64,000 bases of DNA from contig QQVO01000020.1 in assembly GCA_003388505.1 (NCBI GenBank), positions 1-64,000 on the forward strand. Direction: 5' to 3'. The DNA is from Planctomycetota bacterium. GTDB taxonomy: Bacteria > Planctomycetota > Planctomycetia > Planctomycetales > Planctomycetaceae. Both the position numbers and the translations under genes were made by a program. Below the pieces are notes generated by a model. That model searched no databases and had not been told where the DNA came from. It saw only the letters and a program-made list of their open reading frames with translations. This document shows positions 1 to 64,000 of the stretch, piece after piece. Numbering within the stretch: position 1 is the first letter of the stretch; each line of letters starts with the position of its first letter.

Positions 1-1042
1 ACGCGGTACAGTTGAGTTCGCCGATCAACAGTCGACCCGGGGCGGTCTGGTCGACCAGGCCGAGTGTGTGCAGTCTTTCGAATGCCGGGATGATCGGCCG
101 CCGCGCCTCCTGTTCGGCGTCGCGCGGTAGGATCCAGATGTTGCGGTAGCGCACCGGGTCGCCGTGGTTCTGCAGATGGATGGGACCGGGTTCGGGCGAC
201 TCATCGCCGATCGGGGCTGCGCGGGTCGTGCGGGGAACCTCCACGTCGTTGTGGATGACGACGCCGTTGAGGCGGACGGTCAGGCGGGCGTTGTCGGTCT
301 TCTCGCCGTTTTCGTCGAAGCGGGCGGCGGTGAAATCGGCGTCGTAGGTCTGCCAGGCCAGGGGCGGGAGACACATGTTGAGGTCGGGGTCGCGAATTTC
401 GTAGATCCCGCCGGTCTCGTTGTGTTTCCCTTCGAGCCCGAACGAATCGAGCATCTGGGTTTCGTAGCGGGACTGGAAATAGAGGCCGCTGTTGCCTCGT
501 GCCTGCCCGCGGGCGCGGGGCATGTAAGGCAGGCGAAATTCGAGGTGGATCGAGAAGCCCTGAAACGTGTCGATGCTGTTGGCCCCCTCCATCAGGAGGC
601 CGTCGTCCGTCATCCGCGCGCCGGGTTGCCAGTGGGCTTCGAACGTCTCCTTGGTTCCATCGAACAGCACAACCGCCCCCTCCGGCGGTTCCTCTCCGAG
701 GGTCGGGCTCGTGCGCTCGACGCGCTCAAGTGAGAACTCGTCAATCAGCTCTTCAACGGCAGACTTGTCTTCGCCTTCCAGAACTTCCGGCTCGCTGCCG
801 TCCCAGCCGGCGCCGGGCAGTCCGCCGCGATAGAGCACCGTGCGGAATTGCCCTTCGCCCAGCGCAACGACCTGCACGCCCGCTTTTTCTCCGGCGTACT
901 CACCCTGGACGGCAAAGTCCGGATCGGCGCCGGCCTCCTCGGGTGTCGCATAGGTGGTCTTCGGCTCGTCGTCTCCGCTCGCCGCGAACATGGCGATCGT
1001 CACCGAGCAGACGAAACAGCAAACCGGGCCGGTTCGAAGCAT
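1..1042 (-). CDS. DUF1080 (3-keto-disaccharide hydrolase) protein, partial, probably continuing into a cytochrome c domain
   Basis: The gene runs off the left edge of the window; 347 codons are visible from an ATG at 1042. The N-terminus has a hydrophobic export signal (MLRTGPVCCFVCSVTIAMF). Residues about 100-310 form a DUF1080 / 3-keto-disaccharide hydrolase domain, a concanavalin-like beta-sandwich, with the family segments GAVVLFDGT, RGNSGLYFQSRYE, QMLDSFG and NHGDPVRYRNIW. After the domain the protein goes on with an alpha-helical stretch ending GELNCTA at the window edge. In planctomycetes this context usually completes to CTACH, a haem-binding CxxCH, so a fused c-type cytochrome is likely (inference). 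It is a close paralogue of the next gene at 1140-2048, in tandem. Probable role: exported glycan-related enzyme or binding protein. Confidence 0.85.
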   Translation of the reverse strand, partial: MLRTGPVCCFVCSVTIAMFAASGDDEPKTTYATPEEAGADPDFAVQGEYAGEKAGVQVVALGEGQFRTVLYRGGLPGAGWDGSEPEVLEGEDKSAVEELIDEFSLERVERTSPTLGEEPPEGAVVLFDGTKETFEAHWQPGARMTDDGLLMEGANSIDTFQGFSIHLEFRLPYMPRARGQARGNSGLYFQSRYETQMLDSFGLEGKHNETGGIYEIRDPDLNMCLPPLAWQTYDADFTAARFDENGEKTDNARLTVRLNGVVIHNDVEVPRTTRAAPIGDESPEPGPIHLQNHGDPVRYRNIWILPRDAEQEARRPIIPAFERLHTLGLVDQTAPGRLLIGELNCTA

Positions 1043-1066
1043 CAGCTCACTCAACGCATGGGGAAA

Positions 1067-1090
1067 GCCCACGGGCTGCGACCCGTGGGC
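1067..1090. repeat. Hairpin repeat, stem GCCCACGGG
   Basis: A perfect 9-bp stem (GCCCACGGG / CCCGTGGGC) with a six-base loop CTGCGA, between the two DUF1080 genes. The same stem with loop TTGCCA occurs at 29521-29544 between convergent genes. It lacks a strong T-run here, so it is either a weak transcription barrier behind the 1140-2048 gene or a dispersed intergenic repeat. Confidence 0.6.
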
Positions 1091-1139
1091 GTTAAAGAGC
1101 CGGGTGAAGCCACCCGCATCTACAAGACCTCAATCGAGA

Positions 1140-2048
1140 CTAACGAGGCACGACCCAGATGTTGCGGTAGCGCACCGGGTTCCCGTGGTCCTGCAGGTAG
1201 ATCGGGCCGGGGGTGTCCTCGATGCTGCCCAGCGGTCCGCCGGGCGTTCCCTTCTCCAGGTCGCGGTTGTGAATCACGACTCCATTGTGACGCACATGGG
1301 CGTGGGCCGGCTGGACGACGTTGCCGTCTTCATCAAATCGCGCGGCGGTGAAGTCGACGTCGTAGGTCTGCCAGGTGAGCGGTGGGAAGCACATGTTCAC
1401 GTCGGGACGCGAAACCGAGTAGATGCCGCCGCACTCGTTGTCGAGCCCTTCCAGGCCGAAGGAATCGAGCATTTGAATCTCGTAGCGGCCCTGCAGATAG
1501 TAGCCGCTGTTGGCGCGGGCCTGTCCCCGGGCTTCGGGCATGTAAGGCAGGCGGAATTCCAGGTGGATCGTGAAGTCCTTGAATTCGTCAGTGCTGGTGA
1601 CGCCCTGCATGAGGTAGCCGTCCTCGTCGATCTTCGCCCCCTCCTTCCAGTGGGCGTCCACCGATTCCTGTGTGCCGTCGAACAGCACGACCGCACCGCG
1701 CGGCGGGCAGGCCCCGAGCGTGCAGCTCTTCCGTGTCGTCTTGTAGTGACCTTCGAGCAGTTCTTCGATTGCCGCGAGGTCGCCTTCAATCTCTTCTCTG
1801 GTCTCCCGGTCCCAGCCGCCGCCCGGCAGGCCGCCGGCGTACTTGACCGCGCGAAACTGCCCCTTCCCCAAGGCAATCACATGAACGCCGTCGCGCGTGG
1901 TGCAGTGGCGATATTCGCCCTGGATGGCGTAATCGGGATCAGCCGCGGCTTCTTCCGGCGTAGCGTAGGTCGGTCCGTGTTCATGCTGGGCATGGGCCAT
2001 TGATGCGGCAACCAGGGACAGAAAAGTGGCGGCGAGTACGGAGCGCAT
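1140..2048 (-). CDS. DUF1080 (3-keto-disaccharide hydrolase) domain protein
   Basis: A 302-residue exported protein with signal peptide MRSVLAATFLSLVAASMAHA followed by Q. The start at 2048 is chosen because it places a compact signal peptide at the N-terminus; an in-frame start at 2096 would add 16 non-signal residues. The DUF1080 beta-sandwich spans about residues 110-300, with GAVVLFDGT, ANSGYYLQGRYEIQMLDSFG and HGNPVRYRNIW. It ends shortly after the domain (VVPR), unlike its upstream tandem paralogue, which continues with a probable cytochrome module. The family is greatly expanded in planctomycetes and linked to sugar or sulfated-polysaccharide degradation; the substrate cannot be told from sequence. 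Confidence 0.88.
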   Translation of the reverse strand: MRSVLAATFLSLVAASMAHAQHEHGPTYATPEEAAADPDYAIQGEYRHCTTRDGVHVIALGKGQFRAVKYAGGLPGGGWDRETREEIEGDLAAIEELLEGHYKTTRKSCTLGACPPRGAVVLFDGTQESVDAHWKEGAKIDEDGYLMQGVTSTDEFKDFTIHLEFRLPYMPEARGQARANSGYYLQGRYEIQMLDSFGLEGLDNECGGIYSVSRPDVNMCFPPLTWQTYDVDFTAARFDEDGNVVQPAHAHVRHNGVVIHNRDLEKGTPGGPLGSIEDTPGPIYLQDHGNPVRYRNIWVVPR

Positions 2049-2135
2049 GGGAATCGTTCCAGTCTGTTCGAGGCAGGTGAATTCCGGGCTTGCCATCTTA
2101 TCGCATCAGGCTCCGGCGATGCGAACGAAGCGCGC

Positions 2136-2166
2136 CGGCGAGCGGCGCGGCGTCAGCCCGCCGATC
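2136..2166. repeat. 31-bp direct repeat, copy 1
   Basis: Thirty-one bases (starting CGGCGAGCGGCGCGGCGTCA) identical to 3030-3060. The two copies bracket the DUF4058 gene in the same orientation, about 894 bp apart. The unit is GC-rich and lies just outside the stop codon of the gene. Confidence 0.85.
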
Positions 2167-2171
2167 GATCG

Positions 2172-2960
2172 TTACCGCTGCTTGCTCTCGCGCAGCAACT
2201 CGTCACACCACTCGACGTGCTCGTCCCGAAGAGCGGGCGGCGGAGCCGGGTCGCCGTAGTTGAGCGTCAGGTCGTAGCCGGCGTTCTCGTACGCAGTGTT
2301 CAGTATCTGCTGGAGATCCAGAGCGGCGTCTGGATCAGTCTCAGCCAGCGGAACCGGTACGACCGGCAGCGGCTGAGGCAGACGAATCGGCCAGACCGTT
2401 CCCTGCGGCCGATCCTCGACGCGCGACACGTGCACCAGGTATTCACAGGCCGGAAGTCCCCCCTCGACCATCATCCGCTCGCCTCCACGAAGGAGATCAA
2501 TCTCGACCAGGTGCGTGGAGGACGTTAGAACGTCCCGCCGTTTGCGCGAGTAACTCTCGCGGCCGCGCGAGCCGGGAACCTTGTTGGCGGGGCTCAAGAC
2601 CTCAATGATCGCCAGGACGCGGCCGGCGCGGGGGTCGACGATCTCGAGTCGTGCTTCGCGAATCTCTTCCTCCACCATCGTCGTGACGACGATCGGTTCG
2701 ACCGTCGCGATGGAGGTGGAATCGGCAGGCGGTTGCGAAGTCCTTACTCCATGGGCGATCCGCAGGTCGGGGACGATCACCCGCCGCCCCGGATCATTCT
2801 CGTCCGAGACGTACACCCGCTCCTCGATGCGTACGACGTATCGCGGCCGCAGCAGTTCGTTCAGCCGCCCACGCATGACGGACATCAGTTCGTGATGCAC
2901 GTCGGGCCAGATCGACGGCGCTTCGAGGTACGGGTCCATTCCCGGAAACGGGGACGGCAT
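2172..2960 (-). CDS. DUF4058 family protein
   Basis: A 262-residue protein beginning MPSPFPGMDPYLE, the diagnostic opening of DUF4058, followed by WPDVHHELM, RPRYVVRIEERVYV and a core with IEVLSPANKVPGSRGRESY resembling the Uma2/PD-(D/E)xK nuclease-like fold. The start at 2960 is chosen because family members begin with exactly this motif; the open frame continues 66 codons upstream without family similarity. DUF4058 is common and multicopy in planctomycetes and cyanobacteria; its function is not established, although the ExxSPxNK core invites comparison with PD-(D/E)xK enzymes. It is flanked on both sides by a 31-bp identical direct repeat, which suggests gain or movement as a cassette. Confidence 0.88.
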   Translation of the reverse strand: MPSPFPGMDPYLEAPSIWPDVHHELMSVMRGRLNELLRPRYVVRIEERVYVSDENDPGRRVIVPDLRIAHGVRTSQPPADSTSIATVEPIVVTTMVEEEIREARLEIVDPRAGRVLAIIEVLSPANKVPGSRGRESYSRKRRDVLTSSTHLVEIDLLRGGERMMVEGGLPACEYLVHVSRVEDRPQGTVWPIRLPQPLPVVPVPLAETDPDAALDLQQILNTAYENAGYDLTLNYGDPAPPPALRDEHVEWCDELLRESKQR

Positions 2961-3029
2961 GGGCTGACTCCGGGACCGAATTGCAACACGTCCTTTGTAC
3001 CGCACAGCCGCCGGGGCGGGCAACTTGAT

Positions 3030-3060
3030 CGGCGAGCGGCGCGGCGTCAGCCCGCCGATC
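3030..3060. repeat. 31-bp direct repeat, copy 2
   Basis: Identical to 2136-2166 and in the same orientation. It lies in the 131-bp gap between the DUF4058 start and the aminotransferase stop. The sequence outside each copy differs, so the identity is confined to the 31 bases. Confidence 0.85.
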
Positions 3061-3091
3061 CGTTCCATCAGCATAGAGAAAGACGAACGGT

Positions 3092-4264
3092 TCAAACGCC
3101 ATTCGCTGCAGCCACCCCCGCTCCCGGCGTGACATCCGCTCCCTGCGATTTCAGGCACGCCTCCAGCGCAGCAAGAAACAGCAGCACGTTCCGCCGCGCG
3201 CTGGTTTCGCCCATCAGCCCGATCCGCCAGGTCTTGCCCGCCATCGGTCCCAGGCCGCCACCGATTTCAATGCCGAATTCGCGCAGCAGTTGGGAACGGA
3301 CCCCCTTGTCGTCGACCCCCTCCGGAATCTTGACGGCGTTGAGCATCGGCAACCGGTGTTCTTCCGCCACCGCGAACTCCACCCCCAGCGCCTCCAAGCC
3401 CGCGCGGAGCATCAAGTGGTTGGCGCGGTGCCGCGCATGACGTGCTTCGAGTCCCTCTTCGAGCACGATCCGCAGCGATTCGTGCAGCGCATAGTTCATG
3501 TTGATCGGAGCCGTGTGGTGATACGCCCGTGACTGGTCGCTCCAGTAGTTGGAGACCATCTGCATGTCGAGATACCAGCTCGCAATCTTCGACTTGCGGT
3601 TCTGAATGATTTCCAGCGCCCGCGGACTGAACGTCACCGGTGCCAGCCCCGGCGGACACGAGAGACACTTCTGCGTTCCGGAATACGCGGCGTCGATCCC
3701 CCAGGCGTCGATTTCAACAGGAATGCCGCCCAGCGACGTCACGCAATCCACGAGCAACAGCGCACCGGCGTCATGGATGATTTGCGAAATCTCTTCCAGC
3801 GGCTGACGCGCTCCGGTGGATGTCTCGGCATGCACGATGCCCACGACCTTCGGCTGCGCGCTCTTCACCGCGTCGGCAATCTCGTGCAGCGTGAAGACTT
3901 CACCGAAAGGCCGTTCGATCGTCGTCACCTCGGCTTGAGCGCGGCCGGCGACGTCGGCCATCCGCTTGCCGAACACACCGTTGATGCAGACCAGCATCCG
4001 ATCGCCCGGCTCGATGAGATTGACGACACAGGCTTCCATTCCCGAACTGCCCGTTCCACTGACGGCGAGCGTGAGTTTGTTCTCCGTTCGGAACGCCTGC
4101 CGCAGCATTGTCTGCGTTTCGTCCATGATCCGCAGAAAGTAGGGATCAAGATGGCCGACCGTCGGCGCGCCGAGCGCGGCAAGGACGCGCGGCGAAATAT
4201 CGCTCGGACCGGGTCCCATCAGGATGCGGCGGGGAGGAGTGACGGGTGGCGGGATGTTGCTCAT
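3092..4264 (-). CDS. Class V aminotransferase, alanine/serine-glyoxylate type
   Basis: A 390-residue PLP enzyme of the AGXT family, which transfers the amino group of alanine or serine to glyoxylate. It opens with [14 protein letters not shown] and GHLDPYF, typical of the family. [11 protein letters not shown] is the phosphate-binding region, [11 protein letters not shown] carries the PLP-contacting Asp, and [12 protein letters not shown] holds the Schiff-base Lys199. Length matches the family. It is transcribed toward DUF4058 with 131 bp between them. It could equally be annotated purine catabolism PucG-like or phosphonopyruvate-related; the substrate choice cannot be settled from sequence. 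It is probably cytoplasmic, in C2 metabolism. Confidence 0.9.
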
Positions 4265-4442
4265 CTGAGGATCGATTCGGTTGGAACCACGGAAGGCGCG
4301 GAAATCACGGAATGAATGAACCTACAAATCACCTTGTGATCGTGTGCCCAAACTTTTGTTTGGGCACAAGGGCTTCTCCTTGGATTCAAGGCAATCTCAG
4401 TGCTTCCTCCGTGCCTCTGTGTTGATCGACCGCGCCGCCTGC
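4265..4442. repeat. Imperfect palindromic intergenic region with a strong central hairpin
   Basis: The gap between the aminotransferase and the isochorismatase gene is a degenerate inverted repeat. The left arm (about 4281-4312) has GGAACCACGGAAGGCGCGGA, and the right arm (about 4391-4424), read on the minus strand, has AACACAGAGGCACGGAGGAA. In the centre, 4343-4368 is a perfect 11-bp stem (TGTGCCCAAAC / GTTTGGGCACA) with a TTTT loop. It may end transcription of the minus-strand 4443-5015 gene, although no T-run follows on that strand. The ACACAGAGG-x-CACGGAGG theme is a recurrent bacterial intergenic motif. Confidence 0.55.
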
Positions 4443-5015
4443 TCACCGGCCCGTGACGAGGCGGCTGATCTGCTTGAATTCGTACGTCCCGGCGACTTCG
4501 CACCATTCGAACAGGATTGCTTCGGTGGTCGTAATCGTCGCGCCCGAGTCGCGCAGCCGCTGCAGTGCGAAGTCTTTGTCGACTGGTTTCTGGCTCGCCA
4601 GTGCATCGGCCGGGAGATAGACCTGATAGCCGGCCGCCATCAGATCGAGCGCCGTCTGCAGGATGCAGACATGCGTCTCGATGCCGGCGACAACGACCTT
4701 GAATCGCTCATCCTGTTCAGCGGCGGTCCAGCCGACGCACTCCGCGCTGCTGAAGCGGAGCTTCTCCGGGATGTCTTCGAAGAACGACGCCAGTGCGGGC
4801 ACGGTGCGGCCAAGCCCCTTGGGATACTGTTCGGTCGCTGCGGCCGGAATCCCGAGGATTCGGGCGCCCGCCAGCAGCTTCCGGCAGTTCTCGATCATCG
4901 ACTCGGCGTCTGGAATGACTGGAACGAAGATCTCCTGCACGTCGACGATCAGCAGTCTGCTGTCGTCGCGGCTGAGGAGTTCGCGGCTGCGGAGGTAATC
5001 GGTTTCGCCGGACAT
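4443..5015 (-). CDS. Isochorismatase-family (cysteine) hydrolase
   Basis: A 190-residue protein with the full isochorismatase/nicotinamidase-like fold. Catalytic triad candidates are Asp25 in LLIVDVQ, Lys85 in PEKLRFS and nucleophile Cys117 in GIETHVCILQ. The segment EQYPKGLGRT after strand 2 resembles the YcaC / ISOC1 subgroup rather than true nicotinamidases, which have metal-binding histidines I do not see here. The substrate is unknown: a small amide or vinyl-ether compound hydrolysed in the cytoplasm is likely. The gene is transcribed alone toward the palindromic region at 4265-4442. Confidence 0.88.
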   Translation of the reverse strand: MSGETDYLRSRELLSRDDSRLLIVDVQEIFVPVIPDAESMIENCRKLLAGARILGIPAAATEQYPKGLGRTVPALASFFEDIPEKLRFSSAECVGWTAAEQDERFKVVVAGIETHVCILQTALDLMAAGYQVYLPADALASQKPVDKDFALQRLRDSGATITTTEAILFEWCEVAGTYEFKQISRLVTGR

Positions 5016-5103
5016 AGTGCGATGCTACGGCTGACCGAACTGGTTTGCAATTGACGCCGGGCCGTTCGCGTGGTCGCAGCGCCGTGCTACGATGCGAGAC
5101 AAC

Positions 5104-5178
5104 GTAGCGCACGCAGCCTTGCGTGCGTCCCGTTGACCGCAGAGGTGGGTGGCGCACGCTAGCAGCGTGCGCTACGGG
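5104..5178. repeat. Double-hairpin palindromic repeat related to the left part of the MITE family
   Basis: Two adjacent hairpins, CGCACGCA-GCCT-TGCGTGCG (5108-5127) and GCGCACGCT-AGC-AGCGTGCGC (5152-5172), give a near-palindrome of about 75 bp that starts GTAGCGCACGC and ends GCGTGCGCTAC. Its left part, including the following CGTTGAC, matches the internal hairpin of the 160-bp elements at 6733, 11526 and 13691, but the CCCGGATTATTC ends are absent. It lies in the promoter-side gap of the gene at 5233. Confidence 0.65.
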
Positions 5179-5232
5179 CCAACGCAGGAATTTGCGTAGG
5201 ACAACAAGATTCTGCACGTTAGTAGTACAAGG

Positions 5233-6732
5233 ATGAAGGGCGTCAGGTTTTCTGGTGAGGCGATTGAGCGAATGAACTTTGTGGTCGTCGCCGGCAATCG
5301 CGACTGCCGGCCTCTGCTGGCTGCGATCGCGGAGTCGAAGGAGCACCGTCTGCTTGCAGCAGCGTGCGATGCAGTCCTTCGTGCGGACTTCGCAACTCTG
5401 GCCGAAGAGGTTTATCCGAGTAGCGATTGGCAGCGATTGTTGACCGCGCCCGGCCTGGAGGCCGCGATCGTCTGCGGCCACGACAAAGTCGTCCAGGACG
5501 CTGCCTGGCAATTCGCCGCCGCGGGACTGCATCTGGTCGTCTACCCCGACGCATTGCAAACGGCGAGCTTCGCGTACCGGTTGTGGCCGACGGCCATTGA
5601 CGGCGCTAACGTCTTGATGCCGGTTTTCTCGCATCGTCTCCACCCCCAGTGGCGCGAGTTGCGAGACAGCCTGCAACGCGGCGATCTGGGACGGATCCGT
5701 TTTCTGGAAATCTCGCGAAGTGAACCGGCGGGCGCGTCCGGCCTCGTCGACGAGCAGACGCTGAACCGGACACTCCTGCTGGACTGCGATTTGCTCCGCT
5801 GGCTGTGCGGCGACTACACGCGAGTCACCTGTCTGCAGACAGGCCGGAGTGACGGCGGACTGGCGTCACAGAGCGTGACGCTGGCCGGGGAGGGTTGCCC
5901 GGAAGCGAACTGGCACGCGAAGGCGTCCGGCGGAGAATCGCAGTGGCGGCTGACGATCTCCGGCGATGCGAAGACGGAAATCTATACGTCCGAAGCGGGT
6001 TTCGCGGACGCTGCCGGCGATGTGACCACGATACGATCGGCGGAGCACGATTCCGGTGCCGCGATTCTCACGGAGTTTGAGCGGCGGTTGGAGGGCAACG
6101 ACGGCGGCCATTCCTGGAGCGAACTCGTTCGCGACTTCGACGTGCTGGACGCCGCACAGCGGTCCATCCGGCGGCGGCGTACGGTCGAAGTCGGGTCTGA
6201 TGAGTTCTCCGAGCGCAGCCAGTTCAAGTCGACGATGAGCGCGGCAGGTTGCGGCGTCTTGCTCTACACAATGTTTGCACTCGTGTTCGCGCTCCTCGCC
6301 GGCGCGCTCCTCGATCCACGCGATGCAGCGCAGAAGCGCTCGCAGTCGGCAGGCTTCGTGCTGAGAGCGGAAGACTTCGTGGGAGAATCGGCGGAGCTGT
6401 CCCCTTCCGGGGAAGCGCACGTGGACGATATCCGGAATCGCTTGTGGCAGACGACGGCCGAAGTCATGATCGATCCGGCCGGCATGACCCCGGCAGCCGC
6501 TGACCGGCGGCGCGCAACTGTCGCCGGTCGACTCTCAACTCCGGCGGACCCGATCGACGACAACCGCGTCGTCGTCCGCGACATCCAGGGACAGTGGTTT
6601 CAGCGAGGCATGCTGATCGCCTGGATTCTGGTTTTCCTGCCGGGCGGCCTGATTCTCTTGCTGCAGGGACTCCTGCTCGTGACGCGCCCCGCAGGCACGA
6701 CCGGCGGCCCGCCGCACTCTACCGACCGATAG
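5233..6732 (+). CDS. Gfo/Idh/MocA-like N-terminal domain protein with C-terminal membrane anchor
   Basis: A 499-residue protein. From residue 14 (MNFVVVAGNRDCRPLL) to about 230 it resembles the Rossmann and substrate domains of Gfo/Idh/MocA oxidoreductases, but the GxGxxG nucleotide loop is not intact and the EKP motif is replaced by VYPDAL, so catalysis is doubtful. Two hydrophobic segments near residues 341-361 (GVLLYTMFALVFALLAGALL) and 460-485 (MLIAWILVFLPGGLILLLQG) make it a membrane protein, enclosing a roughly 100-residue soluble domain. The start could instead be 5272, which puts the beta-strand at the terminus. Its TAG stop lies within the 4-bp target duplication of the MITE that follows directly. 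Function unknown; perhaps a sensor or a degenerate dehydrogenase. Confidence 0.75.
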   Translation: MKGVRFSGEAIERMNFVVVAGNRDCRPLLAAIAESKEHRLLAAACDAVLRADFATLAEEVYPSSDWQRLLTAPGLEAAIVCGHDKVVQDAAWQFAAAGLHLVVYPDALQTASFAYRLWPTAIDGANVLMPVFSHRLHPQWRELRDSLQRGDLGRIRFLEISRSEPAGASGLVDEQTLNRTLLLDCDLLRWLCGDYTRVTCLQTGRSDGGLASQSVTLAGEGCPEANWHAKASGGESQWRLTISGDAKTEIYTSEAGFADAAGDVTTIRSAEHDSGAAILTEFERRLEGNDGGHSWSELVRDFDVLDAAQRSIRRRRTVEVGSDEFSERSQFKSTMSAAGCGVLLYTMFALVFALLAGALLDPRDAAQKRSQSAGFVLRAEDFVGESAELSPSGEAHVDDIRNRLWQTTAEVMIDPAGMTPAAADRRRATVAGRLSTPADPIDDNRVVVRDIQGQWFQRGMLIAWILVFLPGGLILLLQGLLLVTRPAGTTGGPPHSTDR

Positions 6733-6892
6733 CCCGGATCATTCGTAGCGCACGCTGCCAGCGTGCGTCACCGTTGACGTGACATCGGGGTGCAATCCGT
6801 TCGAAGAGTGCGGCGCTCTGGGCAACTTCTCAATATCCTGCTGTTTGGCAACCACTTATAGTGGACCGGACCCTTGTCATGAATAATCCGGG
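6733..6892 (+). mobile_element. MITE-like element, copy A (160 bp)
   Basis: A non-coding element of 160 bp. It begins CCCGGATCATTCGTAGCG, ends with the inverse of CCCGGATTATTCATGAC (11 of 12 terminal bases match), and is flanked by ATAG at 6729-6732 and 6893-6896. An internal hairpin GCGCACGCT-GCC-AGCGTGCG lies near the left end. It is similar throughout its length to copies B (11526) and C (13691). No ORF inside has coding character, so it would need a transposase in trans. Confidence 0.88.
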
Positions 6893-6898
6893 ATAGCG

Positions 6899-7432
6899 CT
6901 ACTGACCGAAAGACGGTCCGTTGAGATATTGTTTCAGCGCCTGTGTCTGGCGCGAGGCGGCATCCGGCCCGCCGTTCTCTCGTTGTGGCTGCACCCAACC
7001 GGTTGGTGTCGCACTCGTGGGCGGTGCATAGCTGGTTGGTGGCGGGAACGTCGCCGGAGGTGAGTATCCGGACGGCGGCGCATATTGCGGCGTCATGTCG
7101 AACTGCGTCGGCTGTGAGAGATCGGTGCTGTTTTCGTAGCGGTGCCAGAACTGTTGCGAGTACGCCATGGTGTTCGGCATGCCCCATCCGGCTGCGGTCT
7201 GCGTCTGTGCGTAAACCGCCTTGTAGTTGTACGGCAGAAACGAATGCAGCCCTTCATAGTAGGGCATCTGGTGGAGGTACCCGTGTTTCCACGGTTCACG
7301 ATCGTCGTACTGGAAGAGCGGTTCGGCACTCCCGATCGACGGCGCCCCGTACCCGTAGTAGTACGGATCCTGTGAAAGGGCGGACGCCGCGAGCGAACTC
7401 CACACAGCGACGAGACAGATTGAACGGACCAT
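6899..7432 (-). CDS. Exported Tyr/Pro-rich hypothetical protein
   Basis: A 177-residue protein with signal peptide MVRSICLVAVWSSLAASALS, then a tyrosine-rich mature part (DPYYYGYGAPSIGS) and a conserved-looking core WKHGYLHQMPYYEGLHSFLP followed by NYKAVYAQTQTAAGWGMP and SQQFWHRYE. Residues about 115-150 are a low-complexity Pro/Ser/Tyr tail. I recognise the core as a type common in planctomycete secretomes but with no known function. Its stop codon lies 6 bp beyond MITE copy A, so the element separates it from the convergent 5233 gene. An envelope or extracellular location is likely. Confidence 0.8.
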   Translation of the reverse strand: MVRSICLVAVWSSLAASALSQDPYYYGYGAPSIGSAEPLFQYDDREPWKHGYLHQMPYYEGLHSFLPYNYKAVYAQTQTAAGWGMPNTMAYSQQFWHRYENSTDLSQPTQFDMTPQYAPPSGYSPPATFPPPTSYAPPTSATPTGWVQPQRENGGPDAASRQTQALKQYLNGPSFGQ

Positions 7433-7761
7433 GCGTTCGCTCCCTGAATGAATTGGCGAGGACGGACGCGATTCTGCGATCCGCCTTCGATGGCGATCTG
7501 AGTCTTCACCCGGCGGCGCAGGCCGTTCCGCACGTGCGCCGCGCTTGCCCGGTATCGTGGTAAATCGGACGGATCGTCAAAATCCTCAAGTCGATCTGCG
7601 TCGGCAAAACCGTCACGGTCGCGTCTCGCTCCAACGCCGACGGCAAAGTTTGCGCCGCTTGCCGGAATCACGCTTTCGTTCGGTACACAGGTGTGACTAG
7701 CGTCGAGGATGCCGCTTCATTCCGGCGGCCGACTGAACTTGTCTCGTTGGGGAGCTGACTG
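7433..7761. other. Divergent intergenic region, no gene seen
   Basis: 329 bp between the divergently transcribed 6899 and 7762 genes. It must hold both promoters, but I cannot pick out a convincing -35/-10 pair. Short open frames across it are arginine-rich reading-frame shadows. A GGGGAG element at 7751-7756 precedes the ATG at 7762 and can serve as its ribosome-binding site. Confidence 0.6.
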
Positions 7762-8205
7762 ATGACGCACAGATTGATGAATTGCCTGCTGGCCGCCGGC
7801 GGCCTTGTTTTCGCTTTCGGGATCGACGCAACGGCGCAGGACGTGATCCTCTCCGCACCGCCGGCCGACGCGACCGATTCTCCGCCGGATGCGATCGTGC
7901 CACCGCCCAAACTGGTTCCTTCACCCGTGTTGCCCCCCGCACCAGGCCCCGCGACGCCCCTGCCGAAAACCGACGCTCCCGAAGTGATCCGCGAACCATT
8001 CGTGCCGAGGGAGCAGATCGTCCGGCCCGCGCCCGTCACCGTAGCCCCCTACTATGTCCCGAATCAGCGGCATATCCGGTATCTGCCGGAGTCGGTCGTC
8101 CCGGGAACGACCGGCGGCTTACACCTCCGCTACCCGTACTACAGTTATCGGCGTCCCTGGTATCGTCCCGGGCCGGCCAGCGTGAACGTCACGATTATCT
8201 GGTAG
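7762..8205 (+). CDS. Exported proline-rich hypothetical protein
   Basis: A 147-residue protein with signal peptide MTHRLMNCLLAAGGLVFAFG ending at about ATAQ. The mature part is very proline-rich (PPPKLVPSPVLPPAPGP) through residue about 90, then has an aromatic/basic tail with LHLRYPYYSYRRPWYRPGP and a hydrophobic end VNVTIIW. The start is supported by GGGGAG spaced five bases upstream. No enzyme motif is visible. It sits between another Tyr/Pro-rich secreted protein and the secretin gene, suggesting an envelope or matrix role (inference). Confidence 0.78.
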   Translation: MTHRLMNCLLAAGGLVFAFGIDATAQDVILSAPPADATDSPPDAIVPPPKLVPSPVLPPAPGPATPLPKTDAPEVIREPFVPREQIVRPAPVTVAPYYVPNQRHIRYLPESVVPGTTGGLHLRYPYYSYRRPWYRPGPASVNVTIIW

Positions 8206-8672
8206 GCCGTTCATCTCGCGGGGGAAGCGTCGAACGGCCCGGCCGCGTGCAGCGAGTCCGGGTCGTTGTTTGCTGCGCAAGGGTCGCGACCCGTGCTGCT
8301 GCGAACTGAGAGATTGGCGCCGGCCGAACGCCGCGAAAAAACCGTTGTGACACGCGCATCAGTCACTTCTGGCAGAACTCGTTCAATTCCTCCGGTCCGC
8401 ATAACCGATACTGTGAGTGCAGTCATCTTCGCCGACGGCTCCGCGCTGCGTGCGTTCAGAGTCTGACGGGCGATTCAGGGGGAGTCTCGCGACATCAAGG
8501 GGGCGGGCGGTCGTCGATCAAAGGCGGCGCGCCGGCTTCGCGCGCCAGGGGGAAGGAATCTCGCATGCACTCGCCAGCCGCTGCCGTATCTCAGGGAATC
8601 ATCCGCCTCCGCGGCTTGATCCGACGAGACAGTCAGCCCAAACACCGACGGCCGATGAGAGGACAGACAACG
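8206..8672. other. Intergenic region, no gene recognised
   Basis: 467 bp without a credible gene between the proline-rich protein and the secretin. Small frames here are arginine-rich shadows with no recognisable motif. A GAGAGGA at 8657-8663 is the ribosome-binding site that fixes the secretin start at 8673. No T-tailed hairpin is evident behind the 8205 stop. Confidence 0.55.
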
Positions 8673-10529
8673 ATGCGAGTTCCAGTACGGATCGGTATCA
8701 CTCTGGCGGCCGCCTTACTGAGTGCAGGCGGGTCGACACAGGCGCAGACGCCCCCGCCCTACCCGGCCGCGCCGGTCGTGCAGGCGTATCAGGCCGGAAC
8801 GCCGGAGGCGGGACAGGTCGTTCCGGTTCAATACAGCGACGCCGTCGAGAAGCCGCTCGACGCCAGTATCGCGGCGATGCCGGAAAACACCGAAGAGCTG
8901 GAGGTGATCCATCACCGCAGCCAGTTGATGCTGATGAAGGACCCGGTGTGGCGGATCTCGGTCACCGATCCCGCCGTGATTGAAGTGGTTCAATACAGCC
9001 CGACCGAGATCGCCGTGCTGGGCCTGGGAGTCGGCACGACCGATCTGTGGATCTGGTTCGAAGGCCGCGACGACCCGCTGATGTACCTGGTGAACGTCAT
9101 CCGCGATCCGAGTCTCGACAACCAGCGCCGCCTCGATCTCGGCAAACTCGAGCGGAAGCTCCAGGTGCTCTATCCCAACAGCAAGGTCTACCTGATCCCG
9201 CTGTCGCGAAAAATCATCGTGCGGGGTCAGGCCCGAGACGCGGAGGAAGCCGCGCAGATCATGGAGATCGTTCGCGACGAGGCGATCAACACCGACGGCG
9301 ACCTGTTCGGTCTGGGCGGCGGGACGGACGACTACGGCCAGTTGTTCACCAACGATGATTTTCTGTCGTCGTTCATCGTCAATGAACTGCAGGTTCCCGG
9401 CGAGTTCCAGGTCATGATGCACGTCCGCATTGCCGAGCTGAATCGCTCGCAATCGCGTCAATACGGCCTCGACTGGGACTATCTGTTCAACAACGGCCGG
9501 CACCGCATCACGCAAACGTTCGCCGCCGCAAATCCGCTGCTGACCGGCATCTTCGAAAACGGAGAAATCGCCGTCGCCATCGACGCTCTCGCCTCGAACG
9601 GTACGGCCAAGATCATCTCAGATGCGACTCTGGTCACGCTCAGCGGGGAACCGGCCGCGTTTCTCGCGGGAGGCGAATTCGCCGTCCCCACCGCAGTGGG
9701 TTTGAATGGTTTGGGCGTCGGGACCACCACCTTCCGAGGATTCGGAACGTCCATCATCGCCACGCCGACCGTTGTGGATCACGACCTGATCCGGCTCCAG
9801 ATCATCCCCGAACTGAGCGACATCGACCAGGGCAACGCCGTCGGCGGCGTGCCGGGCGTCAACGTCAAACGGGTGCAGACCCGCGTGGAACTCCGCGAGG
9901 GACAGACGATCGTACTGGGCGGCATGTTCTCACGGCGGCAGCAGGCCGAAGTGACCCGCATTCCCTGGCTGGGAGAACTCCCGGTCGTCGGCACGTACCT
10001 CTTCAACGCCAAGAACGCCACGGAAGACGAGAACGAACTGCTGATTCTCGTCACTCCGGAGATTGTCCGGCCGATGGACTCCGAAGAGGTGCCTCCCATG
10101 CCGGGCTGGTACGTCACTCATCCGGACGACTTCGACCTGTGCAAGTTCAACCGCACGGAAGGCAACCCGGACCTCGGGCACTACCAGTTGCTGCCTTACG
10201 GCAACGGCCAGGGCTACGGACAGGATGCCGGCTTCAGCATCTACAACGGAGCGCCGGGGCAGATGGTTCAGCCCGCCTACGGGATGAATCAGTATCCGTC
10301 GACGCCGCAATCGCCGATCTATTCGCCGCAGGCGCCGATGCACTCGCCTCAGCCGCCGCAACCGGCGCCGCCGGCAACGACCTATCCGCCGCACACCTCG
10401 CCGATGCCTTCGCCGGGGCCTGCCGTTCCGCAGGCCGGGCGAATGCCGGGCGGGGGCGGCATCCAGCAAACGTCGGCGGAGCAGCCGGAAGAGAAACCGT
10501 CGATGATCCGGCGTTTGTTCCGCCGCTGA
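8673..10529 (+). CDS. cpaC: CpaC/RcpA-type secretin (type II/III secretion system family, Tad pilus)
   Basis: A 618-residue outer-membrane secretin. The start at 8673 follows GAGAGGA at 8657-8663 and gives signal peptide MRVPVRIGITLAAALLSAGG; an upstream in-frame ATG at 8565 would bury the signal. Residues about 60-150 match the pilus-assembly N-terminal domain (SQLMLMKDPVWRISVTDP), followed by a BON-like domain (RKLQVLYPNSKVYLIPLSRKI, split here as K-rich strand-turn). The secretin core runs from about 220 to 475, with the hallmark VKRVQTRVELREGQTIVLGG. A C-terminal tail of about 110 residues is rich in Pro/Tyr/Gln and ends MIRRLFRR. The CpaC type forms the outer-membrane pore for Tad/Flp pili; the tad ATPase and platform genes are not in this window. 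Confidence 0.88.
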   Translation: MRVPVRIGITLAAALLSAGGSTQAQTPPPYPAAPVVQAYQAGTPEAGQVVPVQYSDAVEKPLDASIAAMPENTEELEVIHHRSQLMLMKDPVWRISVTDPAVIEVVQYSPTEIAVLGLGVGTTDLWIWFEGRDDPLMYLVNVIRDPSLDNQRRLDLGKLERKLQVLYPNSKVYLIPLSRKIIVRGQARDAEEAAQIMEIVRDEAINTDGDLFGLGGGTDDYGQLFTNDDFLSSFIVNELQVPGEFQVMMHVRIAELNRSQSRQYGLDWDYLFNNGRHRITQTFAAANPLLTGIFENGEIAVAIDALASNGTAKIISDATLVTLSGEPAAFLAGGEFAVPTAVGLNGLGVGTTTFRGFGTSIIATPTVVDHDLIRLQIIPELSDIDQGNAVGGVPGVNVKRVQTRVELREGQTIVLGGMFSRRQQAEVTRIPWLGELPVVGTYLFNAKNATEDENELLILVTPEIVRPMDSEEVPPMPGWYVTHPDDFDLCKFNRTEGNPDLGHYQLLPYGNGQGYGQDAGFSIYNGAPGQMVQPAYGMNQYPSTPQSPIYSPQAPMHSPQPPQPAPPATTYPPHTSPMPSPGPAVPQAGRMPGGGGIQQTSAEQPEEKPSMIRRLFRR

Positions 10530-10729
10530 GAAATGATCGGGCAGCACACGGATTGAGAACGGCTGAACACAGTCTTCAGCCGATACGAATCGGGGGACCG
10601 GGGGGACGCCCCGCGACGGAACCGGCAGAGTTTCTCTGACCGTCAAACTCGCGGCGAGACACGAATCTGAGTTCAAAACTCCACCGGCACACAGCCGGAT
10701 CAAACGGAATGACTTGGGGGGGACGGAGC

Positions 10730-11431
10730 ATGAACGGCAATTGGCGAGCGCTCGGGACGACGGCGCTGATGCTGGCTTTGATCACAACGGCCGGATGCGC
10801 GCACCATCGCTGGTCGCCGCTCGGGCACTGCGGATCCGACGACTGCGAATGCGAGTCAGAGTGCGAGTCGGACGGTTGCGAGCCCGGGTGCGGCGGCGGT
10901 TGTTGTCACGGCATGTACTGCATGGGGCTCGGCTGTTGCCACCGCCGCTCCAACGCGATCCCGGAAACGCTCCCCCTCGGGAGCACCGTTCGCACGCATT
11001 ACCAGTTGATGGAAACCAACGGCGAGGCGGCGGACTTCATCGTCTATCGCCACAACTTCATCGGACAGACCGCCGAACTGACGCCCGACGGAAAGGACCA
11101 CATTCTAGAGATCGCGGCCCGCATGCCGAGCACGCCCTTTCCGGTTCTCGTGGAGCGTTCCGAGAACAACGCCGATCCCGAACTCGACGCGCATCGCCGC
11201 AATCTGATCGCGCAGATCCTCACCGACCTCGGCAACCACGACGCCCAGCAGAGGACGATTGTGTCGACCAGTTACGGACCGGGCTACAACGCGATCCAAG
11301 CGGTCCCGATGTACTACCGCCATGTGGGCACAGGCGGCTTCGGCAATAACTTCGGAACGTTCGGCAACAACCTCGGAACATTCGGAGGCTTCGGCGGCGG
11401 CGCCGGTGGAGGGCTCGGTTTCGGACCGTAA
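10730..11431 (+). CDS. Cysteine-rich lipoprotein with an OmpA-like C-terminal region
   Basis: A 233-residue lipoprotein. The start at 10730 follows GGGGGGACGGAG and yields signal MNGNWRALGTTALMLALITT with lipobox TAGC, so Cys23 would be lipidated; an upstream ATG at 10709 is less likely. Residues about 38-75 hold more than ten cysteines (DDCECESECESDGCEPGCGG and CCHGMYCMG), suggesting a disulfide knot or metal site. Residues about 95-180 (DFIVYRHNFIGQTAELTPDG, then HRRNLIAQILTDLG) resemble a degenerate OmpA/peptidoglycan-binding domain. The tail is a Gly/Phe/Asn repeat (FGNNFGTFGNNLGTFGG). It lies 200 bp after the secretin, so it may be a pilotin-like or pilus envelope partner (inference). 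Confidence 0.8.
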   Translation: MNGNWRALGTTALMLALITTAGCAHHRWSPLGHCGSDDCECESECESDGCEPGCGGGCCHGMYCMGLGCCHRRSNAIPETLPLGSTVRTHYQLMETNGEAADFIVYRHNFIGQTAELTPDGKDHILEIAARMPSTPFPVLVERSENNADPELDAHRRNLIAQILTDLGNHDAQQRTIVSTSYGPGYNAIQAVPMYYRHVGTGGFGNNFGTFGNNLGTFGGFGGGAGGGLGFGP

Positions 11432-11466
11432 CCTCGAACAGGCGCCTCAACCGAAGGATCGACCCG

Positions 11467-11493
11467 CCCGGCCGCTTTGCGGCCGGGTTTTCT
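11467..11493 (+). terminator. Intrinsic terminator after the Cys-rich lipoprotein gene
   Basis: A perfect 9-bp GC stem, CCCGGCCGC (11467-11475) and GCGGCCGGG (11479-11487), with loop TTT, is followed directly by TTTTCT. It lies 36 bp behind the stop at 11431, the expected place for a Rho-independent terminator of the secretin/lipoprotein unit. Confidence 0.9.
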
Positions 11494-11525
11494 ATTGCGC
11501 CGGCGCCGCCAGTCGTTTCCGTTCG

Positions 11526-11685
11526 CCCGGATTCTTCGTAGCGCACGCTGCCAGCGTGCGTCGCCTGGGACGTGGCGTCGGCGTTTAATCCCTTCCAAGT
11601 GCGGTGCGCCTTGGGCAACTCACTGATAACCTGATGTTCGGCAAGAGCTTACACAGAACCGGGCCCTCGTCAGGAATAATCCAGG
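11526..11685 (+). mobile_element. MITE-like element, copy B (160 bp)
   Basis: Same family and orientation as copies A and C. It starts CCCGGATTCTTCGTAGCG and ends with the inverse of CCTGGATTATTCCTGAC, with one mismatch from the shared end in each terminus. It is flanked by perfect TTCG at 11522-11525 and 11686-11689. It is the most diverged copy internally, so probably the oldest insertion. It lies between the terminator at 11467-11493 and the convergent gene ending at 11758. Confidence 0.87.
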
Positions 11686-11757
11686 TTCGCGCTCGTCGTC
11701 CGCCTGTCCGAACGAATCGACCGTTGCCCGCGCCGGAATTCGGCGGCTGAGAGGCCG

Positions 11758-13410
11758 TCAACGAATGAGCAGGCCGATCGTTTCGGTTGCCGTCTTCCCG
11801 CTCAATTCGTCCTCGACGATCAGCACGAGGGTGTGCGGCCCGGGGCTCAGGTGTTGTGGCAAGTCGATCTTGTAGCTGTGGAAGTAGTCGTTCCGGACGC
11901 TGCGGCAGAGATCTTCCGTGGCCGGGAACGTGTTCTCGTCGACGACTTCTCCGTCGGCGCCGCCGCGACGAAGCTCGATGCGAGACCTCAGCCGGGTCGT
12001 GTAGGAGCCTGCGTTCGTCGGCTCACTCCGGAAGTTGCGCAGCTCCGCGTACAGCAACACCGGCTGTCCGGGGCGAAACTCGTCGCGTTCGTACCGTTCG
12101 TAGTTGCCGAAGCTGTTGATCTTGTAACAGAAACTCGTATTGAGCAGTTCCAGGGGCGCCTGCCGCTGCAGCCTGCGTTTGGCCGCATCGAGTTGGACGA
12201 CCGTGAGGGCCGCGCGGTCCGCCGGGTCGGGAAGGTGTCGCGCGTCGAAGTAGTTCGAGATGGCCCAGAACAACTCGGTCCAGAACTCCTGTTCCGACGG
12301 ATCAATGCCTGGAATCGCCTGCTGCGCGAGTTGGGGTTGCTCGGCCATCAGGTGCAGCATGCGGAGCCAGACATGGTGCTTGACGTAGGCCAGCCGCTCC
12401 TGATCGGTCATGCCGGGCTGCGCGGCGCCGACTTCCGCTTCAATCAGCGCGGTCAACCGTTCCAGTTCTTCCTGCCAGTAGGCGCCCTGCGGCCCTGCAG
12501 AGAGGGGCGTGTTCGGCAGGGAAGAGGGCTGCCCGGGGCCGTCCGTCGGCGGCAGATCGTATTCAATCCGGCTCGCAGCGCGGCCGCGGGGCGGTTCGAC
12601 GGCCGCCGAATCTCCCGGAGAAATCGACGGCAATTCATAACTCGACGACCGCGCGGAGTAGCCGGAGGACTCGGGAGACGCCGGCGATTCCTGATAAGCC
12701 AATCGAGCGTCGCGCCGCGGATGGACGTCGAAGGGCGAGATGCCGTTCCCTCCCGATCCGTTGTCGAGCGGATCGGGCGCATGCAGGCGGGAATCGCCGC
12801 CGCGTTCGAATTGCCCGTCGGGCGGACGCGAGGAATGTTCAGAACGGAAACTCGACGGAGCAACGTGCGCCGTCGAAGCGTTCATCGAAGACATGCTGCC
12901 ATTCGCTGCAACCGCCGCCGGTCTCTCGTATTCGTGCCCCGCATCAAACTCGGCGTCCCGCGGCGGAACGGCCTCCCGATCGGCTCCGATCGCTGGCTGG
13001 CTCGCGTGCAGCCGGCGCGATTGCAGCACGTAGGGAATCGAGTCGGGGTCAATCGATGTGAGGTACTCCATCCATCGTCGGCGTTGATCGTCGGGGAGAT
13101 CGCGGAGTTCCATTTCGATCAACGTCAGCGTTTCGGAGTCCAGCGAGCGAGCGGCCGCGGGCGGAGTCGGCGCGGCGGAAGCCGGTCCGGCCAAGTGAAG
13201 CGGACTCTGTTGCTCAACTTCCCGGCCACGCTCCGGTTCGGCTGTCTCGTCCGGTTCGTCCGTGAGGCGATCAAGGAGCGATGTCGTCCGGCGGGAAGCT
13301 GTCTCGCTCCGCGCGAGTGGTCGGTCCACAGAGGATGACATGGTCGTGCAGCCGGCAGCGCCGGTCAGCAGGCACACGCCGAGCCCGGCGAGAAGCGAAC
13401 GGGACATCAT
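11758..13410 (-). CDS. Large lipoprotein with disordered linker and conserved C-terminal domain, function unknown
   Basis: A 550-residue lipoprotein. The start at 13410 (double ATG, 13407 possible) follows AAGGA with good spacing and gives MMSRSLLAGLGVCLLTGAAG plus lipobox Cys21; the open frame extends 46 codons further upstream without sense. Residues about 30-320 are Pro/Ser/Arg-rich and probably disordered, apart from a helical patch TLTLIEMELRDLPDDQRRRW. Residues about 340-445 are helical (WQEELERLTALIEAEVG and YVKHHVWLRMLHLMA). The last 110 residues look like an Ig-like beta domain (GQPVLLYAELRNFRSEP, then LSPGPHTLVLIVEDELSGKT). I do not recognise a named family. It is probably anchored in the outer membrane or periplasm. 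Confidence 0.78.
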   Translation of the reverse strand: MMSRSLLAGLGVCLLTGAAGCTTMSSSVDRPLARSETASRRTTSLLDRLTDEPDETAEPERGREVEQQSPLHLAGPASAAPTPPAAARSLDSETLTLIEMELRDLPDDQRRRWMEYLTSIDPDSIPYVLQSRRLHASQPAIGADREAVPPRDAEFDAGHEYERPAAVAANGSMSSMNASTAHVAPSSFRSEHSSRPPDGQFERGGDSRLHAPDPLDNGSGGNGISPFDVHPRRDARLAYQESPASPESSGYSARSSSYELPSISPGDSAAVEPPRGRAASRIEYDLPPTDGPGQPSSLPNTPLSAGPQGAYWQEELERLTALIEAEVGAAQPGMTDQERLAYVKHHVWLRMLHLMAEQPQLAQQAIPGIDPSEQEFWTELFWAISNYFDARHLPDPADRAALTVVQLDAAKRRLQRQAPLELLNTSFCYKINSFGNYERYERDEFRPGQPVLLYAELRNFRSEPTNAGSYTTRLRSRIELRRGGADGEVVDENTFPATEDLCRSVRNDYFHSYKIDLPQHLSPGPHTLVLIVEDELSGKTATETIGLLIR

Positions 13411-13690
13411 AGGGGCATCCTTGCGCAACGGAATAAAGTTGCGGTCGCTCGTGAGGAACGCGAGGTGAGTGAGTCCCGGGCCAATCCAGCCCGGGGGAAG
13501 TGGGGAAGAGAGGGGCGGGAAGGATACAGCAAGCCCCCCGTGAGCCACAAGACGGGGTTCGACGCCGACCAGGGCGATCGGACCTTACGAGCGGAGCCAG
13601 CCTCGGGAGGGCGAAGCTCCTGTTGAGCCGCGCAGCAAGTTGAACTCTGAAAAGATGTTACGTCTGGAGATCACCCTCTGGTGACGTTAG

Positions 13691-13849
13691 TCCGGATTAT
13701 TCGTAGCGCACGCTGCCAGCGTGCGCCACCGTTGAATTGGCGTCGGCGTGCAATCCGTTCGAAAATCGCGGCACTTTGGGCAACCTTTCGATAACCTGAT
13801 ATTTTGCAAAACGTATACAGAACCGGCCCCTTGTCATGAATAATCCGGG
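13691..13849 (+). mobile_element. MITE-like element, copy C (159 bp)
   Basis: Third copy, same orientation. It starts TCCGGATTATTCGTAGCG, ends with the inverse of CCCGGATTATTCATGAC, and is flanked by perfect TTAG at 13687-13690 and 13850-13853. It is nearest to copy A across its right third. The rest of the 490-bp gap between the genes at 13410 and 13901 (13411-13690 and 13850-13900) holds no gene that I can support. Frames crossing the element read RIIHDKGPV in both A and C, an artefact of the shared DNA end. Confidence 0.88.
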
Positions 13850-13900
13850 TTAGGGTTCCGTTGAGTAGAGCCCTGCAGAGCCCTCGCGTGACTGTATCTT

Positions 13901-14371
13901 TCAAGCATCCGACCGCAGCTTTTGCAGCAAGTCGGCGTTTTGCTCCAGGAATTGTTCTCGCCAGAAATAGCCGTCGAGGAGGCCGGCTGGGTCGCGGCCC
14001 ATCTGCACGTACGCGGCGAAAATCGCCTCGATCGTCGCCAGCCCACCAGCCGGGTCGGTAAAAAGCTTGGAGTCCCGCGGATACGCTGTCTGCCATTCGT
14101 GGAGACTGTACACCGGAAGGTCGTCAAACTGCGGCTGCATTTTGCCGGCCAATCTCCAGGTTCCATCAAGCACCAGCAAGCCTCGTCCCCGCTCTTCTGG
14201 TGAGAGAGGGGGGCCTCCCAGCCCCAGTCTGAGGTATCCGTCCAGCGGCTCGGGACCGGTGCGGGGAAACTTCCAGAAGACAAAGCCGGGGCGCTCCCGC
14301 AAAGCTTCCACCGTACACTTGCTGCGGCGTTCCCGGGGATGCACCACGATGACGGTCGGTGGATCAACCAT
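13901..14371 (-). CDS. Tsr3/DTW-like putative aminocarboxypropyltransferase
   Basis: A 156-residue protein. The core matches the Tsr3/DTW superfamily of SAM-dependent 3-amino-3-carboxypropyl transferases that modify rRNA or tRNA. Features are [32 protein letters not shown] with Asp69-Gly-Thr-Trp72 as the D-x-T/S-W signature, [17 protein letters not shown], and a Tsr3-like C-terminus [14 protein letters not shown]. The start at 14371 is chosen because its ATG overlaps the stop of the upstream 58-codon gene (ATGGTTGA), a classic coupling arrangement; a longer frame from 14443 only re-reads that small gene. Substrate assignment (rRNA versus tRNA) is uncertain; N-terminal cysteines typical of DTW are mostly missing. 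Confidence 0.72.
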
Positions 14372-14540
14372 CCTGGATCGCTTTGATCTCCGTCTGGAGG
14401 CGGTCGATCTCCGATTCCAGTCGCGGCACTTCGCCCGGGTCATCCGGTTGCTTGCGGGCGCCGGCGAGTTGCTGCTGCAGCGAGTTCAGCTTCTTCCGGG
14501 CAGCTTCGATTTGTTTCTTCTGCTTCTTGTTCAGTCCCAT
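14364..14540 (-). CDS. 58-residue coiled-coil protein, coupled to the Tsr3/DTW-like gene
   Basis: A small gene, ATG at 14540 to TGA at 14364-14366. It begins [18 protein letters not shown], continues with [17 protein letters not shown], and ends with a second heptad-like helix ([19 protein letters not shown]) before DG. Lys/Gln/Leu heptads over nearly its whole length indicate a helical hairpin or coiled coil with a basic N-terminus. The stop overlaps the start of the downstream gene by eight bases, so both are translated from one message. The basic helix could bind RNA and deliver substrate to the transferase (inference). No ribosome-binding site is obvious before 14540. Confidence 0.7.
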
Positions 14541-14804
14541 GGTCGTTGGCCGATCGGTGGGTCGATGGGGCCGCGCGATGCGTTCACCCCGTTGGATTTG
14601 AGAGGCCCGAACAGAACGTCAATGGGGTCGGGTGGCTGGAGCTGGAGTTTCGCGAAGCCCCGGTGCACGCACGTTCGCGGCTTCGTTTCCAGTCCGGCCC
14701 CGGCCGCACCGGAACAGCTCTTTCAGGAACTCTGAGATGTGAGCCGCGTCCCGGCTCCTCTGCTATGCTGCGCAGAGGCGCAGTGAAATGCAATCGAGGG
14801 CGAC

Positions 14805-15998
14805 GTGGACGATTCCGAACCGTTGCAGCGATTCCTGGACATCGTGAGTCGATCGATCGCGGAGGATCGGCTGACCGGGCTCACGCTCAGCAGGCCGATT
14901 CCCGAGCCTGGCGAGCGGCCGCCGCGGCTGCGCGTTCGCCCCGTTGCGCTCCGAGAGGGCCTTCGTTACCAGTGGGCCATGCAGTTCGAGCGCAGCGAAA
15001 CGCATGAGAACGTCGATGCCAAGCAACTGCTGACCCGCTTGCGGGAAGAGGTCGGAACGGTCTATCGACACGCCCACCTGCGCACCACCGACGGCGACTG
15101 CTCGCTCCGCTTTTCGCGGCGGGGCAAGGCGAAACTCAACCGATCGAAAGCGAACCGAAGTTCCACGGCGACTCCCCATGACCGCGACAAGCAATACCTG
15201 ATCCCGGAGGGCCGGCCCTGCCCGTTCCTGCATGAAGCGGGAGTCATGACGGCGGACGGCGCCGTCCGGGCCAAAGCCGCCGCCAAGTTCCGGCAGATCA
15301 ACCGCTTTCTCGAGTTCGTGGAAGACGTCTACGATCAACTTCCAACGCAGGGGCCGGTCAGCGTCGTCGATTTTGGATGCGGCAAGAGCTACCTCACGTT
15401 CGCCCTGCATCACCTGCTCACCGGGAAGCATGGACGGGAGGTCCGGATCGTGGGACTCGACCGCGACCGGCACGTCATCGAGCGCTGCAGCGACGCGGCC
15501 TTGCGACTGGGGCTCAAGGGGATTGAATTCCGCGAGGGCGACATTGCATCTCATCAGGCTGAGGGGGACGTTCACCTGGCGATCTCGCTCCACGCCTGCG
15601 ACACCGCCACCGACGATGCGCTCGCGAAAGCCGTCGACTGGAAGTCCGCCGTCATTCTCGCCGCGCCCTGCTGCCAGCATGAACTCGCCCAATCGTTGAG
15701 CAGCGATTCACTCGCGTTGCTGACGCGGCACGGGATTCTGAAGGAACGTCTCGCCGCGCTCGCCACAGACGCCCTCCGCGCCTGCGCACTGGAGATTGCC
15801 GGTTACAGGACCAGGGTCGTCGAATTCATTGACATGGAGCATACACCCAAGAATGTCCTCATCCGGGCCGTGCGACGCAACCGGCCGTCCGGACAAGAGC
15901 ACGAACATCGCCGTCGATTCGACGAATTGAAGCGTCAGTTGGGAATCGACCGGCTTCACCTGGAAGAGATGCTCGATCTGAACGGAGCGAACGATTGA
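14805..15998 (+). CDS. SAM-dependent methyltransferase (Methyltransf_32 / METTL25-like)
   Basis: A 397-residue protein from a GTG at 14805 preceded by GAGGG at 14796-14800. The N-terminal 140 residues are basic and unassigned (RFSRRGKAKLNRSK). The methyltransferase domain starts at VVDFGCGKSYLTFALHHLL (about 187-205), the SAM-binding glycine loop, followed by IVGLDRDRHVIERC (acidic ribose-binding region) and ISLHACDTATDDAL. The motif AAPCCQHEL near residue 285 is characteristic of Methyltransf_32 proteins. The C-terminus is helical and charged. The substrate is unknown: RNA or a small molecule. It stands alone on the plus strand, facing away from the Tsr3-like pair. Confidence 0.85.
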   Translation: MDDSEPLQRFLDIVSRSIAEDRLTGLTLSRPIPEPGERPPRLRVRPVALREGLRYQWAMQFERSETHENVDAKQLLTRLREEVGTVYRHAHLRTTDGDCSLRFSRRGKAKLNRSKANRSSTATPHDRDKQYLIPEGRPCPFLHEAGVMTADGAVRAKAAAKFRQINRFLEFVEDVYDQLPTQGPVSVVDFGCGKSYLTFALHHLLTGKHGREVRIVGLDRDRHVIERCSDAALRLGLKGIEFREGDIASHQAEGDVHLAISLHACDTATDDALAKAVDWKSAVILAAPCCQHELAQSLSSDSLALLTRHGILKERLAALATDALRACALEIAGYRTRVVEFIDMEHTPKNVLIRAVRRNRPSGQEHEHRRRFDELKRQLGIDRLHLEEMLDLNGAND

Positions 15999-16196
15999 GG
16001 GGCGGCCGTTTATAGCGCTTTGCAAGTCAGTGTTGGCGATCTGTCTCGCGGATTCTCGCCCTCGACAGTCCAAACACCGCTCGACGCGGACACATGGTAG
16101 AGCAATTTGCTCTAGTCTGGCCATCGACGACCGACCAGCGTAGCATCATGTTCGTTCATCGTGTCCTTCGTCCATATTCGCAGGAGAGCGCTGGCC

Positions 16197-17273
16197 ATGA
16201 AGAAAGTTTCGACGCAAGACGTTTGCCGTTCCGGGGCGGGAAGCACATCGATTCCGGTATTCCGGCTGATGATCGCGCTGTTGCCGGTTGTGTTTGCCGG
16301 CTGCGAAAAGCTGCCGCTGCCGAAGCAGACGACCAAAGAAGTCGCTGCTCCGGATTCCGCGCCGCCGCCTCCCTCGACCCCCCCCTCACCGGAGCGGACG
16401 CCCGAACAGATCGTGGAAGAATTCCAGGCTCTGCAGCCCGCCCTTCGCAACGACGAAAATCTCGAAGAGCTCTCGGAGTTGGCGTGGGCTCAGAATGAAA
16501 TGAACGAACTGATCCTGTCCGGGGGCGCGATTACAGACGGCGGGGCGAAACTGTTGCCGAAGTTCACCGCCGTCACGACGCTGCATCTGGCCCATACGCC
16601 GATCAGCGGCGCCGCCCTGGAATCCGTGACGCAGATGCCGTCCCTCGAAACGCTCGTCCTGGACGGAATATCGATCGGCGAAAAACCGTATGCCGCGCTG
16701 GCCGACGCTCCCGGCCTGACGAGCCTGAGCCTGGCGGAAACCGGCGTCGGCGATGGTGTGTTCGCGTATCTGGCCGAACTGGAGGGACTCGAATCGCTCA
16801 ATATCTCCGGGAATCCGCTGATTCTCGGAGGCGAGTTCTCCCAGCTTGTTAAGGAAGACCATTTTGCGGAACTTGTTCACCTCCAGGCGGGTGACACGCA
16901 GTTCGGCTTCTACGGCCTGCAGCAGCTTGGCCGCTTAGAGAATCTTCAGACGCTCAGCGTTGCCAAATCGGCTGTCGGCAACGAGTCGCTGCAGGGGCTC
17001 CGCCGATGCACCGCACTCAAGGAGTTGGATCTGAGCGACAACAACGTCTCGGACCAGGGCCTGACGGCGCTCACCGGGCTCAAAGACCTGGAAGTGCTGC
17101 ACCTGAAGGGATGTCTCGCGATCACCAATGACGGTCTGAAGCGGCTTCGCGGTCTGCGGAATCTGCGGCGGTTGAGCCTGGACGGAACAATGTGCACCGT
17201 CGAGGAAGCGCAGAAACTGAAAGACAGTTCCCTGACCGAAGCAACCATCACCCTCGCCGGGCAGGAACTGTAA
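16197..17273 (+). CDS. Leucine-rich-repeat lipoprotein
   Basis: A 358-residue protein starting at 16197 after AGGAGAG (16182-16188); an in-frame ATG at 16161 lacks such a site. The signal region FRLMIALLPVVFAGC gives lipobox FAGC. A Pro-rich linker (PPPPSTPPSPERTPEQ) leads to a helical cap (VEEFQALQPALRNDE) and then at least nine leucine-rich repeats of the cysteine/RI-like type, e.g. VTTLHLAHTPISGAALE, LKELDLSDNNVSDQGLTAL and LEVLHLKGCLAITNDGLKRL. Such LRR lipoproteins are abundant in planctomycetes and probably bind protein ligands at the cell surface. It ends one base before the convergent propeller gene. Confidence 0.88.
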   Translation: MKKVSTQDVCRSGAGSTSIPVFRLMIALLPVVFAGCEKLPLPKQTTKEVAAPDSAPPPPSTPPSPERTPEQIVEEFQALQPALRNDENLEELSELAWAQNEMNELILSGGAITDGGAKLLPKFTAVTTLHLAHTPISGAALESVTQMPSLETLVLDGISIGEKPYAALADAPGLTSLSLAETGVGDGVFAYLAELEGLESLNISGNPLILGGEFSQLVKEDHFAELVHLQAGDTQFGFYGLQQLGRLENLQTLSVAKSAVGNESLQGLRRCTALKELDLSDNNVSDQGLTALTGLKDLEVLHLKGCLAITNDGLKRLRGLRNLRRLSLDGTMCTVEEAQKLKDSSLTEATITLAGQEL

Positions 17274-17274
17274 T

Positions 17275-18570
17275 TCACTCGCCGGAATTTGCTTCGGCGA
17301 TGCAGAACAAATGCCGCTCTGTACGAATGAAGAGCCGGCCCCCGGCAATCGCGGGTGAAGCACAGCAGAACTCACCGACGTTGTTCTCCGCCAAGACTTC
17401 CGGTTCCGGTCCGGGACGGATGATCTTGGTGACCCCGTCGTCGTCGGTGAGATAGGCCAATCCCGCCGCGGAGATCAGCGACGCGCTGTAGTGCCGTCCC
17501 ATCCGTTCGCGCCACAAATGTTCGCCGGTCGCCGCGTCGTAGCAGTGCGCGATGCCGTCGTCGTTGGCGACCAGGAGGCAACCGGCTGCGAGAACGGGAG
17601 AGGGGACGTAACAGCGGGCTTCGGTGGAATGCCACGCCACGTGCGTCGTCGTGACGTCTCCGGCGCCGGTCGGGTCGATCGCCATCACGTGGTAGTCGGG
17701 GAACCCGCACGCCATGAAGAACCGTTCGCCGTCGAACACCATCGATGCGACAAACTGCTCAGTCGGTCCGTCGATCGTCCACAGCGTCGAACCGGTTCGC
17801 GGATCCAGGCTGGTGACGTGTTCGCTGCCGGAGAGAACCATCTGCGTTCTCCCGTCGATCTCGCGAATGATCGGCGTCACATAACTGCGGATGCCGTTGG
17901 CCCGCGGATGCTTCCAGACGATCTCTCCGGTCTCACGGTCGAGCGCTGCAATATACGAGTCGCCGTCGTGATCGCCGTTAATAATCAGCAGATCCTCGAA
18001 GATCACCGGGCAACTGCAGAACCCGTGCGCGCTGACGAAATCGCCGATGCGGACCAGCCACCGCCGGTTCCCGTCGAAATCATACGCCGCGACGACGATC
18101 CGCCCCGGAGTAATCTCCCGCGGGCTTCCGACGTTGGGAGCAGGAACGGTCGATCCGTCGACTTCGAGAAACGCGACGTAGACCGTCTTTCCATCAGTCA
18201 CGGGCGTGCCGGAAGCTCGGCTGTTGAGGTGGTGGAGAGTTTCCAGCGGACAGGTGAGCACCGTTTCCCGCCAGATCATCTCGCCCGTTGCGCTATCGAG
18301 ACAGAGCAGAACTCGCTCTTCGCTCTCTGGCAGACAGGTCACCAGGAAAACGCGATCGTTCCAGATCACCGGCGAGGAGTGCCCGTCGCCGGGAATCGCT
18401 GCTTTCCAGACGATGTTCTCGCCGGAAGCCGCGTCCCAGTGCAGCGGCGGATTTCCTTCGAGGCTGGTTCCATCGCCGCGCGGACCGCGCCAGCCAGGCC
18501 AGTTCTCGGCGTGGGCGAGCGATGTGAAGAGGGCTGCGGAGAGCGTGAGGAGGAGGAGGCGCGCGGGCAT
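17275..18570 (-). CDS. Exported PQQ/BamB-like beta-propeller protein
   Basis: A 431-residue protein with signal MPARLLLLTLSAALFTSLAH-A. The start at 18570 is chosen for that signal; an upstream in-frame start at 18630 adds basic residues only. The mature part opens with the planctomycete-typical WPGWRGPRGDGTS and contains PQQ-like blades: VLLCLDSATGEMIWRETV, YIAALDRETGEIVWKHP, VTSLDPRTGSTLWTIDG and HCYDAATGEHLWRERMG. Quinoprotein-like repeats of this kind serve as scaffolds or, in true dehydrogenases, bind PQQ; the catalytic residues of alcohol dehydrogenases are not evident. It is the last gene of the four-gene haem/propeller operon, 60 bp after the WD40 gene. Confidence 0.87.
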   Translation of the reverse strand: MPARLLLLTLSAALFTSLAHAENWPGWRGPRGDGTSLEGNPPLHWDAASGENIVWKAAIPGDGHSSPVIWNDRVFLVTCLPESEERVLLCLDSATGEMIWRETVLTCPLETLHHLNSRASGTPVTDGKTVYVAFLEVDGSTVPAPNVGSPREITPGRIVVAAYDFDGNRRWLVRIGDFVSAHGFCSCPVIFEDLLIINGDHDGDSYIAALDRETGEIVWKHPRANGIRSYVTPIIREIDGRTQMVLSGSEHVTSLDPRTGSTLWTIDGPTEQFVASMVFDGERFFMACGFPDYHVMAIDPTGAGDVTTTHVAWHSTEARCYVPSPVLAAGCLLVANDDGIAHCYDAATGEHLWRERMGRHYSASLISAAGLAYLTDDDGVTKIIRPGPEPEVLAENNVGEFCCASPAIAGGRLFIRTERHLFCIAEANSGE

Positions 18571-18630
18571 GTCGTGTGTGGGCGGCGAGGGGTGGTTGCT
18601 GCGCAGTCGAATCCGCTTGCGGTTTCGCAC

Positions 18631-21486
18631 TTAGTTGACCGCGGCGGTCTCCGCTTCCGATTCGGGGGCTGGAGGCTCAAAGGTCGTGATCGCCTGGCCG
18701 TTCGTTCCGTTCCAGACCCGAATCACACCGTCCTCCCCGGCGGCCACGACGATCGCTTCGTCCCGGCTGGCAGTGACGGCATAGACGAAGTCGGTGCTGC
18801 CGGCGAACGGCCGCCGTGGACTGCCGTTATTCGCATTGAACGTCCGAACCTGCGAGTCCCCTCCCGCCGTGACGATGATGTCCTGCACGCCGACGTAGTC
18901 CACATCCGTCACCTGTTTGTTGTACCCCGTAATCGTCCGCTGCTGTTCTCCGGTTTCCGTATTCCAGAGCTTGATGGCGTTGTCGGCGCCGGCGCTGGCA
19001 ATGACGCTGCCGTCTGCCTTCCAGGAGACGCCGAGAACGTGGTTCGTGTGTCCTTCGTACGACCGAACGAACTCGCCCGTTTCGACGTTAAATGTCTTCA
19101 CGAACTTGTCCGCCGCGCCGGAGGCGAGCAGCTTCCCGTCCCATGAGAATTCGACGTCGAAAACGGTGTCGCTGTGGGCGTCCTCGAAGGTCCGCACGAG
19201 TGATCGGTTGGCGACGTCCCACAACATCAGTTCTCCGCTGCGCGACGGGTCGCCTCCGCCGGTCGCCAGCAGAGCGCCGTCCGGGCTGAAGTCGAGACAG
19301 AGGACGCGATCGACGAAGGGCGACGCCGAGACGTCGAGCGGATTCTCTTCAGACGCGCCGAGCCGTCCCGCCAGTTTCCACTGCGGTCGCGTTTCCCAGA
19401 GGACGGTGGAATTGTCCGCCGCAGCGGACACGAGCGAGCCCCCTTCCAGAAACGCCAGCGCCGTAACCGCTGCCGTGTGTCCGGTCAGCGTTTCGAGATG
19501 TTTGCCGGTGGCGCTGTCCCAGAGATTGATCTTGCCGTCGTCGCCTGCGGTGGCGAGTTGCTTGCCGTCGGCGGAGAACGCGACGGCGCGAATCGGTTTC
19601 GGCGCTTGACCCGCCTGTTCCGTCGCCGCCGCGACCTTCGCGTCCATGTCGGTTGCGTATTGGGTTGCCGCTTCGAGCGCGGCTTTCGCTTCTTCGAGCC
19701 GCTGCTTCGAGGCGGCCAGAGCTTCGGTGGACAGGTTGATGGCCCGCTCGGCCGAAGCCACAGCGGCTTTCGCCTTGTCTCGGGCGTCAGTCTCGTTCTT
19801 CAGCGCGGTGTCCGCTTCTTCCTTCTTCTTCTTCAGCGCTTCATCTTCTGGACTGGCGGCCAACGCCTCAGCGGCCGCCTTCGCCGCTTCTTCGGCTGCC
19901 GTGACCTTGGTTTCCGCCTCGGCCAAAGCCTTGTCGGCGGCTTCCTTTTGCTCGTTGGCCTTCTTGAGCGATTCCTCGCGGCTGGTGACGTCGGTCTCGC
20001 CCGCTTTCTGCGCCGCGTCGGCCAGCGCCTGCTTGTTCTTGGCGACCGTCTGCTCGTCCGTCAACGAGATGACGGTGCGATCGAGAACCGGGTCGCCTTT
20101 GACCTCAGCCAGTTGCTGGTTGCCGGCCCGGTCCCAGACGCGGGCGAGATTGTTGGCTCCCCCCGCGGCGACCTTCGCGCCGTCCGCGGAGACCGCGATC
20201 GACGTGATCGGCCCTCCAAGATTCTGGGCGAAGGCCTGCTGGCCGTTCTCGAGATTCCAGATGCGGATCGTGGCATCGTCACTGCCCGAAAGGAGTTCAT
20301 TCGTGGTCGGCATCATCGCCAGCGCCACCACAGGACCGCCGTGACCGGTGATTTCGAGCGCCGGCTGCAGTTCCGTCTCCGGCTGCGGCAGCGGGTAGAC
20401 GCGGATCACGTTGTCGCCGTGTCCGGTGATGATCTGCGTGCCGTCCGTTGTCGTGATCAACGAACGGATCGGCGCGGGCGTGGCCGCCGTCGCGACGGGC
20501 TGCGCATCGGCGGCGTTCCAGGTGCGCACCGTGTTGTCGTCAGCGCCGGCGACGACCAGCGCGGCGTCCGGGGTAAATGCCACGGCTGTGATCGCGGCGG
20601 TATGTCCTTCCAGGACGCCGGCCGGCTGGCCTGTGGCGAGGCTCCACAGACGGATCGGACCCGCCGCGTGGGCGGTCGCGGCCAGCGTTCCATCAGCGGA
20701 AACGGCCAACGCCGTGACCGGCGCGTCGCCGGCGAAGTTCTGTAACTGAACATTCCGCTGTCGCTCCCACAGTTTGACGACGCGATACCCGGCGGAGGCG
20801 ATCAGATTACCATCAGGGCTGATCGCCAAAGCGTGAATGAAGTCACGGTGAGCGACGCCGGATCCGTAGATGGCCTCGCCGTCCTGCTGGACCGCCAGGA
20901 GTGCGGGATCGGTCAGCTCGGCGACCTGTGTTTGCGCCGGCAGATCGTAGACGACCAGACGATTGGCCCGGCCGGCGGCGATAAACCGGGCGTCCGCTGA
21001 GAGTGCAAGGCTGTAGATCGCCGTAATCGCGTCGGGGACCGGTTGCCATTTGACCGCGTCGTCCATCGGGGCGGCCATGCCCGGCTTGGCGCCGTCCTGA
21101 ATCCACTGACGCAGGATGCCCAGTTCCTCCGGAGTGAGCGGCTTGGCCGCCACCTTGTTCGGCAGCGGAGGCATGTGGGGCTCTTCCGCCCGGGCCGCCA
21201 CACTGTACAGGTAGCTGTCGTCCGGGCTTCCCTCCGTTACGTAATCGACGACTCCCTCATAAGTTTCCAGCACGAGATCGGCCTCGGCCGTCGTCTTGTT
21301 GTGGCACGCCAGACACTTCGCCTGAAACACCGGCATCACGTCGATGTTGAAATCGACCGGCCGGCCCAGATCGGGCGCCACCGGCTCAATTGCCGGCGAC
21401 GCTTCTTCCTGTGCGGAAACCGCCGATGCAAGCGTGAGCAAGACGGCAACAGAGGAAAACACTGGACTTCGCATGGCGTGACTCAT
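18631..21486 (-). CDS. Planctomycete-type cytochrome c / WD40 protein with inserted coiled coil
   Basis: A 951-residue exported protein (start 21486; 21474 gives the neater signal MRSPVFSSVAVLLTLASAVS). Residues about 38-140 form a PSCyt-type haem domain with VMPVFQAKCLACHN, where C58-x-x-C61-H62 binds c-type haem, and AEEPHMPPLPNK as the likely axial-Met segment. WD40 blades follow at about 150-470 (GHTAAITAVAFTPDAALVVA, then TVRTWNAADAQP). An Ala/Lys/Glu coiled coil interrupts them at about 480-625 (EESLKKANEQKEAADKALAE), and WD40 resumes to the end. The adjacent upstream gene carries the same kind of coil, so they may associate. Envelope location; electron transfer or sensing is possible. 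Confidence 0.88.
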   Translation of the reverse strand: MSHAMRSPVFSSVAVLLTLASAVSAQEEASPAIEPVAPDLGRPVDFNIDVMPVFQAKCLACHNKTTAEADLVLETYEGVVDYVTEGSPDDSYLYSVAARAEEPHMPPLPNKVAAKPLTPEELGILRQWIQDGAKPGMAAPMDDAVKWQPVPDAITAIYSLALSADARFIAAGRANRLVVYDLPAQTQVAELTDPALLAVQQDGEAIYGSGVAHRDFIHALAISPDGNLIASAGYRVVKLWERQRNVQLQNFAGDAPVTALAVSADGTLAATAHAAGPIRLWSLATGQPAGVLEGHTAAITAVAFTPDAALVVAGADDNTVRTWNAADAQPVATAATPAPIRSLITTTDGTQIITGHGDNVIRVYPLPQPETELQPALEITGHGGPVVALAMMPTTNELLSGSDDATIRIWNLENGQQAFAQNLGGPITSIAVSADGAKVAAGGANNLARVWDRAGNQQLAEVKGDPVLDRTVISLTDEQTVAKNKQALADAAQKAGETDVTSREESLKKANEQKEAADKALAEAETKVTAAEEAAKAAAEALAASPEDEALKKKKEEADTALKNETDARDKAKAAVASAERAINLSTEALAASKQRLEEAKAALEAATQYATDMDAKVAAATEQAGQAPKPIRAVAFSADGKQLATAGDDGKINLWDSATGKHLETLTGHTAAVTALAFLEGGSLVSAAADNSTVLWETRPQWKLAGRLGASEENPLDVSASPFVDRVLCLDFSPDGALLATGGGDPSRSGELMLWDVANRSLVRTFEDAHSDTVFDVEFSWDGKLLASGAADKFVKTFNVETGEFVRSYEGHTNHVLGVSWKADGSVIASAGADNAIKLWNTETGEQQRTITGYNKQVTDVDYVGVQDIIVTAGGDSQVRTFNANNGSPRRPFAGSTDFVYAVTASRDEAIVVAAGEDGVIRVWNGTNGQAITTFEPPAPESEAETAAVN

Positions 21487-21533
21487 TATCAGGCGGGGCC
21501 TCGCGCGGATGCACAAGAGGCTGAACTGGAGGG

Positions 21534-24500
21534 CTACTTGTTGACAGTCAGTGTGACAGGAACGTCGACGGCGGCTTCGCCGTCGAATTCCATCGAACCG
21601 CGAATCACCATGTTGGCGAGTTGACCTTCCGTCGCGTCGGCCGCAGCCGTCACCGTCAAGACGGCTTCCGTCTGGTCAGCCGGAATGGTGACCTCCGGGG
21701 CCGTCAGCCCGGAGACGCCGGGAGGCAACGGCAGAGACAACGCCACCGGTCCGGCGAAACCGTTCTGCCGCGCGGCAGTCACTTTGATCTCCATCGGCTC
21801 ACCCTGTTTGAGGGCGCCATTGTTGGGTACGGCGGCCGACAGTTTAACGGGCGCAGGCTTGACTTCGATGACGATCGGAGTCGAAGTCGGCGTGAAGTTC
21901 TTGGCTTGGGGCTTCGCCGCGTTCGCGGCGTCAGTGGCCGCCTTCTCCGCAGCCGCCCGCTTCGTTTCCAGAGCCGTTGCCTTGTCCATCGCCTCCTTTT
22001 CCGCCTTTTCGGCAGCGACCTTTGCTTCCTGAGCCGCCTTGTCGGCTGCGGTCGCGGTCTTGAGCGCTTCATCCGCCTTGGTGAGCGCTTCCTGGGCGGT
22101 CTTCAGCGCCGTTTCGGCGTCGCTGACTTTTGTGGCCGCCTCCGTCTGCTCCTTGAGAGCGACCTCGTTAGCCTGCTGCGCTTTCGTCCGCGCCTCTTCA
22201 GCCGTCGCGGCGGCGGTCTTGGCGGTGTCACGCGCCTGCTGGGCTGCGGCGAGAGCTGCGTCGGCGTCGGCCTTCTGTTTCTTCAACTCCTCGTTCTCGG
22301 GGTCGTTGGCCAAGGCTTCCGCGGCGGCTTTGGCCGTCGCCTCAGCGTCCGTCACGGTTTTCTCAGCGTCTTCAACGGCCTTCTGCGCCGTTGCGAGGGC
22401 CTCTTCGGCGGTCTTGAGCGCCGCCGCCGCGTCTGCCGCTTTCTTGTCGGCGGCGTCTTTCACTTTCCTGGCCTCCGCCAGGGCGGTGGTTGCGGTGGGA
22501 ACGGCTTTCGCAGCGGCCGCCTGCACCTCCTGGGCTTGCTTCAGTGCGGCGGCCGCCTGGGTCGCCGCCTGTGTGGCGTCGGCTTTCACTTTGGTCGCCG
22601 CCTGCGCAGACTCCATGGCCGCTTTCGCTTCAGCCGCGAGTGCCTCCTGTTCCTGCTTGAGCCGCTCCGCTTTCTCCGGGTTGCGGGCATACTGCACCTG
22701 GCCTGCCGTGGTGAGCCAGAGCGTGTGCACGCCGGGTTGGGCATTGTCCTTCACGAAGATTCGCAGCACTTTCTCCGTTTCGCCTTTGGCGGCGGCGCCG
22801 TTCGGCGCTTCGATGTTCGCGTTGTTGCGCAGGCCCGCGAAGTTGAGAGCGACCTGTTCTTCAAAACCGCTGCGGCGTTCGACGGTCACCGGCAGCAGGA
22901 TCTGGCGGCTTTGGTTGACCGTCACGCGCGTCACATCCGTCCGCACCTGGAACGGTGCGACTTCCGGCATGATCGAGAGCGCGATCGAATCAGAGAGGCG
23001 CGACGTCGCCGGGATGTTGTTGCCGCTGGCCCAGACGACCGATCCGGCTCTCACCGGATGCGCGACGTCCCGCGCTTTTTCGGCGGCCTGCGCCTCGGCC
23101 GCAGCGAGCGCCTCCTTGGCCTCAGCCACGGCCGTCTCGGCATTCTGCAGGTTCTGCACTGCCTGGTCATGCTCGGCTTGGGCCGCGTCGACCGCCTTTT
23201 GCGCTTCAGCAGCCTTCTGGGCCAGGCCTTCGTCGCCGGGATTGTCGTCCGCCGCCTTTTGCGCCGCCGCTTGCGCCTGGGTGGCCTGCTGCAGTTTCTC
23301 CGCCGCGGCGTCCCGGGCCTTCGTGAGGTCGGGGATCGGCTTCTCAGCGTTTGTGACCGCCGCCTGTGCAGCCGTGACGGCCCGAACTGCGGCAGGATCT
23401 TCTATGCGCGCCTGCCCGGAGAGTCTGATCTGATGCCAGCCCGGTGGCGCATCGACGCTCGCCGTCAAGGCCAGCGTCGCCGATGTGTCGCCCGTCCCGA
23501 TCGTCGTGCCTGGCGTCGTGACGCCCTCCGGCAGCTCGACGGCAGTGACGTCGATCGGGCCGGTGAAGCCGTCCCGCCGGAAGGCGAGGATGTTCACCGG
23601 GAAATTGTCTCCCTGGCGGAGCCCCACCGGAAACGCCTGCCCGGGAGTCGGCGCGATCGGGACGGCGACGAGTCGGAAGTCAGGCTGCTCGGGGCGAATC
23701 ACCAGCCGGTACACGAGCGACGGATTGCCGCGGATCTCCCACGCGCGGTCTCGTATTGAAACGCGGTACTTGCCGTCAGCCGGAACTTCGAGGCGGTGCA
23801 CCGCGTCATCGGTGTTCGTGTCGAAGACCAGCGGATAGAGCGTGGCGGCGACGTCGTCCTGCGCCGCCAGCCGCTGGAGGGTCTCGTTCCCCTCGGCGTC
23901 CACGACGACCTGATCGATCGTCAGATACGGGTCGGCGCGGCTGTCGATCCGCTCCGCGAACGCTTCGATGTACAGCACCTCGCCCGCAGCGGCGCTGAAT
24001 TCATAGTAGTCGACGTCGCCGATCTCGGAAAACTGGCCGGCGATGTCCGCAGGAACGGCCGCCGCCTGTGCGGTGGAGGGTTCGTTATTCGGTTCCGCCT
24101 CCAGAACTCGCGCTCCATGAGCGAGAAAGATCTGGACCGGATTCGAGGCGCCGGCCTGCGATTCCAGACGCCACGAAATCGCGTCGGTCCCTGACGACAC
24201 GGGAGACACGAATGTCTCTGCATCGAGAGGCGTTCCTTCCGCAGGCAGCGCAATGTTGACCCCGAGTTGCTCCAATGGCACGCCGTTCAGTTTCTGCTCG
24301 GTCGTCTGTCCGCCGGGAAGGTTGTATCCGTAGAGCGTGTACGACTCATTTGAGCCGGCCAGGCCGGCGGGCGGCATCACGTACTCGATGTACGGTCCCT
24401 GGTGGATCGAAAGGCGGTAGAAGTAGTCATTGCCGTTGCGGAACGTTTGATCGAAAACCCGCAACAGGTACTCGCCGGCGGCGGGAACGTCGAACACCAG

Positions 24501-25127
24501 CAGGGCGTCCTGGTCGCGATAACCCCGGGCGGCTTCCAGACGCCGCCTGCCCGTGTCGTCATACACTTCCAGAACCGCATTCATGCGGGAGTCGATCGAT
24601 TCCGCATCGCAGTCGATCACCAACCGCTGACCCGCCTCGGCGGTGAACTTGTACCAGTCGACGTCGGTGCCCCCGTCCATGCGGCCGTTCACCACCGTGC
24701 CCACTTCAAAAACGGACGGTTGCGCCGGATCGTTATTCCCCTCGGTTTCATTGACCTCCGGCCGGCTCCCCACGACGAAGCGGCGCGTGTTGCTGCCGCC
24801 GAAACGGCCTTCCGCGGCGACCTCGTACACCCCGGCCGGAACGTCGGCGGCGATGGTCACCACGAAGACGTTGGCCACGGGTTGGGGCTTGCCGTCGACT
24901 TCTTGAGTTTTCGGAACAGCCGTAATGCCCGGATGCGTGAAGTGCAGCGACTCCAATTCATCGGTGTCTTCACCCGAAGCGATCGTGACTTCGACCGTCT
25001 GGCCCGCCTGGCCGCCGGGGGGAAAGACCGAATAGATGCGGGTTTGAGGAAGCTGAGCCCAGGCGCTGGACCAGCCGCAAACGATGAGCACGGCGGCCGC
25101 AGCCGAGAACTGGCGAACACGGAACAT
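21534..25127 (-). CDS. Exported pre-peptidase C-terminal domain protein with two long coiled coils
   Basis: A 1197-residue protein. The start at 25127 follows AAGGAAG with 7-8 base spacing and gives signal MFRVRQFSAAAAVLIVCGWSS. Early residues (QLPQTRIYSVFPPGGQAGQT) are standard for planctomycete operon partners of DUF1549 proteins. Two pre-peptidase C-terminal beta domains follow (DVDWYKFTAEAGQRLVIDCD and DVDYYEFSAAAGEVLYIEAF). Coils occupy about 582-687 and 815-1075, almost entirely Ala/Lys/Glu/Thr (e.g. KTAEEALATAQKAVEDAEKT). Beta-domain sequence lies between and after them. The coils resemble the insert in the downstream WD40-cytochrome protein, including an ALANDPENEELKK segment. It is probably a structural, calcium- or glycan-binding envelope protein. 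Confidence 0.85.
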   Translation of the reverse strand: MFRVRQFSAAAAVLIVCGWSSAWAQLPQTRIYSVFPPGGQAGQTVEVTIASGEDTDELESLHFTHPGITAVPKTQEVDGKPQPVANVFVVTIAADVPAGVYEVAAEGRFGGSNTRRFVVGSRPEVNETEGNNDPAQPSVFEVGTVVNGRMDGGTDVDWYKFTAEAGQRLVIDCDAESIDSRMNAVLEVYDDTGRRRLEAARGYRDQDALLVFDVPAAGEYLLRVFDQTFRNGNDYFYRLSIHQGPYIEYVMPPAGLAGSNESYTLYGYNLPGGQTTEQKLNGVPLEQLGVNIALPAEGTPLDAETFVSPVSSGTDAISWRLESQAGASNPVQIFLAHGARVLEAEPNNEPSTAQAAAVPADIAGQFSEIGDVDYYEFSAAAGEVLYIEAFAERIDSRADPYLTIDQVVVDAEGNETLQRLAAQDDVAATLYPLVFDTNTDDAVHRLEVPADGKYRVSIRDRAWEIRGNPSLVYRLVIRPEQPDFRLVAVPIAPTPGQAFPVGLRQGDNFPVNILAFRRDGFTGPIDVTAVELPEGVTTPGTTIGTGDTSATLALTASVDAPPGWHQIRLSGQARIEDPAAVRAVTAAQAAVTNAEKPIPDLTKARDAAAEKLQQATQAQAAAQKAADDNPGDEGLAQKAAEAQKAVDAAQAEHDQAVQNLQNAETAVAEAKEALAAAEAQAAEKARDVAHPVRAGSVVWASGNNIPATSRLSDSIALSIMPEVAPFQVRTDVTRVTVNQSRQILLPVTVERRSGFEEQVALNFAGLRNNANIEAPNGAAAKGETEKVLRIFVKDNAQPGVHTLWLTTAGQVQYARNPEKAERLKQEQEALAAEAKAAMESAQAATKVKADATQAATQAAAALKQAQEVQAAAAKAVPTATTALAEARKVKDAADKKAADAAAALKTAEEALATAQKAVEDAEKTVTDAEATAKAAAEALANDPENEELKKQKADADAALAAAQQARDTAKTAAATAEEARTKAQQANEVALKEQTEAATKVSDAETALKTAQEALTKADEALKTATAADKAAQEAKVAAEKAEKEAMDKATALETKRAAAEKAATDAANAAKPQAKNFTPTSTPIVIEVKPAPVKLSAAVPNNGALKQGEPMEIKVTAARQNGFAGPVALSLPLPPGVSGLTAPEVTIPADQTEAVLTVTAAADATEGQLANMVIRGSMEFDGEAAVDVPVTLTVNK

Positions 25128-25305
25128 CGGGTTCTTCCTTTCCGCAGGCAGGAACACCGCCGAGGAGGGATGACGGGCCGGCAGGACGGACGTCCGGAGC
25201 GGTGGGATGGTCATGCAACAGAGCCGGACGACCTCCGATGTCGACCGCGTTTTCAACGGACCGGCTGCGCCGACGTGCGCCGGCCGGCCGTTCCCGCGCA
25301 CAACG

Positions 25306-27801
25306 TCAGTGGTTGAACAGGAATTCCTTGGTATTGATCAACGCCCACAGAATGTCCTCATACGCCAGTTGAGGATTCTCTGCGTGCTTCTCAATATGCG
25401 CCATCGCGATGGCGATTTCTTCCGTATCCGGGTCGCGCGAGTAGACCCAGTGGTAAAGTTCCTTGAGCTTCTCTTCGTGAGAACGCTCGGTGTCTTTGGC
25501 GAGCAGGGCGGCGCGGCCGTTGCCGTTGGCAATCTTCCCCTGAACTTCGCTGCTGTTCAGCAGGTGCAGGCTCTGGGCCAGATTGGCTTCCATCGACCGC
25601 TCGCATTCACAGGCCGTGTCGGCGGCCGGCTGCCCGAACACCTTCAGGAAGTACGGGGCCACCGATACGTCACGCAACTGCATGGCGCTCGTGCCGGGCG
25701 GCAGGCCGGAGTAGTTCTGCGAAGTCGCAGTCACCTGGTGAAATGCGTCGTAAAGTACCTCCGCACTCAGGCGTTTCGGGTAATAACGCGAGAAGTTCTG
25801 CTTGTCCTTAAGGTTGTAGTCGTTCGGCAACGAACTGAGCTGGTAGGCCGACGATCGGCAGATCGTGCGGATCAACTGCTTCAGGTCGAAGTCACTTTCG
25901 ATGAAGTGCTGAGCGAGCCCCTCGAGCAACTCGGGATTCGTCGGCGGGTTCGTTTCCCGCATGTCGTCTTCCGGCTCGACGATGCCGCGATCGAAGAAGT
26001 GTTTCCAGTACCGGTTCACCAGCGACTTGGCGAAGAACGGATTCTCCGGCGACGACATCCAGTCCGCCAGGTAGACGCGGGGATCGCGCTCCGCTGGAAC
26101 CTCGTACGGCTCCACGCCGAGCGCGGTCGGTTTGAGTTGTGCGCCCGAACGCGGGTTCTGTGCCTGGGCGACGCCTTCGTTGTGGAACACGCGGCGGTCG
26201 CGGGCCGGACTGGTCTCACCCGCGGCCAGATTCTTCTTCCCGACGCGGCTGAAAAACGCCGCGAAACCGTAGTAGTCGTTCTGGCTCCACTTCTCGAACG
26301 GATGGTGATGGCAGCGGGCGCACTGGATGCGGACGCCCAGGAACAGTTGCGCCACGTCTTCCACCTGCTCGTTCGTCTCAGCCACCTCGCGATACCAGAT
26401 CACCGCCGGGTTCGATTCCGGGTCGCCGGAGGCCGTGAGAATATCGCCCACGAATTCATCGTACGGCTTGTTCTCGTAGAGGCTGTCCCAGATCCACTGG
26501 TAAAAAGCATAAGTGCCCGCGAGGTCTTCGTTGTTCCGCTTCTTGTTGCGGAGAACCATATTCCACTTGTTCGCGAAATAGTCGGCGTACTCCGGGCTGT
26601 CGAGCAGCCGGTCGATCAGCTTGTCGCGCTTCTCGGGGTCGGTGTCCGCCAGAAAGGCCTGGACTTCTTCATCCGTCGGGAGGGTGCCGGTGATGTCGAT
26701 CGACACACGCCGCAGGAATGTGGCGTCGTCACACACGTGGGACGGCGGGATTCCCAGCACCTTCAATTTGTTGAAGACCGCTTCGTCGACGAAGTTCCGG
26801 ACCGGCGGAAGGTCCGTCACCGGAGCCCCCAGCGGAACCGTCGCCCGAAACGTGGCGACTTGTCCTTGATAGCGGGCCATCACCGCCACTTCACCGGCGA
26901 GGTCCAGCGTGTGGACGAGGCCCGTTTCGGTCGATTCGGCCAAGTCGGTGTTGTTCGGCTCATACAAAGCCATGCGGGTGACGTCTTCCACGGTCCCGTC
27001 GCTGTACCGGGCGAGCACCGAAATCTGCTGCGTATTCTCCTGCGACATGATCCGCTTCTCCGGCACGCACCGGATGCCGGCCACGACCGGATCCTCTTCG
27101 CTGCCGTACGGCATGCCCTGCTCGATCCAGCGGGTCAGCATGCGGTATTCGTAACTTTCGACCTCCATCCGCTTGCCGCCGCCGTGAGGCGACGCGCCGG
27201 TTGCTTTCAGCAACAACAGGCTCTTGGAAGGCGCGGGGGGAAAGATCCGGCGACCGCGCGCTTCCTTCGTCAGGAACTCGTAGTCGTCTTCCGGATAGAA
27301 TCCGAGCAGCGAGAGCTTGAATCCGTTCTGGCCGCTGGCCTTGCCGTGACATCCGCCACTGTTGCAGCCGAGCTTGGTGAAGACCGGGATGATCTGGTTC
27401 TTGAAATTGATCGGCACCTGCGTGGTGAAGTTCTCAACCGTCACAGGGATCTCTGCCGCTTTTCCGTCGGCCGTCGTTGCGGTCACCGTCGCCTGTCCGT
27501 CCGCGACGGGCGTCACCAGGCCGTTGGCATCGATCGAGACGATCCCTTCCGGCTGGGAGGCGTACGTCACGCTCCGCGTCTGGTCGGTGAAGAGATCCCC
27601 CTCATGCAGACCCGAAACGATCAATTGCTGCCGGGCGTCTCGTCCGCGCAGGACGAATCCCGACCCGTCGAAATCGGGATCGATCCTCAGCCCGGTCAGC
27701 GGCCCGGGGTTCCTCACATCGGCGGCGAACGACCCGGACGAAGCGAAGATCCCCACGCTCACGAGCAAGACGGCTGTAACAGAGAGACGGGTGAGTCGCA
27801 T
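25306..27801 (-). CDS. DUF1549/DUF1553 planctomycete haem protein with Ig-like (BIG2) domain
   Basis: An 831-residue exported protein; start 27801 follows a strong GGAGGAAC and gives signal MRLTRLSVTAVLLVSVGIFA. Residues about 40-120 resemble a bacterial Ig-like BIG2 domain (ASQPEGIVSIDANGLVTPVA). Then IPVFTKLGCNSGGCHGKASG, a CX4CH variant haem motif typical of this subgroup, precedes a second Ig-like region. DUF1549 has TGTLPTDEEVQAFLAD and a canonical CARCHHHPFEKW; DUF1553 has NRYWKHFFDRGIVEPEDDMR and IRTICRSSAYQLSS. It is the first gene of the operon running down to 17275. The family is linked to exported redox or carbohydrate chemistry but has no firmly assigned reaction. Confidence 0.9.
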   Translation of the reverse strand: MRLTRLSVTAVLLVSVGIFASSGSFAADVRNPGPLTGLRIDPDFDGSGFVLRGRDARQQLIVSGLHEGDLFTDQTRSVTYASQPEGIVSIDANGLVTPVADGQATVTATTADGKAAEIPVTVENFTTQVPINFKNQIIPVFTKLGCNSGGCHGKASGQNGFKLSLLGFYPEDDYEFLTKEARGRRIFPPAPSKSLLLLKATGASPHGGGKRMEVESYEYRMLTRWIEQGMPYGSEEDPVVAGIRCVPEKRIMSQENTQQISVLARYSDGTVEDVTRMALYEPNNTDLAESTETGLVHTLDLAGEVAVMARYQGQVATFRATVPLGAPVTDLPPVRNFVDEAVFNKLKVLGIPPSHVCDDATFLRRVSIDITGTLPTDEEVQAFLADTDPEKRDKLIDRLLDSPEYADYFANKWNMVLRNKKRNNEDLAGTYAFYQWIWDSLYENKPYDEFVGDILTASGDPESNPAVIWYREVAETNEQVEDVAQLFLGVRIQCARCHHHPFEKWSQNDYYGFAAFFSRVGKKNLAAGETSPARDRRVFHNEGVAQAQNPRSGAQLKPTALGVEPYEVPAERDPRVYLADWMSSPENPFFAKSLVNRYWKHFFDRGIVEPEDDMRETNPPTNPELLEGLAQHFIESDFDLKQLIRTICRSSAYQLSSLPNDYNLKDKQNFSRYYPKRLSAEVLYDAFHQVTATSQNYSGLPPGTSAMQLRDVSVAPYFLKVFGQPAADTACECERSMEANLAQSLHLLNSSEVQGKIANGNGRAALLAKDTERSHEEKLKELYHWVYSRDPDTEEIAIAMAHIEKHAENPQLAYEDILWALINTKEFLFNH

Positions 27802-28230
27802 CGAGGTTCCTCCGACGCAGTGAACCGGTTCAAGGGGTTGTTCGCGGCAACGAGGCAGGCGGGCTGTGCTACAGGTGGGCGGCCGAGGGTTGGACAGCTC
27901 GTCGGCCGGTGCGCCGCGTGGAGTCGTGTCGTTCGTGCAGCGCAAAACCGTCGCAACTTACACGGAATTCACAACTTCCCTACTACAACCAACATATCAA
28001 CAATGGCTTGCATGTCAAGCCGCGGCTCGCGAGTGACGGCCCGGATTGCCCGGCGGCTGTCGCCGGAATCGACGTTCCCGCCTACACTGTGACAGACGAT
28101 GAAAGACGCGACACTCTGTCCGTGGTGTGACAGACCCGGATGCGCGTCACGTTGCCGTGAGCCGGAAATCTGAGCCGTTGTCTTCTGGCGGCTGAGTTGG
28201 GATGAAAAAGGAGAGGAACGAGCGGACCTT
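27802..28230. promoter_or_regulatory. Divergent promoter region between the haem operon and ribBA, with a TGTGACAGAC direct repeat
   Basis: 429 bp without a gene. It must carry the promoters for the minus-strand operon and for ribBA. TGTGACAGAC occurs twice in direct orientation, at 28088-28097 and 28126-28135, 38 bp apart and about 95-140 bp before the ribBA start; it could be a regulator site (inference). AAAAAGGAGAGGAA at about 28204-28217 is a strong ribosome-binding site for ribBA. I see no FMN-riboswitch core here. Confidence 0.45.
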
Positions 28231-29505
28231 ATGGCGGATCATTCGCACTCTGAGCATCGTTCTGCGAGCGAAGCGGTCGAAACTGCCGTCAACGCGCTGC
28301 GCGGCGGCGGCATGGTGATCGTCGTCGATGCGAAAGAGCGGGAAAATGAAGGCGATCTCGTCTGCGCGGCGGAATCGATCACGCCCGCGATGGTCGATTT
28401 CATGCTCCGTGAGGCGGCCGGCGATCTCTGTGCCCCACTCACCTCCGAAGCGGCCGATCGTCTCAAACTGCCCCCCATGGTCGACCCGAATTCCAATACC
28501 GCCCTCCATCAGACGCCGTTTCTCGTCAAAATCGATCATCGCGACGCCGGCACCGGAGTCAGCGCTGCCTCCCGCGCCCTCACAATCCGCGCGCTGGCCG
28601 ATCGGAATTCGCAGGCTGCCGATTTTGTCCGCCCCGGACACCTGAATCCCCTGCTGGCGCGGGACGGCGGGGTTCTCCGCCGGGCCGGGCATACCGAGGC
28701 GACGATCGATCTCCTGCAAATGGCCGGTCTGACTCCCGTCGGATGCCTGATCGAAATCTGCAGCCAGCGCGACGACGGCATGGCCGGCGCCGAAGAACTG
28801 CGAGAGTTCTCCCAGAAACACTCGATCCCGATGGTCACCATCGCGGAGATCATCCAGCACCGTCGCCTCAGGGAGCAGCTTGTCCATCGCGCGGTCGAGG
28901 TCGAAATTCCCACCGAGCGGTTCGGGCAACCGCGGTTCATTGCCTATCGGGTCGACCATGACGCCCAGGAGCCGCTCGCAATGGTCTGGGGCGATCTGGC
29001 CAGCGTCGACGCCCCCCTCGTCAGGATGCATTCCTCCTGTTTTACGGGCGACATTCTCGGCTCGCTCCGGTGCGACTGCGGCGACCAGTTGCAGATGGCC
29101 ATGGAAATGATTCACAACGAAGGCGTCGGGGCCGTCGTTTACCTGCCGCAGGAAGGCCGCGGGATCGGACTGGTCTCCAAACTCAAAGCCTACCAGTTGC
29201 AGGATCAAGGGCTCGACACGGTCGAGGCCAATCACCGCCTGGGCTTCAGAGCCGACGAGCGGGACTACATGGTCGGGCTGCAGATCCTCAAGGATCTGGG
29301 GCTCAAGCGAGTCCGCATTCTCACCAACAATCCCCGCAAGCGCGAAGCGATTGACAGCTTCGAGCGGTGGGTCGACCTCAAGGTGGTCGAGCAGGTGCTG
29401 CTGGTCGCGCCGCACAAACCGGAGCGCGAACGATATCTGCAGACGAAACGCGAAAAGCTCGGACACCTGCTCCCCGGCCAGCAGCCCGGCGACGAGCAAT
29501 TATGA
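28231..29505 (+). CDS. ribBA: Bifunctional 3,4-dihydroxy-2-butanone-4-phosphate synthase / GTP cyclohydrolase II
   Basis: A 424-residue cytoplasmic enzyme catalysing both entry reactions of riboflavin synthesis. The N-terminal RibB domain (about 10-210) has VDAKERENEGDLV (acidic active-site loop), DHRDAGTGVSAASR, RRAGHTEATIDL and CLIEICSQRDDG. The C-terminal RibA domain (about 215-415) has the zinc site HSSCFTGDILGSLRCDCGDQ with three cysteines, the GTP-binding LPQEGRGIGL, and LTNNPRKREAI. Both active sites look intact. The start has a strong GGAGAGG site. It converges on rpmB; a hairpin at 29521-29544 separates them. No other rib genes are nearby. Confidence 0.96.
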   Translation: MADHSHSEHRSASEAVETAVNALRGGGMVIVVDAKERENEGDLVCAAESITPAMVDFMLREAAGDLCAPLTSEAADRLKLPPMVDPNSNTALHQTPFLVKIDHRDAGTGVSAASRALTIRALADRNSQAADFVRPGHLNPLLARDGGVLRRAGHTEATIDLLQMAGLTPVGCLIEICSQRDDGMAGAEELREFSQKHSIPMVTIAEIIQHRRLREQLVHRAVEVEIPTERFGQPRFIAYRVDHDAQEPLAMVWGDLASVDAPLVRMHSSCFTGDILGSLRCDCGDQLQMAMEMIHNEGVGAVVYLPQEGRGIGLVSKLKAYQLQDQGLDTVEANHRLGFRADERDYMVGLQILKDLGLKRVRILTNNPRKREAIDSFERWVDLKVVEQVLLVAPHKPERERYLQTKREKLGHLLPGQQPGDEQL

Positions 29506-29520
29506 CGAGCGCATAATAAC

Positions 29521-29544
29521 GCCCACGGGTTGCCACCCGTGGGC
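29521..29544. terminator. Hairpin between convergent ribBA and rpmB
   Basis: A perfect 9-bp stem GCCCACGGG / CCCGTGGGC with loop TTGCCA in the 54-bp gap between two converging stop codons. The position suits a bidirectional terminator, but only a weak T-rich tail follows (CTCTTCGATT). The stem is identical to that at 1067-1090, so it may be a dispersed repeat used as a terminator. Confidence 0.55.
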
Positions 29545-29559
29545 TCTTCGATTCCTCAA

Positions 29560-29859
29560 TTATTCGCTCTTCTCCAGCGTAAACGGCGCGCGGACCACCG
29601 GCTTCTCGATCTCGCCCGATCGGATCAAGCTCACCGGAACCTTCCGCCGCACGATCCGTCCGTCTTCCACCACGCGGATCTTTTGCAGATTCCGCTTGAA
29701 CTTCCGTCGAGTGATCCCGGTCGTCTTGCGGCCGTTGCCGCCCAGGTACTTCGCCTTGCCGCGCTGCGCAAGCGAGTTCCCCATCGCCGGCTTTGTATTG
29801 CCGTACTTCTTCAAACGCTTCGCCAGTTTGATGCGCTTGTTTTTCTTGAGCGTGCTCAT
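29560..29859 (-). CDS. rpmB: 50S ribosomal protein bL28, PVC-type
   Basis: A 99-residue, strongly basic protein. The segment [10 protein letters not shown] or [20 protein letters not shown] followed by [13 protein letters not shown] aligns by eye with chlamydial bL28 (TRRGIAKKKKG..KVTGKTKRRFFPN), and the tail [12 protein letters not shown] is where bL28 has its second conserved block. The start at 29859 follows AGGTGG with proper spacing; the frame opens at a GTG three codons earlier. It has an N-terminal extension [20 protein letters not shown] in place of the usual zinc-ribbon start. Neighbours rpsI and rplM on the same strand support a ribosomal role. Confidence is limited by the high divergence. 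Confidence 0.75.
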
Positions 29860-30033
29860 GAAATCCACCTGTCAAACAATCTAGCGAGGCAGGGCCTCGG
29901 ATCATGCGAGCTGCCGCTCGAACCCAGGAACCCACTCCCGGTGATCGCTGAAACGGACTCGAGTGCAACAACTTCCGGGTAAAAAGTAACCTGAACTCCC
30001 GTTGCGGCTTCTATCCGGTCGCAGGTCCGGCTC

Positions 30034-30636
30034 CTACCGCTTTGAGAACTGGAAGCTGCGACGCGCTTTCTTGTAGCCGTATTTCTTGCGTTCCACCATG
30101 CGGCCGTCGCGAGTCAGGAAACCCCCCTCGCTCAACTGGTGGTGCAATTCCGGGTTTCCGGCCTGGAGGGCGCGGGCGATGCCCAGCACCACCGCACCGG
30201 TCTGTCCGGTCGGCCCGCCGCCGTTCACACGGACCCACACATCCATGCTATTCACCGTGTCCGTGGCGACAAGCGGCGCGAGGATCATTTTGCGATCTCG
30301 CTCGATCGGGAAGTACTCGTCAACCGAACGATCGTTGATCGTGATCTGTCCGCTCCCGCTCTTCACACGCACGCGGGCCACCGCCGTCTTCCGACGACCG
30401 GTTCCCATCGCCACGCCGCTTTCGTCGACCCGCCCCCGAATCAGCGGCGTCGCGCGGAGCGCCTCTTCGTCTTCAACGGCCTCGGAACCGATGTCGAGTC
30501 CCGTCTCACCTGCTTCCACCCCCTCTTCCGCGTGCGGTTCCGCACCCGATTCGGGTTCCACCGCCGCCTCTTCAGAGGACTCAACCTCCGGTGTTTCCGC
30601 CTCGGGGGCGCCGGTTTCGTTCGTTTCGTCTGGCAT
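30034..30636 (-). CDS. rpsI: 30S ribosomal protein uS9 with long acidic N-terminal extension
   Basis: A 200-residue form of uS9 (usual length about 130). The conserved core starts at residue about 78 with GTGRRKTAVARVRVKSGSGQ and includes NGGGPTGQTGAVVLGIARAL and the C-terminal GYKKARRSFQFSKR that reaches the ribosomal P site. Before it lie about 75 residues dominated by Glu, Ala, Ser and Pro. The start is ambiguous: ATG at 30636, or TTG at 30690 whose first bases overlap the rplM stop (TTGA) and would suit coupling. Neither has a clear ribosome-binding site. It forms the conserved rplM-rpsI pair. Confidence 0.93.
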   Translation of the reverse strand: MPDETNETGAPEAETPEVESSEEAAVEPESGAEPHAEEGVEAGETGLDIGSEAVEDEEALRATPLIRGRVDESGVAMGTGRRKTAVARVRVKSGSGQITINDRSVDEYFPIERDRKMILAPLVATDTVNSMDVWVRVNGGGPTGQTGAVVLGIARALQAGNPELHHQLSEGGFLTRDGRMVERKKYGYKKARRSFQFSKR

Positions 30637-30686
30637 GATCGCTTGTGATGTCTCTGACGGTCGTGTTTCGCGCGACGGCGTTTCGC

Positions 30687-31148
30687 TCAACGCACGTATT
30701 CGGGAAAGTCTTCCGGCTGCTGCGCCTGGTGCGGGTGGTTGGGCCCGGCGTAGATCTTCAACTTCTTGATCATCTGCCGGCCCAGCTTGTTCTTCGGCAA
30801 CATCCGGCGAACCGCCAGCCGCAGAATTTCGTCCGGCTTGCGTTCGAGCACCTGAGCGGCGGTCGTCACCTTGCGGCCGCTCGTGTAGCCGGTGAAGTGG
30901 TCGTACTCCTTCACCAGCATCTTCTTGGTGAAGTACGGATGCGTATCGTGCGCGAGCGGCTGACCGGTGAACCGCACCTTCTCGCAGTTTGTGACAACGA
31001 CGAAATCGCCGCAGTCGACGTGCGGCGTATAAGTCGGCTTATGCTTGCCCATCAGCACGGTCGCGATGCGGACCGCCAACCGCCCGACGATCTGGTTGTC
31101 TGCGTCGACAGCGTACCATTTTGCGCGCACCGACTGCTTATTCGCCAT
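30687..31148 (-). CDS. rplM: 50S ribosomal protein uL13
   Basis: A 153-residue protein with the uL13 core: [44 protein letters not shown]-like [17 protein letters not shown] and [20 protein letters not shown], ending in the typical HPHQAQQP. The start at 31148 is chosen by family length; the frame remains open 55 codons upstream with low-quality sequence. It leads the rplM-rpsI unit and is divergent from murD, with 249 bp between the two starts for both promoters. Confidence 0.96.
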
Positions 31149-31386
31149 GTAAGTCGTGGAAGACACGAAACTCGTCCCGTTGCTCCAGATGTTGTCAGCG
31201 GACGCTGAGCCCGCTCCCCGCGAATTGCGGGACCGAGAAATGTAGCGGATCGCAGCGGTCCGTTCAATCGCGCAGGACGCGAATTCACCGTGAAATCGCG
31301 GCCTGCAGGGCATACCGATTTCGGCGTGGACATCCCCCGCCAGAATAGCCTATCAGACCCACGCGACGTCCCCGATTCGCACTGGC

Positions 31387-31391
31387 GGAGG
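31387..31391 (+). promoter_or_regulatory. Ribosome-binding site that points to a TTG start for murD
   Basis: GGAGG at 31387-31391 is six bases before the in-frame TTG at 31398. The later ATG at 31431, which directly precedes the Rossmann strand, has no comparable site, so the TTG is the better start on sequence grounds. Confidence 0.6.
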
Positions 31392-31397
31392 CGAAAC

Positions 31398-32852
31398 TTG
31401 GCACAAGACCCCGGCTGGCTGCAAGAGCCGATGGACTATCGAGGCAAGTCGGTCACAGTGATGGGCCTCGGGAATTTTGGCGGTGGCGCAGGTGCCGCGC
31501 GATTCCTTGCCGCTCGGGGCGCCCGAGTCAGAATTACCGATTTGAAATCGGAAATCGAACTGGCCGCGACGATCGAGCACCTCCACGATTGTAATCAGCT
31601 CGAATTCCACCTCGGCCGCCACGATGAGGCCGATTTCACCAACGCCGACCTGATTGTCGCGAGTCCGGCGGTCCCGCGAGGGAATCGATTCCTGCACGCC
31701 GCTGCGCGGGCCGGTGTGCCGCTCACCAGTGAGATGAACCTGTTCTGGCTGCACAATCGGGCCCGCGTCACGGGCATCACCGGGACGAACGGCAAATCGA
31801 CGACCACCGCCCTCATCGGCGAGATGCTCACCGCCGCCGGTCGCAATCCTCGGGTCGGCGGGAACATCGGCCGCAGCCTGTTGCCGGAAGTTGATCAAAT
31901 CGGGCCAGACGAAGACGTCGTGCTCGAACTCAGCAGCTTCCAGCTTGAGGACCTCAACCGTATCGGCGTCAGCCCGCAAGTCGCCGTCGTCACCGGATTC
32001 TCACCGAACCACCTCGACCGTCACGCCTCGCTCGAAGAGTACCGTACCGCCAAGCAGACGATCCTTCGCTGGCAGAAACCGGGCGACATCGCGATTCTCA
32101 ACGCTGACGATCCCGATGTCGCGGGCTGGACAACTCGCGGCCGCCGACTTCTGTTCGGACGTTCTCCGTCAGGCGATCTGAGCGCCCGCCTCGATGAAGA
32201 ATCGATCGTCTGCGAACTGGCTGGAACAAACGCCGAATTCTCGTTCTGCACGATGAACCAACTCCCCGGCCGACACAACCGGATGAACGCCGCAGCCGCC
32301 GCGTTGGCAGCCACAGTGCTCGGTGTCGACCAGAACGCGGTCCGGGAGGGTCTGCGCCGGTTTCGCGGGCTGCCTCATCGATTGCAACTGATTCACGAGG
32401 TGGAAGGACGCCGATTCTATGATGACTCGAAAGCCACGACGCCCGAAGCCGCGATTGCGGCCGTCGAGGCGTTCGCGCACGATCAACCGATCCTCCTCCT
32501 CGCCGGCGGGTCCGATAAAGGAATCGACCTCTCACGTTTCGGCGCTGCGATCGCTCGCCGCGTCAAGGCGGCGGCGTTGATGGGAGAAACGGCCCCAGCG
32601 TTGCAGCGGGAAATCCGGGGTTCCTCCGCCGGAGACGGCCCCGTGATGCACTGCCCGACCGATTTCCGCGCAGCGTTTTCGTGGATCGTGAACCAGTCGA
32701 CGGCAGGTGACGTGATCCTGCTTTCCCCCGGCTGCGCCAGTTTCGGCTGGTTTTCCAGTTTCGAGGAGCGAGGAGAACAGTTCGCTTCGCTGGTGAATTC
32801 ATTAACCGCGGAGAGCTTGTCGCCGTCGCCGATGTTGTCGAACGATGCGTAA
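31398..32852 (+). CDS. murD: UDP-N-acetylmuramoyl-L-alanine--D-glutamate ligase
   Basis: A 484-residue Mur ligase that adds D-glutamate to UDP-MurNAc-L-Ala in cytoplasmic peptidoglycan precursor synthesis. The N-terminal UDP-binding Rossmann domain has VTVMGLGNFGGGAGAARFL. The ATP-binding central domain has the P-loop GITGTNGKSTTTALIGEML, and VLELSSFQLE plus GFSPNHLDRH follow. The C-terminal domain has DDSKATTPEAAIAAVEAF and LLLAGGSDKGIDLS, with LLSPGCASFGWFSSFEERG near the end. All hallmarks are intact. The start was chosen at TTG 31398 on ribosome-binding-site grounds; ATG 31431 is the alternative. Its presence outside a dcw cluster is common in planctomycetes. Confidence 0.94.
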   Translation: MAQDPGWLQEPMDYRGKSVTVMGLGNFGGGAGAARFLAARGARVRITDLKSEIELAATIEHLHDCNQLEFHLGRHDEADFTNADLIVASPAVPRGNRFLHAAARAGVPLTSEMNLFWLHNRARVTGITGTNGKSTTTALIGEMLTAAGRNPRVGGNIGRSLLPEVDQIGPDEDVVLELSSFQLEDLNRIGVSPQVAVVTGFSPNHLDRHASLEEYRTAKQTILRWQKPGDIAILNADDPDVAGWTTRGRRLLFGRSPSGDLSARLDEESIVCELAGTNAEFSFCTMNQLPGRHNRMNAAAAALAATVLGVDQNAVREGLRRFRGLPHRLQLIHEVEGRRFYDDSKATTPEAAIAAVEAFAHDQPILLLAGGSDKGIDLSRFGAAIARRVKAAALMGETAPALQREIRGSSAGDGPVMHCPTDFRAAFSWIVNQSTAGDVILLSPGCASFGWFSSFEERGEQFASLVNSLTAESLSPSPMLSNDA

Positions 32853-32920
32853 AATGACCCCAATGCGGACCAGCGCGAGGTCGCGGCGGCCCAACCCGGC
32901 TCTTGTGAAAGAAACAGACA

Positions 32921-34156
32921 ATGCGGAGCGAATCTGAAGTCCCCTTTGCCGACGCCTCGTTCTCCATTCCCGTCGCGGAACGGCTCACCCGCCTGCCCCC
33001 CTACCTGTTCGGCAAAATCAACAAACTGAAGTACGAGAAGCGCGTCGCCGGCGTCGACGTGATCGACCTCGGCATGGGCAACCCCACCGACGCGCCCGAT
33101 CCGCTGATTCAGCAGAAGCTCGCCGAAGCGCTGCAGGATCCCCGCAATCACCGCTACTCCGTGTCCAGCGGGATCGGCAACCTCCGCAAGGAGGTCGCCA
33201 AGCGCTACTTCAAAAAGTACGGAGTCCATCTCGATCCCGACTCGCAGGTCATCGCCACCATCGGATCGAAAGAAGGCTTCAGCCACATGTGCCTCGCGCT
33301 GATGGGACCGGGCGACGCGGCCATCGTGCCCTCGCCGACGTTCCCCATCCACACCTACGCCGTCGTCCTCGCCTCCGGGAGCGTGATCGCGCTCGACGTC
33401 CGCGATCCGGAAAAGTTCCTGAAGAACGTGGCCTACACCTGCGAGCACCTGTATCCCAAGCCGAAAGTCGTGATCGTCAATTTTCCGCACAACCCTTCAG
33501 CCACCGTCGTTGAGGCCGACTTCTACGTCGATCTGGTGGCGCTTGCCAAGCGCTATGGATTCCTCGTCATCAGCGACTTCGCCTACGCCGACATCTGCTT
33601 CGACGGCTACAAGGCCCCCAGTTTTCTGGCCGCTCCCGGTGCGCTCGACGTCGGAGTCGAGTTCACCACCATGAGCAAAGGCTACAGCATGGCCGGCTGG
33701 CGGATCGGCTTCTGCTGCGGCAACTCCGAGATGGTCCGCGCGCTCGGCACCATCAAGGGCTATTACGACTACGGCATCTTTCAGGCGATCCAGATCGCCG
33801 CCATCGTCGCCATCCGGCACTGCGACGCCGCCGTGGAAAGTCTCGCCGCCGAGTACCAGCAACGGCGCGACGTGTTGTGCGAGGGGCTTTCGCGTCTCGG
33901 CTGGAACCTCAAACGCCCGCGGGCCGGCATGTTCGTCTGGGCTGAGATTCCCGAGCCCTGGAAGAAGATGGGTTCCATCGACTTCGCCATGAAGCTGCTG
34001 GATGAAGGGGGCGTCGCCGTCAGCCCCGGCCGCGGCTTCAGCGAAGACGGCGAAGGCTGCCTGCGCCTCGCGATCGTCGAAAACAGCCACCGCCTGCGGC
34101 AAGCCGTCCGCGAGATCGGGCGGTGCACGAAGGTTTCAACGTCAGTAACGGAGTGA
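32921..34156 (+). CDS. alaC: Class I/II aminotransferase, AlaC (glutamate-pyruvate) type
   Basis: A 411-residue PLP enzyme. It opens with [18 protein letters not shown] and [18 protein letters not shown], the pattern of AlaC/Yfd[18 protein letters not shown] is the phosphate-binding region, [11 protein letters not shown] the substrate and cofactor segment with Asn-Pro, [13 protein letters not shown] carries the PLP-interacting Asp and Tyr, and [17 protein letters not shown] holds the Schiff-base Lys. The AlaC reaction is L-glutamate plus pyruvate to 2-oxoglutarate plus alanine; related DapL-type enzymes cannot be fully excluded. It lies 68 bp after murD and may be co-transcribed, which would link alanine supply to peptidoglycan synthesis (inference). 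Confidence 0.87.
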
Positions 34157-34208
34157 ACCGCTTGACGTGAAACTGTACAAAAGAATACTATTTGCACGGA
34201 GGCGGATG

Positions 34209-35060
34209 ATGTCCCAAGGCTCTGCGATTGAATGGACCGAGGCGACGTGGAATCCCGTAACCGGGTGTACCAAGGTGAGTCCCGGCTGCAAGCACTGCTA
34301 TGCAGAGAGGATGGCTCGGCGACTGAAGGCGATGGGCCAGTCCCGCTATAGAGATGGGTTCGCGGTCACACTTCAACCGGACGTCGTCGAATTGCCGACG
34401 CGATGGAAGAAGCCGCGGGTGATCTTTGTCAATTCGATGAGCGATCTCTTCCATGATTCTGTTCCGGATCAGTTCATACTGGACTGCTTCTCGGTCATGA
34501 ACCGTACGCCGCGACACACCTATCAGGTTCTTACCAAGCGGCCGGAGCGACTGTCGGAAATGTCCTCGCGGATCGACTGGACTGAGAACATCTGGATCGG
34601 GACGAGCATTGAATCGTCGGATTACACGTGGCGCGCCAAACAGCTTGTGACGGTTCCCGCATCCATACGTTTTCTTTCTGTGGAACCGTTGCTCGGGGCG
34701 ATCCCACGACTTCCTTTGACGAACATCGATTGGGTCATTGTGGGCGGTGAGTCTGGCCCGGGGGCGCGGGAGATGGCGCCCGCGTGGGTTCGACAAATCC
34801 GCGATCGATGTGTAGCACGTGGGGTCCCGTTCTTCTTCAAACAGTGGGGTGGAGTGCACAAGTCAAAGACCGGCCGAGTTCTTGACGGGCGAAAGTGGGA
34901 CGAGATGCCGGAATTCCATAGGGGCCTGCAAGATGGGCAAGAAGAAGGCGAGTCACTGGAACGAACTCTGCGAAAGCGTGAGGGAAGACGACGGTCTGCC
35001 CACGCGCCCGTCGGGGCCGTGGGCCAGGGAGAAGCTCTACTATTGGAACCGCTACATTGA
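34209..35060 (+). CDS. DUF5131 (phage Gp37/Gp68-like) three-cysteine protein
   Basis: A 283-residue protein. ATG 34209 is six bases after GGAGG (34198-34202); ATG 34206 is too close. The start region [20 protein letters not shown] and HCYAERMA contains Cys20-x6-Cys27-x2-Cys30, the three-Cys motif of DUF5131, a radical-SAM-like barrel of unknown reaction. [47 protein letters not shown] and [14 protein letters not shown] are all intact, and [16 protein letters not shown] closes the family domain. Homologues usually end near here; this frame goes on about 45 residues and overlaps the next gene by 128 bp out of frame, suggesting a lost stop. The base composition is more A/T-rich than its neighbours. 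Confidence 0.88.
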
Positions 35061-35775
35061 AATAACGACGCAATCGATGGTCGGCAAGCCTGCGTGGAAA
35101 GCCGGCGTTGTTTACGTGGACCTCTTTGCCGGTCCAGGTGTATGCACGATACGCGGAACAAATGAGAGGTGTCCTGGGTCTCCGCTGATCGCTGCAGGCG
35201 CACCAAAACCCTTCACAAAGATACTCCTTTGCGAGAAGGACAAGTTGCTTGCCGATGCATGTGAGAGTCGACTTGCACAGCGCCTTCCGGCAGAACAGTT
35301 CCGCATGTTTCCGGGAGATTGCAACGCATGCGTCCATGAACTTTGCTCAGAGATACCGCGTCGTGCGCTGACTCTTGCGTTTCTAGATCCCACTGGTCTT
35401 CACTTATCGTTCCAAACCGTGCAGACACTTTCCCGCTGCGGAAGGGTCGATTTACTGATCCTCTTTCCCGACGCCGTTGACATATTGAGGAACGCAGGCC
35501 AACTGTATTTCGACCAGCCGGTCTCCAACTGGCGAAAGGCGAAGTCCGAGTTGGAGAGCAGTGAGCCCTCCGCGGAGCGACGACTGTACGCGAGCATCTA
35601 CAAGCAACAATTGCGCCGCCATGCCGGCTACGATCACTTTGCCGAAGAAGTCATTCGTGGGTCGCATGGTCCGCTCTATCGGCTCATCTATGCCACGAAA
35701 CATCCTCTCGGCATCGACTTCTGGGATAAGAGCATCAAGAAAGAGTTCGGAGGGCAACAACGTTTGCCATTCTGA
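34933..35775 (+). CDS. tcmP: Three-Cys-motif partner protein TcmP
   Basis: A 280-residue protein recognised as TcmP, the regular genomic partner of three-Cys DUF5131 proteins. It has [20 protein letters not shown], then [20 protein letters not shown] (a methyltransferase-like FAGPG loop), [27 protein letters not shown], and [16 protein letters not shown]. The C-terminal region is helical, and [13 protein letters not shown] is typical. The start at 34933 ([12 protein letters not shown]) fits family length; a longer frame from 34819 only re-reads the upstream gene. The molecular function is not established. Translation is probably coupled to the DUF5131 gene. It is likely part of a mobile or defence-related cassette (inference). 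Confidence 0.85.
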
Positions 35776-35887
35776 CCGTTGCCCGCCCAGGAGTTGACGG
35801 CACGCGTCGGCGGCCGGTGCAGCACGTCCGTCGCGGACGCAGTCGTCGGTCTGCTTCAAGCACTCGGCTCCGGCGTGCCGGTCGTTG

Positions 35888-36487
35888 TCACGGATCCACT
35901 GGTGGGCCGAGGGCGACGAGACTGTCCTGCTCCACTTCCGGGAGCGGTCGTCCATCGGAGGCGAATTCCTGCACCGAAACGCCCAACTTCCGGGTCAGGA
36001 AGCCGGCGATATACCGCAGATAGCTTTGAGATCGAGGGCCGGGCGACCGCTTACTCTCGAGTGTCCCAAGGATCGTGCGGAGGACTCCGATTCGCTTTTC
36101 TCTCGGCGGTCGCCAATTCGTCTGGTAGTGCAACGCCCAATGACGGCGAATGTTCTCCACGAGAAAATCCGCTTCCTCACCGACCGCATAGTGCACAGTC
36201 TCGGTCTCGGACAGCGGGGGCAACCGGCCGCTCCGCAAGCCAAGAATCAGGGTCTCGAGCGCCGCCGCCACATCGCTGTCGAGCAGCGTGCGATCCAAGA
36301 TCACGTACGCTTCGTAGATCGCGATCTCGGTTTCCATGTGCGTGCGGGCGAGTTTGGCTGTCTTGTAATGATCGCCGTGGTACGCCAGCGTCGCCGGAAG
36401 GCTCGACTGCCTGCTCCGCTTCGCCTTCTCCCTCTTCGCCAGCTTCGCCTTGCGCTTCTGATCACGACTTCGTCGATCCTTCGCCAT
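35888..36487 (-). CDS. Planctomycete hypothetical protein with basic N-terminus
   Basis: A 199-residue protein; start 36487 is preceded by GGAGG and AGGAG, a strong site. It begins MAKDRRSRDQKRKAKLAKRE and continues with more Lys/Arg, suggesting nucleic-acid or ribosome contact. A mixed domain follows: HGDHYKTAKLARTHMETEIA, YEAYVILDRTLLDSDVAAAL, LILGLRSGRLPPL and VENIRRHWALHYQTN. The length and layout match a hypothetical family I associate with planctomycetes, but I know no function. It converges on tcmP with 112 bp between the stops and marks the right edge of the accessory pair. Confidence 0.78.
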   Translation of the reverse strand: MAKDRRSRDQKRKAKLAKREKAKRSRQSSLPATLAYHGDHYKTAKLARTHMETEIAIYEAYVILDRTLLDSDVAAALETLILGLRSGRLPPLSETETVHYAVGEEADFLVENIRRHWALHYQTNWRPPREKRIGVLRTILGTLESKRSPGPRSQSYLRYIAGFLTRKLGVSVQEFASDGRPLPEVEQDSLVALGPPVDP

Positions 36488-36590
36488 GCTCCTGCCTCCT
36501 GCTGTTTAACTCAAGGGCCTTACGATGGGGGATTCTGTGCGAACCAGACTGCAAGATTCAAGATAAAATCGCGCGGAATCAGCAAACCGA

Positions 36591-37712
36591 TCACTCCGGA
36601 CGCCATTCGTGGGCGTCCAGCATCTGTTTGACGACTTCGTGGCGGCTGTAGGTCTGCTCGTACAGTCGCAACTGTTCGTCGCTGCCGGTCAGGCCGGGAA
36701 GCTTCCGGCAGTATTCCAGTTCGGCGGTCGAGCCGAGTTCTTCGGCGATCGGTTGAAGCCGGTCAACCAGTTGGTCGACCGTCTGCTGCACGGTGAACTG
36801 CTTGTAGTCGTCGCTGTTGACCAGGCTGGCGCCGGCGCCGTACCGCGTCGCCCGCCATTTGTTCTGGGCCACCATCATCGGATGGTATTCCGACTGGTAA
36901 GTCCCCTCGTCGATCTGCCGGGAAATCGCCACGACCAGCGACTGAACCAGCGCCGTGATGGCGAGCACGTGATCGAGGTTGGGCGGCATGTCGCACACAC
37001 GGATCTCGACCGTGCCGAAATTGTTGTGCGGCCGAATGTCCCACCAGATCTCACGGATCGTGTTGATGAACCCCGTGTCGACCAGGTGGTTGATCAGCCA
37101 GGTGTACTCGCTCCAGTTCCGCATCTGGTGCGGCAGGCCGGCGGTCGGCAGCATCTCCATGATTTTCGACCGGTTCGAGTGCAGGCCGGTCGGCCGCGCT
37201 TCCCAGAAGGGGCTGTTCGCCGAGAGCGCCAACAGCAGCGGCAGGTGGCGGAGCATCCGGTCGCAGACCATCACAGCCTTGTCGCCCGACTCGACGCCGA
37301 CGTGCACGTGCAGGCCGAACGTCACCAGCCGCCGGGCGATGTCCTGCATCAGGTCGACCAGCATGTAGTAGCGGTCGTTGACCGTGATCGCCTGCCTCCG
37401 CCAGGACGAATAAGGATGCGTGGCGGCCCAGAAGAGTCTCACGCCCAGCGGGTCGGTGATTTCGTACAGGCCGGTCAGCGTACTCTGCAGATCCCGCCGC
37501 ACTTCTCCCACGTCCCGGCAGACGTCGGTGTTGATTTCCAGGTAACACTGCATCAGTTCCGGCTTGACGCGATTCGCCAGTTCCGGCGGCAGCCGGCTGG
37601 TGACGTCGTCAATCGCGCAGGTCAGTTCATACGACTCGGCGTCGACGAGTTGCAGTTCGACTTCCACCCCCAAGGTGGGAGATTCATTCCGGGTAAACGT
37701 CAGGGCGGGCAT
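36591..37712 (-). CDS. ybdK: Carboxylate-amine ligase, YbdK / glutamate-cysteine ligase type 2 family
   Basis: A 373-residue GCS2-family protein. It begins FTRNESPTLGVEVELQLVDA, the conserved substrate- and metal-binding start, followed by VKPELMQCYLEINTDVC, FGLHVHVGVESGDKAVMVCD (HVHVG metal site), LLLALSANSPFW, and GTVEIRVCDMPP. The start has CGGAGGC spaced six bases upstream. Family members ligate an amino acid to a carboxylate with ATP, and some make gamma-glutamylcysteine weakly; the actual substrate is unknown. It stands alone on the minus strand with a 258-bp gap to the M20 gene. Confidence 0.9.
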   Translation of the reverse strand: MPALTFTRNESPTLGVEVELQLVDAESYELTCAIDDVTSRLPPELANRVKPELMQCYLEINTDVCRDVGEVRRDLQSTLTGLYEITDPLGVRLFWAATHPYSSWRRQAITVNDRYYMLVDLMQDIARRLVTFGLHVHVGVESGDKAVMVCDRMLRHLPLLLALSANSPFWEARPTGLHSNRSKIMEMLPTAGLPHQMRNWSEYTWLINHLVDTGFINTIREIWWDIRPHNNFGTVEIRVCDMPPNLDHVLAITALVQSLVVAISRQIDEGTYQSEYHPMMVAQNKWRATRYGAGASLVNSDDYKQFTVQQTVDQLVDRLQPIAEELGSTAELEYCRKLPGLTGSDEQLRLYEQTYSRHEVVKQMLDAHEWRPE

Positions 37713-37970
37713 GGAATCGCCTCCGGCGGACGAGAATCGAATTCGGTGAGACCGTTGCTGTTGACATGCTCAGCGCACCGAATCGCGAATTGTTGCAGGG
37801 ATTGTGTCGTGCGAAGCACGAATCCGGCAACCCGGAAGGCTTGACTCAGGGATGAAGCGACTTTTTCCCCGGAAGTTGTGGCCTTGAGTCAAGCTCCAGC
37901 GACCAGCGAGAGCGGCTTCCCGCCGGCGAGCGGCAGCTTGCACCGTCCGAGGCCCTGCCTCGTGATAAAC

Positions 37971-39260
37971 TCAGATTCCCGCCCCGCCGGAGAAGTCGCC
38001 GGATCCGTCCGCCAGCCGCAGCGCCGCTCGCAGCATAATCCGCGTCCCGATCGCGAGCACCCGTTCGTCGACGTCAAAGTCCGGTGCGTGCAGGAACGGG
38101 GCGGTGAAGCCGGGGGGCGCACAGCCGAGCCGCAGCATCGCGCCCGGAACGCGGTCCAGATAGGCCGCGAAGTCTTCCGCCCCCATACTGGGCAGTTCCA
38201 CCGGCTGGATGGCCTCGTCGCCGAGCACCTCGCGAGACGCCGCTTCCAGCGCGGCGGTGCAACGGCGGTCATTGTTGACGCCGTCGATCGACGTGGGAAA
38301 TCGTAGATGGATCGTCGTCCCGCTGGCCTCCTTGACGCCGTGCACGATCTCCTCGATACGGTCGTGGACGCGCGTTCGCGTTTCGGCCTGAAGCGTTCGA
38401 AGAGAGCCCTGAATCTCCACGCGGTCGGGAATCACGTTCGACAACGTGCCCCCCGCGACCTTGCCGACCGTGAAGACCACCGGATCGCGCGCGTCGACCG
38501 ATCGCGGCAGAAACTGGTAGAGCGCAGAAATCAGATGGGCGGCGGCGGCGATCGGATCGCGCGTATGGTGCGGCCGCGCGGCATGTCCGCCGCTGCCTTC
38601 GACGATCAATTCGACCTCGTCGCAGTTGGCCGTCAAGACGCCGTACCGGATCCCGACCGTCCCCAAGGTGCGTTCCGGGTCGACATGCTGCGCCAGGATC
38701 GCGTCCACGTCGTCCACGGCGCCCTGCTCGACGAGCCACCGCGCACCCAGCGACTCTTCTTCGGCCGGCTGAAACAGAAACCGCAATCGCACGCCAAAGT
38801 CGCCCCCCGGCAGTCGCCCGCTCTTGTGCATTTCAGAGGCCGCCAGGGCCGCACCAAGAATCATCGTGGCATGGGCGTCGTGCCCGCAGGCGTGGCAGAG
38901 TCCCGATTTCCGCGACGCATAGGGCGTCCGTTTGGCGTCCTGGATCTGGAGCGCGTCGATGTCGGCCCGCAGCGCGATGCGGGGAGTCGTCTCCGTCACG
39001 TGGCCGAGATCGAAATCACCGATGACCCCCAGGCCGTCGCGCAGCAGCCGCGTCCTGATTCCCGCCTGTTCAAGCTGCTCGGCGAGGTACCGCGACGTCT
39101 CGTACTCTTCGCAACTCGGCTCCGGATGCATGTGCAGGTGCCGGCGGACGCCGACGAGCCGTTCCTCAATCGCCGCGACCTGCTGGTCGACGGGCGCTTG
39201 CCACGGAGCTGCCGGAGATTCTCCTTCAACCGGCGTGTGTCCTGCTCCATTCCCTTTCAT
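37971..39260 (-). CDS. M20-family amidohydrolase / aminoacylase
   Basis: A 429-residue metallopeptidase-family protein. RRHLHMHPEPSCEEYET is the classic opening of the IAA-amino-acid/hippurate hydrolase subgroup. The metal and catalytic segments are ALRADIDALQI, SGLCHACGHDAHATMILGAA (Cys and His metal ligands) and FLFQPAEEESLGA (catalytic Glu). A dimerisation domain follows with VEGSGGHAARPHHTRDPIAA. VELPSMGAEDFAAYL gives the last ligand region. The start is ATG 39260 with GAGG seven bases upstream; TTG at 39263 abuts it. It deacylates N-acyl amino acids or a related amide; the substrate is not determinable. Confidence 0.92.
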   Translation of the reverse strand: MKGNGAGHTPVEGESPAAPWQAPVDQQVAAIEERLVGVRRHLHMHPEPSCEEYETSRYLAEQLEQAGIRTRLLRDGLGVIGDFDLGHVTETTPRIALRADIDALQIQDAKRTPYASRKSGLCHACGHDAHATMILGAALAASEMHKSGRLPGGDFGVRLRFLFQPAEEESLGARWLVEQGAVDDVDAILAQHVDPERTLGTVGIRYGVLTANCDEVELIVEGSGGHAARPHHTRDPIAAAAHLISALYQFLPRSVDARDPVVFTVGKVAGGTLSNVIPDRVEIQGSLRTLQAETRTRVHDRIEEIVHGVKEASGTTIHLRFPTSIDGVNNDRRCTAALEAASREVLGDEAIQPVELPSMGAEDFAAYLDRVPGAMLRLGCAPPGFTAPFLHAPDFDVDERVLAIGTRIMLRAALRLADGSGDFSGGAGI

Positions 39261-39340
39261 CAACGAACCTCAGCGATCGGAATTCTCAGTGGCCTCTTCC
39301 AGCGTCTCTGTTCAACCCTCACTGCACTCGGGCTGACGTT

Positions 39341-40072
39341 TCAGGCGAAGGCCTGTATGGTCGGTTTGATGACAATCTCCGGGACGTGGGCCCGCGGAGG
39401 CAGCGATGCGATCGTCACCACCAGCGCGGCCACGTCTTCCGGCTGCAGGATTCGGGCCCGGTGTTCGGCCGAAACCTGGACGGGGCGGTTGTCGAGGATC
39501 GGCGTCTCGACCTCGCCCGGATAGACGTTCGTCACGCGGATCCCGTTGTCCTTCTCCTCCAGTCCGACACACATGCCAAGCGCCGACATCGCGAACTTCG
39601 AGGCGCTGTAAGCGACTCCCCCCAACAGGGAGGCCCGGATTCCGGCGATCGACGAAATATTCACGATCAGACCGTCCTTGCGATCCCGCATCTGCGGCAA
39701 CACCGCGTGGATGCAGTTGTACGCCCCGGTTGCGTTCACCTGGATCAGTTTGTCCCAGTCGGCCGGATCGAGTTCCGCCACCGCTCGCTTGGGAATATTC
39801 AGCCCGGCGCTGTTCACCAGGATGTCGACCGATCCCAGTTCCGAAGTCGCCCACTTGACCAGCGCCTCAGAGCTGGAGCGGTCCGCCACATCGCAAGTTC
39901 GAAAAACGATCCGATTGTCCGCAGAGGACTGATCGGCCGTTTCCTTGAGAGGATCTTCGCGCCGACCTGAGACGGCAACCCGCGCGCCTGCCGCGGCCAT
40001 CGCCAGGGCGATCCCCGCGCCAATCCCCGTACCACCGCCGGTAATCAGGACGGTTCTTCCGTTCAATCCCAT
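39341..40072 (-). CDS. Short-chain dehydrogenase/reductase
   Basis: A 243-residue SDR. The cofactor motif VLITGGGTGIGAGIALAMA is at the N-terminus, with VSGRREDPLK after strand 2, where the Arg pair favours NADP. LVNSAGLNI is the NAG motif, VNISSIAGI carries the catalytic Ser, and AYSASKFAMSAL the Tyr-x3-Lys. TNVYPGEVETPIL follows the active site. The start at 40072 places the nucleotide fold at residue 5; a TTG at 40108 is in frame. It lies 80 bp upstream of the M20 gene on the same strand, so the two may be co-transcribed. The substrate is unknown. Confidence 0.93.
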   Translation of the reverse strand: MGLNGRTVLITGGGTGIGAGIALAMAAAGARVAVSGRREDPLKETADQSSADNRIVFRTCDVADRSSSEALVKWATSELGSVDILVNSAGLNIPKRAVAELDPADWDKLIQVNATGAYNCIHAVLPQMRDRKDGLIVNISSIAGIRASLLGGVAYSASKFAMSALGMCVGLEEKDNGIRVTNVYPGEVETPILDNRPVQVSAEHRARILQPEDVAALVVTIASLPPRAHVPEIVIKPTIQAFA

Positions 40073-40451
40073 GCTGAGGCAGCTTTCGATTTCAATTCTG
40101 GTTCGCAATCACAGTGAGGCGTCCCGCGTGGATGCTGCCAGTGTAGTCGGTGCAACGTCAGTAAAGAACGATACGACGCATCGCGCCGGTCGGGCGGTTG
40201 CAGTTTTGGGGATGAATCAGGCCAACCGCTCTCCACCCGTCCGGCCGCCGCGGGGCCGCAACGAGGGGCCGCAACAGGGAAATGAGTTTGCGGTGGGTGC
40301 CCGCCAGATTTCTGTGCGCGGAGATGGCGAACCGCCGGCGACGCCGATAGGATGACTTGAGGAACGCACCCATTCACGGAGCCCTCCGCGGCCGGCGTCT
40401 TTCGGCCCACTCAACACAATCGGTGAAGGCACGCCGGGTGTCACCGGGGCC
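40073..40451. other. Intergenic region, no gene seen
   Basis: 379 bp between divergent SDR and comM genes. It contains promoters for both by position, and a tandem-like GGGGCCGCAAC motif (about 40251-40280, CGGGGCCGCAACGAGGGGCC). Short frames here are shadows. No RNA gene or long hairpin is evident. Confidence 0.5.
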
Positions 40452-41990
40452 ATGCTCGCGAAACTTTTCACGTATTCGCTGTTCGGGATCGACGCGCGGC
40501 CGGTCGACGTGGAAGTCGACCTCTCGCCGGCCGCCATGCCGAAGACGATTCTCGTCGGCCTCGCGGAAGCGGCCGTGCGGGAAAGCACGCATCGCATCGA
40601 ACGCGCGCTCGTCAACAGCGGCTATTCGCGCCCGATGGACCGGATCGTCATTAATCTTTCGCCCGCCGACTTCCCCAAGGAGGCGGCCTCCTTCGATCTG
40701 CCGATTGCGCTGGGGCTGCTGATTGCCAGCGGGCAATTGCAATCCGACCGGCTCGATCGGTATGGCGCCGTCGGTGAACTCGCGCTCGACGGAGAGGTCC
40801 GGCCGATCAAAGGCGCCCTGTCGATGGCGCTGCAATGCCAGAGCGACGGCAAACGCGGACTCGTAGTGCCTGTCAACAATGCCCGCGAGGCTTCGGTCGT
40901 CGAAGGGATCGAGGTGATTCCGGTCGGTTCGCTCGCCGAGGCGGTCGGGTTTTTCAGCGGAGAACTGGACGTTCCCCCAGCCTCGTTCAGTTGGAAAGAC
41001 GCCGTCGCCGAATACGGCACGTATGCGATCGACTTCGCCGATGTGAAGGGGCAGGAGTCGGCCAAGCGGGCCGTCACCGTCGCGTCCACCGGGCGGCACC
41101 ATCTACTGATGATCGGATCTCCCGGCACGGGGAAAACACTCCTCGCACAAAGACTGGCCACGATTCTGCCGGGGCTCTCGCCGGAAGAAAGCCTCGAGAC
41201 GACGAGAATCTACAGTGCGGTCGGACGACTCCCCGACGAACAACCGCTGCTGCTCACCCGGCCGTTCCGCTCGCCGCATCACACCATCAGCGAGGCGGGA
41301 CTGGTCGGCGGTGGCAGCACGCCGACCCCCGGGGAAATCTCCTTGGCCCACCACGGAGTGCTGTTCCTTGATGAACTGCCGGAGTTCAACCGGCGGACGC
41401 TGGAAGTCCTCCGCCAGCCGCTCGAGGAACACCGTGTGACGATCTCCCGGGCGATGGGGAGCGTGACCTTCCCCGCCAGCCTGATGCTCGTGGCCGCAAT
41501 GAACCCTTGCCCGTGCGGATTCCGGGGCGATCCGAAACGCCAGTGCAATTGCAGCCCGGTGCAGATCGAGCGGTATCTCTCGCGAATCAGCGGACCGCTG
41601 CTCGACCGGATCGACATTCACGTCGAGGTTCCGCCCGTCCCGTTTCGAGAACTCTCCGACGATCAGACCGGGACCGACAGCGAGCAGATGCGCGAGCAGG
41701 TTGTGGCGGCCCGCGACGTCCAGCGGCGACGGTTCGACGGGCATCCGGAACGAACGAATGGGACGATGACGCCCCGTGAGATCCGCCGCTACTGTCGCCT
41801 CGACTCGGACGCAGAGGCGCTGCTGAAATCGGCCATGGAGGAAATGGGCCTCTCGGCCCGCGCCCATGACAAGATTCTCCGCGTCAGCCGCACCATCGCC
41901 GACCTGGAATCGGCCGAAGAGATCACCTCGGTTCACCTCAGCGAAGCGATCAACTACCGCACGCTCGATCGCACGTACTGGGCGGGCTGA
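40452..41990 (+). CDS. comM: YifB/ComM family AAA+ ATPase (Mg-chelatase-like)
   Basis: A 512-residue protein of the YifB/ComM family. The N-terminal Lon-like domain begins MLAKLFTYSLFGIDARPVDV, followed by VNLSP-type IVINLSPADFPKEAASFDLP. The AAA+ module has Walker A LMIGSPGTGKTLLAQRLA, PFRSPHHTISEAGLVGGGS, and Walker B LFLDELPEFNRRTLEVLRQP. A cysteine cluster NPCPCGFRGDPKRQCNC follows, then LDRIDIHVEVPPVPF. The C-terminal helical lid (MGLSARAHDKILRVSRTIAD) is complete. ComM is a hexameric helicase that promotes branch migration in natural transformation. It is a stand-alone gene. Confidence 0.95.
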   Translation: MLAKLFTYSLFGIDARPVDVEVDLSPAAMPKTILVGLAEAAVRESTHRIERALVNSGYSRPMDRIVINLSPADFPKEAASFDLPIALGLLIASGQLQSDRLDRYGAVGELALDGEVRPIKGALSMALQCQSDGKRGLVVPVNNAREASVVEGIEVIPVGSLAEAVGFFSGELDVPPASFSWKDAVAEYGTYAIDFADVKGQESAKRAVTVASTGRHHLLMIGSPGTGKTLLAQRLATILPGLSPEESLETTRIYSAVGRLPDEQPLLLTRPFRSPHHTISEAGLVGGGSTPTPGEISLAHHGVLFLDELPEFNRRTLEVLRQPLEEHRVTISRAMGSVTFPASLMLVAAMNPCPCGFRGDPKRQCNCSPVQIERYLSRISGPLLDRIDIHVEVPPVPFRELSDDQTGTDSEQMREQVVAARDVQRRRFDGHPERTNGTMTPREIRRYCRLDSDAEALLKSAMEEMGLSARAHDKILRVSRTIADLESAEEITSVHLSEAINYRTLDRTYWAG

Positions 41991-42067
41991 ACGCCAACAG
42001 GCTTCGCTGCGCCAAGCGCCGATCGCGGTGGTGGGACCGTAAGAACGAGTCGGCTTCCAACCAGGGG

Positions 42068-42307
42068 TTACGCTTCGTCCTTCTTGACTTCGCCTTCGGC
42101 CGCGGCTTCCTCTTCGTCGGCCGCCTTCTTCTTTTTCTTCTTGCCGATCGTCGACTTCACGACGCGGATCTTGGGCAGGCCGAACGGACTCTGGCCTTCT
42201 TCCCAGCGAGCCTCTTCTTTCAGCTTGGCGATCCGTTCATCGCGGGTCAGCACGCTGCGGGCGCGGGCGAGCCGGCCTTTTCCCTTCAAACTCTTATCCA
42301 GACTCAC
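42068..42307 (-). CDS. Small basic PVC-superphylum signature protein
   Basis: A 79-residue protein starting at a GTG (42307). The sequence SLDKSLKGKGRLARARSVLT, then RDERIAKLKEEARW and EEGQSPFGLPKIRVVK, is the diagnostic pattern of a small basic protein shared by Planctomycetes, Verrucomicrobia and Chlamydiae. It ends with a lysine run (GKKKKKKAADEEE) and an acidic tail. It is thought to bind nucleic acid or ribosomal RNA; the exact role is open. GGAG lies about nine bases upstream. It stands between comM (convergent) and larB (same strand) with no evident partner. Confidence 0.9.
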   Translation of the reverse strand: MSLDKSLKGKGRLARARSVLTRDERIAKLKEEARWEEGQSPFGLPKIRVVKSTIGKKKKKKAADEEEAAAEGEVKKDEA

Positions 42308-42451
42308 GTTACTGGCTCCGGTACTTCGTCCACTCTCAGCCCGCGAAATTCAGCCGATCGCACGCCGGCTCAGTCATATCCGCGATCATCAGCCCCTCAA
42401 GGGGAGAAATAGTAACGAGAGTCGGTTTTTCAGGCAACTCCCGGCAGTCAG

Positions 42452-43201
42452 TCAACTGGTCCGCCGCCGGGCGATCAGGCCGGCGAGGTAACCCGCCTTG
42501 AAACCGGCGTCGATATTCACCACAGCGACATTCGATGCGCAACTGTTCAGCATCCCGAGCAGCGCCGCAAGGCCCCCGAGCGCCGCACCGTATCCCACGC
42601 TCGTCGGCACGGCGATGACCGGCGAATCGACCCACCCTCCGACCACCGACGGCAGCGCCCCCTCCATGCCGGCGATGACCACCACCGCATCGACCCCCCG
42701 CAATCGGTCGAGATGTTCCGGCAGTCGGTGCGGCCCGGCCACTCCGACGTCCACGATCAATTCGCATTCACAACGCATCCACCGCAGCGTTTCCAGGGTT
42801 TCCTCCGCCACAGGCCGGTCGCTCGTGCCCGCCGTCACCACCGTCACGCGCCCCTGCAGTTTCCCCTCCGCGACCTCGATCCGCACCGTCCGGCCGAGTT
42901 CGCTGTAGACGCTTTCCGGGAACTGCTCCCGAAGGACCGCGGCCTGATCCGGCGTCACCCGTGTTGCCAGGCAGTCCTGCCCACCCGCAATCTGCCGCTG
43001 AAAGATCTCAACAATCGCCTGGCTCGTCTTGCCTTCGGCGAAGACGACTTCCGGAAATCCACACCGCTGCTGACGGTCGAGGTCGACCTGCGCATCGGCC
43101 GTCACAGCCGTTTTCCCGGTCGTCAATCGCTCAACGACCTCCGGAACCTCCAACCGGCCCGCCTGCAGTTCGGTCAACAGCGATGTCAGCGTGTCATTCA
43201 C
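42452..43201 (-). CDS. larB: Nickel-pincer cofactor biosynthesis protein LarB
   Basis: A 249-residue protein. The N-terminal third (LLTELQAGRLEVPEVVERLT, then VDLDRQQRCGFPEVVFAEGK) is the LarB-specific domain, and the C-terminal two thirds form a PurE-like domain: VTVVTAGTSDRPVAEETLET, VVVIAGMEGALPSVVGG, PVIAVPTSVGYGAALGGLAA and NIDAGFKAGYLAG. LarB carboxylates and hydrolyses nicotinic acid adenine dinucleotide as the first step to the nickel pincer cofactor of lactate racemase-type enzymes. larC, larE and larA are not in the window, so they must be elsewhere if the pathway works. Confidence 0.94.
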   Translation of the reverse strand: MNDTLTSLLTELQAGRLEVPEVVERLTTGKTAVTADAQVDLDRQQRCGFPEVVFAEGKTSQAIVEIFQRQIAGGQDCLATRVTPDQAAVLREQFPESVYSELGRTVRIEVAEGKLQGRVTVVTAGTSDRPVAEETLETLRWMRCECELIVDVGVAGPHRLPEHLDRLRGVDAVVVIAGMEGALPSVVGGWVDSPVIAVPTSVGYGAALGGLAALLGMLNSCASNVAVVNIDAGFKAGYLAGLIARRRTS

Positions 43202-43311
43202 GATTTCGGCGTCTCATAAACGGCTGATAGGCCCCGCGACGGGTTGTCCGTTATGCTGAGGCGCTTCTGCCGGCAGTTGCAGGCGTCAACTCCTCCTATC
43301 GTACACGCAAC

Positions 43312-44421
43312 ATGAATCGTCACGAAACTCGGCGAGGCAAACTCCTCCGTATCATTCAGCGAGAGAAGCTCGACGCCTTCCTCGTCACGTCCGAAGTGAA
43401 CGTTTCTTACCTGACCGGATTCAGCGGCGACAGCTCCTGTTTGCTGGTGCGGCCGGAAAGCACTCTGATCGTCAGCGATTTTCGGTACACCACCCAGCTT
43501 GAGGAGGAATGTCCCGGACTCGACACATTGATCCGCACGACCGACGTCAAGCTGCCTGAGGCAGTGGTCGAGTCTCTCAAGCGGGCAAAGCCGCGACTGA
43601 GGCGGGTGGGAATCGAGAGCCACGTGATGTCGGTCGAGTTGCAGAACCGCCTTTCCGGAGAACTGGAGGATATCGAATTCGTCCCGGTCAGCAGTGCGAT
43701 CGAGAATGAAATCCGCGCGGTGAAAGACGCCGGCGAAATCGACGAGTTGAGGACCGCCGTGCACCTCGCGGAACGGGGGTTGGAGTACCTCAAGGCGATT
43801 CTTACGCCCGATTTGACCGAACGGGACGCCTCGTTCGAACTGGAGCACGCTTTGCGGCGGCTGGGCGCCGACGGTTTCAGTTTCCCTGCCATCATCGCGG
43901 TCGGCGATCGCGCGGCGTTGCCACACTACCGACCCGGATTGCTGCGGATCGGAGACGCGGGGATTCTCCTTGTCGACTGGGGCGCGAAAACCGCATCCGG
44001 TTACAGGTCCGACCTCACACGGACGCTCGTCACCGGCAAGGCTTCCTCCAAGCTGGAAAAGGTCTACAACATCGTTCTTGAGGCGCAGGAAGCCGCCATC
44101 GCGGCCATCCGTCCCGGGATCAAGTGCGAAGACGTCGACCGGATCGCGCGCGACGTAATCGCCGAAGCCGGTTACGGCAAGCGGTTCGGACACGGATTGG
44201 GGCATGGGATCGGCCTCGACATCCACGAGCAGCCCCGATTTGCTCCGAAATCGCCCATGGAACTCAAGGCGGGCATGGTTGTCACTGTCGAGCCCGGAAT
44301 CTATCTTCCCGGCTGGGGGGGAGTTCGGATCGAAGACGACGTGCTCGTCACGCGGACCGGAGCCGAAGTGCTGTCGCAGTCGCTTCCCAAGCGGTTCGAT
44401 GACATGATCCTCTCACTGTAA
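43312..44421 (+). CDS. M24-family Xaa-Pro peptidase
   Basis: A 369-residue creatinase/prolidase-fold peptidase. The N-terminal domain has YLTGFSGDSSCLLVRPES and ESHVMSVELQNRL. The pita-bread domain carries the two-metal ligands: Asp in LLVDWGAKTASGYRSDLTRT (two Asp), His in GHGLGHGIGLDIHEQPRF, Glu in TVEPGIYLPGWGGVRIEDD (two Glu). All are intact. It cleaves the Xaa-Pro bond of peptides in the cytoplasm. It lies 85 bp before accB on the same strand; the same pairing of a Xaa-Pro peptidase with accB-accC is widespread in bacteria. Confidence 0.94.
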   Translation: MNRHETRRGKLLRIIQREKLDAFLVTSEVNVSYLTGFSGDSSCLLVRPESTLIVSDFRYTTQLEEECPGLDTLIRTTDVKLPEAVVESLKRAKPRLRRVGIESHVMSVELQNRLSGELEDIEFVPVSSAIENEIRAVKDAGEIDELRTAVHLAERGLEYLKAILTPDLTERDASFELEHALRRLGADGFSFPAIIAVGDRAALPHYRPGLLRIGDAGILLVDWGAKTASGYRSDLTRTLVTGKASSKLEKVYNIVLEAQEAAIAAIRPGIKCEDVDRIARDVIAEAGYGKRFGHGLGHGIGLDIHEQPRFAPKSPMELKAGMVVTVEPGIYLPGWGGVRIEDDVLVTRTGAEVLSQSLPKRFDDMILSL

Positions 44422-44506
44422 CCCCGTTCGGTTTAATCAATTCGGTCTTTCCGACCAGGTTGAGTATGCCGCGATCTCCCGATGATTGACGGCGAGAGGT
44501 GTGGTC

Positions 44507-45112
44507 GTGAAGAAACAGACGAAGAAGCGCCGTACCAGCCAGTCCGCCGAATCCCGCAGCTCGTCTCAAAAATCGACGCGGCGCACCGTTGCTCGCAAGC
44601 GCAAACCACGAAGGTCACCAGCGATGTCCGACGACTCACAGGAATCGTTCGATCTCGAAAGAATCACGAAGCTTGTTGAACTGATGGAGCAGCACGATCT
44701 GCGTGAAGTGAAACTCATGCGGGGCGATCAGAAATGGATTCTCCGTCGCGGGGCGCAGGAAGTGCAGCCGGTCTATTCCGCCGTTCCGGCGGCGGCTCCC
44801 GCTCCTCCGCCGGTCGCCGTTCCGGCGGCGCAACCAGCGGCGAGCGACGCTCCCGCCTCATCCGGCGACGGAACGGTCCCGATTACAAGCCCGATGGTGG
44901 GAACGTTTTACCGCTCGCCGAGCCCGGATGATCCGCCCTTCGTCAAAGTAGGCGACAAGATCAAGCACGACACCGTCGTCTGTCTCGTCGAAGCGATGAA
45001 GTTCTTCAATCAGATCAAGGCGGAACAGTCCGGCACGATCGTCAAGATTCTCGCCAGCGACGGCGACCCCGTCGACTTCGGCCAGCCTCTGTTTCAGGTC
45101 CAGCCGGAGTAA
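44507..45112 (+). CDS. accB: Biotin carboxyl carrier protein of acetyl-CoA carboxylase
   Basis: A biotin carrier of 201 residues from GTG 44507, or 162 residues from ATG 44624. The family part begins [20 protein letters not shown], followed by an Ala/Pro linker ([18 protein letters not shown]) and the biotinyl domain: [20 protein letters not shown] and [12 protein letters not shown] with the biotinylated Lys. The GTG has GAGAGGTG spaced about five bases upstream and adds a Lys/Arg/Ser-rich head ([20 protein letters not shown]); ATG 44624 has a weaker AAGG. The carrier transfers carboxyl from AccC to the carboxyltransferase. accC follows after five bases. Confidence 0.93.
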
Positions 45113-45117
45113 GCGGG

Positions 45118-46467
45118 ATGTTTCAACGGATTCTGATCGCCAATCGCGGCGAGATTGCCTTGCGGATCATCCGCGCGTGCAAAGAGATGGGGATTGGCAC
45201 GGTCGCCGTCTTCAGCGAGGCCGACCGCGGGGCGCACTACCTCTCGCTCGCGGATGAGGCCTACTGCATCGGTCCGGCGTCCGCCACGGAGAGTTATCTC
45301 CGCATCGACCGGATCATCTCCGCTGCCGAACTGGGAAACGTCGAGGCGATTCATCCCGGCTACGGATTTCTCGCGGAAAACGCCGACTTCGCGGAACAAT
45401 GCCGCGCGTCGCGAATCGAGTTTATCGGCCCCTCGCACGAGGCGATGCGTTTGCTGGGAGACAAAGTCTCGGCCCGCCAGGTTGCACTTGAAGCCAAGGT
45501 TCCGGTCGTTCCCGGCAGCGACGGCCTGATCCGCGATGAGGAAGAGGCCGTGCGCGTCGCGGACAAGATCGGGTATCCCGTATTGATCAAGGCGACGGCC
45601 GGCGGGGGAGGCAAGGGCATCCGTCCCGCCATGAACGAGATCTCACTCCGCACCGAACTCAAGGCCGCCGGCGCAGAGGCCGAGAAGGCCTTCAAAAACG
45701 CCGGGGTCTATCTTGAGAAGCTGATCGAAAAGCCGCGGCACGTGGAAGTGCAACTGCTGGGAGACCGCGACGGCAACGTCGTCCACCTCTGGGAACGCGA
45801 CTGCACAATGCAGCGCAAGCATCAGAAACTGATCGAAGAGAGTCCGGCGAGCAATCTCCCGCAGTCGGTGCGGGAAGACATCTGCAAGGCGGCGGTGAGA
45901 CTCGCGGAGGCGGCCGGATACCATAACGCCGGCACGTGCGAGTTTCTCGTCGACCAGCATCAGCAATTCTATTTCATCGAGGTCAACGCCCGCATTCAGG
46001 TCGAGCATCCCGTCACCGAGATGGTGACCGGCACCGACCTGGTCCAGCAGCAGATTCGCGTCGCTTCCGGCGAAAAACTGGCGCTCAAGCAGCGGACGAT
46101 TCCGTGCAACGGCGCGTCGATCGAAGTACGGATCAACGCCGAGGATCCCGCGAACCAGTTTCGCGGATGTCCGGGAACGATTTCCCGGTTGCGCGTACCC
46201 GGGGGCCCGGGCGTCCGTTTCGATTCTCACGTGCATGAAGGCTACACCATCAGCCCGTATTACGACTCGATGGTGGGAAAACTGATCGTCCATCGACCGA
46301 CGCGCCAGGAAGCGATCGCCTCGGCGATTCGCGCGCTGGACGAGTTCGTCATCGACGGCGTGAAGACGACCATTCCCCTGGCAAGGGACATTCTCAGCCA
46401 CAACACGTTCATCGAGTCCACCGGCGACACGAAATTCGTCGAGCGGACGTGGCATCTGGGAGGGTGA
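45118..46467 (+). CDS. accC: Acetyl-CoA carboxylase, biotin carboxylase subunit
   Basis: A 449-residue ATP-grasp enzyme that carboxylates biotin on AccB using ATP and bicarbonate. It begins [20 protein letters not shown], then [17 protein letters not shown] and FIGPS. The ATP-grasp glycine loop is [16 protein letters not shown], and [36 protein letters not shown], and [18 protein letters not shown] give ATP/Mg and biotin sites. The C-terminal domain ends WHLGG. All catalytic segments are intact. It forms a two-gene operon with accB; accA/accD are not here. Confidence 0.96.
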
Positions 46468-46661
46468 GCGACCCGTCGGACCGGTGTCGCCGACCAGTCT
46501 CCATTCACTTCAGTCGACGCGCGAGTGCGCTTGAAGGTCCAGCGCCTTCGATCCTACGATGCGGCGTCGAAACTTCCGGCAGCCGGTCGTGCGACAGCCC
46601 AGGTTCGCGCTCCGCCAGCGTTCGGTTCGACCGGATGACCGAGTCTTGAAAGGTCTGTGGA

Positions 46662-47690
46662 ATGAAAGCCGCCGTATTGACCGGTGGGGGCGACTGCCCG
46701 GGACTGAACGCCGTGATTCGTGCGGTCGTCCGTACGATCCATAATGCGGGAGGCGAGACGATCGGCCTCATCGAAGGCTGGCGAGGCGCCATCGAGGCGA
46801 ACTTCGTCCCCTTGAATGCGATGGAAACAGACGAAATCCTCCCGCGGGGCGGGACGATTCTCGGTTCCTCACGCACCAATCCGTACAAGAATCCGGAACT
46901 GGTCGACCAGGTCGCCGCCAACTTCGCAACCCTCGGGCTCGACGCCCTGGTCGCCATCGGCGGCGACGACACTCTCGGCGTCGCCAGCAAACTCTACAAC
47001 GACCACAAGCTGCCGACTGTCGGCGTGCCGAAAACGATCGACAACGACCTCAGCAGCACCGACTTCACCTTCGGATTCGACACCTGCCTGAATACCGTGA
47101 TGGACGCGGTCGACAAACTCCGCACGACCGCGGAATCCCACCGACGCGTCATGGTGGTGGAGGTGATGGGCCGGCACGCCGGCTGGATCACCTGCTTCTC
47201 GGGGATCGCCTGCGCCGCCGACGCCATCCTCGTCCCCGAGCGGGAGACCGACCTCGACGCCGTCTGCGAACTTCTCAAGCGCCGCCGGGCCTCGGGCAAA
47301 CCGTACGGCATCGTCATGGTCAGCGAAGGCGCCAAGCTGAAGGGAGAAGGGCTCGTCACCAAGGCGGCCAAGAAGGACGAGTTCGGTCATGTCATGCTCG
47401 GCGGAATCGGGTCGCGGGTCGCCGAGGTCATCGGCGAGCGGACTGGGATCGAAACCCGTGAAGTCACGCTCGGCCACCTGCAGCGCGGGGGTTCTCCCAG
47501 TGCGTACGACCGCGTCCTGGCAACCCGCCTCGGCATTCACGCGGCCCGACTGGCGCTGAAAGGCGATTTCGGCAAGATGGTTGCGCTGCGCGGCCTCAAG
47601 ATCGTCGCCGTCCCCCTGGCGGAAGCCGTGGGAGAGATGCGCACCCTCAGCGAAGATTTCCTCGACGAGGCCAGCGAATTCCTGCGGTAA
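46662..47690 (+). CDS. pfkA: 6-phosphofructokinase, motifs of the pyrophosphate-dependent type
   Basis: A 342-residue PfkA-family enzyme that phosphorylates fructose 6-phosphate in glycolysis. It has [73 protein letters not shown] and [15 protein letters not shown]. The donor-site residues are Asp103 and Lys124, the positions that are Gly in ATP-dependent enzymes and Asp/Lys in PPi-dependent ones, so pyrophosphate is the predicted donor and the reaction could be reversible. AAAGG lies about nine bases before the start. It is a single gene between accC and the efflux operon. Confidence 0.92.
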
Positions 47691-47961
47691 CGCAGATTCC
47701 GAGCGCATCTCCCGGTGTGGCGTGTGGAACGGACCCCGCCGACTCGATCCAGGGCGTCGGTTTGTGACAGAGTCTTGTGCGGTTCGCTTGTAGTTGACGC
47801 GGTTTTCTGAAGAATCTCCAGATATCCGCTCTTCACTGCGATTGGAGCGGTGTGCGGGCGAATGTGGCGGGGCGGCGGGCTGGCGGGGGCAACGGCCGCA
47901 GGTTCCGGGAGATACTCCCGCATGCGCCGCCATGCTCAAGTTCTTCGGGCACCACATCAGA

Positions 47962-49371
47962 ATGCGAGCCATGTGCCGTCGACAGAGACTTTACGGTCGC
48001 AACGGAGCCGCGACGCTCGTGGTCGTTCTCCTCACCGGATGCACCGCCGCGCAGAACGAGTACCAACCCCCGCCTCCACCGCCGGTGACGGTCGCCAAGC
48101 CTGTCCAGCGATCGGTTCCGGTCTACATTGAAGAGAACGGCGAAACGGAAGTCGTCGAGCGGGCGGAAGTGCGGGCGCGCGTGACCGGGTTTCTGAAGGA
48201 AGTCAACTTCGAACCGGGTGATCAGGTCGCGAAAGACGTCTCGCTGTACATCATCGAGCCCGACCAGTATGAGGCGACGAAGAACGCGGCGGCGGCGGCC
48301 GTCGAAGCGGCTCAGGCCGCAATTGAGGTCGCCCAGGCGCAAGTAGGCACACTCGAGGTCGAATTGGAGCGGGCCCGGAAAGACTACGAGCGCCAGGAAA
48401 ATCTCAAGCAGCAGGACGCCACGACCCAACAGGCGTATGACGCGGCGGTCGCCGCCTTCAAGGCTTCACAGGCGAATGTCGAAGCGGCGAAGGCCAACGT
48501 TCAGGCCGCCAACTCGGACCGTAACCAGGCCAAGCAGGATCTGGCGCAGGCTGAGTTGAATCTGGGATATACGGCCGTGACCGCGCCCATCAGCGGCCGC
48601 ATCACCAAAACGGAGGTCAAGGTCGGCAACCTGGTTCAGGAAGGGACCCATCTGGCCACGATTGTCAATCGCAGCAGGATCTACGCCAATTTCAATCTCA
48701 GCGATCGCGAAGTGCTCGTTCTCAAGGAAGCGGCCGTTGACGAGCGAAAAGAACAAGGTGTGGAAGAACCTCCGGATCTGTCGCAGATTCGCGTGCGGTT
48801 GCATCGTGAGATCGACGCCGGCTTCCCGTTCGAAGGTCATCTCGACTACATCGATCAGGAGGGAGTCGATCAGGCCACCGGAACATTGTCCCTGCGTGCT
48901 GTCTTCGACAATCCCGATGACCGGCTGCTGCCCGGGCTGTTTGTTCGAGTGCGGGTGAAGATTGACGAGATTGAGAACGCAGTGCTGATTCCAGAACTTG
49001 CCCTGGCCCGCGATCAACAAGGCGCCTATGTGCAGGTGCTGGACCAGACCGGCAAACTTGCCCGACGAGGCGTTGTCACGGGGCCCTCCATCGACGCGAC
49101 TCCGCCCGATGGCGAATCGTCCACCGAAGACGGCGGGGGGAGCCCCTTCGGCAAGGTGCTGCGAATGGTCGTCATTGAAGAGGGAGTGGATTTGGACGAC
49201 CGAGTCGTGATTGCCGGAGGATTCGGGATACGTCCCGGCGCGGAGGTCGATCCCACGGAAATCTCGTTGGACGGAATCTCGCTGCTGGATGTCGGCGAAG
49301 AGGAAGCAGACGGGCCTGAAGACGGCGAAGTTGACGGAGACGAAGCGACAACGGCCGAGACAGACGAATAA
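47962..49371 (+). CDS. RND efflux periplasmic adaptor (membrane-fusion protein)
   Basis: A 469-residue lipoprotein adaptor. ATG 47962 (MRAMCRRQRLYGRNGAATLV) gives a basic n-region, hydrophobic core and lipobox TGC; starts at 47932 or 47971 are possible. The lipoyl half-motifs are VEERAEVRARVTGFLKEV-like (VVERAEVRARVTGFLKEVNF) and YTAVTAPISGRITKTEVKVG. Between them lies an alpha-helical hairpin (AAVEAAQAAIEVAQAQVGTL and KASQANVEAAKANVQAANSD). Beta-barrel and membrane-proximal domains follow (PVLLPGLFVRVRV-like DRLLPGLFVRVRVKIDE). The C-terminus is a Glu/Asp-rich tail. It links the inner-membrane pump to an outer-membrane channel; the pump gene follows after 23 bp. Confidence 0.92.
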   Translation: MRAMCRRQRLYGRNGAATLVVVLLTGCTAAQNEYQPPPPPPVTVAKPVQRSVPVYIEENGETEVVERAEVRARVTGFLKEVNFEPGDQVAKDVSLYIIEPDQYEATKNAAAAAVEAAQAAIEVAQAQVGTLEVELERARKDYERQENLKQQDATTQQAYDAAVAAFKASQANVEAAKANVQAANSDRNQAKQDLAQAELNLGYTAVTAPISGRITKTEVKVGNLVQEGTHLATIVNRSRIYANFNLSDREVLVLKEAAVDERKEQGVEEPPDLSQIRVRLHREIDAGFPFEGHLDYIDQEGVDQATGTLSLRAVFDNPDDRLLPGLFVRVRVKIDEIENAVLIPELALARDQQGAYVQVLDQTGKLARRGVVTGPSIDATPPDGESSTEDGGGSPFGKVLRMVVIEEGVDLDDRVVIAGGFGIRPGAEVDPTEISLDGISLLDVGEEEADGPEDGEVDGDEATTAETDE

Positions 49372-49394
49372 ACTCCGAAAGACTGCGGCTGCCG

Positions 49395-52300
49395 ATGTCC
49401 AGGTTCTTCATCCATCGCCCGATCTTCGCGTCGGTGATCTCGATTGTGATCGTGATCGCCGGAGTCGTGACGTTCCAAACTCTCCCGGTGGCGAAATTCC
49501 CCCAGGTCTCACCGCCGACTGTAGAGGTCAAAGCGATCTACCCCGGCGCCGATGCCGAGACGATCGCAGAGACCGTCGCGGCGCCGATCGAGCAGGAAGT
49601 CAACGGCGTCGAAGGCATGATCTACATGTCCTCGACCAGCGCCGGCGACGGAACCTACACGCTGACGGTGACGTTTGAACTCGGCACCGACATGGACATG
49701 GCGTCCGTGCTCGTGCAGAATCGGGTCGCCATCGCAGAACCCAAACTGCCCGAAGACGTGCGCCGCCAGGGCATCACGACGAAGAAGAAGTCGACGCAGA
49801 TTCTGCAGTTTGTCGCGCTTTATTCGCCGGACGATCGCTATGACGCGCTGTACCTGAGCAACTACGGACTGGACATCAAGGACGAATTGAGTCGGCTGGC
49901 CGGAGTGGGCGAGGTTACGGTGTTCGGTCGCGGCGACTACAGCATGCGCGTCTGGCTCGATCCGCAGAAGCTCAAGCAGCGCGGACTGACGACCGAGGAC
50001 GTCGTCAACGCCGTCCGCGAACAGAACGTGCAGGTCGCGGCGGGACAGATCGGTGCGGCCCCGGCGCCCGACGGCACAGCGTTTCAACTCACGGTGAACA
50101 CCCAGGGACGGCTGAAAAACGTTGAGGACTTCGAGCAGATCATCATCACGACCGGCGAAGGGGGGCGCGTGCTGCGGGTGGCGGACGTCGCCCGGGTCGA
50201 ACTCGGGGCCAAGAACTATACGTTCGATTCCAACTTTAACGGCAAACCGTCCGCATCGCTCGCCATCTACCAGCTACCGGAGGCCAACGCGGTTGAGACG
50301 TCGGGCCTGGTCAGCTCCAAGATTGACGAACTTCAGGCCGCCGCCGACTGGCCGGCAGGCCTGGAGGTGCAGATCCCCTTCGACACCACACGCTTCGTCG
50401 AGGCTTCGATCGACGAAGTTTACAACACGCTGCTCATCGCGGCCGCGCTCGTGGTGCTGGTGATCTTCATCTTTCTGCAGGACTGGCGGGCCACCATTGT
50501 CCCTGTCGCCGCGATCCCGGTTTCGTTAATCGGCACGTTTGCCGTCATGGCGGGCCTCGGGTTTTCGATCAACATGCTTTCGCTGTTCGGCATCGTTCTG
50601 GCCATCGGAATCGTCGTGGACGACGCGATCGTGGTCGTCGAAAACACGACCCGCCATCTCCAGGCCGGCCTTTCGCCCAGGGATGCCGCCGTCAAGGCGA
50701 TGTCCGAGATCACCGGTCCTGTGATTGCCACCACGCTCGTTCTGCTCGCCGTGTTCGTTCCGACGGCGTTCATGGGGGGCATCACCGGACAATTGAATCG
50801 CCAGTTCGCGCTGACCATCGCTGCGGCCGTGATTATCAGCACCATCAACGCGCTCACGCTCAGCCCCGCGTTGTGCGGCCTGGTCCTGCGTCCTCCCAAG
50901 CAGAGCCAGTTCGTTCTGTTTCGATGGTTCAATTCCGCGTTCGATGGAATCACCGGCGCTTACACATTCGTGATCAAACATCTGGTACGCGTCGTAGCGC
51001 TCGTCATGCTGGTCTATGTCGGACTGGTGGGCCTTACGGGATGGTCGCTCGGGCAGCTTCCGACCGGATTCGTTCCGACCGAGGACCAGGGCTACATGTT
51101 CGTCGACATCCAGCTTCCCGACGCCGCCTCCATGCAGCGGACGGAGGGCGTCATGGAAGCGCTTAACGACGTCTATGCCGAAACGCCCGGTGTCACCGAT
51201 TGGGTTTCCATCGCCGGATATTCGCTGCTCGGGGGGAACGCCGGCTCCAACCTGGGTTTTTCCGTCCTGATCTTCAAGCCGTGGGAGGAACGCAACGAAC
51301 CGGGCCTCAGCCAGGCAGCGATCCAAAAACACTTGCAGCAAGAGTTCGCCGGAATCCAGCAGGCGCGCGTTTTCGGGTTCATACCCCCGCCGATCGACGG
51401 CCTGGGCAACGCGGGCGGCTTTCAGATGGAAGTCCGGGACAACGGATCCGCGGGTTACGCGCGATTGCAAGCGGTCGCCGAGGACATGGCGGCTGCCGGC
51501 AACGGGCAGACCGGCCTGCAGGCGCTGAACACGACGTTTCGGGCCAATGTGCCGCAGCTTTTCGCCGATGTCGATCGCACGAAGGCGAAGACGATGTCCG
51601 TCCCGCTCAGTTCCGTATTCGGAACCTTGCAGGCCTATCTGGGATCGGCCTACGTGAACGACTTCACCTACGAAAATCGCTCTTATCAGGTGCGCCTGCA
51701 GGCCGAACCGGAGTTCCGTGCCTCCCCCGAGGACATCGAAAGTCTCGACGTGCGCGACGCGGCGGGACGCATGGTTCCCATGGCGTCGCTGGTCGACGTC
51801 AGTGAGAGATTCGGCCCGACCGTCGTGCGGCGGTACAACCTCTCGCCCAGCGCCGCGATCAACGGCTCTCCCGCCCCCGGTTTCAGTTCCGGCCAGGCCC
51901 TGGCGTTGATGGAGCAGATGGCCGCACAACGCCTGCCGGCCTCTTTCGATTTCGAGTGGACCGGCATGTCGTACCAGGAAATCCAGGCTGGGAAGGGTCA
52001 AGCGACGGTCTTCATACTGGCAGTCGTTTTCGTCTTCCTCGTGTTGGCCGCCCAATATGAAAGTTGGACCAGTCCCGCGGCGGTGATCGCCGTCGTTCCT
52101 CTGGCCGTGTTGGGTGTGGTCATCGCCCTGCTCCTTCGCGGCGCCGATAACAACACCTACACGCAGATCGGCATCGTCCTGCTCGTCGGCCTCGCGAGCA
52201 AGAACGCGATTCTGATCGTCGAGTTCGCCAGCGAAGAGCGAAGCAAAGGCGTCTCGATCCGCGAGTCGGCCGTGAACGCTGCCAATCTCCGTTTTCGGGC

Positions 52301-52529
52301 GATTCTGATGACGGCGTTCTCATCGATTCTCGGGTTCCTGCCGCTGCTCGTCGCCAGCGGCGCCGGCGCCGCGAGCCGCCAGGCGGTCGGCAACGCCGTG
52401 GTCGGGGGAATGTTGGCGGCGACAGTCTTCTCGCTCACCTTTGTGCCGACCTTCTTTGTTGTGTTCCGCAAGTTGTCTGAGTTGCGCAGCGCGAACGCGG
52501 AGACAACGCCTCCTGCAATCGAATCCTGA
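49395..52529 (+). CDS. RND-family multidrug efflux permease (AcrB/HAE1 type)
   Basis: A 1044-residue inner-membrane transporter with 12 expected membrane segments and two large periplasmic loops. It begins MSRFFIHRPIFASVISIVIV, typical of HAE1 pumps, with PQVSPPTVEVKAIYPGADAE and VEGMIYMSSTSAGDGTYTLT in the porter domain. TM4 carries the proton-relay pair in GIVVDDAIVVVENTTRHLQ, and TM10 the Lys in VGLASKNAILIVEFASEERS. VPTEDQGYMFVDIQLPDAAS and SLTFVPTFFVVFRKL near the end are intact. It expels hydrophobic drugs or related molecules with the adaptor upstream. No TolC-like gene is adjacent. Confidence 0.96.
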   Translation: MSRFFIHRPIFASVISIVIVIAGVVTFQTLPVAKFPQVSPPTVEVKAIYPGADAETIAETVAAPIEQEVNGVEGMIYMSSTSAGDGTYTLTVTFELGTDMDMASVLVQNRVAIAEPKLPEDVRRQGITTKKKSTQILQFVALYSPDDRYDALYLSNYGLDIKDELSRLAGVGEVTVFGRGDYSMRVWLDPQKLKQRGLTTEDVVNAVREQNVQVAAGQIGAAPAPDGTAFQLTVNTQGRLKNVEDFEQIIITTGEGGRVLRVADVARVELGAKNYTFDSNFNGKPSASLAIYQLPEANAVETSGLVSSKIDELQAAADWPAGLEVQIPFDTTRFVEASIDEVYNTLLIAAALVVLVIFIFLQDWRATIVPVAAIPVSLIGTFAVMAGLGFSINMLSLFGIVLAIGIVVDDAIVVVENTTRHLQAGLSPRDAAVKAMSEITGPVIATTLVLLAVFVPTAFMGGITGQLNRQFALTIAAAVIISTINALTLSPALCGLVLRPPKQSQFVLFRWFNSAFDGITGAYTFVIKHLVRVVALVMLVYVGLVGLTGWSLGQLPTGFVPTEDQGYMFVDIQLPDAASMQRTEGVMEALNDVYAETPGVTDWVSIAGYSLLGGNAGSNLGFSVLIFKPWEERNEPGLSQAAIQKHLQQEFAGIQQARVFGFIPPPIDGLGNAGGFQMEVRDNGSAGYARLQAVAEDMAAAGNGQTGLQALNTTFRANVPQLFADVDRTKAKTMSVPLSSVFGTLQAYLGSAYVNDFTYENRSYQVRLQAEPEFRASPEDIESLDVRDAAGRMVPMASLVDVSERFGPTVVRRYNLSPSAAINGSPAPGFSSGQALALMEQMAAQRLPASFDFEWTGMSYQEIQAGKGQATVFILAVVFVFLVLAAQYESWTSPAAVIAVVPLAVLGVVIALLLRGADNNTYTQIGIVLLVGLASKNAILIVEFASEERSKGVSIRESAVNAANLRFRAILMTAFSSILGFLPLLVASGAGAASRQAVGNAVVGGMLAATVFSLTFVPTFFVVFRKLSELRSANAETTPPAIES

Positions 52530-52570
52530 CGCACGCGCGTCCTCAATCGACAGATTTCTGTTCGCCGTCA

Positions 52571-53107
52571 ATGCTCATGGTTCTGCTCGTCACCGCCTTG
52601 TGTGTGGTCACATCTGTGATCTTGCACTGCCAGGCGCTGCTGCACCTCTCCGACTGGCTGAAGAAACAGCTTCGCCGCCGGCGTTATCCGATCGTCATCG
52701 GCGTCTTCGGAGCGCTCGCCGCGCACATGGCCGAGGTTGCGATCTTTGCTCTGGGGTACGATTTCCTCGACGACACGCGCTACGGCCGGCTCGTGCCGCT
52801 CACTATGGACACGATGGAAAGTGGCGGCGTCACCGGCGCATCCAGCGACTACTGGTACTATTCGTTCGTAAGCTATACGTCGCTGGGATTCGGGGACATC
52901 GTCCCCACCGGCGCGCTGCGATACATGACCGCCGTCGAGACGTTGACCGGACTCGTGCTCATCGCCTGGACGGCCTCGTTTCTCTACATGCAGATGCTGC
53001 GCATCTTCCGCGAAGACCACACCCTTGAAGACTCCTTGTCTTCAGGTTCGCACGTTGGCTCTCAATCGGCGCAGCAGAAAAATCCCCAGCCCGACCGGCC
53101 GAACTGA
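52571..53107 (+). CDS. Two-transmembrane ion-channel protein
   Basis: A 178-residue membrane protein. Hydrophobic segments are at about 1-22 (MLMVLLVTALCVVTSVIL), 43-62 (IVIGVFGALAAHMAEVAIFA) and 118-140 (TGLVLIAWTASFLYMQML). Between the last two, YYSFVSYTSLGFGDIVPTG is a K+-channel-like pore with the filter SLGFGD in place of TVGYGD. The C-terminus (DSLSSGSHVGSQSAQQKNPQ) is polar and likely disordered. The degenerate filter means that ion selectivity is uncertain. It lies 41 bp after the RND pump and may be in the same transcript. Confidence 0.85.
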   Translation: MLMVLLVTALCVVTSVILHCQALLHLSDWLKKQLRRRRYPIVIGVFGALAAHMAEVAIFALGYDFLDDTRYGRLVPLTMDTMESGGVTGASSDYWYYSFVSYTSLGFGDIVPTGALRYMTAVETLTGLVLIAWTASFLYMQMLRIFREDHTLEDSLSSGSHVGSQSAQQKNPQPDRPN

Positions 53108-53147
53108 AGAACCCCCGCCTGACGAGTGGCGACCTTGTCAAACAACG

Positions 53148-53179
53148 AAAAAGACCCCGAGTGGCCCACCCTCGGGGTC
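53148..53179 (-). terminator. Intrinsic terminator of the minus-strand pilin-like gene
   Basis: Read on the minus strand, stem GACCCCGAG (53171-53179) pairs with CTCGGGGTC (53153-53161) around a nine-base loop and is followed by TTTTTCG. It lies about 107 bp downstream of the stop of the 53287-53616 gene, so it would end that transcript and perhaps also block read-through from the plus strand. Confidence 0.85.
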
Positions 53180-53286
53180 GCGAATCACTCCATCAAGCGC
53201 ATTGAACGGATTGACTCAACTCGGTTGCCAGGCATTCGATCATGAACCCGCCTCGGTACACGGTTTCGGGCGCGGCTGCGCACTGA

Positions 53287-53616
<330 letters not shown>

Positions 53617-54426
53617 GCTTCGAGTTCCTTTGACCTGAGTTGAGACATAAACCGAATCACGCGTGTCGCGAGCAGTGGCGACCGACCACTCGCGCAACGC
53701 CGCCGCGCTTTCGGCGGCACAGGGCTGATTCTCCCCGTGCCGGGAAAGTCACCGCGGTTGAACGACGATGCCCGGACCAGGCAGCCGTTCGTCCTGGCAG
53801 GATCGGTCGCATGCGTCGTGGCCGCGGCAGGGTCGGAGCCAAGGCGTTTCCCGGTTCAGTCCGGTGATTTCGATCGGGACGCTTGTTGCCTGAATCCGAC
53901 CCGGCATGTTGCGGAATGGACGCATGCGGCGTGCCGTCAACGTCGCAGATCACGCTCGGCGCACCGCGCCGGAAGGATCGTGAGAGTGCGGACGATGGCA
54001 AATCGTTGTCCGACGGCACATTCATTGTGCCGAAAGCGATCCTGCAAGAGCCGAACCGTCGCCTAAGCCGCATCGTCCCGGCCCGGAGAAAGCGATCGCG
54101 GAGGCGAACATTTCGTTCGTTCAGATGTTCAATCGACTGAACGCAGCGGGGGTCGCCTCGCACCGGTCGATGCAAATGCACGGCGATTACCGCTCGCAGC
54201 CAATCAACGGCTGACTCCGATTGCAACGATCGTGCCGCTTGACTTGCGGATGTCCGTCAAGGCAAGCCACATGGCCGCCGTGTGCACCGCTTGGCAGGGC
54301 GCGAGTTTGGGGCTAGCATGCTCTCGTCAAATCGCGGTGCGGGCTCCTGGCGGAATCGCAGCCGACCAGGCTGGGACAGGAACACCTGAATTCGGTTTCG
54401 CATGCATTCATCCCAGGAGGTGGAGC
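53617..54426. other. Long intergenic region, no gene recognised
   Basis: 810 bp between divergent genes. Open frames exist on both strands (up to about 190 codons on the minus strand at 53657-54226), but they are Arg-rich, carry no known motif, and do not agree with coding use of the neighbours. GCCGCC / GGCGGC (about 53700-53720) can pair as a short hairpin. AGGAGGTGG at about 54412-54420 is the strong ribosome-binding site of the next gene. A decayed gene or a small RNA is possible but not demonstrable here. Confidence 0.45.
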
Positions 54427-55683
54427 ATGAGTGATCGCGCCAATCCTCAGTCCGAACAGACGATCAGCGGTTCCGCGGCGCCGTGGAAATGCTCCGAAAG
54501 CGATTTCAACGCGCTGCTCGCGGCAGTCGCCGAATTCTGGAAGCGGCCCGCCGACCTCCGCGCCGAACGGTCCATCTCGGAATCGATTGAGCGGCTGGCC
54601 GAAACCTGGCCGGGCGGGTCGCGCGCCCTCAACGCGAAGCGCACCGCACAGCTCAGTCAGCTCGGCCGATTTACGCAGCGCTATGTCGCGACGCGTCGCG
54701 TGCGAGCGGATGGCAGCCTGTCGCCGATGGAACGCCCAAGACCCACCCGAGATGGAGTGCCGGCCCGACTGCGGAAGATCGTCGAATCCGACGTCGACCG
54801 ATACCCCGGAGGTTGGAAGCAGTTTCTGATTGACGAACAGCCGCTGGTTCGCGCCAATTGCGCCGACTTCAAGCGGCTGGTCCGTCAGACCGTCACCGAA
54901 GGACTGCAGGAACTGAAATCGGTCGATCAACGAATCGTGCCGCTCCTGCTGGCGAATCTGCTCGATCTGCTCTCGGCCTACCGGCACGTGTTTCTTCAGG
55001 TTGCAGAGGCCCATCCCACGGCGCTACAGCGAATCGACGTCGGAGAAGTCGACGTCATGATCGAGTTTGTCACGGCCGTCGGCAGAAAGACTCCGCTCAC
55101 CAGGCAGGAATTCGCCCAGTTCATTCAGCTCGTCTTGATGAACTGGAAATCGTCCGATCCGGCGGCGACCGTGCTCCGCGGCCGCATCGTGCACTCCGGA
55201 CTGGATGGAAAGCCGGATGTCCTCAAGAAATGGATCGCGCCATTCGTACGGGAATTGTCCAACCGCAGTCTGCTGGGCCGGTTGCATGCCGTGTATGCGG
55301 AGAAGACCGGGCGATCAGCGCCCTCACCGCGCAAGGATTTCCCGCGCGGCAATTTGCACAGTCCCAGTGTGCTTGAGCACGACACCGGCGAACTGACGAC
55401 CTCTGATACGGGTTTGAACATGGTCGTTCCGATCGGCGCCCCCATGCCGGAACACCTGCACGTACTCAGGAATTACGTGAAGTCCTCCTCGCTGTCGGCC
55501 GTCGTCACCCTGCGGGAAGCGATGCGCATCGCCAGGGCGAATCCCGACGTGCTCGGTCACCGCCAGTACGTGTTGCGGACGTTTCAGGAGGACGGGTGGG
55601 TGATGGCGAATCAGAAGGGCGGCGAGCCGGTCTTCGAGAAGCGGGCGGGAGTCAGCGGGTCGCCCTCACCGAGTGCTCGCTGA
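54427..55683 (+). CDS. 418-residue hypothetical protein
   Basis: A soluble protein without a signal peptide or membrane segment. The start at 54427 is fixed by AGGAGGTGG six bases upstream. Residues about 1-100 are helical (SDFNALLAAVAEFWKRPADL), with a Pro/Arg linker. Residues 105-270 are a helical repeat-like region (LLANLLDLLSAYRHVFLQVA and RQEFAQFIQLVLMNWKSSDP), and the last 130 residues are a mixed domain (TLREAMRIARANPDVLGHRQ, then YVLRTFQEDGWVMANQKGG) that could be a winged-helix-like fold. I do not recognise a family and assign no function. It ends 18 bp from the convergent mrdA stop. Confidence 0.75.
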   Translation: MSDRANPQSEQTISGSAAPWKCSESDFNALLAAVAEFWKRPADLRAERSISESIERLAETWPGGSRALNAKRTAQLSQLGRFTQRYVATRRVRADGSLSPMERPRPTRDGVPARLRKIVESDVDRYPGGWKQFLIDEQPLVRANCADFKRLVRQTVTEGLQELKSVDQRIVPLLLANLLDLLSAYRHVFLQVAEAHPTALQRIDVGEVDVMIEFVTAVGRKTPLTRQEFAQFIQLVLMNWKSSDPAATVLRGRIVHSGLDGKPDVLKKWIAPFVRELSNRSLLGRLHAVYAEKTGRSAPSPRKDFPRGNLHSPSVLEHDTGELTTSDTGLNMVVPIGAPMPEHLHVLRNYVKSSSLSAVVTLREAMRIARANPDVLGHRQYVLRTFQEDGWVMANQKGGEPVFEKRAGVSGSPSPSAR

Positions 55684-55701
55684 GCTGCTCCGGGCGAGTG
55701 T

Positions 55702-58002
55702 TCATTCGCCGGCCCTCCGGCCGTCGGACGCGACTTCCGGACTGTCGTTCGCGGATGAGTGGGGGAGCAACACACCGAATTCGAGCATCGCTTCGACGAA
55801 TTGTCTCGCAACCGGCCCGGCGCTGCGCCCCCCCGAGCCTCCCTCTTCCAACACGACGACGAACGCCACTTGCGGCTCATCGGCCGGAGCATACCCGGCA
55901 AACCAGGCATGGTCGTTGCGGCCTCCTCCGATCTCCGCCGTCCCTGTCTTGCCGGCGATCGGAATCTGCTCCAGTCGCACTCTCTTGCCGGTGCCTCGCG
56001 GATGTTCGACGACCTGCCGCAAGCCGGCACGCACCCTCAACAGCGTCTCCGGGGAAAGCCCGGGAATTCGTGAGAGTTCGGGGACGTGCAATTCATCGAC
56101 CGCGTGGTTCGTCAATCGGATCGGGGATGCGGAAGTCGGTTTGTGATCTTCCGGAAACCGCTCCTCGAAAAAATGCGGCTGCACGAGATACCCGTCATTC
56201 GCAACGGCCGCCATCATCCTGGCAACTTGCAACGGCGTCACGGTCAGCGTTGCCTGGCCGATCGCAAACTGCCGCGTCGTTCCCGGATACCACGGCTCTG
56301 AGTCAGGCGACGGATGCGGATCCGGGAGATGCCCCCCCTTTTCGCCCGCGACGCCCGCCCCGGTGGGACGCCCGAGGCCGAAGCGGGCCGCCCACTCCTG
56401 GATCGCCGCAGGTCCCATCCGTTGGGCCGCGTCGAAGAAGTACACGTTGCACGACTGGCACAGCGCCGACTCCAGGTTCATGTCGCCGTGACCGACGCCG
56501 TAGTGGCGATAGATGTAGCAGCGGTCGCGGCTCGGGTCTTCGAGGTATCCGCGGCAATGGTAGTGGGCCTCGGGATCGACCAGCCCGCTCTCGATCATTG
56601 CGATCGCCGTCAGGGTCTTGAACACCGACCCCGGCGGGATCGTCATCTGCGTCACGCGCGGGAAGAACGGACGACGTGGATCGGCCAGCACCCGCCGCCA
56701 CTCGTCGGCGTCATAATCGACCAGCAGCCCCGCATCGTGTCGAGGCGCGGCGGCCGCAGCGAGGACGCGTCCGGAATGCACCTCGATCGCGACGATGGAA
56801 CCTCCTTGGGGAGGCGGCTCTTCGCCGGAGACGGCGGAATCGCTCCCGCTTTCCGCCTCAACAGAACCACTCAGAGCGTGATCGAGCAGAGACTCGGCAC
56901 GTGCCTGCAATCGGCTGTCAATCGTGATGACGACGTCTCTCCCGTGGACCGGATCGCGCACCGTTTCCTCGTGAAGGACGTCTCCCCGGTGATCGCGAAC
57001 GATCCGCCGCAGTCCTCTCCGGCCGCGCAGTCCGGCGTCGTAGGCCTGTTCGATTCCGCTGCGTCCGACTCGGTCGCCCGTCTCCAGGTTGAGGGGATCC
57101 CCCTCAGGGTACTGCTTCTGGCGGTCGCGATATTCCTCGCCGGTCAAGGGAGTGCGGACGCCAATCAGATGAGAGGCGAAGGTTCCTTCAGGATAGACCC
57201 GACGGGTCGACTGGCGGATACGGACGCCGGGGAAGCGGCTCGGCACGGATTCGACGGCAGCGACGACCTCTAACGGAACGTCTTCAACAACGACATGGTC
57301 AGTTTCCTGCTCGGAGATGATGAGTGGGTCACGGACGATGCGTTCGGGAGGAGTCGTCAATTCGTTCTTCAAGGCGCTCCAATGCTGCTCCCACCAACTC
57401 CCTTCGCTGAATTCATCGCGCTTCGTGGCCGGTCCCTGGGCGGATGCGATCCGTTGCTCTCGGACCGCCAGGACGTGTTCATAGATCCGCTCCACCCGCC
57501 GCTGCTGTTGACGGCAGCGGGACGCGAGTGCGTCGCGTGAGAGGCCGGTCGCCTCGCAGATCGCCTCGTACAGGGCGTCGCGCCGCCGCAGCACTTCGTG
57601 ACGGGCGGCGTCCATCGCGTCGGAATCGCTGCGCTCGCGCGGCCCTAGCCGAGTGCGCGCCTGTCGTGTCAGCCAGTCCGAATCGACCGGTTCCTCGAAC
57701 CAACGGTAGTGGATCGCCAGGTTGAACTGCGGCGCATCGTAGGCCAGCACCCGTCCATCCGTCGTCAGGATTCGTCCGTCGCGGCTCACGATCGGTTCGT
57801 ACGACACAACTGGCTGGTCCCAGCGTCCGGCGAATTCGTCAGCGGAGAGAAGCTTGAGCGCCGAGACTCGAACCGCTATTCCCGACAGCAGCAACGCCAT
57901 CGCCAGAAAGAGAACGAACAGACGAAGATGCGGCGCATGGTCGAGCGACGGCTTTTCCGGCCGAGCCAGAATTTGAACGTCGTTGAGGGGACGATTTCGC
58001 AT
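55702..58002 (-). CDS. mrdA: Penicillin-binding protein 2 (elongasome transpeptidase)
   Basis: A 766-residue class B PBP. One N-terminal membrane helix (LRLFVLFLAMALLLSGIAV) is followed by a pedestal with SYEPIVSRDGRILTTDGRVL, YPEGTFASHLIGV and RSGIEQAYDAGLRGRRGL. The transpeptidase domain has Ser459-x-x-Lys462 in PPGSVFKTL, Ser517-Cys-Asn519 and Lys685-Thr-Gly687 in AGKTGTAE, so all catalytic motifs are present. It cross-links peptidoglycan during side-wall growth. The length exceeds E. coli PBP2 (633) because of inserted Arg/Glu-rich helices at about 110-230. It follows mreB, mreC and mreD in the same direction, 29 bp after mreD; rodA is not present. Confidence 0.94.
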   Translation of the reverse strand: MRNRPLNDVQILARPEKPSLDHAPHLRLFVLFLAMALLLSGIAVRVSALKLLSADEFAGRWDQPVVSYEPIVSRDGRILTTDGRVLAYDAPQFNLAIHYRWFEEPVDSDWLTRQARTRLGPRERSDSDAMDAARHEVLRRRDALYEAICEATGLSRDALASRCRQQQRRVERIYEHVLAVREQRIASAQGPATKRDEFSEGSWWEQHWSALKNELTTPPERIVRDPLIISEQETDHVVVEDVPLEVVAAVESVPSRFPGVRIRQSTRRVYPEGTFASHLIGVRTPLTGEEYRDRQKQYPEGDPLNLETGDRVGRSGIEQAYDAGLRGRRGLRRIVRDHRGDVLHEETVRDPVHGRDVVITIDSRLQARAESLLDHALSGSVEAESGSDSAVSGEEPPPQGGSIVAIEVHSGRVLAAAAAPRHDAGLLVDYDADEWRRVLADPRRPFFPRVTQMTIPPGSVFKTLTAIAMIESGLVDPEAHYHCRGYLEDPSRDRCYIYRHYGVGHGDMNLESALCQSCNVYFFDAAQRMGPAAIQEWAARFGLGRPTGAGVAGEKGGHLPDPHPSPDSEPWYPGTTRQFAIGQATLTVTPLQVARMMAAVANDGYLVQPHFFEERFPEDHKPTSASPIRLTNHAVDELHVPELSRIPGLSPETLLRVRAGLRQVVEHPRGTGKRVRLEQIPIAGKTGTAEIGGGRNDHAWFAGYAPADEPQVAFVVVLEEGGSGGRSAGPVARQFVEAMLEFGVLLPHSSANDSPEVASDGRRAGE

Positions 58003-58031
58003 GCTCGCTCACGCGGGGTCGATTCCGTTCG

Positions 58032-58553
58032 TCAGACCGACCGACCAATCTTTCGGGGCGTCAGAAATTGAGCCAACCACGCGGCGGGCGTCACTCGACA
58101 GGCCCACATCGCAATGAACGCCGCGAATCCCGTAGCGACTGCGTCGCTCAGCACGCGTCGTCCCTGTTCGCCTGAGATGAGCGGCGTTCCAGCCGACAGG
58201 TTTTGCAGCAAGCCGGTCAGTACGATCGCGACTCCCACCAGAATCGCGGTCGTCAACCCGAACGCTGCCGCACTGCGACATCCGCCTCGTCGGATCGCAA
58301 CGGCCGCCAGACCGGTGAGGGTGCCGACAATCACGATTCCCGGTCCGATGACCCCGGCCCCCGCACAATCGCGGAGTAGACCGATGAGTGCGCCCCACAG
58401 GACCGCTTCTGCGGCCGGGAAACTCCACGCTGCAAACGCCGCCGCGACCAGCAGCCAGCAGATCGTGAGACCGTTGCCGAGTTCTAAGAACTCGCCCGAT
58501 TCCAGAACAGCCGCTGCGTAGACTGCCATTACAATGAGAATATGACGGATCAT
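58032..58553 (-). CDS. mreD: Rod-shape-determining protein MreD
   Basis: A 173-residue integral membrane protein with about five hydrophobic segments (ILIVMAVYAAAVLESGEFLE, TICWLLVAAAFAAWSFPAAE, GPGIVIVGTLTGLAAVAI, LTTAILVGVAIVLTGLLQNL, AVATGFAAFIAMWACRVTPA). MreD sequences are poorly conserved; identification rests on size, topology, and position between mreC (4-bp ATGA overlap) and mrdA. It anchors the MreBCD complex to the peptidoglycan synthases. Confidence 0.85.
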   Translation of the reverse strand: MIRHILIVMAVYAAAVLESGEFLELGNGLTICWLLVAAAFAAWSFPAAEAVLWGALIGLLRDCAGAGVIGPGIVIVGTLTGLAAVAIRRGGCRSAAAFGLTTAILVGVAIVLTGLLQNLSAGTPLISGEQGRRVLSDAVATGFAAFIAMWACRVTPAAWLAQFLTPRKIGRSV

Positions 58554-59623
58554 CGGACCAGCCGATTCTGTTCGCGGGTAGTGCCTTCGCTGAATCCTCC
58601 CACCTGCTGGATCGTCGGCTCGATCCGCGTGGTCGATTCGGGCGAGTCAGCGAATCGCGTCGGATTCAGAATCTCCCGCAGGATCTCGACCGATGCCAGC
58701 GACTCCAACTTGTGGTGCGATTTCAGCGTGATCGACCAGTAGCCGCTCGTTGATTCGTAATCCGCGGCGATGATCCGCCCGTAGTGCAGCCGCTGCCGGT
58801 CCTGGCCCACGCCGGTTGCTGTGTAGACGTCGTCGCCCACCGAAACCGGTTCGGTGACCGGAATCAATTCCAGACGGCACGTACCGTCGCCGTTGCCCGC
58901 CACAACGCCTTTCGCGCCCAACACAGGACCATGCGGGGAGCGGCGGATGATTTGACCGTAGCCACGAAATTCAGGATCACTCACCGCTTGGATGGTGCTC
59001 GTCCAATGTCCCGCCCTGGCGATCCGACCCACAATCGTCCGGCCGGCAAAAACCGGCATATCCTCCGACACACCGGAGAGCGATCCCTGGTCGACGTGGA
59101 TCGCTTCATCGGCCAGCACAAGATCGTCAACGGCGACCCCGCCGGTCGTCCCCCGGTCGACAAGTTTCGCCAGCCGCGAACGCAGTGCATCGCTCCTATC
59201 GCCGATCACTTCGGCGCGAAGCAACTCCGGAATTAGGAGCGGCGGCCCCTCCGTCGGCCGATAGTCAAGCGAGAGGTCGGCGTCGCCGGCGGACTTCGCG
59301 CTCAGCGCGGCGCAACGATGTTGTAGTTCGAGACACCGCCGGCGCCACGCGTCGAGTTCCGACTTCACTCGCACGATTTCATCCTGATCAGCCGTCTGTG
59401 CATCATTGGCGAAGCATTCTTCCACGCGCCGCTGGACGCAGGCCGCTGCGAGGCAGCCGGGAGCGAGTCCGTCGGAGATCACGGAACGAAGCGCATCGTC
59501 GACGGCGGCGGGCGCCAAGGTCAGACCGGCGCCTCCTAGCCAGATCAGCAACAGCGCCGCGACCATCCCGCGCTGCGAAGCGCCGCGGGCCGCTTGTCGG
59601 TAGTCCCTCGTTCGGCGAGGCAT
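58550..59623 (-). CDS. mreC: Rod-shape-determining protein MreC
   Basis: A 357-residue protein with one N-terminal membrane helix (GMVAALLLIWLGGAGLTL), a coiled coil at about 75-110 (VRVKSELDAWRRRCLELQHR), then a beta-barrel MreC domain: RAEVIGDRSDALRSRLAKLV, DQGSLSGVSEDMPVFAGRTI, VGRIARAGHWTSTIQAVSDP and GDDVYTATG. The C-terminus has an extra Pro/Thr/Glu tail. It is the periplasmic scaffold that couples cytoplasmic MreB to PBP2. It overlaps mreD by four bases (ATGA), and mreB lies 58 bp upstream. Confidence 0.92.
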   Translation of the reverse strand: MPRRTRDYRQAARGASQRGMVAALLLIWLGGAGLTLAPAAVDDALRSVISDGLAPGCLAAACVQRRVEECFANDAQTADQDEIVRVKSELDAWRRRCLELQHRCAALSAKSAGDADLSLDYRPTEGPPLLIPELLRAEVIGDRSDALRSRLAKLVDRGTTGGVAVDDLVLADEAIHVDQGSLSGVSEDMPVFAGRTIVGRIARAGHWTSTIQAVSDPEFRGYGQIIRRSPHGPVLGAKGVVAGNGDGTCRLELIPVTEPVSVGDDVYTATGVGQDRQRLHYGRIIAADYESTSGYWSITLKSHHKLESLASVEILREILNPTRFADSPESTTRIEPTIQQVGGFSEGTTREQNRLVR

Positions 59624-59681
59624 GGTCGAAATTCGATCGGGACGGGAAATGGAAGGCGGGGCCGGCGGTGGGCCGGCCGGT

Positions 59682-60725
59682 TCAAGCCGCGTCAGTGTCG
59701 AAGCTGTCTTTCCAGTCCTGAAGATGCTCGAGACAGATCGCCGTTCCGCGAGCGACCGTCGTCAGGGGGTCGTCAACAACGCGGGCCGGAATCCCGAGTT
59801 GCTCCCGCATCAGCAGATCGATCCCGTACAGCAGCGCCCCGCCTCCCGTGAGCACCAGCCCGGTGTCGGACAGGTCCGCGACGAGTTCGGGATCGCATTG
59901 CTCGATCGTCTGCTTGACGCAATTCAGAATCGCTTCGAGGGGGCCGCGCAACGCCTCGCGCACCTCTTCACTGGTAATCGTCGCCTTGCGGGGCACGCCG
60001 CTGATTGTGTCCAGACCTCGCACCTCGGCCGTTTGTTCCGTCTCACGGGGATAGGCGCTGCCGATCTCCACCTTGATTTGCTCCGCGGAGGAGGTTCCGA
60101 TCCGCATCGAGAAATTCTGCCGTACGTACTCGACGATCGCCTCGTCCATTTCGTCGCCCGCGACTCGAATCGACTTCGACGCCACGACGTCGCCCAGGCT
60201 CAGAATCGCCACTTCGGTCGTCCCGCCCCCGATATCGCACACCATGCTGGCGATCGGTTCGGAGATCGGCAGTCCGGCGCCGATGCTGGCGGCCTTCGAC
60301 TCTTCAATCAGATAGACGCGGCCCGCCCCGGCGCGTTCCGCGCTGTTGAAGACCGCCCGCTTCTCCACCGGAGTAATGCCTCCCGGCACCGCGATCACAA
60401 CGCGCGGCCGGAGTCCCCGGGCGTCGCGCGTCGCCTTGCGGATGAAATACTCCAGCATCATCTCGCAGAGTTCAAAGTCGGTGATCACACCGTCCTTCAG
60501 CGGGCGAACGGCCGTAATCGAATCGGGAGTGCGCCCGAGCATCTGCTTTGCAAGTTTGCCGACCGCCGTCCCGCGGCCCAGCACCTTTCGCGTTCCCTTG
60601 GCCAGGGCCAGCACCGACGGTTCGTCCACGACGATCCCGTCGCCCCCCACGGCGACCAGTGTGTTGGCCGTCCCGAGGTCGATCGCGAGATCCGGACAAA
60701 TCCAGCGACGAAGTCTGCGGAGCAT
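59682..60725 (-). CDS. mreB: Rod-shape-determining actin homologue MreB
   Basis: A 347-residue actin-fold ATPase. LAIDLGTANTLVAV is the phosphate-1 motif, VVIAVPGGITPVEKRAV and YLIEESKAASIGAGLP follow, CDIGGGTTEVAILSLG is phosphate 2, and LVLTGGGALLYGIDLLM is the adenosine motif. MreB uses AIDLGTANT-VG-type motifs exactly like these. It forms membrane-bound filaments that direct cell-wall growth. It is the first gene of the mreB-mreC-mreD-mrdA cluster. Its presence in a planctomycete is notable since some relatives lack MreB. Confidence 0.95.
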   Translation of the reverse strand: MLRRLRRWICPDLAIDLGTANTLVAVGGDGIVVDEPSVLALAKGTRKVLGRGTAVGKLAKQMLGRTPDSITAVRPLKDGVITDFELCEMMLEYFIRKATRDARGLRPRVVIAVPGGITPVEKRAVFNSAERAGAGRVYLIEESKAASIGAGLPISEPIASMVCDIGGGTTEVAILSLGDVVASKSIRVAGDEMDEAIVEYVRQNFSMRIGTSSAEQIKVEIGSAYPRETEQTAEVRGLDTISGVPRKATITSEEVREALRGPLEAILNCVKQTIEQCDPELVADLSDTGLVLTGGGALLYGIDLLMREQLGIPARVVDDPLTTVARGTAICLEHLQDWKDSFDTDAA

Positions 60726-61018
60726 CCCTGCTCAACGGTCTAGAAACAGCAACAGTGACGGGGTCCCGCGAGCGTTGGGTGGCCGGGGTTGGAACAAGCT
60801 CAGCGCCGTGAAACCCCGGTTCGCTCGCGGCAAGGCGCCGGGGCCGTGCGCAGCGGCCTTCTACTCCAGGCAAGTCGTTGCGGCAAGGCGAATTGGCGGC
60901 AACGCCGAAGACTGGGCAATCAAGGGAGACTGCTGAAAGAGTGGCGTAGAAGACAGGAAAGATAGCGAAACTCACGTTGCGAGTTCGCCCTGAGTCGACG
61001 CCCGCGGGTGCGATCTTC
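60726..61018. other. Intergenic region upstream of mreB, no gene seen
   Basis: 293 bp between mreB and the tripartite transporter gene, both on the minus strand. It must hold the mreB promoter and the end of the transporter transcript. AACTC / GAGTT (about 60968-60985) forms only a weak hairpin; no T-tailed terminator is clear. Confidence 0.5.
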
Positions 61019-62587
61019 TCACGCGTCGCGCTCGCGCAATTTCCTCCACATTGCCGAAATCGACGGCGCGACCCACAACAACAGAATTAAAGACGCCAGC
61101 ACGACGGAAATCGGGCTCCCCAGAAAGGCGCCAGCAGAAGCATCCTTCGTAATGCTCTGAATGAACCGGTGCTCCAATTCGCCGCCCAGTATGATGCCCA
61201 GAACAACCGGGCCGAGCGGAACCCGGAACGCCTCCAGCACGAAGCCCAGCACGCCCATCACGAGCATCACCCACACATCGAAGTAGCTCGCATTCATGGC
61301 ATAACTGCCGATCAGGCAAAACAGCACAATCACCGGCAGCAGGATTCGTCTTGGAACGCGGATCAGCAGAGACCCCCCGTGGATGGCGAACCAGCCGATC
61401 GGGATCAGCAGCAGATTGGCCACGATGAACACCGCATAGATCGCAAATGCGAGCACGGCCTGCTCCGGATTATCGGTCGTGTCAAAGATCTTCGGACCGG
61501 GCGTGATGTTCTTCATCAGCAGCACGCCGATCGCGATCGCCGTCACCGAATCGCCGGGAATGCCGAACACGAGCGCCGGGATCCACGCGCTGCCCAGCGC
61601 AGCGTTGTTCGCTCCCGTCGCATCGCCGATTCCCTCCAGAGAGCCGCTCCCGTACTCCTTCGGATTCGGAGACAGTCGCTTCGACACCGCGTAAGCAATC
61701 CAGGCGGCGATGTCTGCCCCGGCGCCGGGCAGCATTCCAATCACCGATCCGATCGAACTGCTCCGCAGGATCGACAACCATCGTTCCCTTGCCAGCCGCC
61801 GGACGGAGAAGCCGGGCTCGCGGCCTTTGGCGGCACCGTCGGCAACAGCCGGACGCATGTCTCCCGCATCGTCCCGATCACTCAGCCCGAGCACGTTGCG
61901 CAGAACCTCCGAAATCCCGAACAGTCCGATCATCGCCGGGATGAAGTTGATGCCGGTAATCAGATGATCGCTCCCGAACGTCAGCCGGGGAACACTGTAA
62001 TCGGTGCCGAGTCCAACTGTCGCCAGCAGCATCCCGACCAGCAGGGCCAACGCGCCTTTCAATCGCGAGTCGTGCGAGACGATCGCCGCGCATGTCAGCC
62101 CCAGAGCGTACAGCCAGAAATTCTCGTAACTCGTAAACTCCCCCGCCAGCCGCGCCAGTTGCGGCGCCGCTGCCGCCAGCACCACTGTTCCGAACAGGCC
62201 CCCGATCACACTGAACACCAGCGAGACAGAGAGCGGCTCCAGGTGGCGGCCGCGTTGCGTGAGCGAATAGGCGTCGGAAGCATACGCCGCTGAAGCGGGT
62301 GTCCCCGGAATCCGCACCAAGGTCGCCGGGATGTCGCCTGCGAAGATGCTGCACGTGACGGTCGTGACAATCGCTGCGATCGCCTGCACGTCGCTGAGGA
62401 AGAAGGTGAGCGGCACCAGCAGCGCGACCGCCATCGTCGCCGTCAGGCCGGGGATTGCACCGACGAAGATGCCGTACACGGCCGAGGCCGCAATGACAGC
62501 CAGCGTCGTGACGTCCGTCACTTGCGTCAGCGCAGTGACGATCGCCTCGCGGGCCGTCATGGTCGGTTCCAGAGCGGGATCAGCCAT
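61019..62587 (-). CDS. tctA: Tripartite tricarboxylate transporter large permease TctA
   Basis: A 522-residue integral membrane protein with about 12 hydrophobic segments. It has the TctA signatures GAIPGLTATMAVALLVPLTF, PATLVRIPGTPASAAYASDA and GMLPGAGADIAAWIAYAVSK (the repeated PGxxG-type motifs), plus FGIPGDSVTAIAIGVLLMKN. The start at 62587 is chosen because its ATG shares a base with the TGA stop of the upstream gene (TGATG), giving tight coupling; the frame extends further upstream without family similarity. With the fused TctC-TctB it would import a carboxylate using the ion gradient. Confidence 0.93.
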   Translation of the reverse strand: MADPALEPTMTAREAIVTALTQVTDVTTLAVIAASAVYGIFVGAIPGLTATMAVALLVPLTFFLSDVQAIAAIVTTVTCSIFAGDIPATLVRIPGTPASAAYASDAYSLTQRGRHLEPLSVSLVFSVIGGLFGTVVLAAAAPQLARLAGEFTSYENFWLYALGLTCAAIVSHDSRLKGALALLVGMLLATVGLGTDYSVPRLTFGSDHLITGINFIPAMIGLFGISEVLRNVLGLSDRDDAGDMRPAVADGAAKGREPGFSVRRLARERWLSILRSSSIGSVIGMLPGAGADIAAWIAYAVSKRLSPNPKEYGSGSLEGIGDATGANNAALGSAWIPALVFGIPGDSVTAIAIGVLLMKNITPGPKIFDTTDNPEQAVLAFAIYAVFIVANLLLIPIGWFAIHGGSLLIRVPRRILLPVIVLFCLIGSYAMNASYFDVWVMLVMGVLGFVLEAFRVPLGPVVLGIILGGELEHRFIQSITKDASAGAFLGSPISVVLASLILLLWVAPSISAMWRKLRERDA

Positions 62588-63987
62588 CACCAACCCCACC
62601 ATCCGCGCGGGAGCGGGACCCGCAATACTCCCGCGAAGAACTGGTACGCGATTGGCACCACGACCAGCGTGACGGCCGCACACGTCGGAATCCGGTTGCC
62701 GAGACTCCACAGCATCAGACCGAGCAGCGCCGCGGAGAGAATGACGAAACCGACCGTCTCAGCCGCCAGCGGATACACAGCGATCGCCAGCACAAAAAGT
62801 GTGCAGGCGATAACGCCTTTTCGAGACACGCTACGCCTGCGGAGACTTGCATTCTCGATTGGCGATTCGGAAGCCGAGCCCGAGCGACGCAGGCCTCGTT
62901 GAACCACCAACAGCACGAGCACCGCGCCAATCGCGGCCAGCAGCGCATTGGGAAACGTCGCGGCGTTGAACCGGTCCCGATTAACGCTGCGCATCACGTC
63001 GCTGGTCAACAGCGCGCCGAGTTGCTCGTCGCGCTCGGCCAGCAGGCGCTGAAATTCCTCCGGGCCGCGCCGCGTGTTGTCGTAACCCTGCTCTTCCATG
63101 AACTGCGGAAACGTCTGCCGTCTGCGAACAACCTCTCCGTCGACCTGGCTTGCGCCGACCAGGATCGTCGTCTCCCCCGACGTGACTCGGTCCAACGCGT
63201 TCGTCAGTGTCTTGACCACGTCTGCTGGTGTGCCTCGCGGCACGGCCAGTCCGCGCCATCCGCCGAGCGTCCAGTCGTAACCGGCGTCCACGAACGTCGG
63301 CACATCTTCGAATCCCGGAACCGGCTGCGGCGACATCACGCCCAGCGCCCGCACGTCGCCGTTCTTCATCTGGGTCGCGGCTTCCGGCAGGCTGCAGCAG
63401 ACCAGGTCGACCCCGCCGCTCATCAATTCCTTCAGCGAGGGGGCCGCTCCCGTCGACGACACCCAGACGACGTCGTCCGCATTCAGCCCGGCTGAAATCA
63501 GCCACCCCGCCAGCGCCAGATGCCAGGCCCCGCCGCTCGCAGTCCCCGAAGCGGTCAACGTTTTCGGATTCGCGCGGATTGCCGCTTCGAGATCGGCAAT
63601 GGTTTCCCACGGGGCGTCCGAATGCACGAACACCGCCGCATAGTCTTCGTTCACCGACATCAACGGGATGCAATCGTGGTATGTCAGATCGGTCAGCCCG
63701 TTCCAGTGCAGCATGTTCAATTCGAGCGTGGCCATCGTCAGGGTGTAGCCGTCCGGCCGCGCGCGGAAACCCCGGTTGTGCCCGGTCACTCCTTTGCCGC
63801 CGGTGGCATTGACGACGCCGACGGGAACTCCGAGTTCCGTTTCGAGATGCGCCGCGATCTGCCGCGAAACGGCGTCCGTCCCGCCCCCCGCTCCCCACGG
63901 ACAGATCAGCGTGATCGGTCGATTCGGGTAAGAGGACGGCTCGTTGCAGCCGGTCAGGCAGACCATGGCGCAGCAGACAGCGACCAT
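62587..63987 (-). CDS. Fused tripartite tricarboxylate transporter protein, TctC binding domain plus TctB membrane domain
   Basis: At least 466 residues. The start region has the lipobox CLTGC within the first 15 residues. Residues about 20-315 are a Bug/TctC solute-binding domain (RPITLICPWGAGGGTDAVSR, then GVVNATGGKGVTGHNRG and VPRGTPADVVKTLTNAL). The last 130 residues carry four hydrophobic helices (NALLAAIGAVLVLLVVQ; VIACTLFVLAIAVYPLAAE; VGFVILSAALLGLMLWSLG; AAVTLVVVPIAYQFFAGVL), matching TctB. The two are normally separate genes. The n-region lacks charge, and upstream codons read P-R-R-A in frame to the window edge, so the true start may lie beyond 64000. Confidence 0.88.
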   Translation of the reverse strand: MVAVCCAMVCLTGCNEPSSYPNRPITLICPWGAGGGTDAVSRQIAAHLETELGVPVGVVNATGGKGVTGHNRGFRARPDGYTLTMATLELNMLHWNGLTDLTYHDCIPLMSVNEDYAAVFVHSDAPWETIADLEAAIRANPKTLTASGTASGGAWHLALAGWLISAGLNADDVVWVSSTGAAPSLKELMSGGVDLVCCSLPEAATQMKNGDVRALGVMSPQPVPGFEDVPTFVDAGYDWTLGGWRGLAVPRGTPADVVKTLTNALDRVTSGETTILVGASQVDGEVVRRRQTFPQFMEEQGYDNTRRGPEEFQRLLAERDEQLGALLTSDVMRSVNRDRFNAATFPNALLAAIGAVLVLLVVQRGLRRSGSASESPIENASLRRRSVSRKGVIACTLFVLAIAVYPLAAETVGFVILSAALLGLMLWSLGNRIPTCAAVTLVVVPIAYQFFAGVLRVPLPRGWWGW

Positions 63988-64000
63988 CGCGCGACGGGGC

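Follow-up and report, generated by a model that had tools for sequence, protein, structure and literature searches.

The window, that is, the whole stretch of 64 000 nucleotides that was analysed, represents contig 28 of a genome of 6.78 Mb assembled in 78 contigs. Three short repeats, E1, E2, and E3, are located in it between predicted ORFs, and their coordinates are collected in Table 1 together with those of a free-standing pair of repeats. The TAG of the left target duplication of E1 doubles as the stop codon of the ORF at 5233–6732.

Table 1. Positions in the window of the repeat elements, their component parts, and their target duplications.
Feature	Position	Strand	Length	Remarks
E1, IS1380-type MITE with REP	6733–6892	+	160 bp	90% identity to the young query copy; 13 body mismatches against the family consensus
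ATAG, left target duplication of E1	6729–6732			
ATAG, right target duplication of E1	6893–6896			
REP module of E1	6745–6767	+		GTAG tag followed by an 8-bp stem that carries a GCC loop
E2	11526–11685	+	160 bp	83% identity to the young query copy, most diverged of the three; 27 body mismatches against the family consensus
TTCG, left target duplication of E2	11522–11525			
TTCG, right target duplication of E2	11686–11689			
REP module of E2	11538–11560	+		exact consensus despite the 27 body mismatches
E3	13691–13849	+	159 bp	88% identity to the young query copy; 15 body mismatches against the family consensus
TTAG, left target duplication of E3	13687–13690			
TTAG, right target duplication of E3	13850–13853			
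REP module of E3	13703–13725	+		exact consensus
Free-standing REPIN of the same REP family, outside any MITE	5104–5175	−		extended-unit homology about 5099–5207

When E1, E2, and E3 were aligned, a mean column identity of 84% was obtained over 200 columns, 40 flanking bases included. The coordinates, lengths, common orientation, and target duplications that the first-pass annotation had given for the three were all borne out, and the alignment confirmed their similarity over the full length, the lack of which had been named there as a refutation of transposition. Inverted ends, which had also been described, are present but imperfect in E1 (start, CCCGGATCATTC), E2 (CCCGGATTCTTC; end, GAATAATCCAGG), and E3 (start, TCCGGATTATTC), because all three are old copies.

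A search of the same genome with E1, in which the best 40 of 183 candidates were scored, gave 41 matches, namely 40 of element length and one fragment of 27 bases. Along with further stretches that were read, the collection reached 46 copies of nearly full length; this number is a lower bound, since 40 of the 183 candidates were scored and E2 and E3 themselves are absent from the rows of that search. The genome search proposed earlier thus revealed a family of dispersed elements. Copies with at least 94% identity to the query copy were taken as young (21 copies) and the remaining 25 as old. The young copies differ pairwise by a median of 4 out of 160 bases. Exact 4-bp duplications flank 30 of the 46 copies (17 of the 21 young ones and 13 of the 25 old ones), the chance expectation being 0.23 at a G+C content of about 63%. 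The commonest of these are TTAG (10), ATAG (5), and CTAA (3), and 23 of the 30 have a central TA. The flanking 4-mers match with one mismatch at most for 37 of the 46 copies; for the other nine they differ by two bases or more, which counts against the explanation preferred below.

The first-pass annotation had named a lack of empty sites in relatives as its other refutation. Since no match of element length occurs in the other family genomes that were searched (see below), sites devoid of the element were sought among paralogous sequences of the same genome. For two insertions the empty site carries a single exact copy of the target 4-mer: L022 is matched by L109 (90.7% over 150 bp, one CCAG), and L012 by L094 and L098 with one ATAG, L020 having ATAT. 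For a third, L018 (TTAG), several paralogous empty loci have TTAC or another variant, so that its 4-mer is represented there with one base changed. Hence, the many copies, the duplications that differ from site to site, and the paralogous empty sites uphold the earlier claim of independent transposition of a non-autonomous element. The 160-bp repeats are a genuine MITE family: they are short, too short for a transposase gene, and have terminal inverted repeats, many copies, target duplications, and empty sites.

The window copies might instead be intergenic features of a regulatory or RNA nature, fixed and conserved, that were never inserted. Their location between ORFs would suit such a role, and so would the conservation of their REP part (see below) and the RNA folding of a young copy, which is better than that of its shuffled versions (z −3.1). 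The empty paralogous sites contradict it, as does the near identity of the young copies, which lie at unrelated sites. No Rfam match was obtained in 5000–14500, and a search of 169 other genomes from the taxonomic family (four candidates scored per genome) gave no match of element length; eight short matches (25–36 bases) occurred in six of these genomes, seven of them over the REP and one over positions 32–63. We give this reading practically no credence, and the repeats are treated as inserted MITEs in what follows.

To which transposase the MITE responds can be approached from its ends. IS1380 members generate target duplications of 4–5 bp. Three contig ends of the same genome carry 127 identical bases of the left end of an IS, starting CCCGGATTATTCATCAGC (CCCGGATTATTCATCA...) and preceded by CTAA, TTAG, and TTAA, respectively; the 127-bp left end was found nowhere else in the genome. 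Contig 1 starts with 127 bases of the right end of an IS, which reads inward CCCGGATTATTCATCACG and is followed by TTAG, and this right end was found at that place only (best 40 of 68 candidates scored). Such a pattern at contig edges fits an IS whose copies would have been collapsed by the assembler, the interior of the IS lying outside the assembly. Of 16 bases at the right end of the MITE, read inward (CCCGGATTATTCATGA), 15 are the same in the left end of the IS; the left end of the MITE diverges after base 12, where the REP begins.

The 127-base left end also matched ends in six of the 169 other genomes, and YTAR precedes nine of the ten such left ends found there. In four of these genomes the frames behind the matching ends fit the IS1380 model NF033539. 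The scores of L131 (E 1.9e-82), L133 (E 1.9e-89), and L132 (E 1e-57) exceed its curated cut-off; L129 is a broken frame (E 6e-49) and scores below it. In the remaining two genomes no such frame was identified: the contigs of G079 stop soon after the end, and in G068 the end (L130) is decayed and lacks YTAR. The first 13 bases of the end are identical in L132 and L133 and show one change in L131, all three preceding IS1380 frames. An end in G067 that leads to a broken IS1380 frame shares 77% identity with the 127-bp end over 124 bp (E 2e-17). One complete relative IS was found, L173, in which both ends (1186 to 2877) surround a frame of 492 codons and the flanks, TTAG and CTAG, match at three of four bases. 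The terminal 12–13 bases are therefore common to the MITE, the IS ends of its own genome, and the ends that precede IS1380 frames elsewhere, in four genomes, one of which shows one change.

The ends thus point to IS1380, one of the families that the first-pass annotation had listed as candidates. Of the autonomous element that it had proposed to look for, a candidate was recovered in part: matching IS ends are present at contig edges, but of the transposase a protein search gave only a stretch of 77 residues with two stops. Since no intact gene for an IS1380 transposase is present in the assembled genome, we infer the driver in this genome from the 127-bp ends. An IS256-family transposase beside one IS1380-like end (L091) was considered as the driver and set aside, as it belongs to another family.

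Could the driver belong to some other DDE family that uses 4-bp targets (IS701 or ISH3, for example), the IS1380-like ends of the MITE being a coincidence? As the IS interior lies outside the assembly, the transposase of this genome is unseen, and to that extent such a proposal is accommodated. Against it are both the resemblance to the G067 end and the end sequences that precede IS1380 frames (L131, L132, and L133) in three further genomes, and we consider it very unlikely. Most probably, the MITE family is moved in trans by a DDE transposase of the IS1380 family; its left end is a composite with the GTAG REP hairpin. The IS of the same genome would encode a working IS1380 transposase that acts on the MITE in trans. 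This enzyme would recognise ends of the form CCCGGATTATTC and insert the MITE at 4-bp targets related to YTAR/NTAG, the 4 bp being duplicated in the process.

The internal hairpin, which the first-pass annotation had suggested may be a functional fold, folds as an 8-bp stem; it had been missed there that this is a REP common to a separate dispersed family. The hairpin has the form GTAG-CGCACGCT-GCC-AGCGTGCG, giving on folding four unpaired bases and the 8-bp stem, with a folding energy of −10.3 kcal/mol as DNA. At the left end of the MITE, it is joined directly to the 12-bp terminal repeat. The genome contains 90 exact copies of the REP, 40 within the 46 collated elements and 50 outside them, many of the latter in inverted pairs; with up to two mismatches allowed, there are 160 matches, some of which are one hairpin counted on both strands. 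The surroundings of the REP were read in forty further stretches, 13 exact matches being left out. Among the matches listed, 32 are inverted REP pairs (REPINs) of 71–72 bp. The repeat thus has the features of a GTAG REP, namely a tag next to a short hairpin, a high copy number, and inverted pairs that occur as units. The 160-bp MITE holds a single REP. Hence, the left end of the MITE is a composite, in which a REP of a separate dispersed family is fused to the terminal repeat and two repeat systems are merged.

Sixteen of the 32 REP pairs lie within near end-to-end matches to a longer unit of ~157 bp (53 + 72 + 32), which corresponds to positions 231–383 or more of the L095 element. This unit is present in L095 (428 bp) and L045, long elements with decayed IS1380-type ends, and absent from their relatives L085 (285 bp) and L088 (268 bp). 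YGTG precedes the unit and also occurs in the empty copy, L085. From its presence and absence in relatives, and from the YGTG of L085, the unit with the REP pair seems to have been inserted independently, as something distinct from the MITE.

As a rule, REPs are associated with transposition of the single-strand kind (HUH, RAYT). The element could be viewed as primarily a REP or REPIN derivative that is mobilised by a Y1 (HUH, RAYT-type) transposase, its terminal and 4-bp repeats being features of the target. A GTAG-tagged REP does stand at the left end of the MITE, and the genome has numerous REP pairs and ten Y1-family matches, three of them strong. However, IS200/IS605-type transposition produces no target duplication, and this weakens the proposal, because 30 of the 46 copies have exact 4-bp duplications of differing sequence, in addition to the inverted ends on both sides. 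When about 1.5 kb around the ten Y1 matches was searched with up to five mismatches, no REP was found except that in the MITE copy adjoining L039. Moreover, the MITE ends also border the IS in the same genome. Movement by a Y1 transposase is, in our judgement, highly improbable, and the IS1380 transposase is retained as the likely driver of the MITE.

The REP is much better conserved than the rest of the element. In 44 of the 46 copies, a set partly picked by its REP, mismatch to the consensus was 1.0% for the REP and 9.0% for the body. To remove the bias of selection by REP, the search was carried out with the body only, which gave 40 copies (best 40 of 82 candidates scored) and misses copies that are decayed everywhere. 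Among its 18 old copies, defined by ten or more body changes, REP mismatch was 1.2% compared to 14.2% for the body, and the REP was perfect in 15. The best stretch of 23 bases to the right of the REP had 22 changes, against 5 in the REP. Of the changes private to single copies, 5 were in the REP and 67 in the body, while about 12 of the 72 were expected in the REP (p = 0.012). This deficit is milder. Since it is mostly in differences shared between copies that the REP stands out as conserved, its conservation could to a large extent stem from the source lineages and not from selection on each copy. The conservation signal is a strong difference between old lineages along with a milder deficit per copy. 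The REP is presumably kept because it matters to mobile source copies, or else is restored by conversion among the many REPs; constraint on source copies, conversion, and selection by the host may each be a cause.

Several elements are mosaics joined at the REP. In L054, L063, and L080, the first 36–38 bases of the MITE, i.e., the terminal repeat and the REP, are followed by a whole REP pair and the right end of the long MITE. In L075, the terminal repeat is joined to the other REP of a pair, and L056 and L065 depart from the MITE sequence within a few bases past the REP. The 4-mers on the two sides do not match in any of the three chimeras L054, L063, and L080. Nothing indicates, then, that these moved as units, and recombination or conversion in the REP fits them better. 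The MITE and REP systems appear to trade parts, and the mosaics would arise through recombination or conversion in the REP that they share.

The stop codon of an open frame lies within the duplication, as it does for E1, in 15 of the 46 copies, and in 14 after filtering by codon composition. These 14 are distributed as 11 on the left and 3 on the right (old copies, 10 and 2; young copies, 1 and 1). The difference between old and young copies gave p = 0.009 in a test chosen after the data were seen. Such stops are also found at 10 of 55 control YTAR sites. It may be noted that in the REP-left orientation, TTAG/ATAG duplications outnumber CTAA/CTAT by 15 to 3 among the 30 exact ones, an excess which by itself favours TAG stops on the left side. 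In view of the controls, the post hoc test, and the orientation bias, stop codons in the duplications were rejected as evidence of selection.

For the 35 bases that make up the terminal repeat and the REP, no exact match was obtained in a named genome collection, from which the present genome may itself be left out. A pattern of YTAR, terminal repeat, and GTAG gave one match, L140, in a MAG of an uncultured Planctomyces; GTAG after the terminal repeat is here imposed by the search pattern. The element in L140 is ~171 bp long, has both ends and CTAG duplications, and occurs at four places in its genome; two of its copies are near full length, the second being flanked by TTAG and ATAG. It carries GTAGGGTGGGTG in an inverted pair. 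As a second REP composite it was downgraded, since in that genome a 19-base form of the motif is found in MITE copies only (three matches with up to two mismatches), which does not establish it as a REP.

Like IS1380-family IS (NF033539, PF13701), the MITE has the terminal 12–13 bases, YTAR-like flanks, and 4-bp duplications; unlike them, it is 160 bp long, has no coding capacity, and has a REP hairpin as its left subterminal region. The same hairpin sets it apart from MITEs derived from IS ends in general. According to the available text of PMC9330008, IS1380 members can take along neighbouring stretches of DNA, variable in length, through misrecognised terminal structures, as in the transposable modules of ISPme1 and ISEcp1. 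Those modules, as described in that text, carry an IS with neighbouring genes, whereas the present unit is non-coding, 160 bp long, and has both ends. By analogy, misrecognition of an IS1380 end would be a plausible route for the capture of a REP. MITEs have been reported in PMC3542288, as its available part indicates. MITEPye1 of Paracoccus yeei is likewise short, with terminal and direct repeats, and has been attributed to IS ends acting in trans; it is linked to IS1182, has 1–3 copies per chromosome, and is described without mention of a REP in the available text of PMC11578231. No described example of an IS1380-linked MITE was found in literature that included the available parts of PMC11578231, PMC4133298, PMC10813416, PMC3542288, PMC9208149, PMC9330008, and PMC10272864, subscription papers being mostly outside coverage.

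GTAG repeats have been reported in the PVC superphylum (PMC3733652, in part). The available text on GTAG REPs and REPINs with RAYT (PMC3733652, PMC3116915) describes repeats that likewise have a GTAG tag, a short hairpin rich in G+C, many copies, and inverted pairs; in contrast to those repeats, one REP here forms part of the end of a DDE-type MITE, and a Y1 gene flanked by this REP was not found. REPINs have been suggested as building blocks of more complex repeats (available text of PMC3116915). The nearest published parallel that we found is the GTAG-15 of Anabaena variabilis, dimers of which lie inside long palindromes, so that REPs are regularly situated inside another inverted sequence (PMC3733652). 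Each of these dimers is a complete pair, as opposed to a single REP joined with a terminal repeat, and the available portion of that account names no transposase family or target duplication. Nowhere in the available literature on REPs, IS1380, and MITEs did we find an IS1380-type MITE described with a REP fused to its end.

Elements of this kind are known, and the composite REP–DDE end and the mosaics centred on the REP are the unusual part. As a tentative proposal, which we hold at less than even chances, IS1380-driven MITEs may have recruited REPs, which would now work as a module of their termini. A DDE transposase would then spread REPs, MITEs and REPINs would exchange ends through the REP, and the REP would be kept because it is of use, either in transposition, where it would act as a hairpin near the terminus, or for the host, where it would serve as a stem-loop behind genes at their 3′ ends. 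The finding adds an IS1380-linked MITE family. A REP within the end of a DDE-type element with target duplication opens a second possible route for the spread of REPs, and a MITE with a REP provides a natural example in which the cause of REP conservation can be addressed.

A free-standing REP pair, two inverted copies of the hairpin family found in the 160-bp IS1380-type MITE E1, lies near that element between two open frames, as listed in the table.

REP pair near E1, its bordering frames and an IS256-family frame
Feature	Position	Strand	Remark
Free-standing REP pair, same REP family as in E1	window 5104-5175	-	near E1
Bordering ORF	window 4443-5015	-	REP pair between the two ORFs
Bordering ORF	window 5233-6732	+	REP pair between the two ORFs
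IS256-family transposase frame	2643-3959 within L091:2524-4032	-	adjoins IS1380-like end at contig edge

In 15 of the 46 collated copies (window 6729-6732 at E1, and 14 others), a long open frame has its stop codon within the target duplication, a rate not clearly higher than that at control YTAR sites (10/55). After filtering, such copies were more frequent among old members (12/25) than among young ones (2/21).

An element of about 171 bp with the same IS1380-type ends was observed in an uncultured Planctomyces MAG (L140:3151-3334, minus strand), bracketed by CTAG duplications. Immediately inside its ends is a GTAGGGTGGGTG inverted pair, and the element occurs at four places in that genome.

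In the genome of E1 itself, several longer repeats with IS1380-type ends (L083-L100) bear CACCACGGAGACACGGAG-type subterminal sequences and constitute an additional MITE-like group. The stretch L091:2524-4032 is perhaps one IS inside another.

Two long IS1380-type MITEs (L095:2742-3169 and L045) carry an extended REP-pair unit of about 157 bp, which is missing from the relatives L085:1842-2126 and L088:2492-2759. The unit is preceded by a YGTG motif that is retained in the empty copy L085; it looks like a target-specific insertion without duplication.
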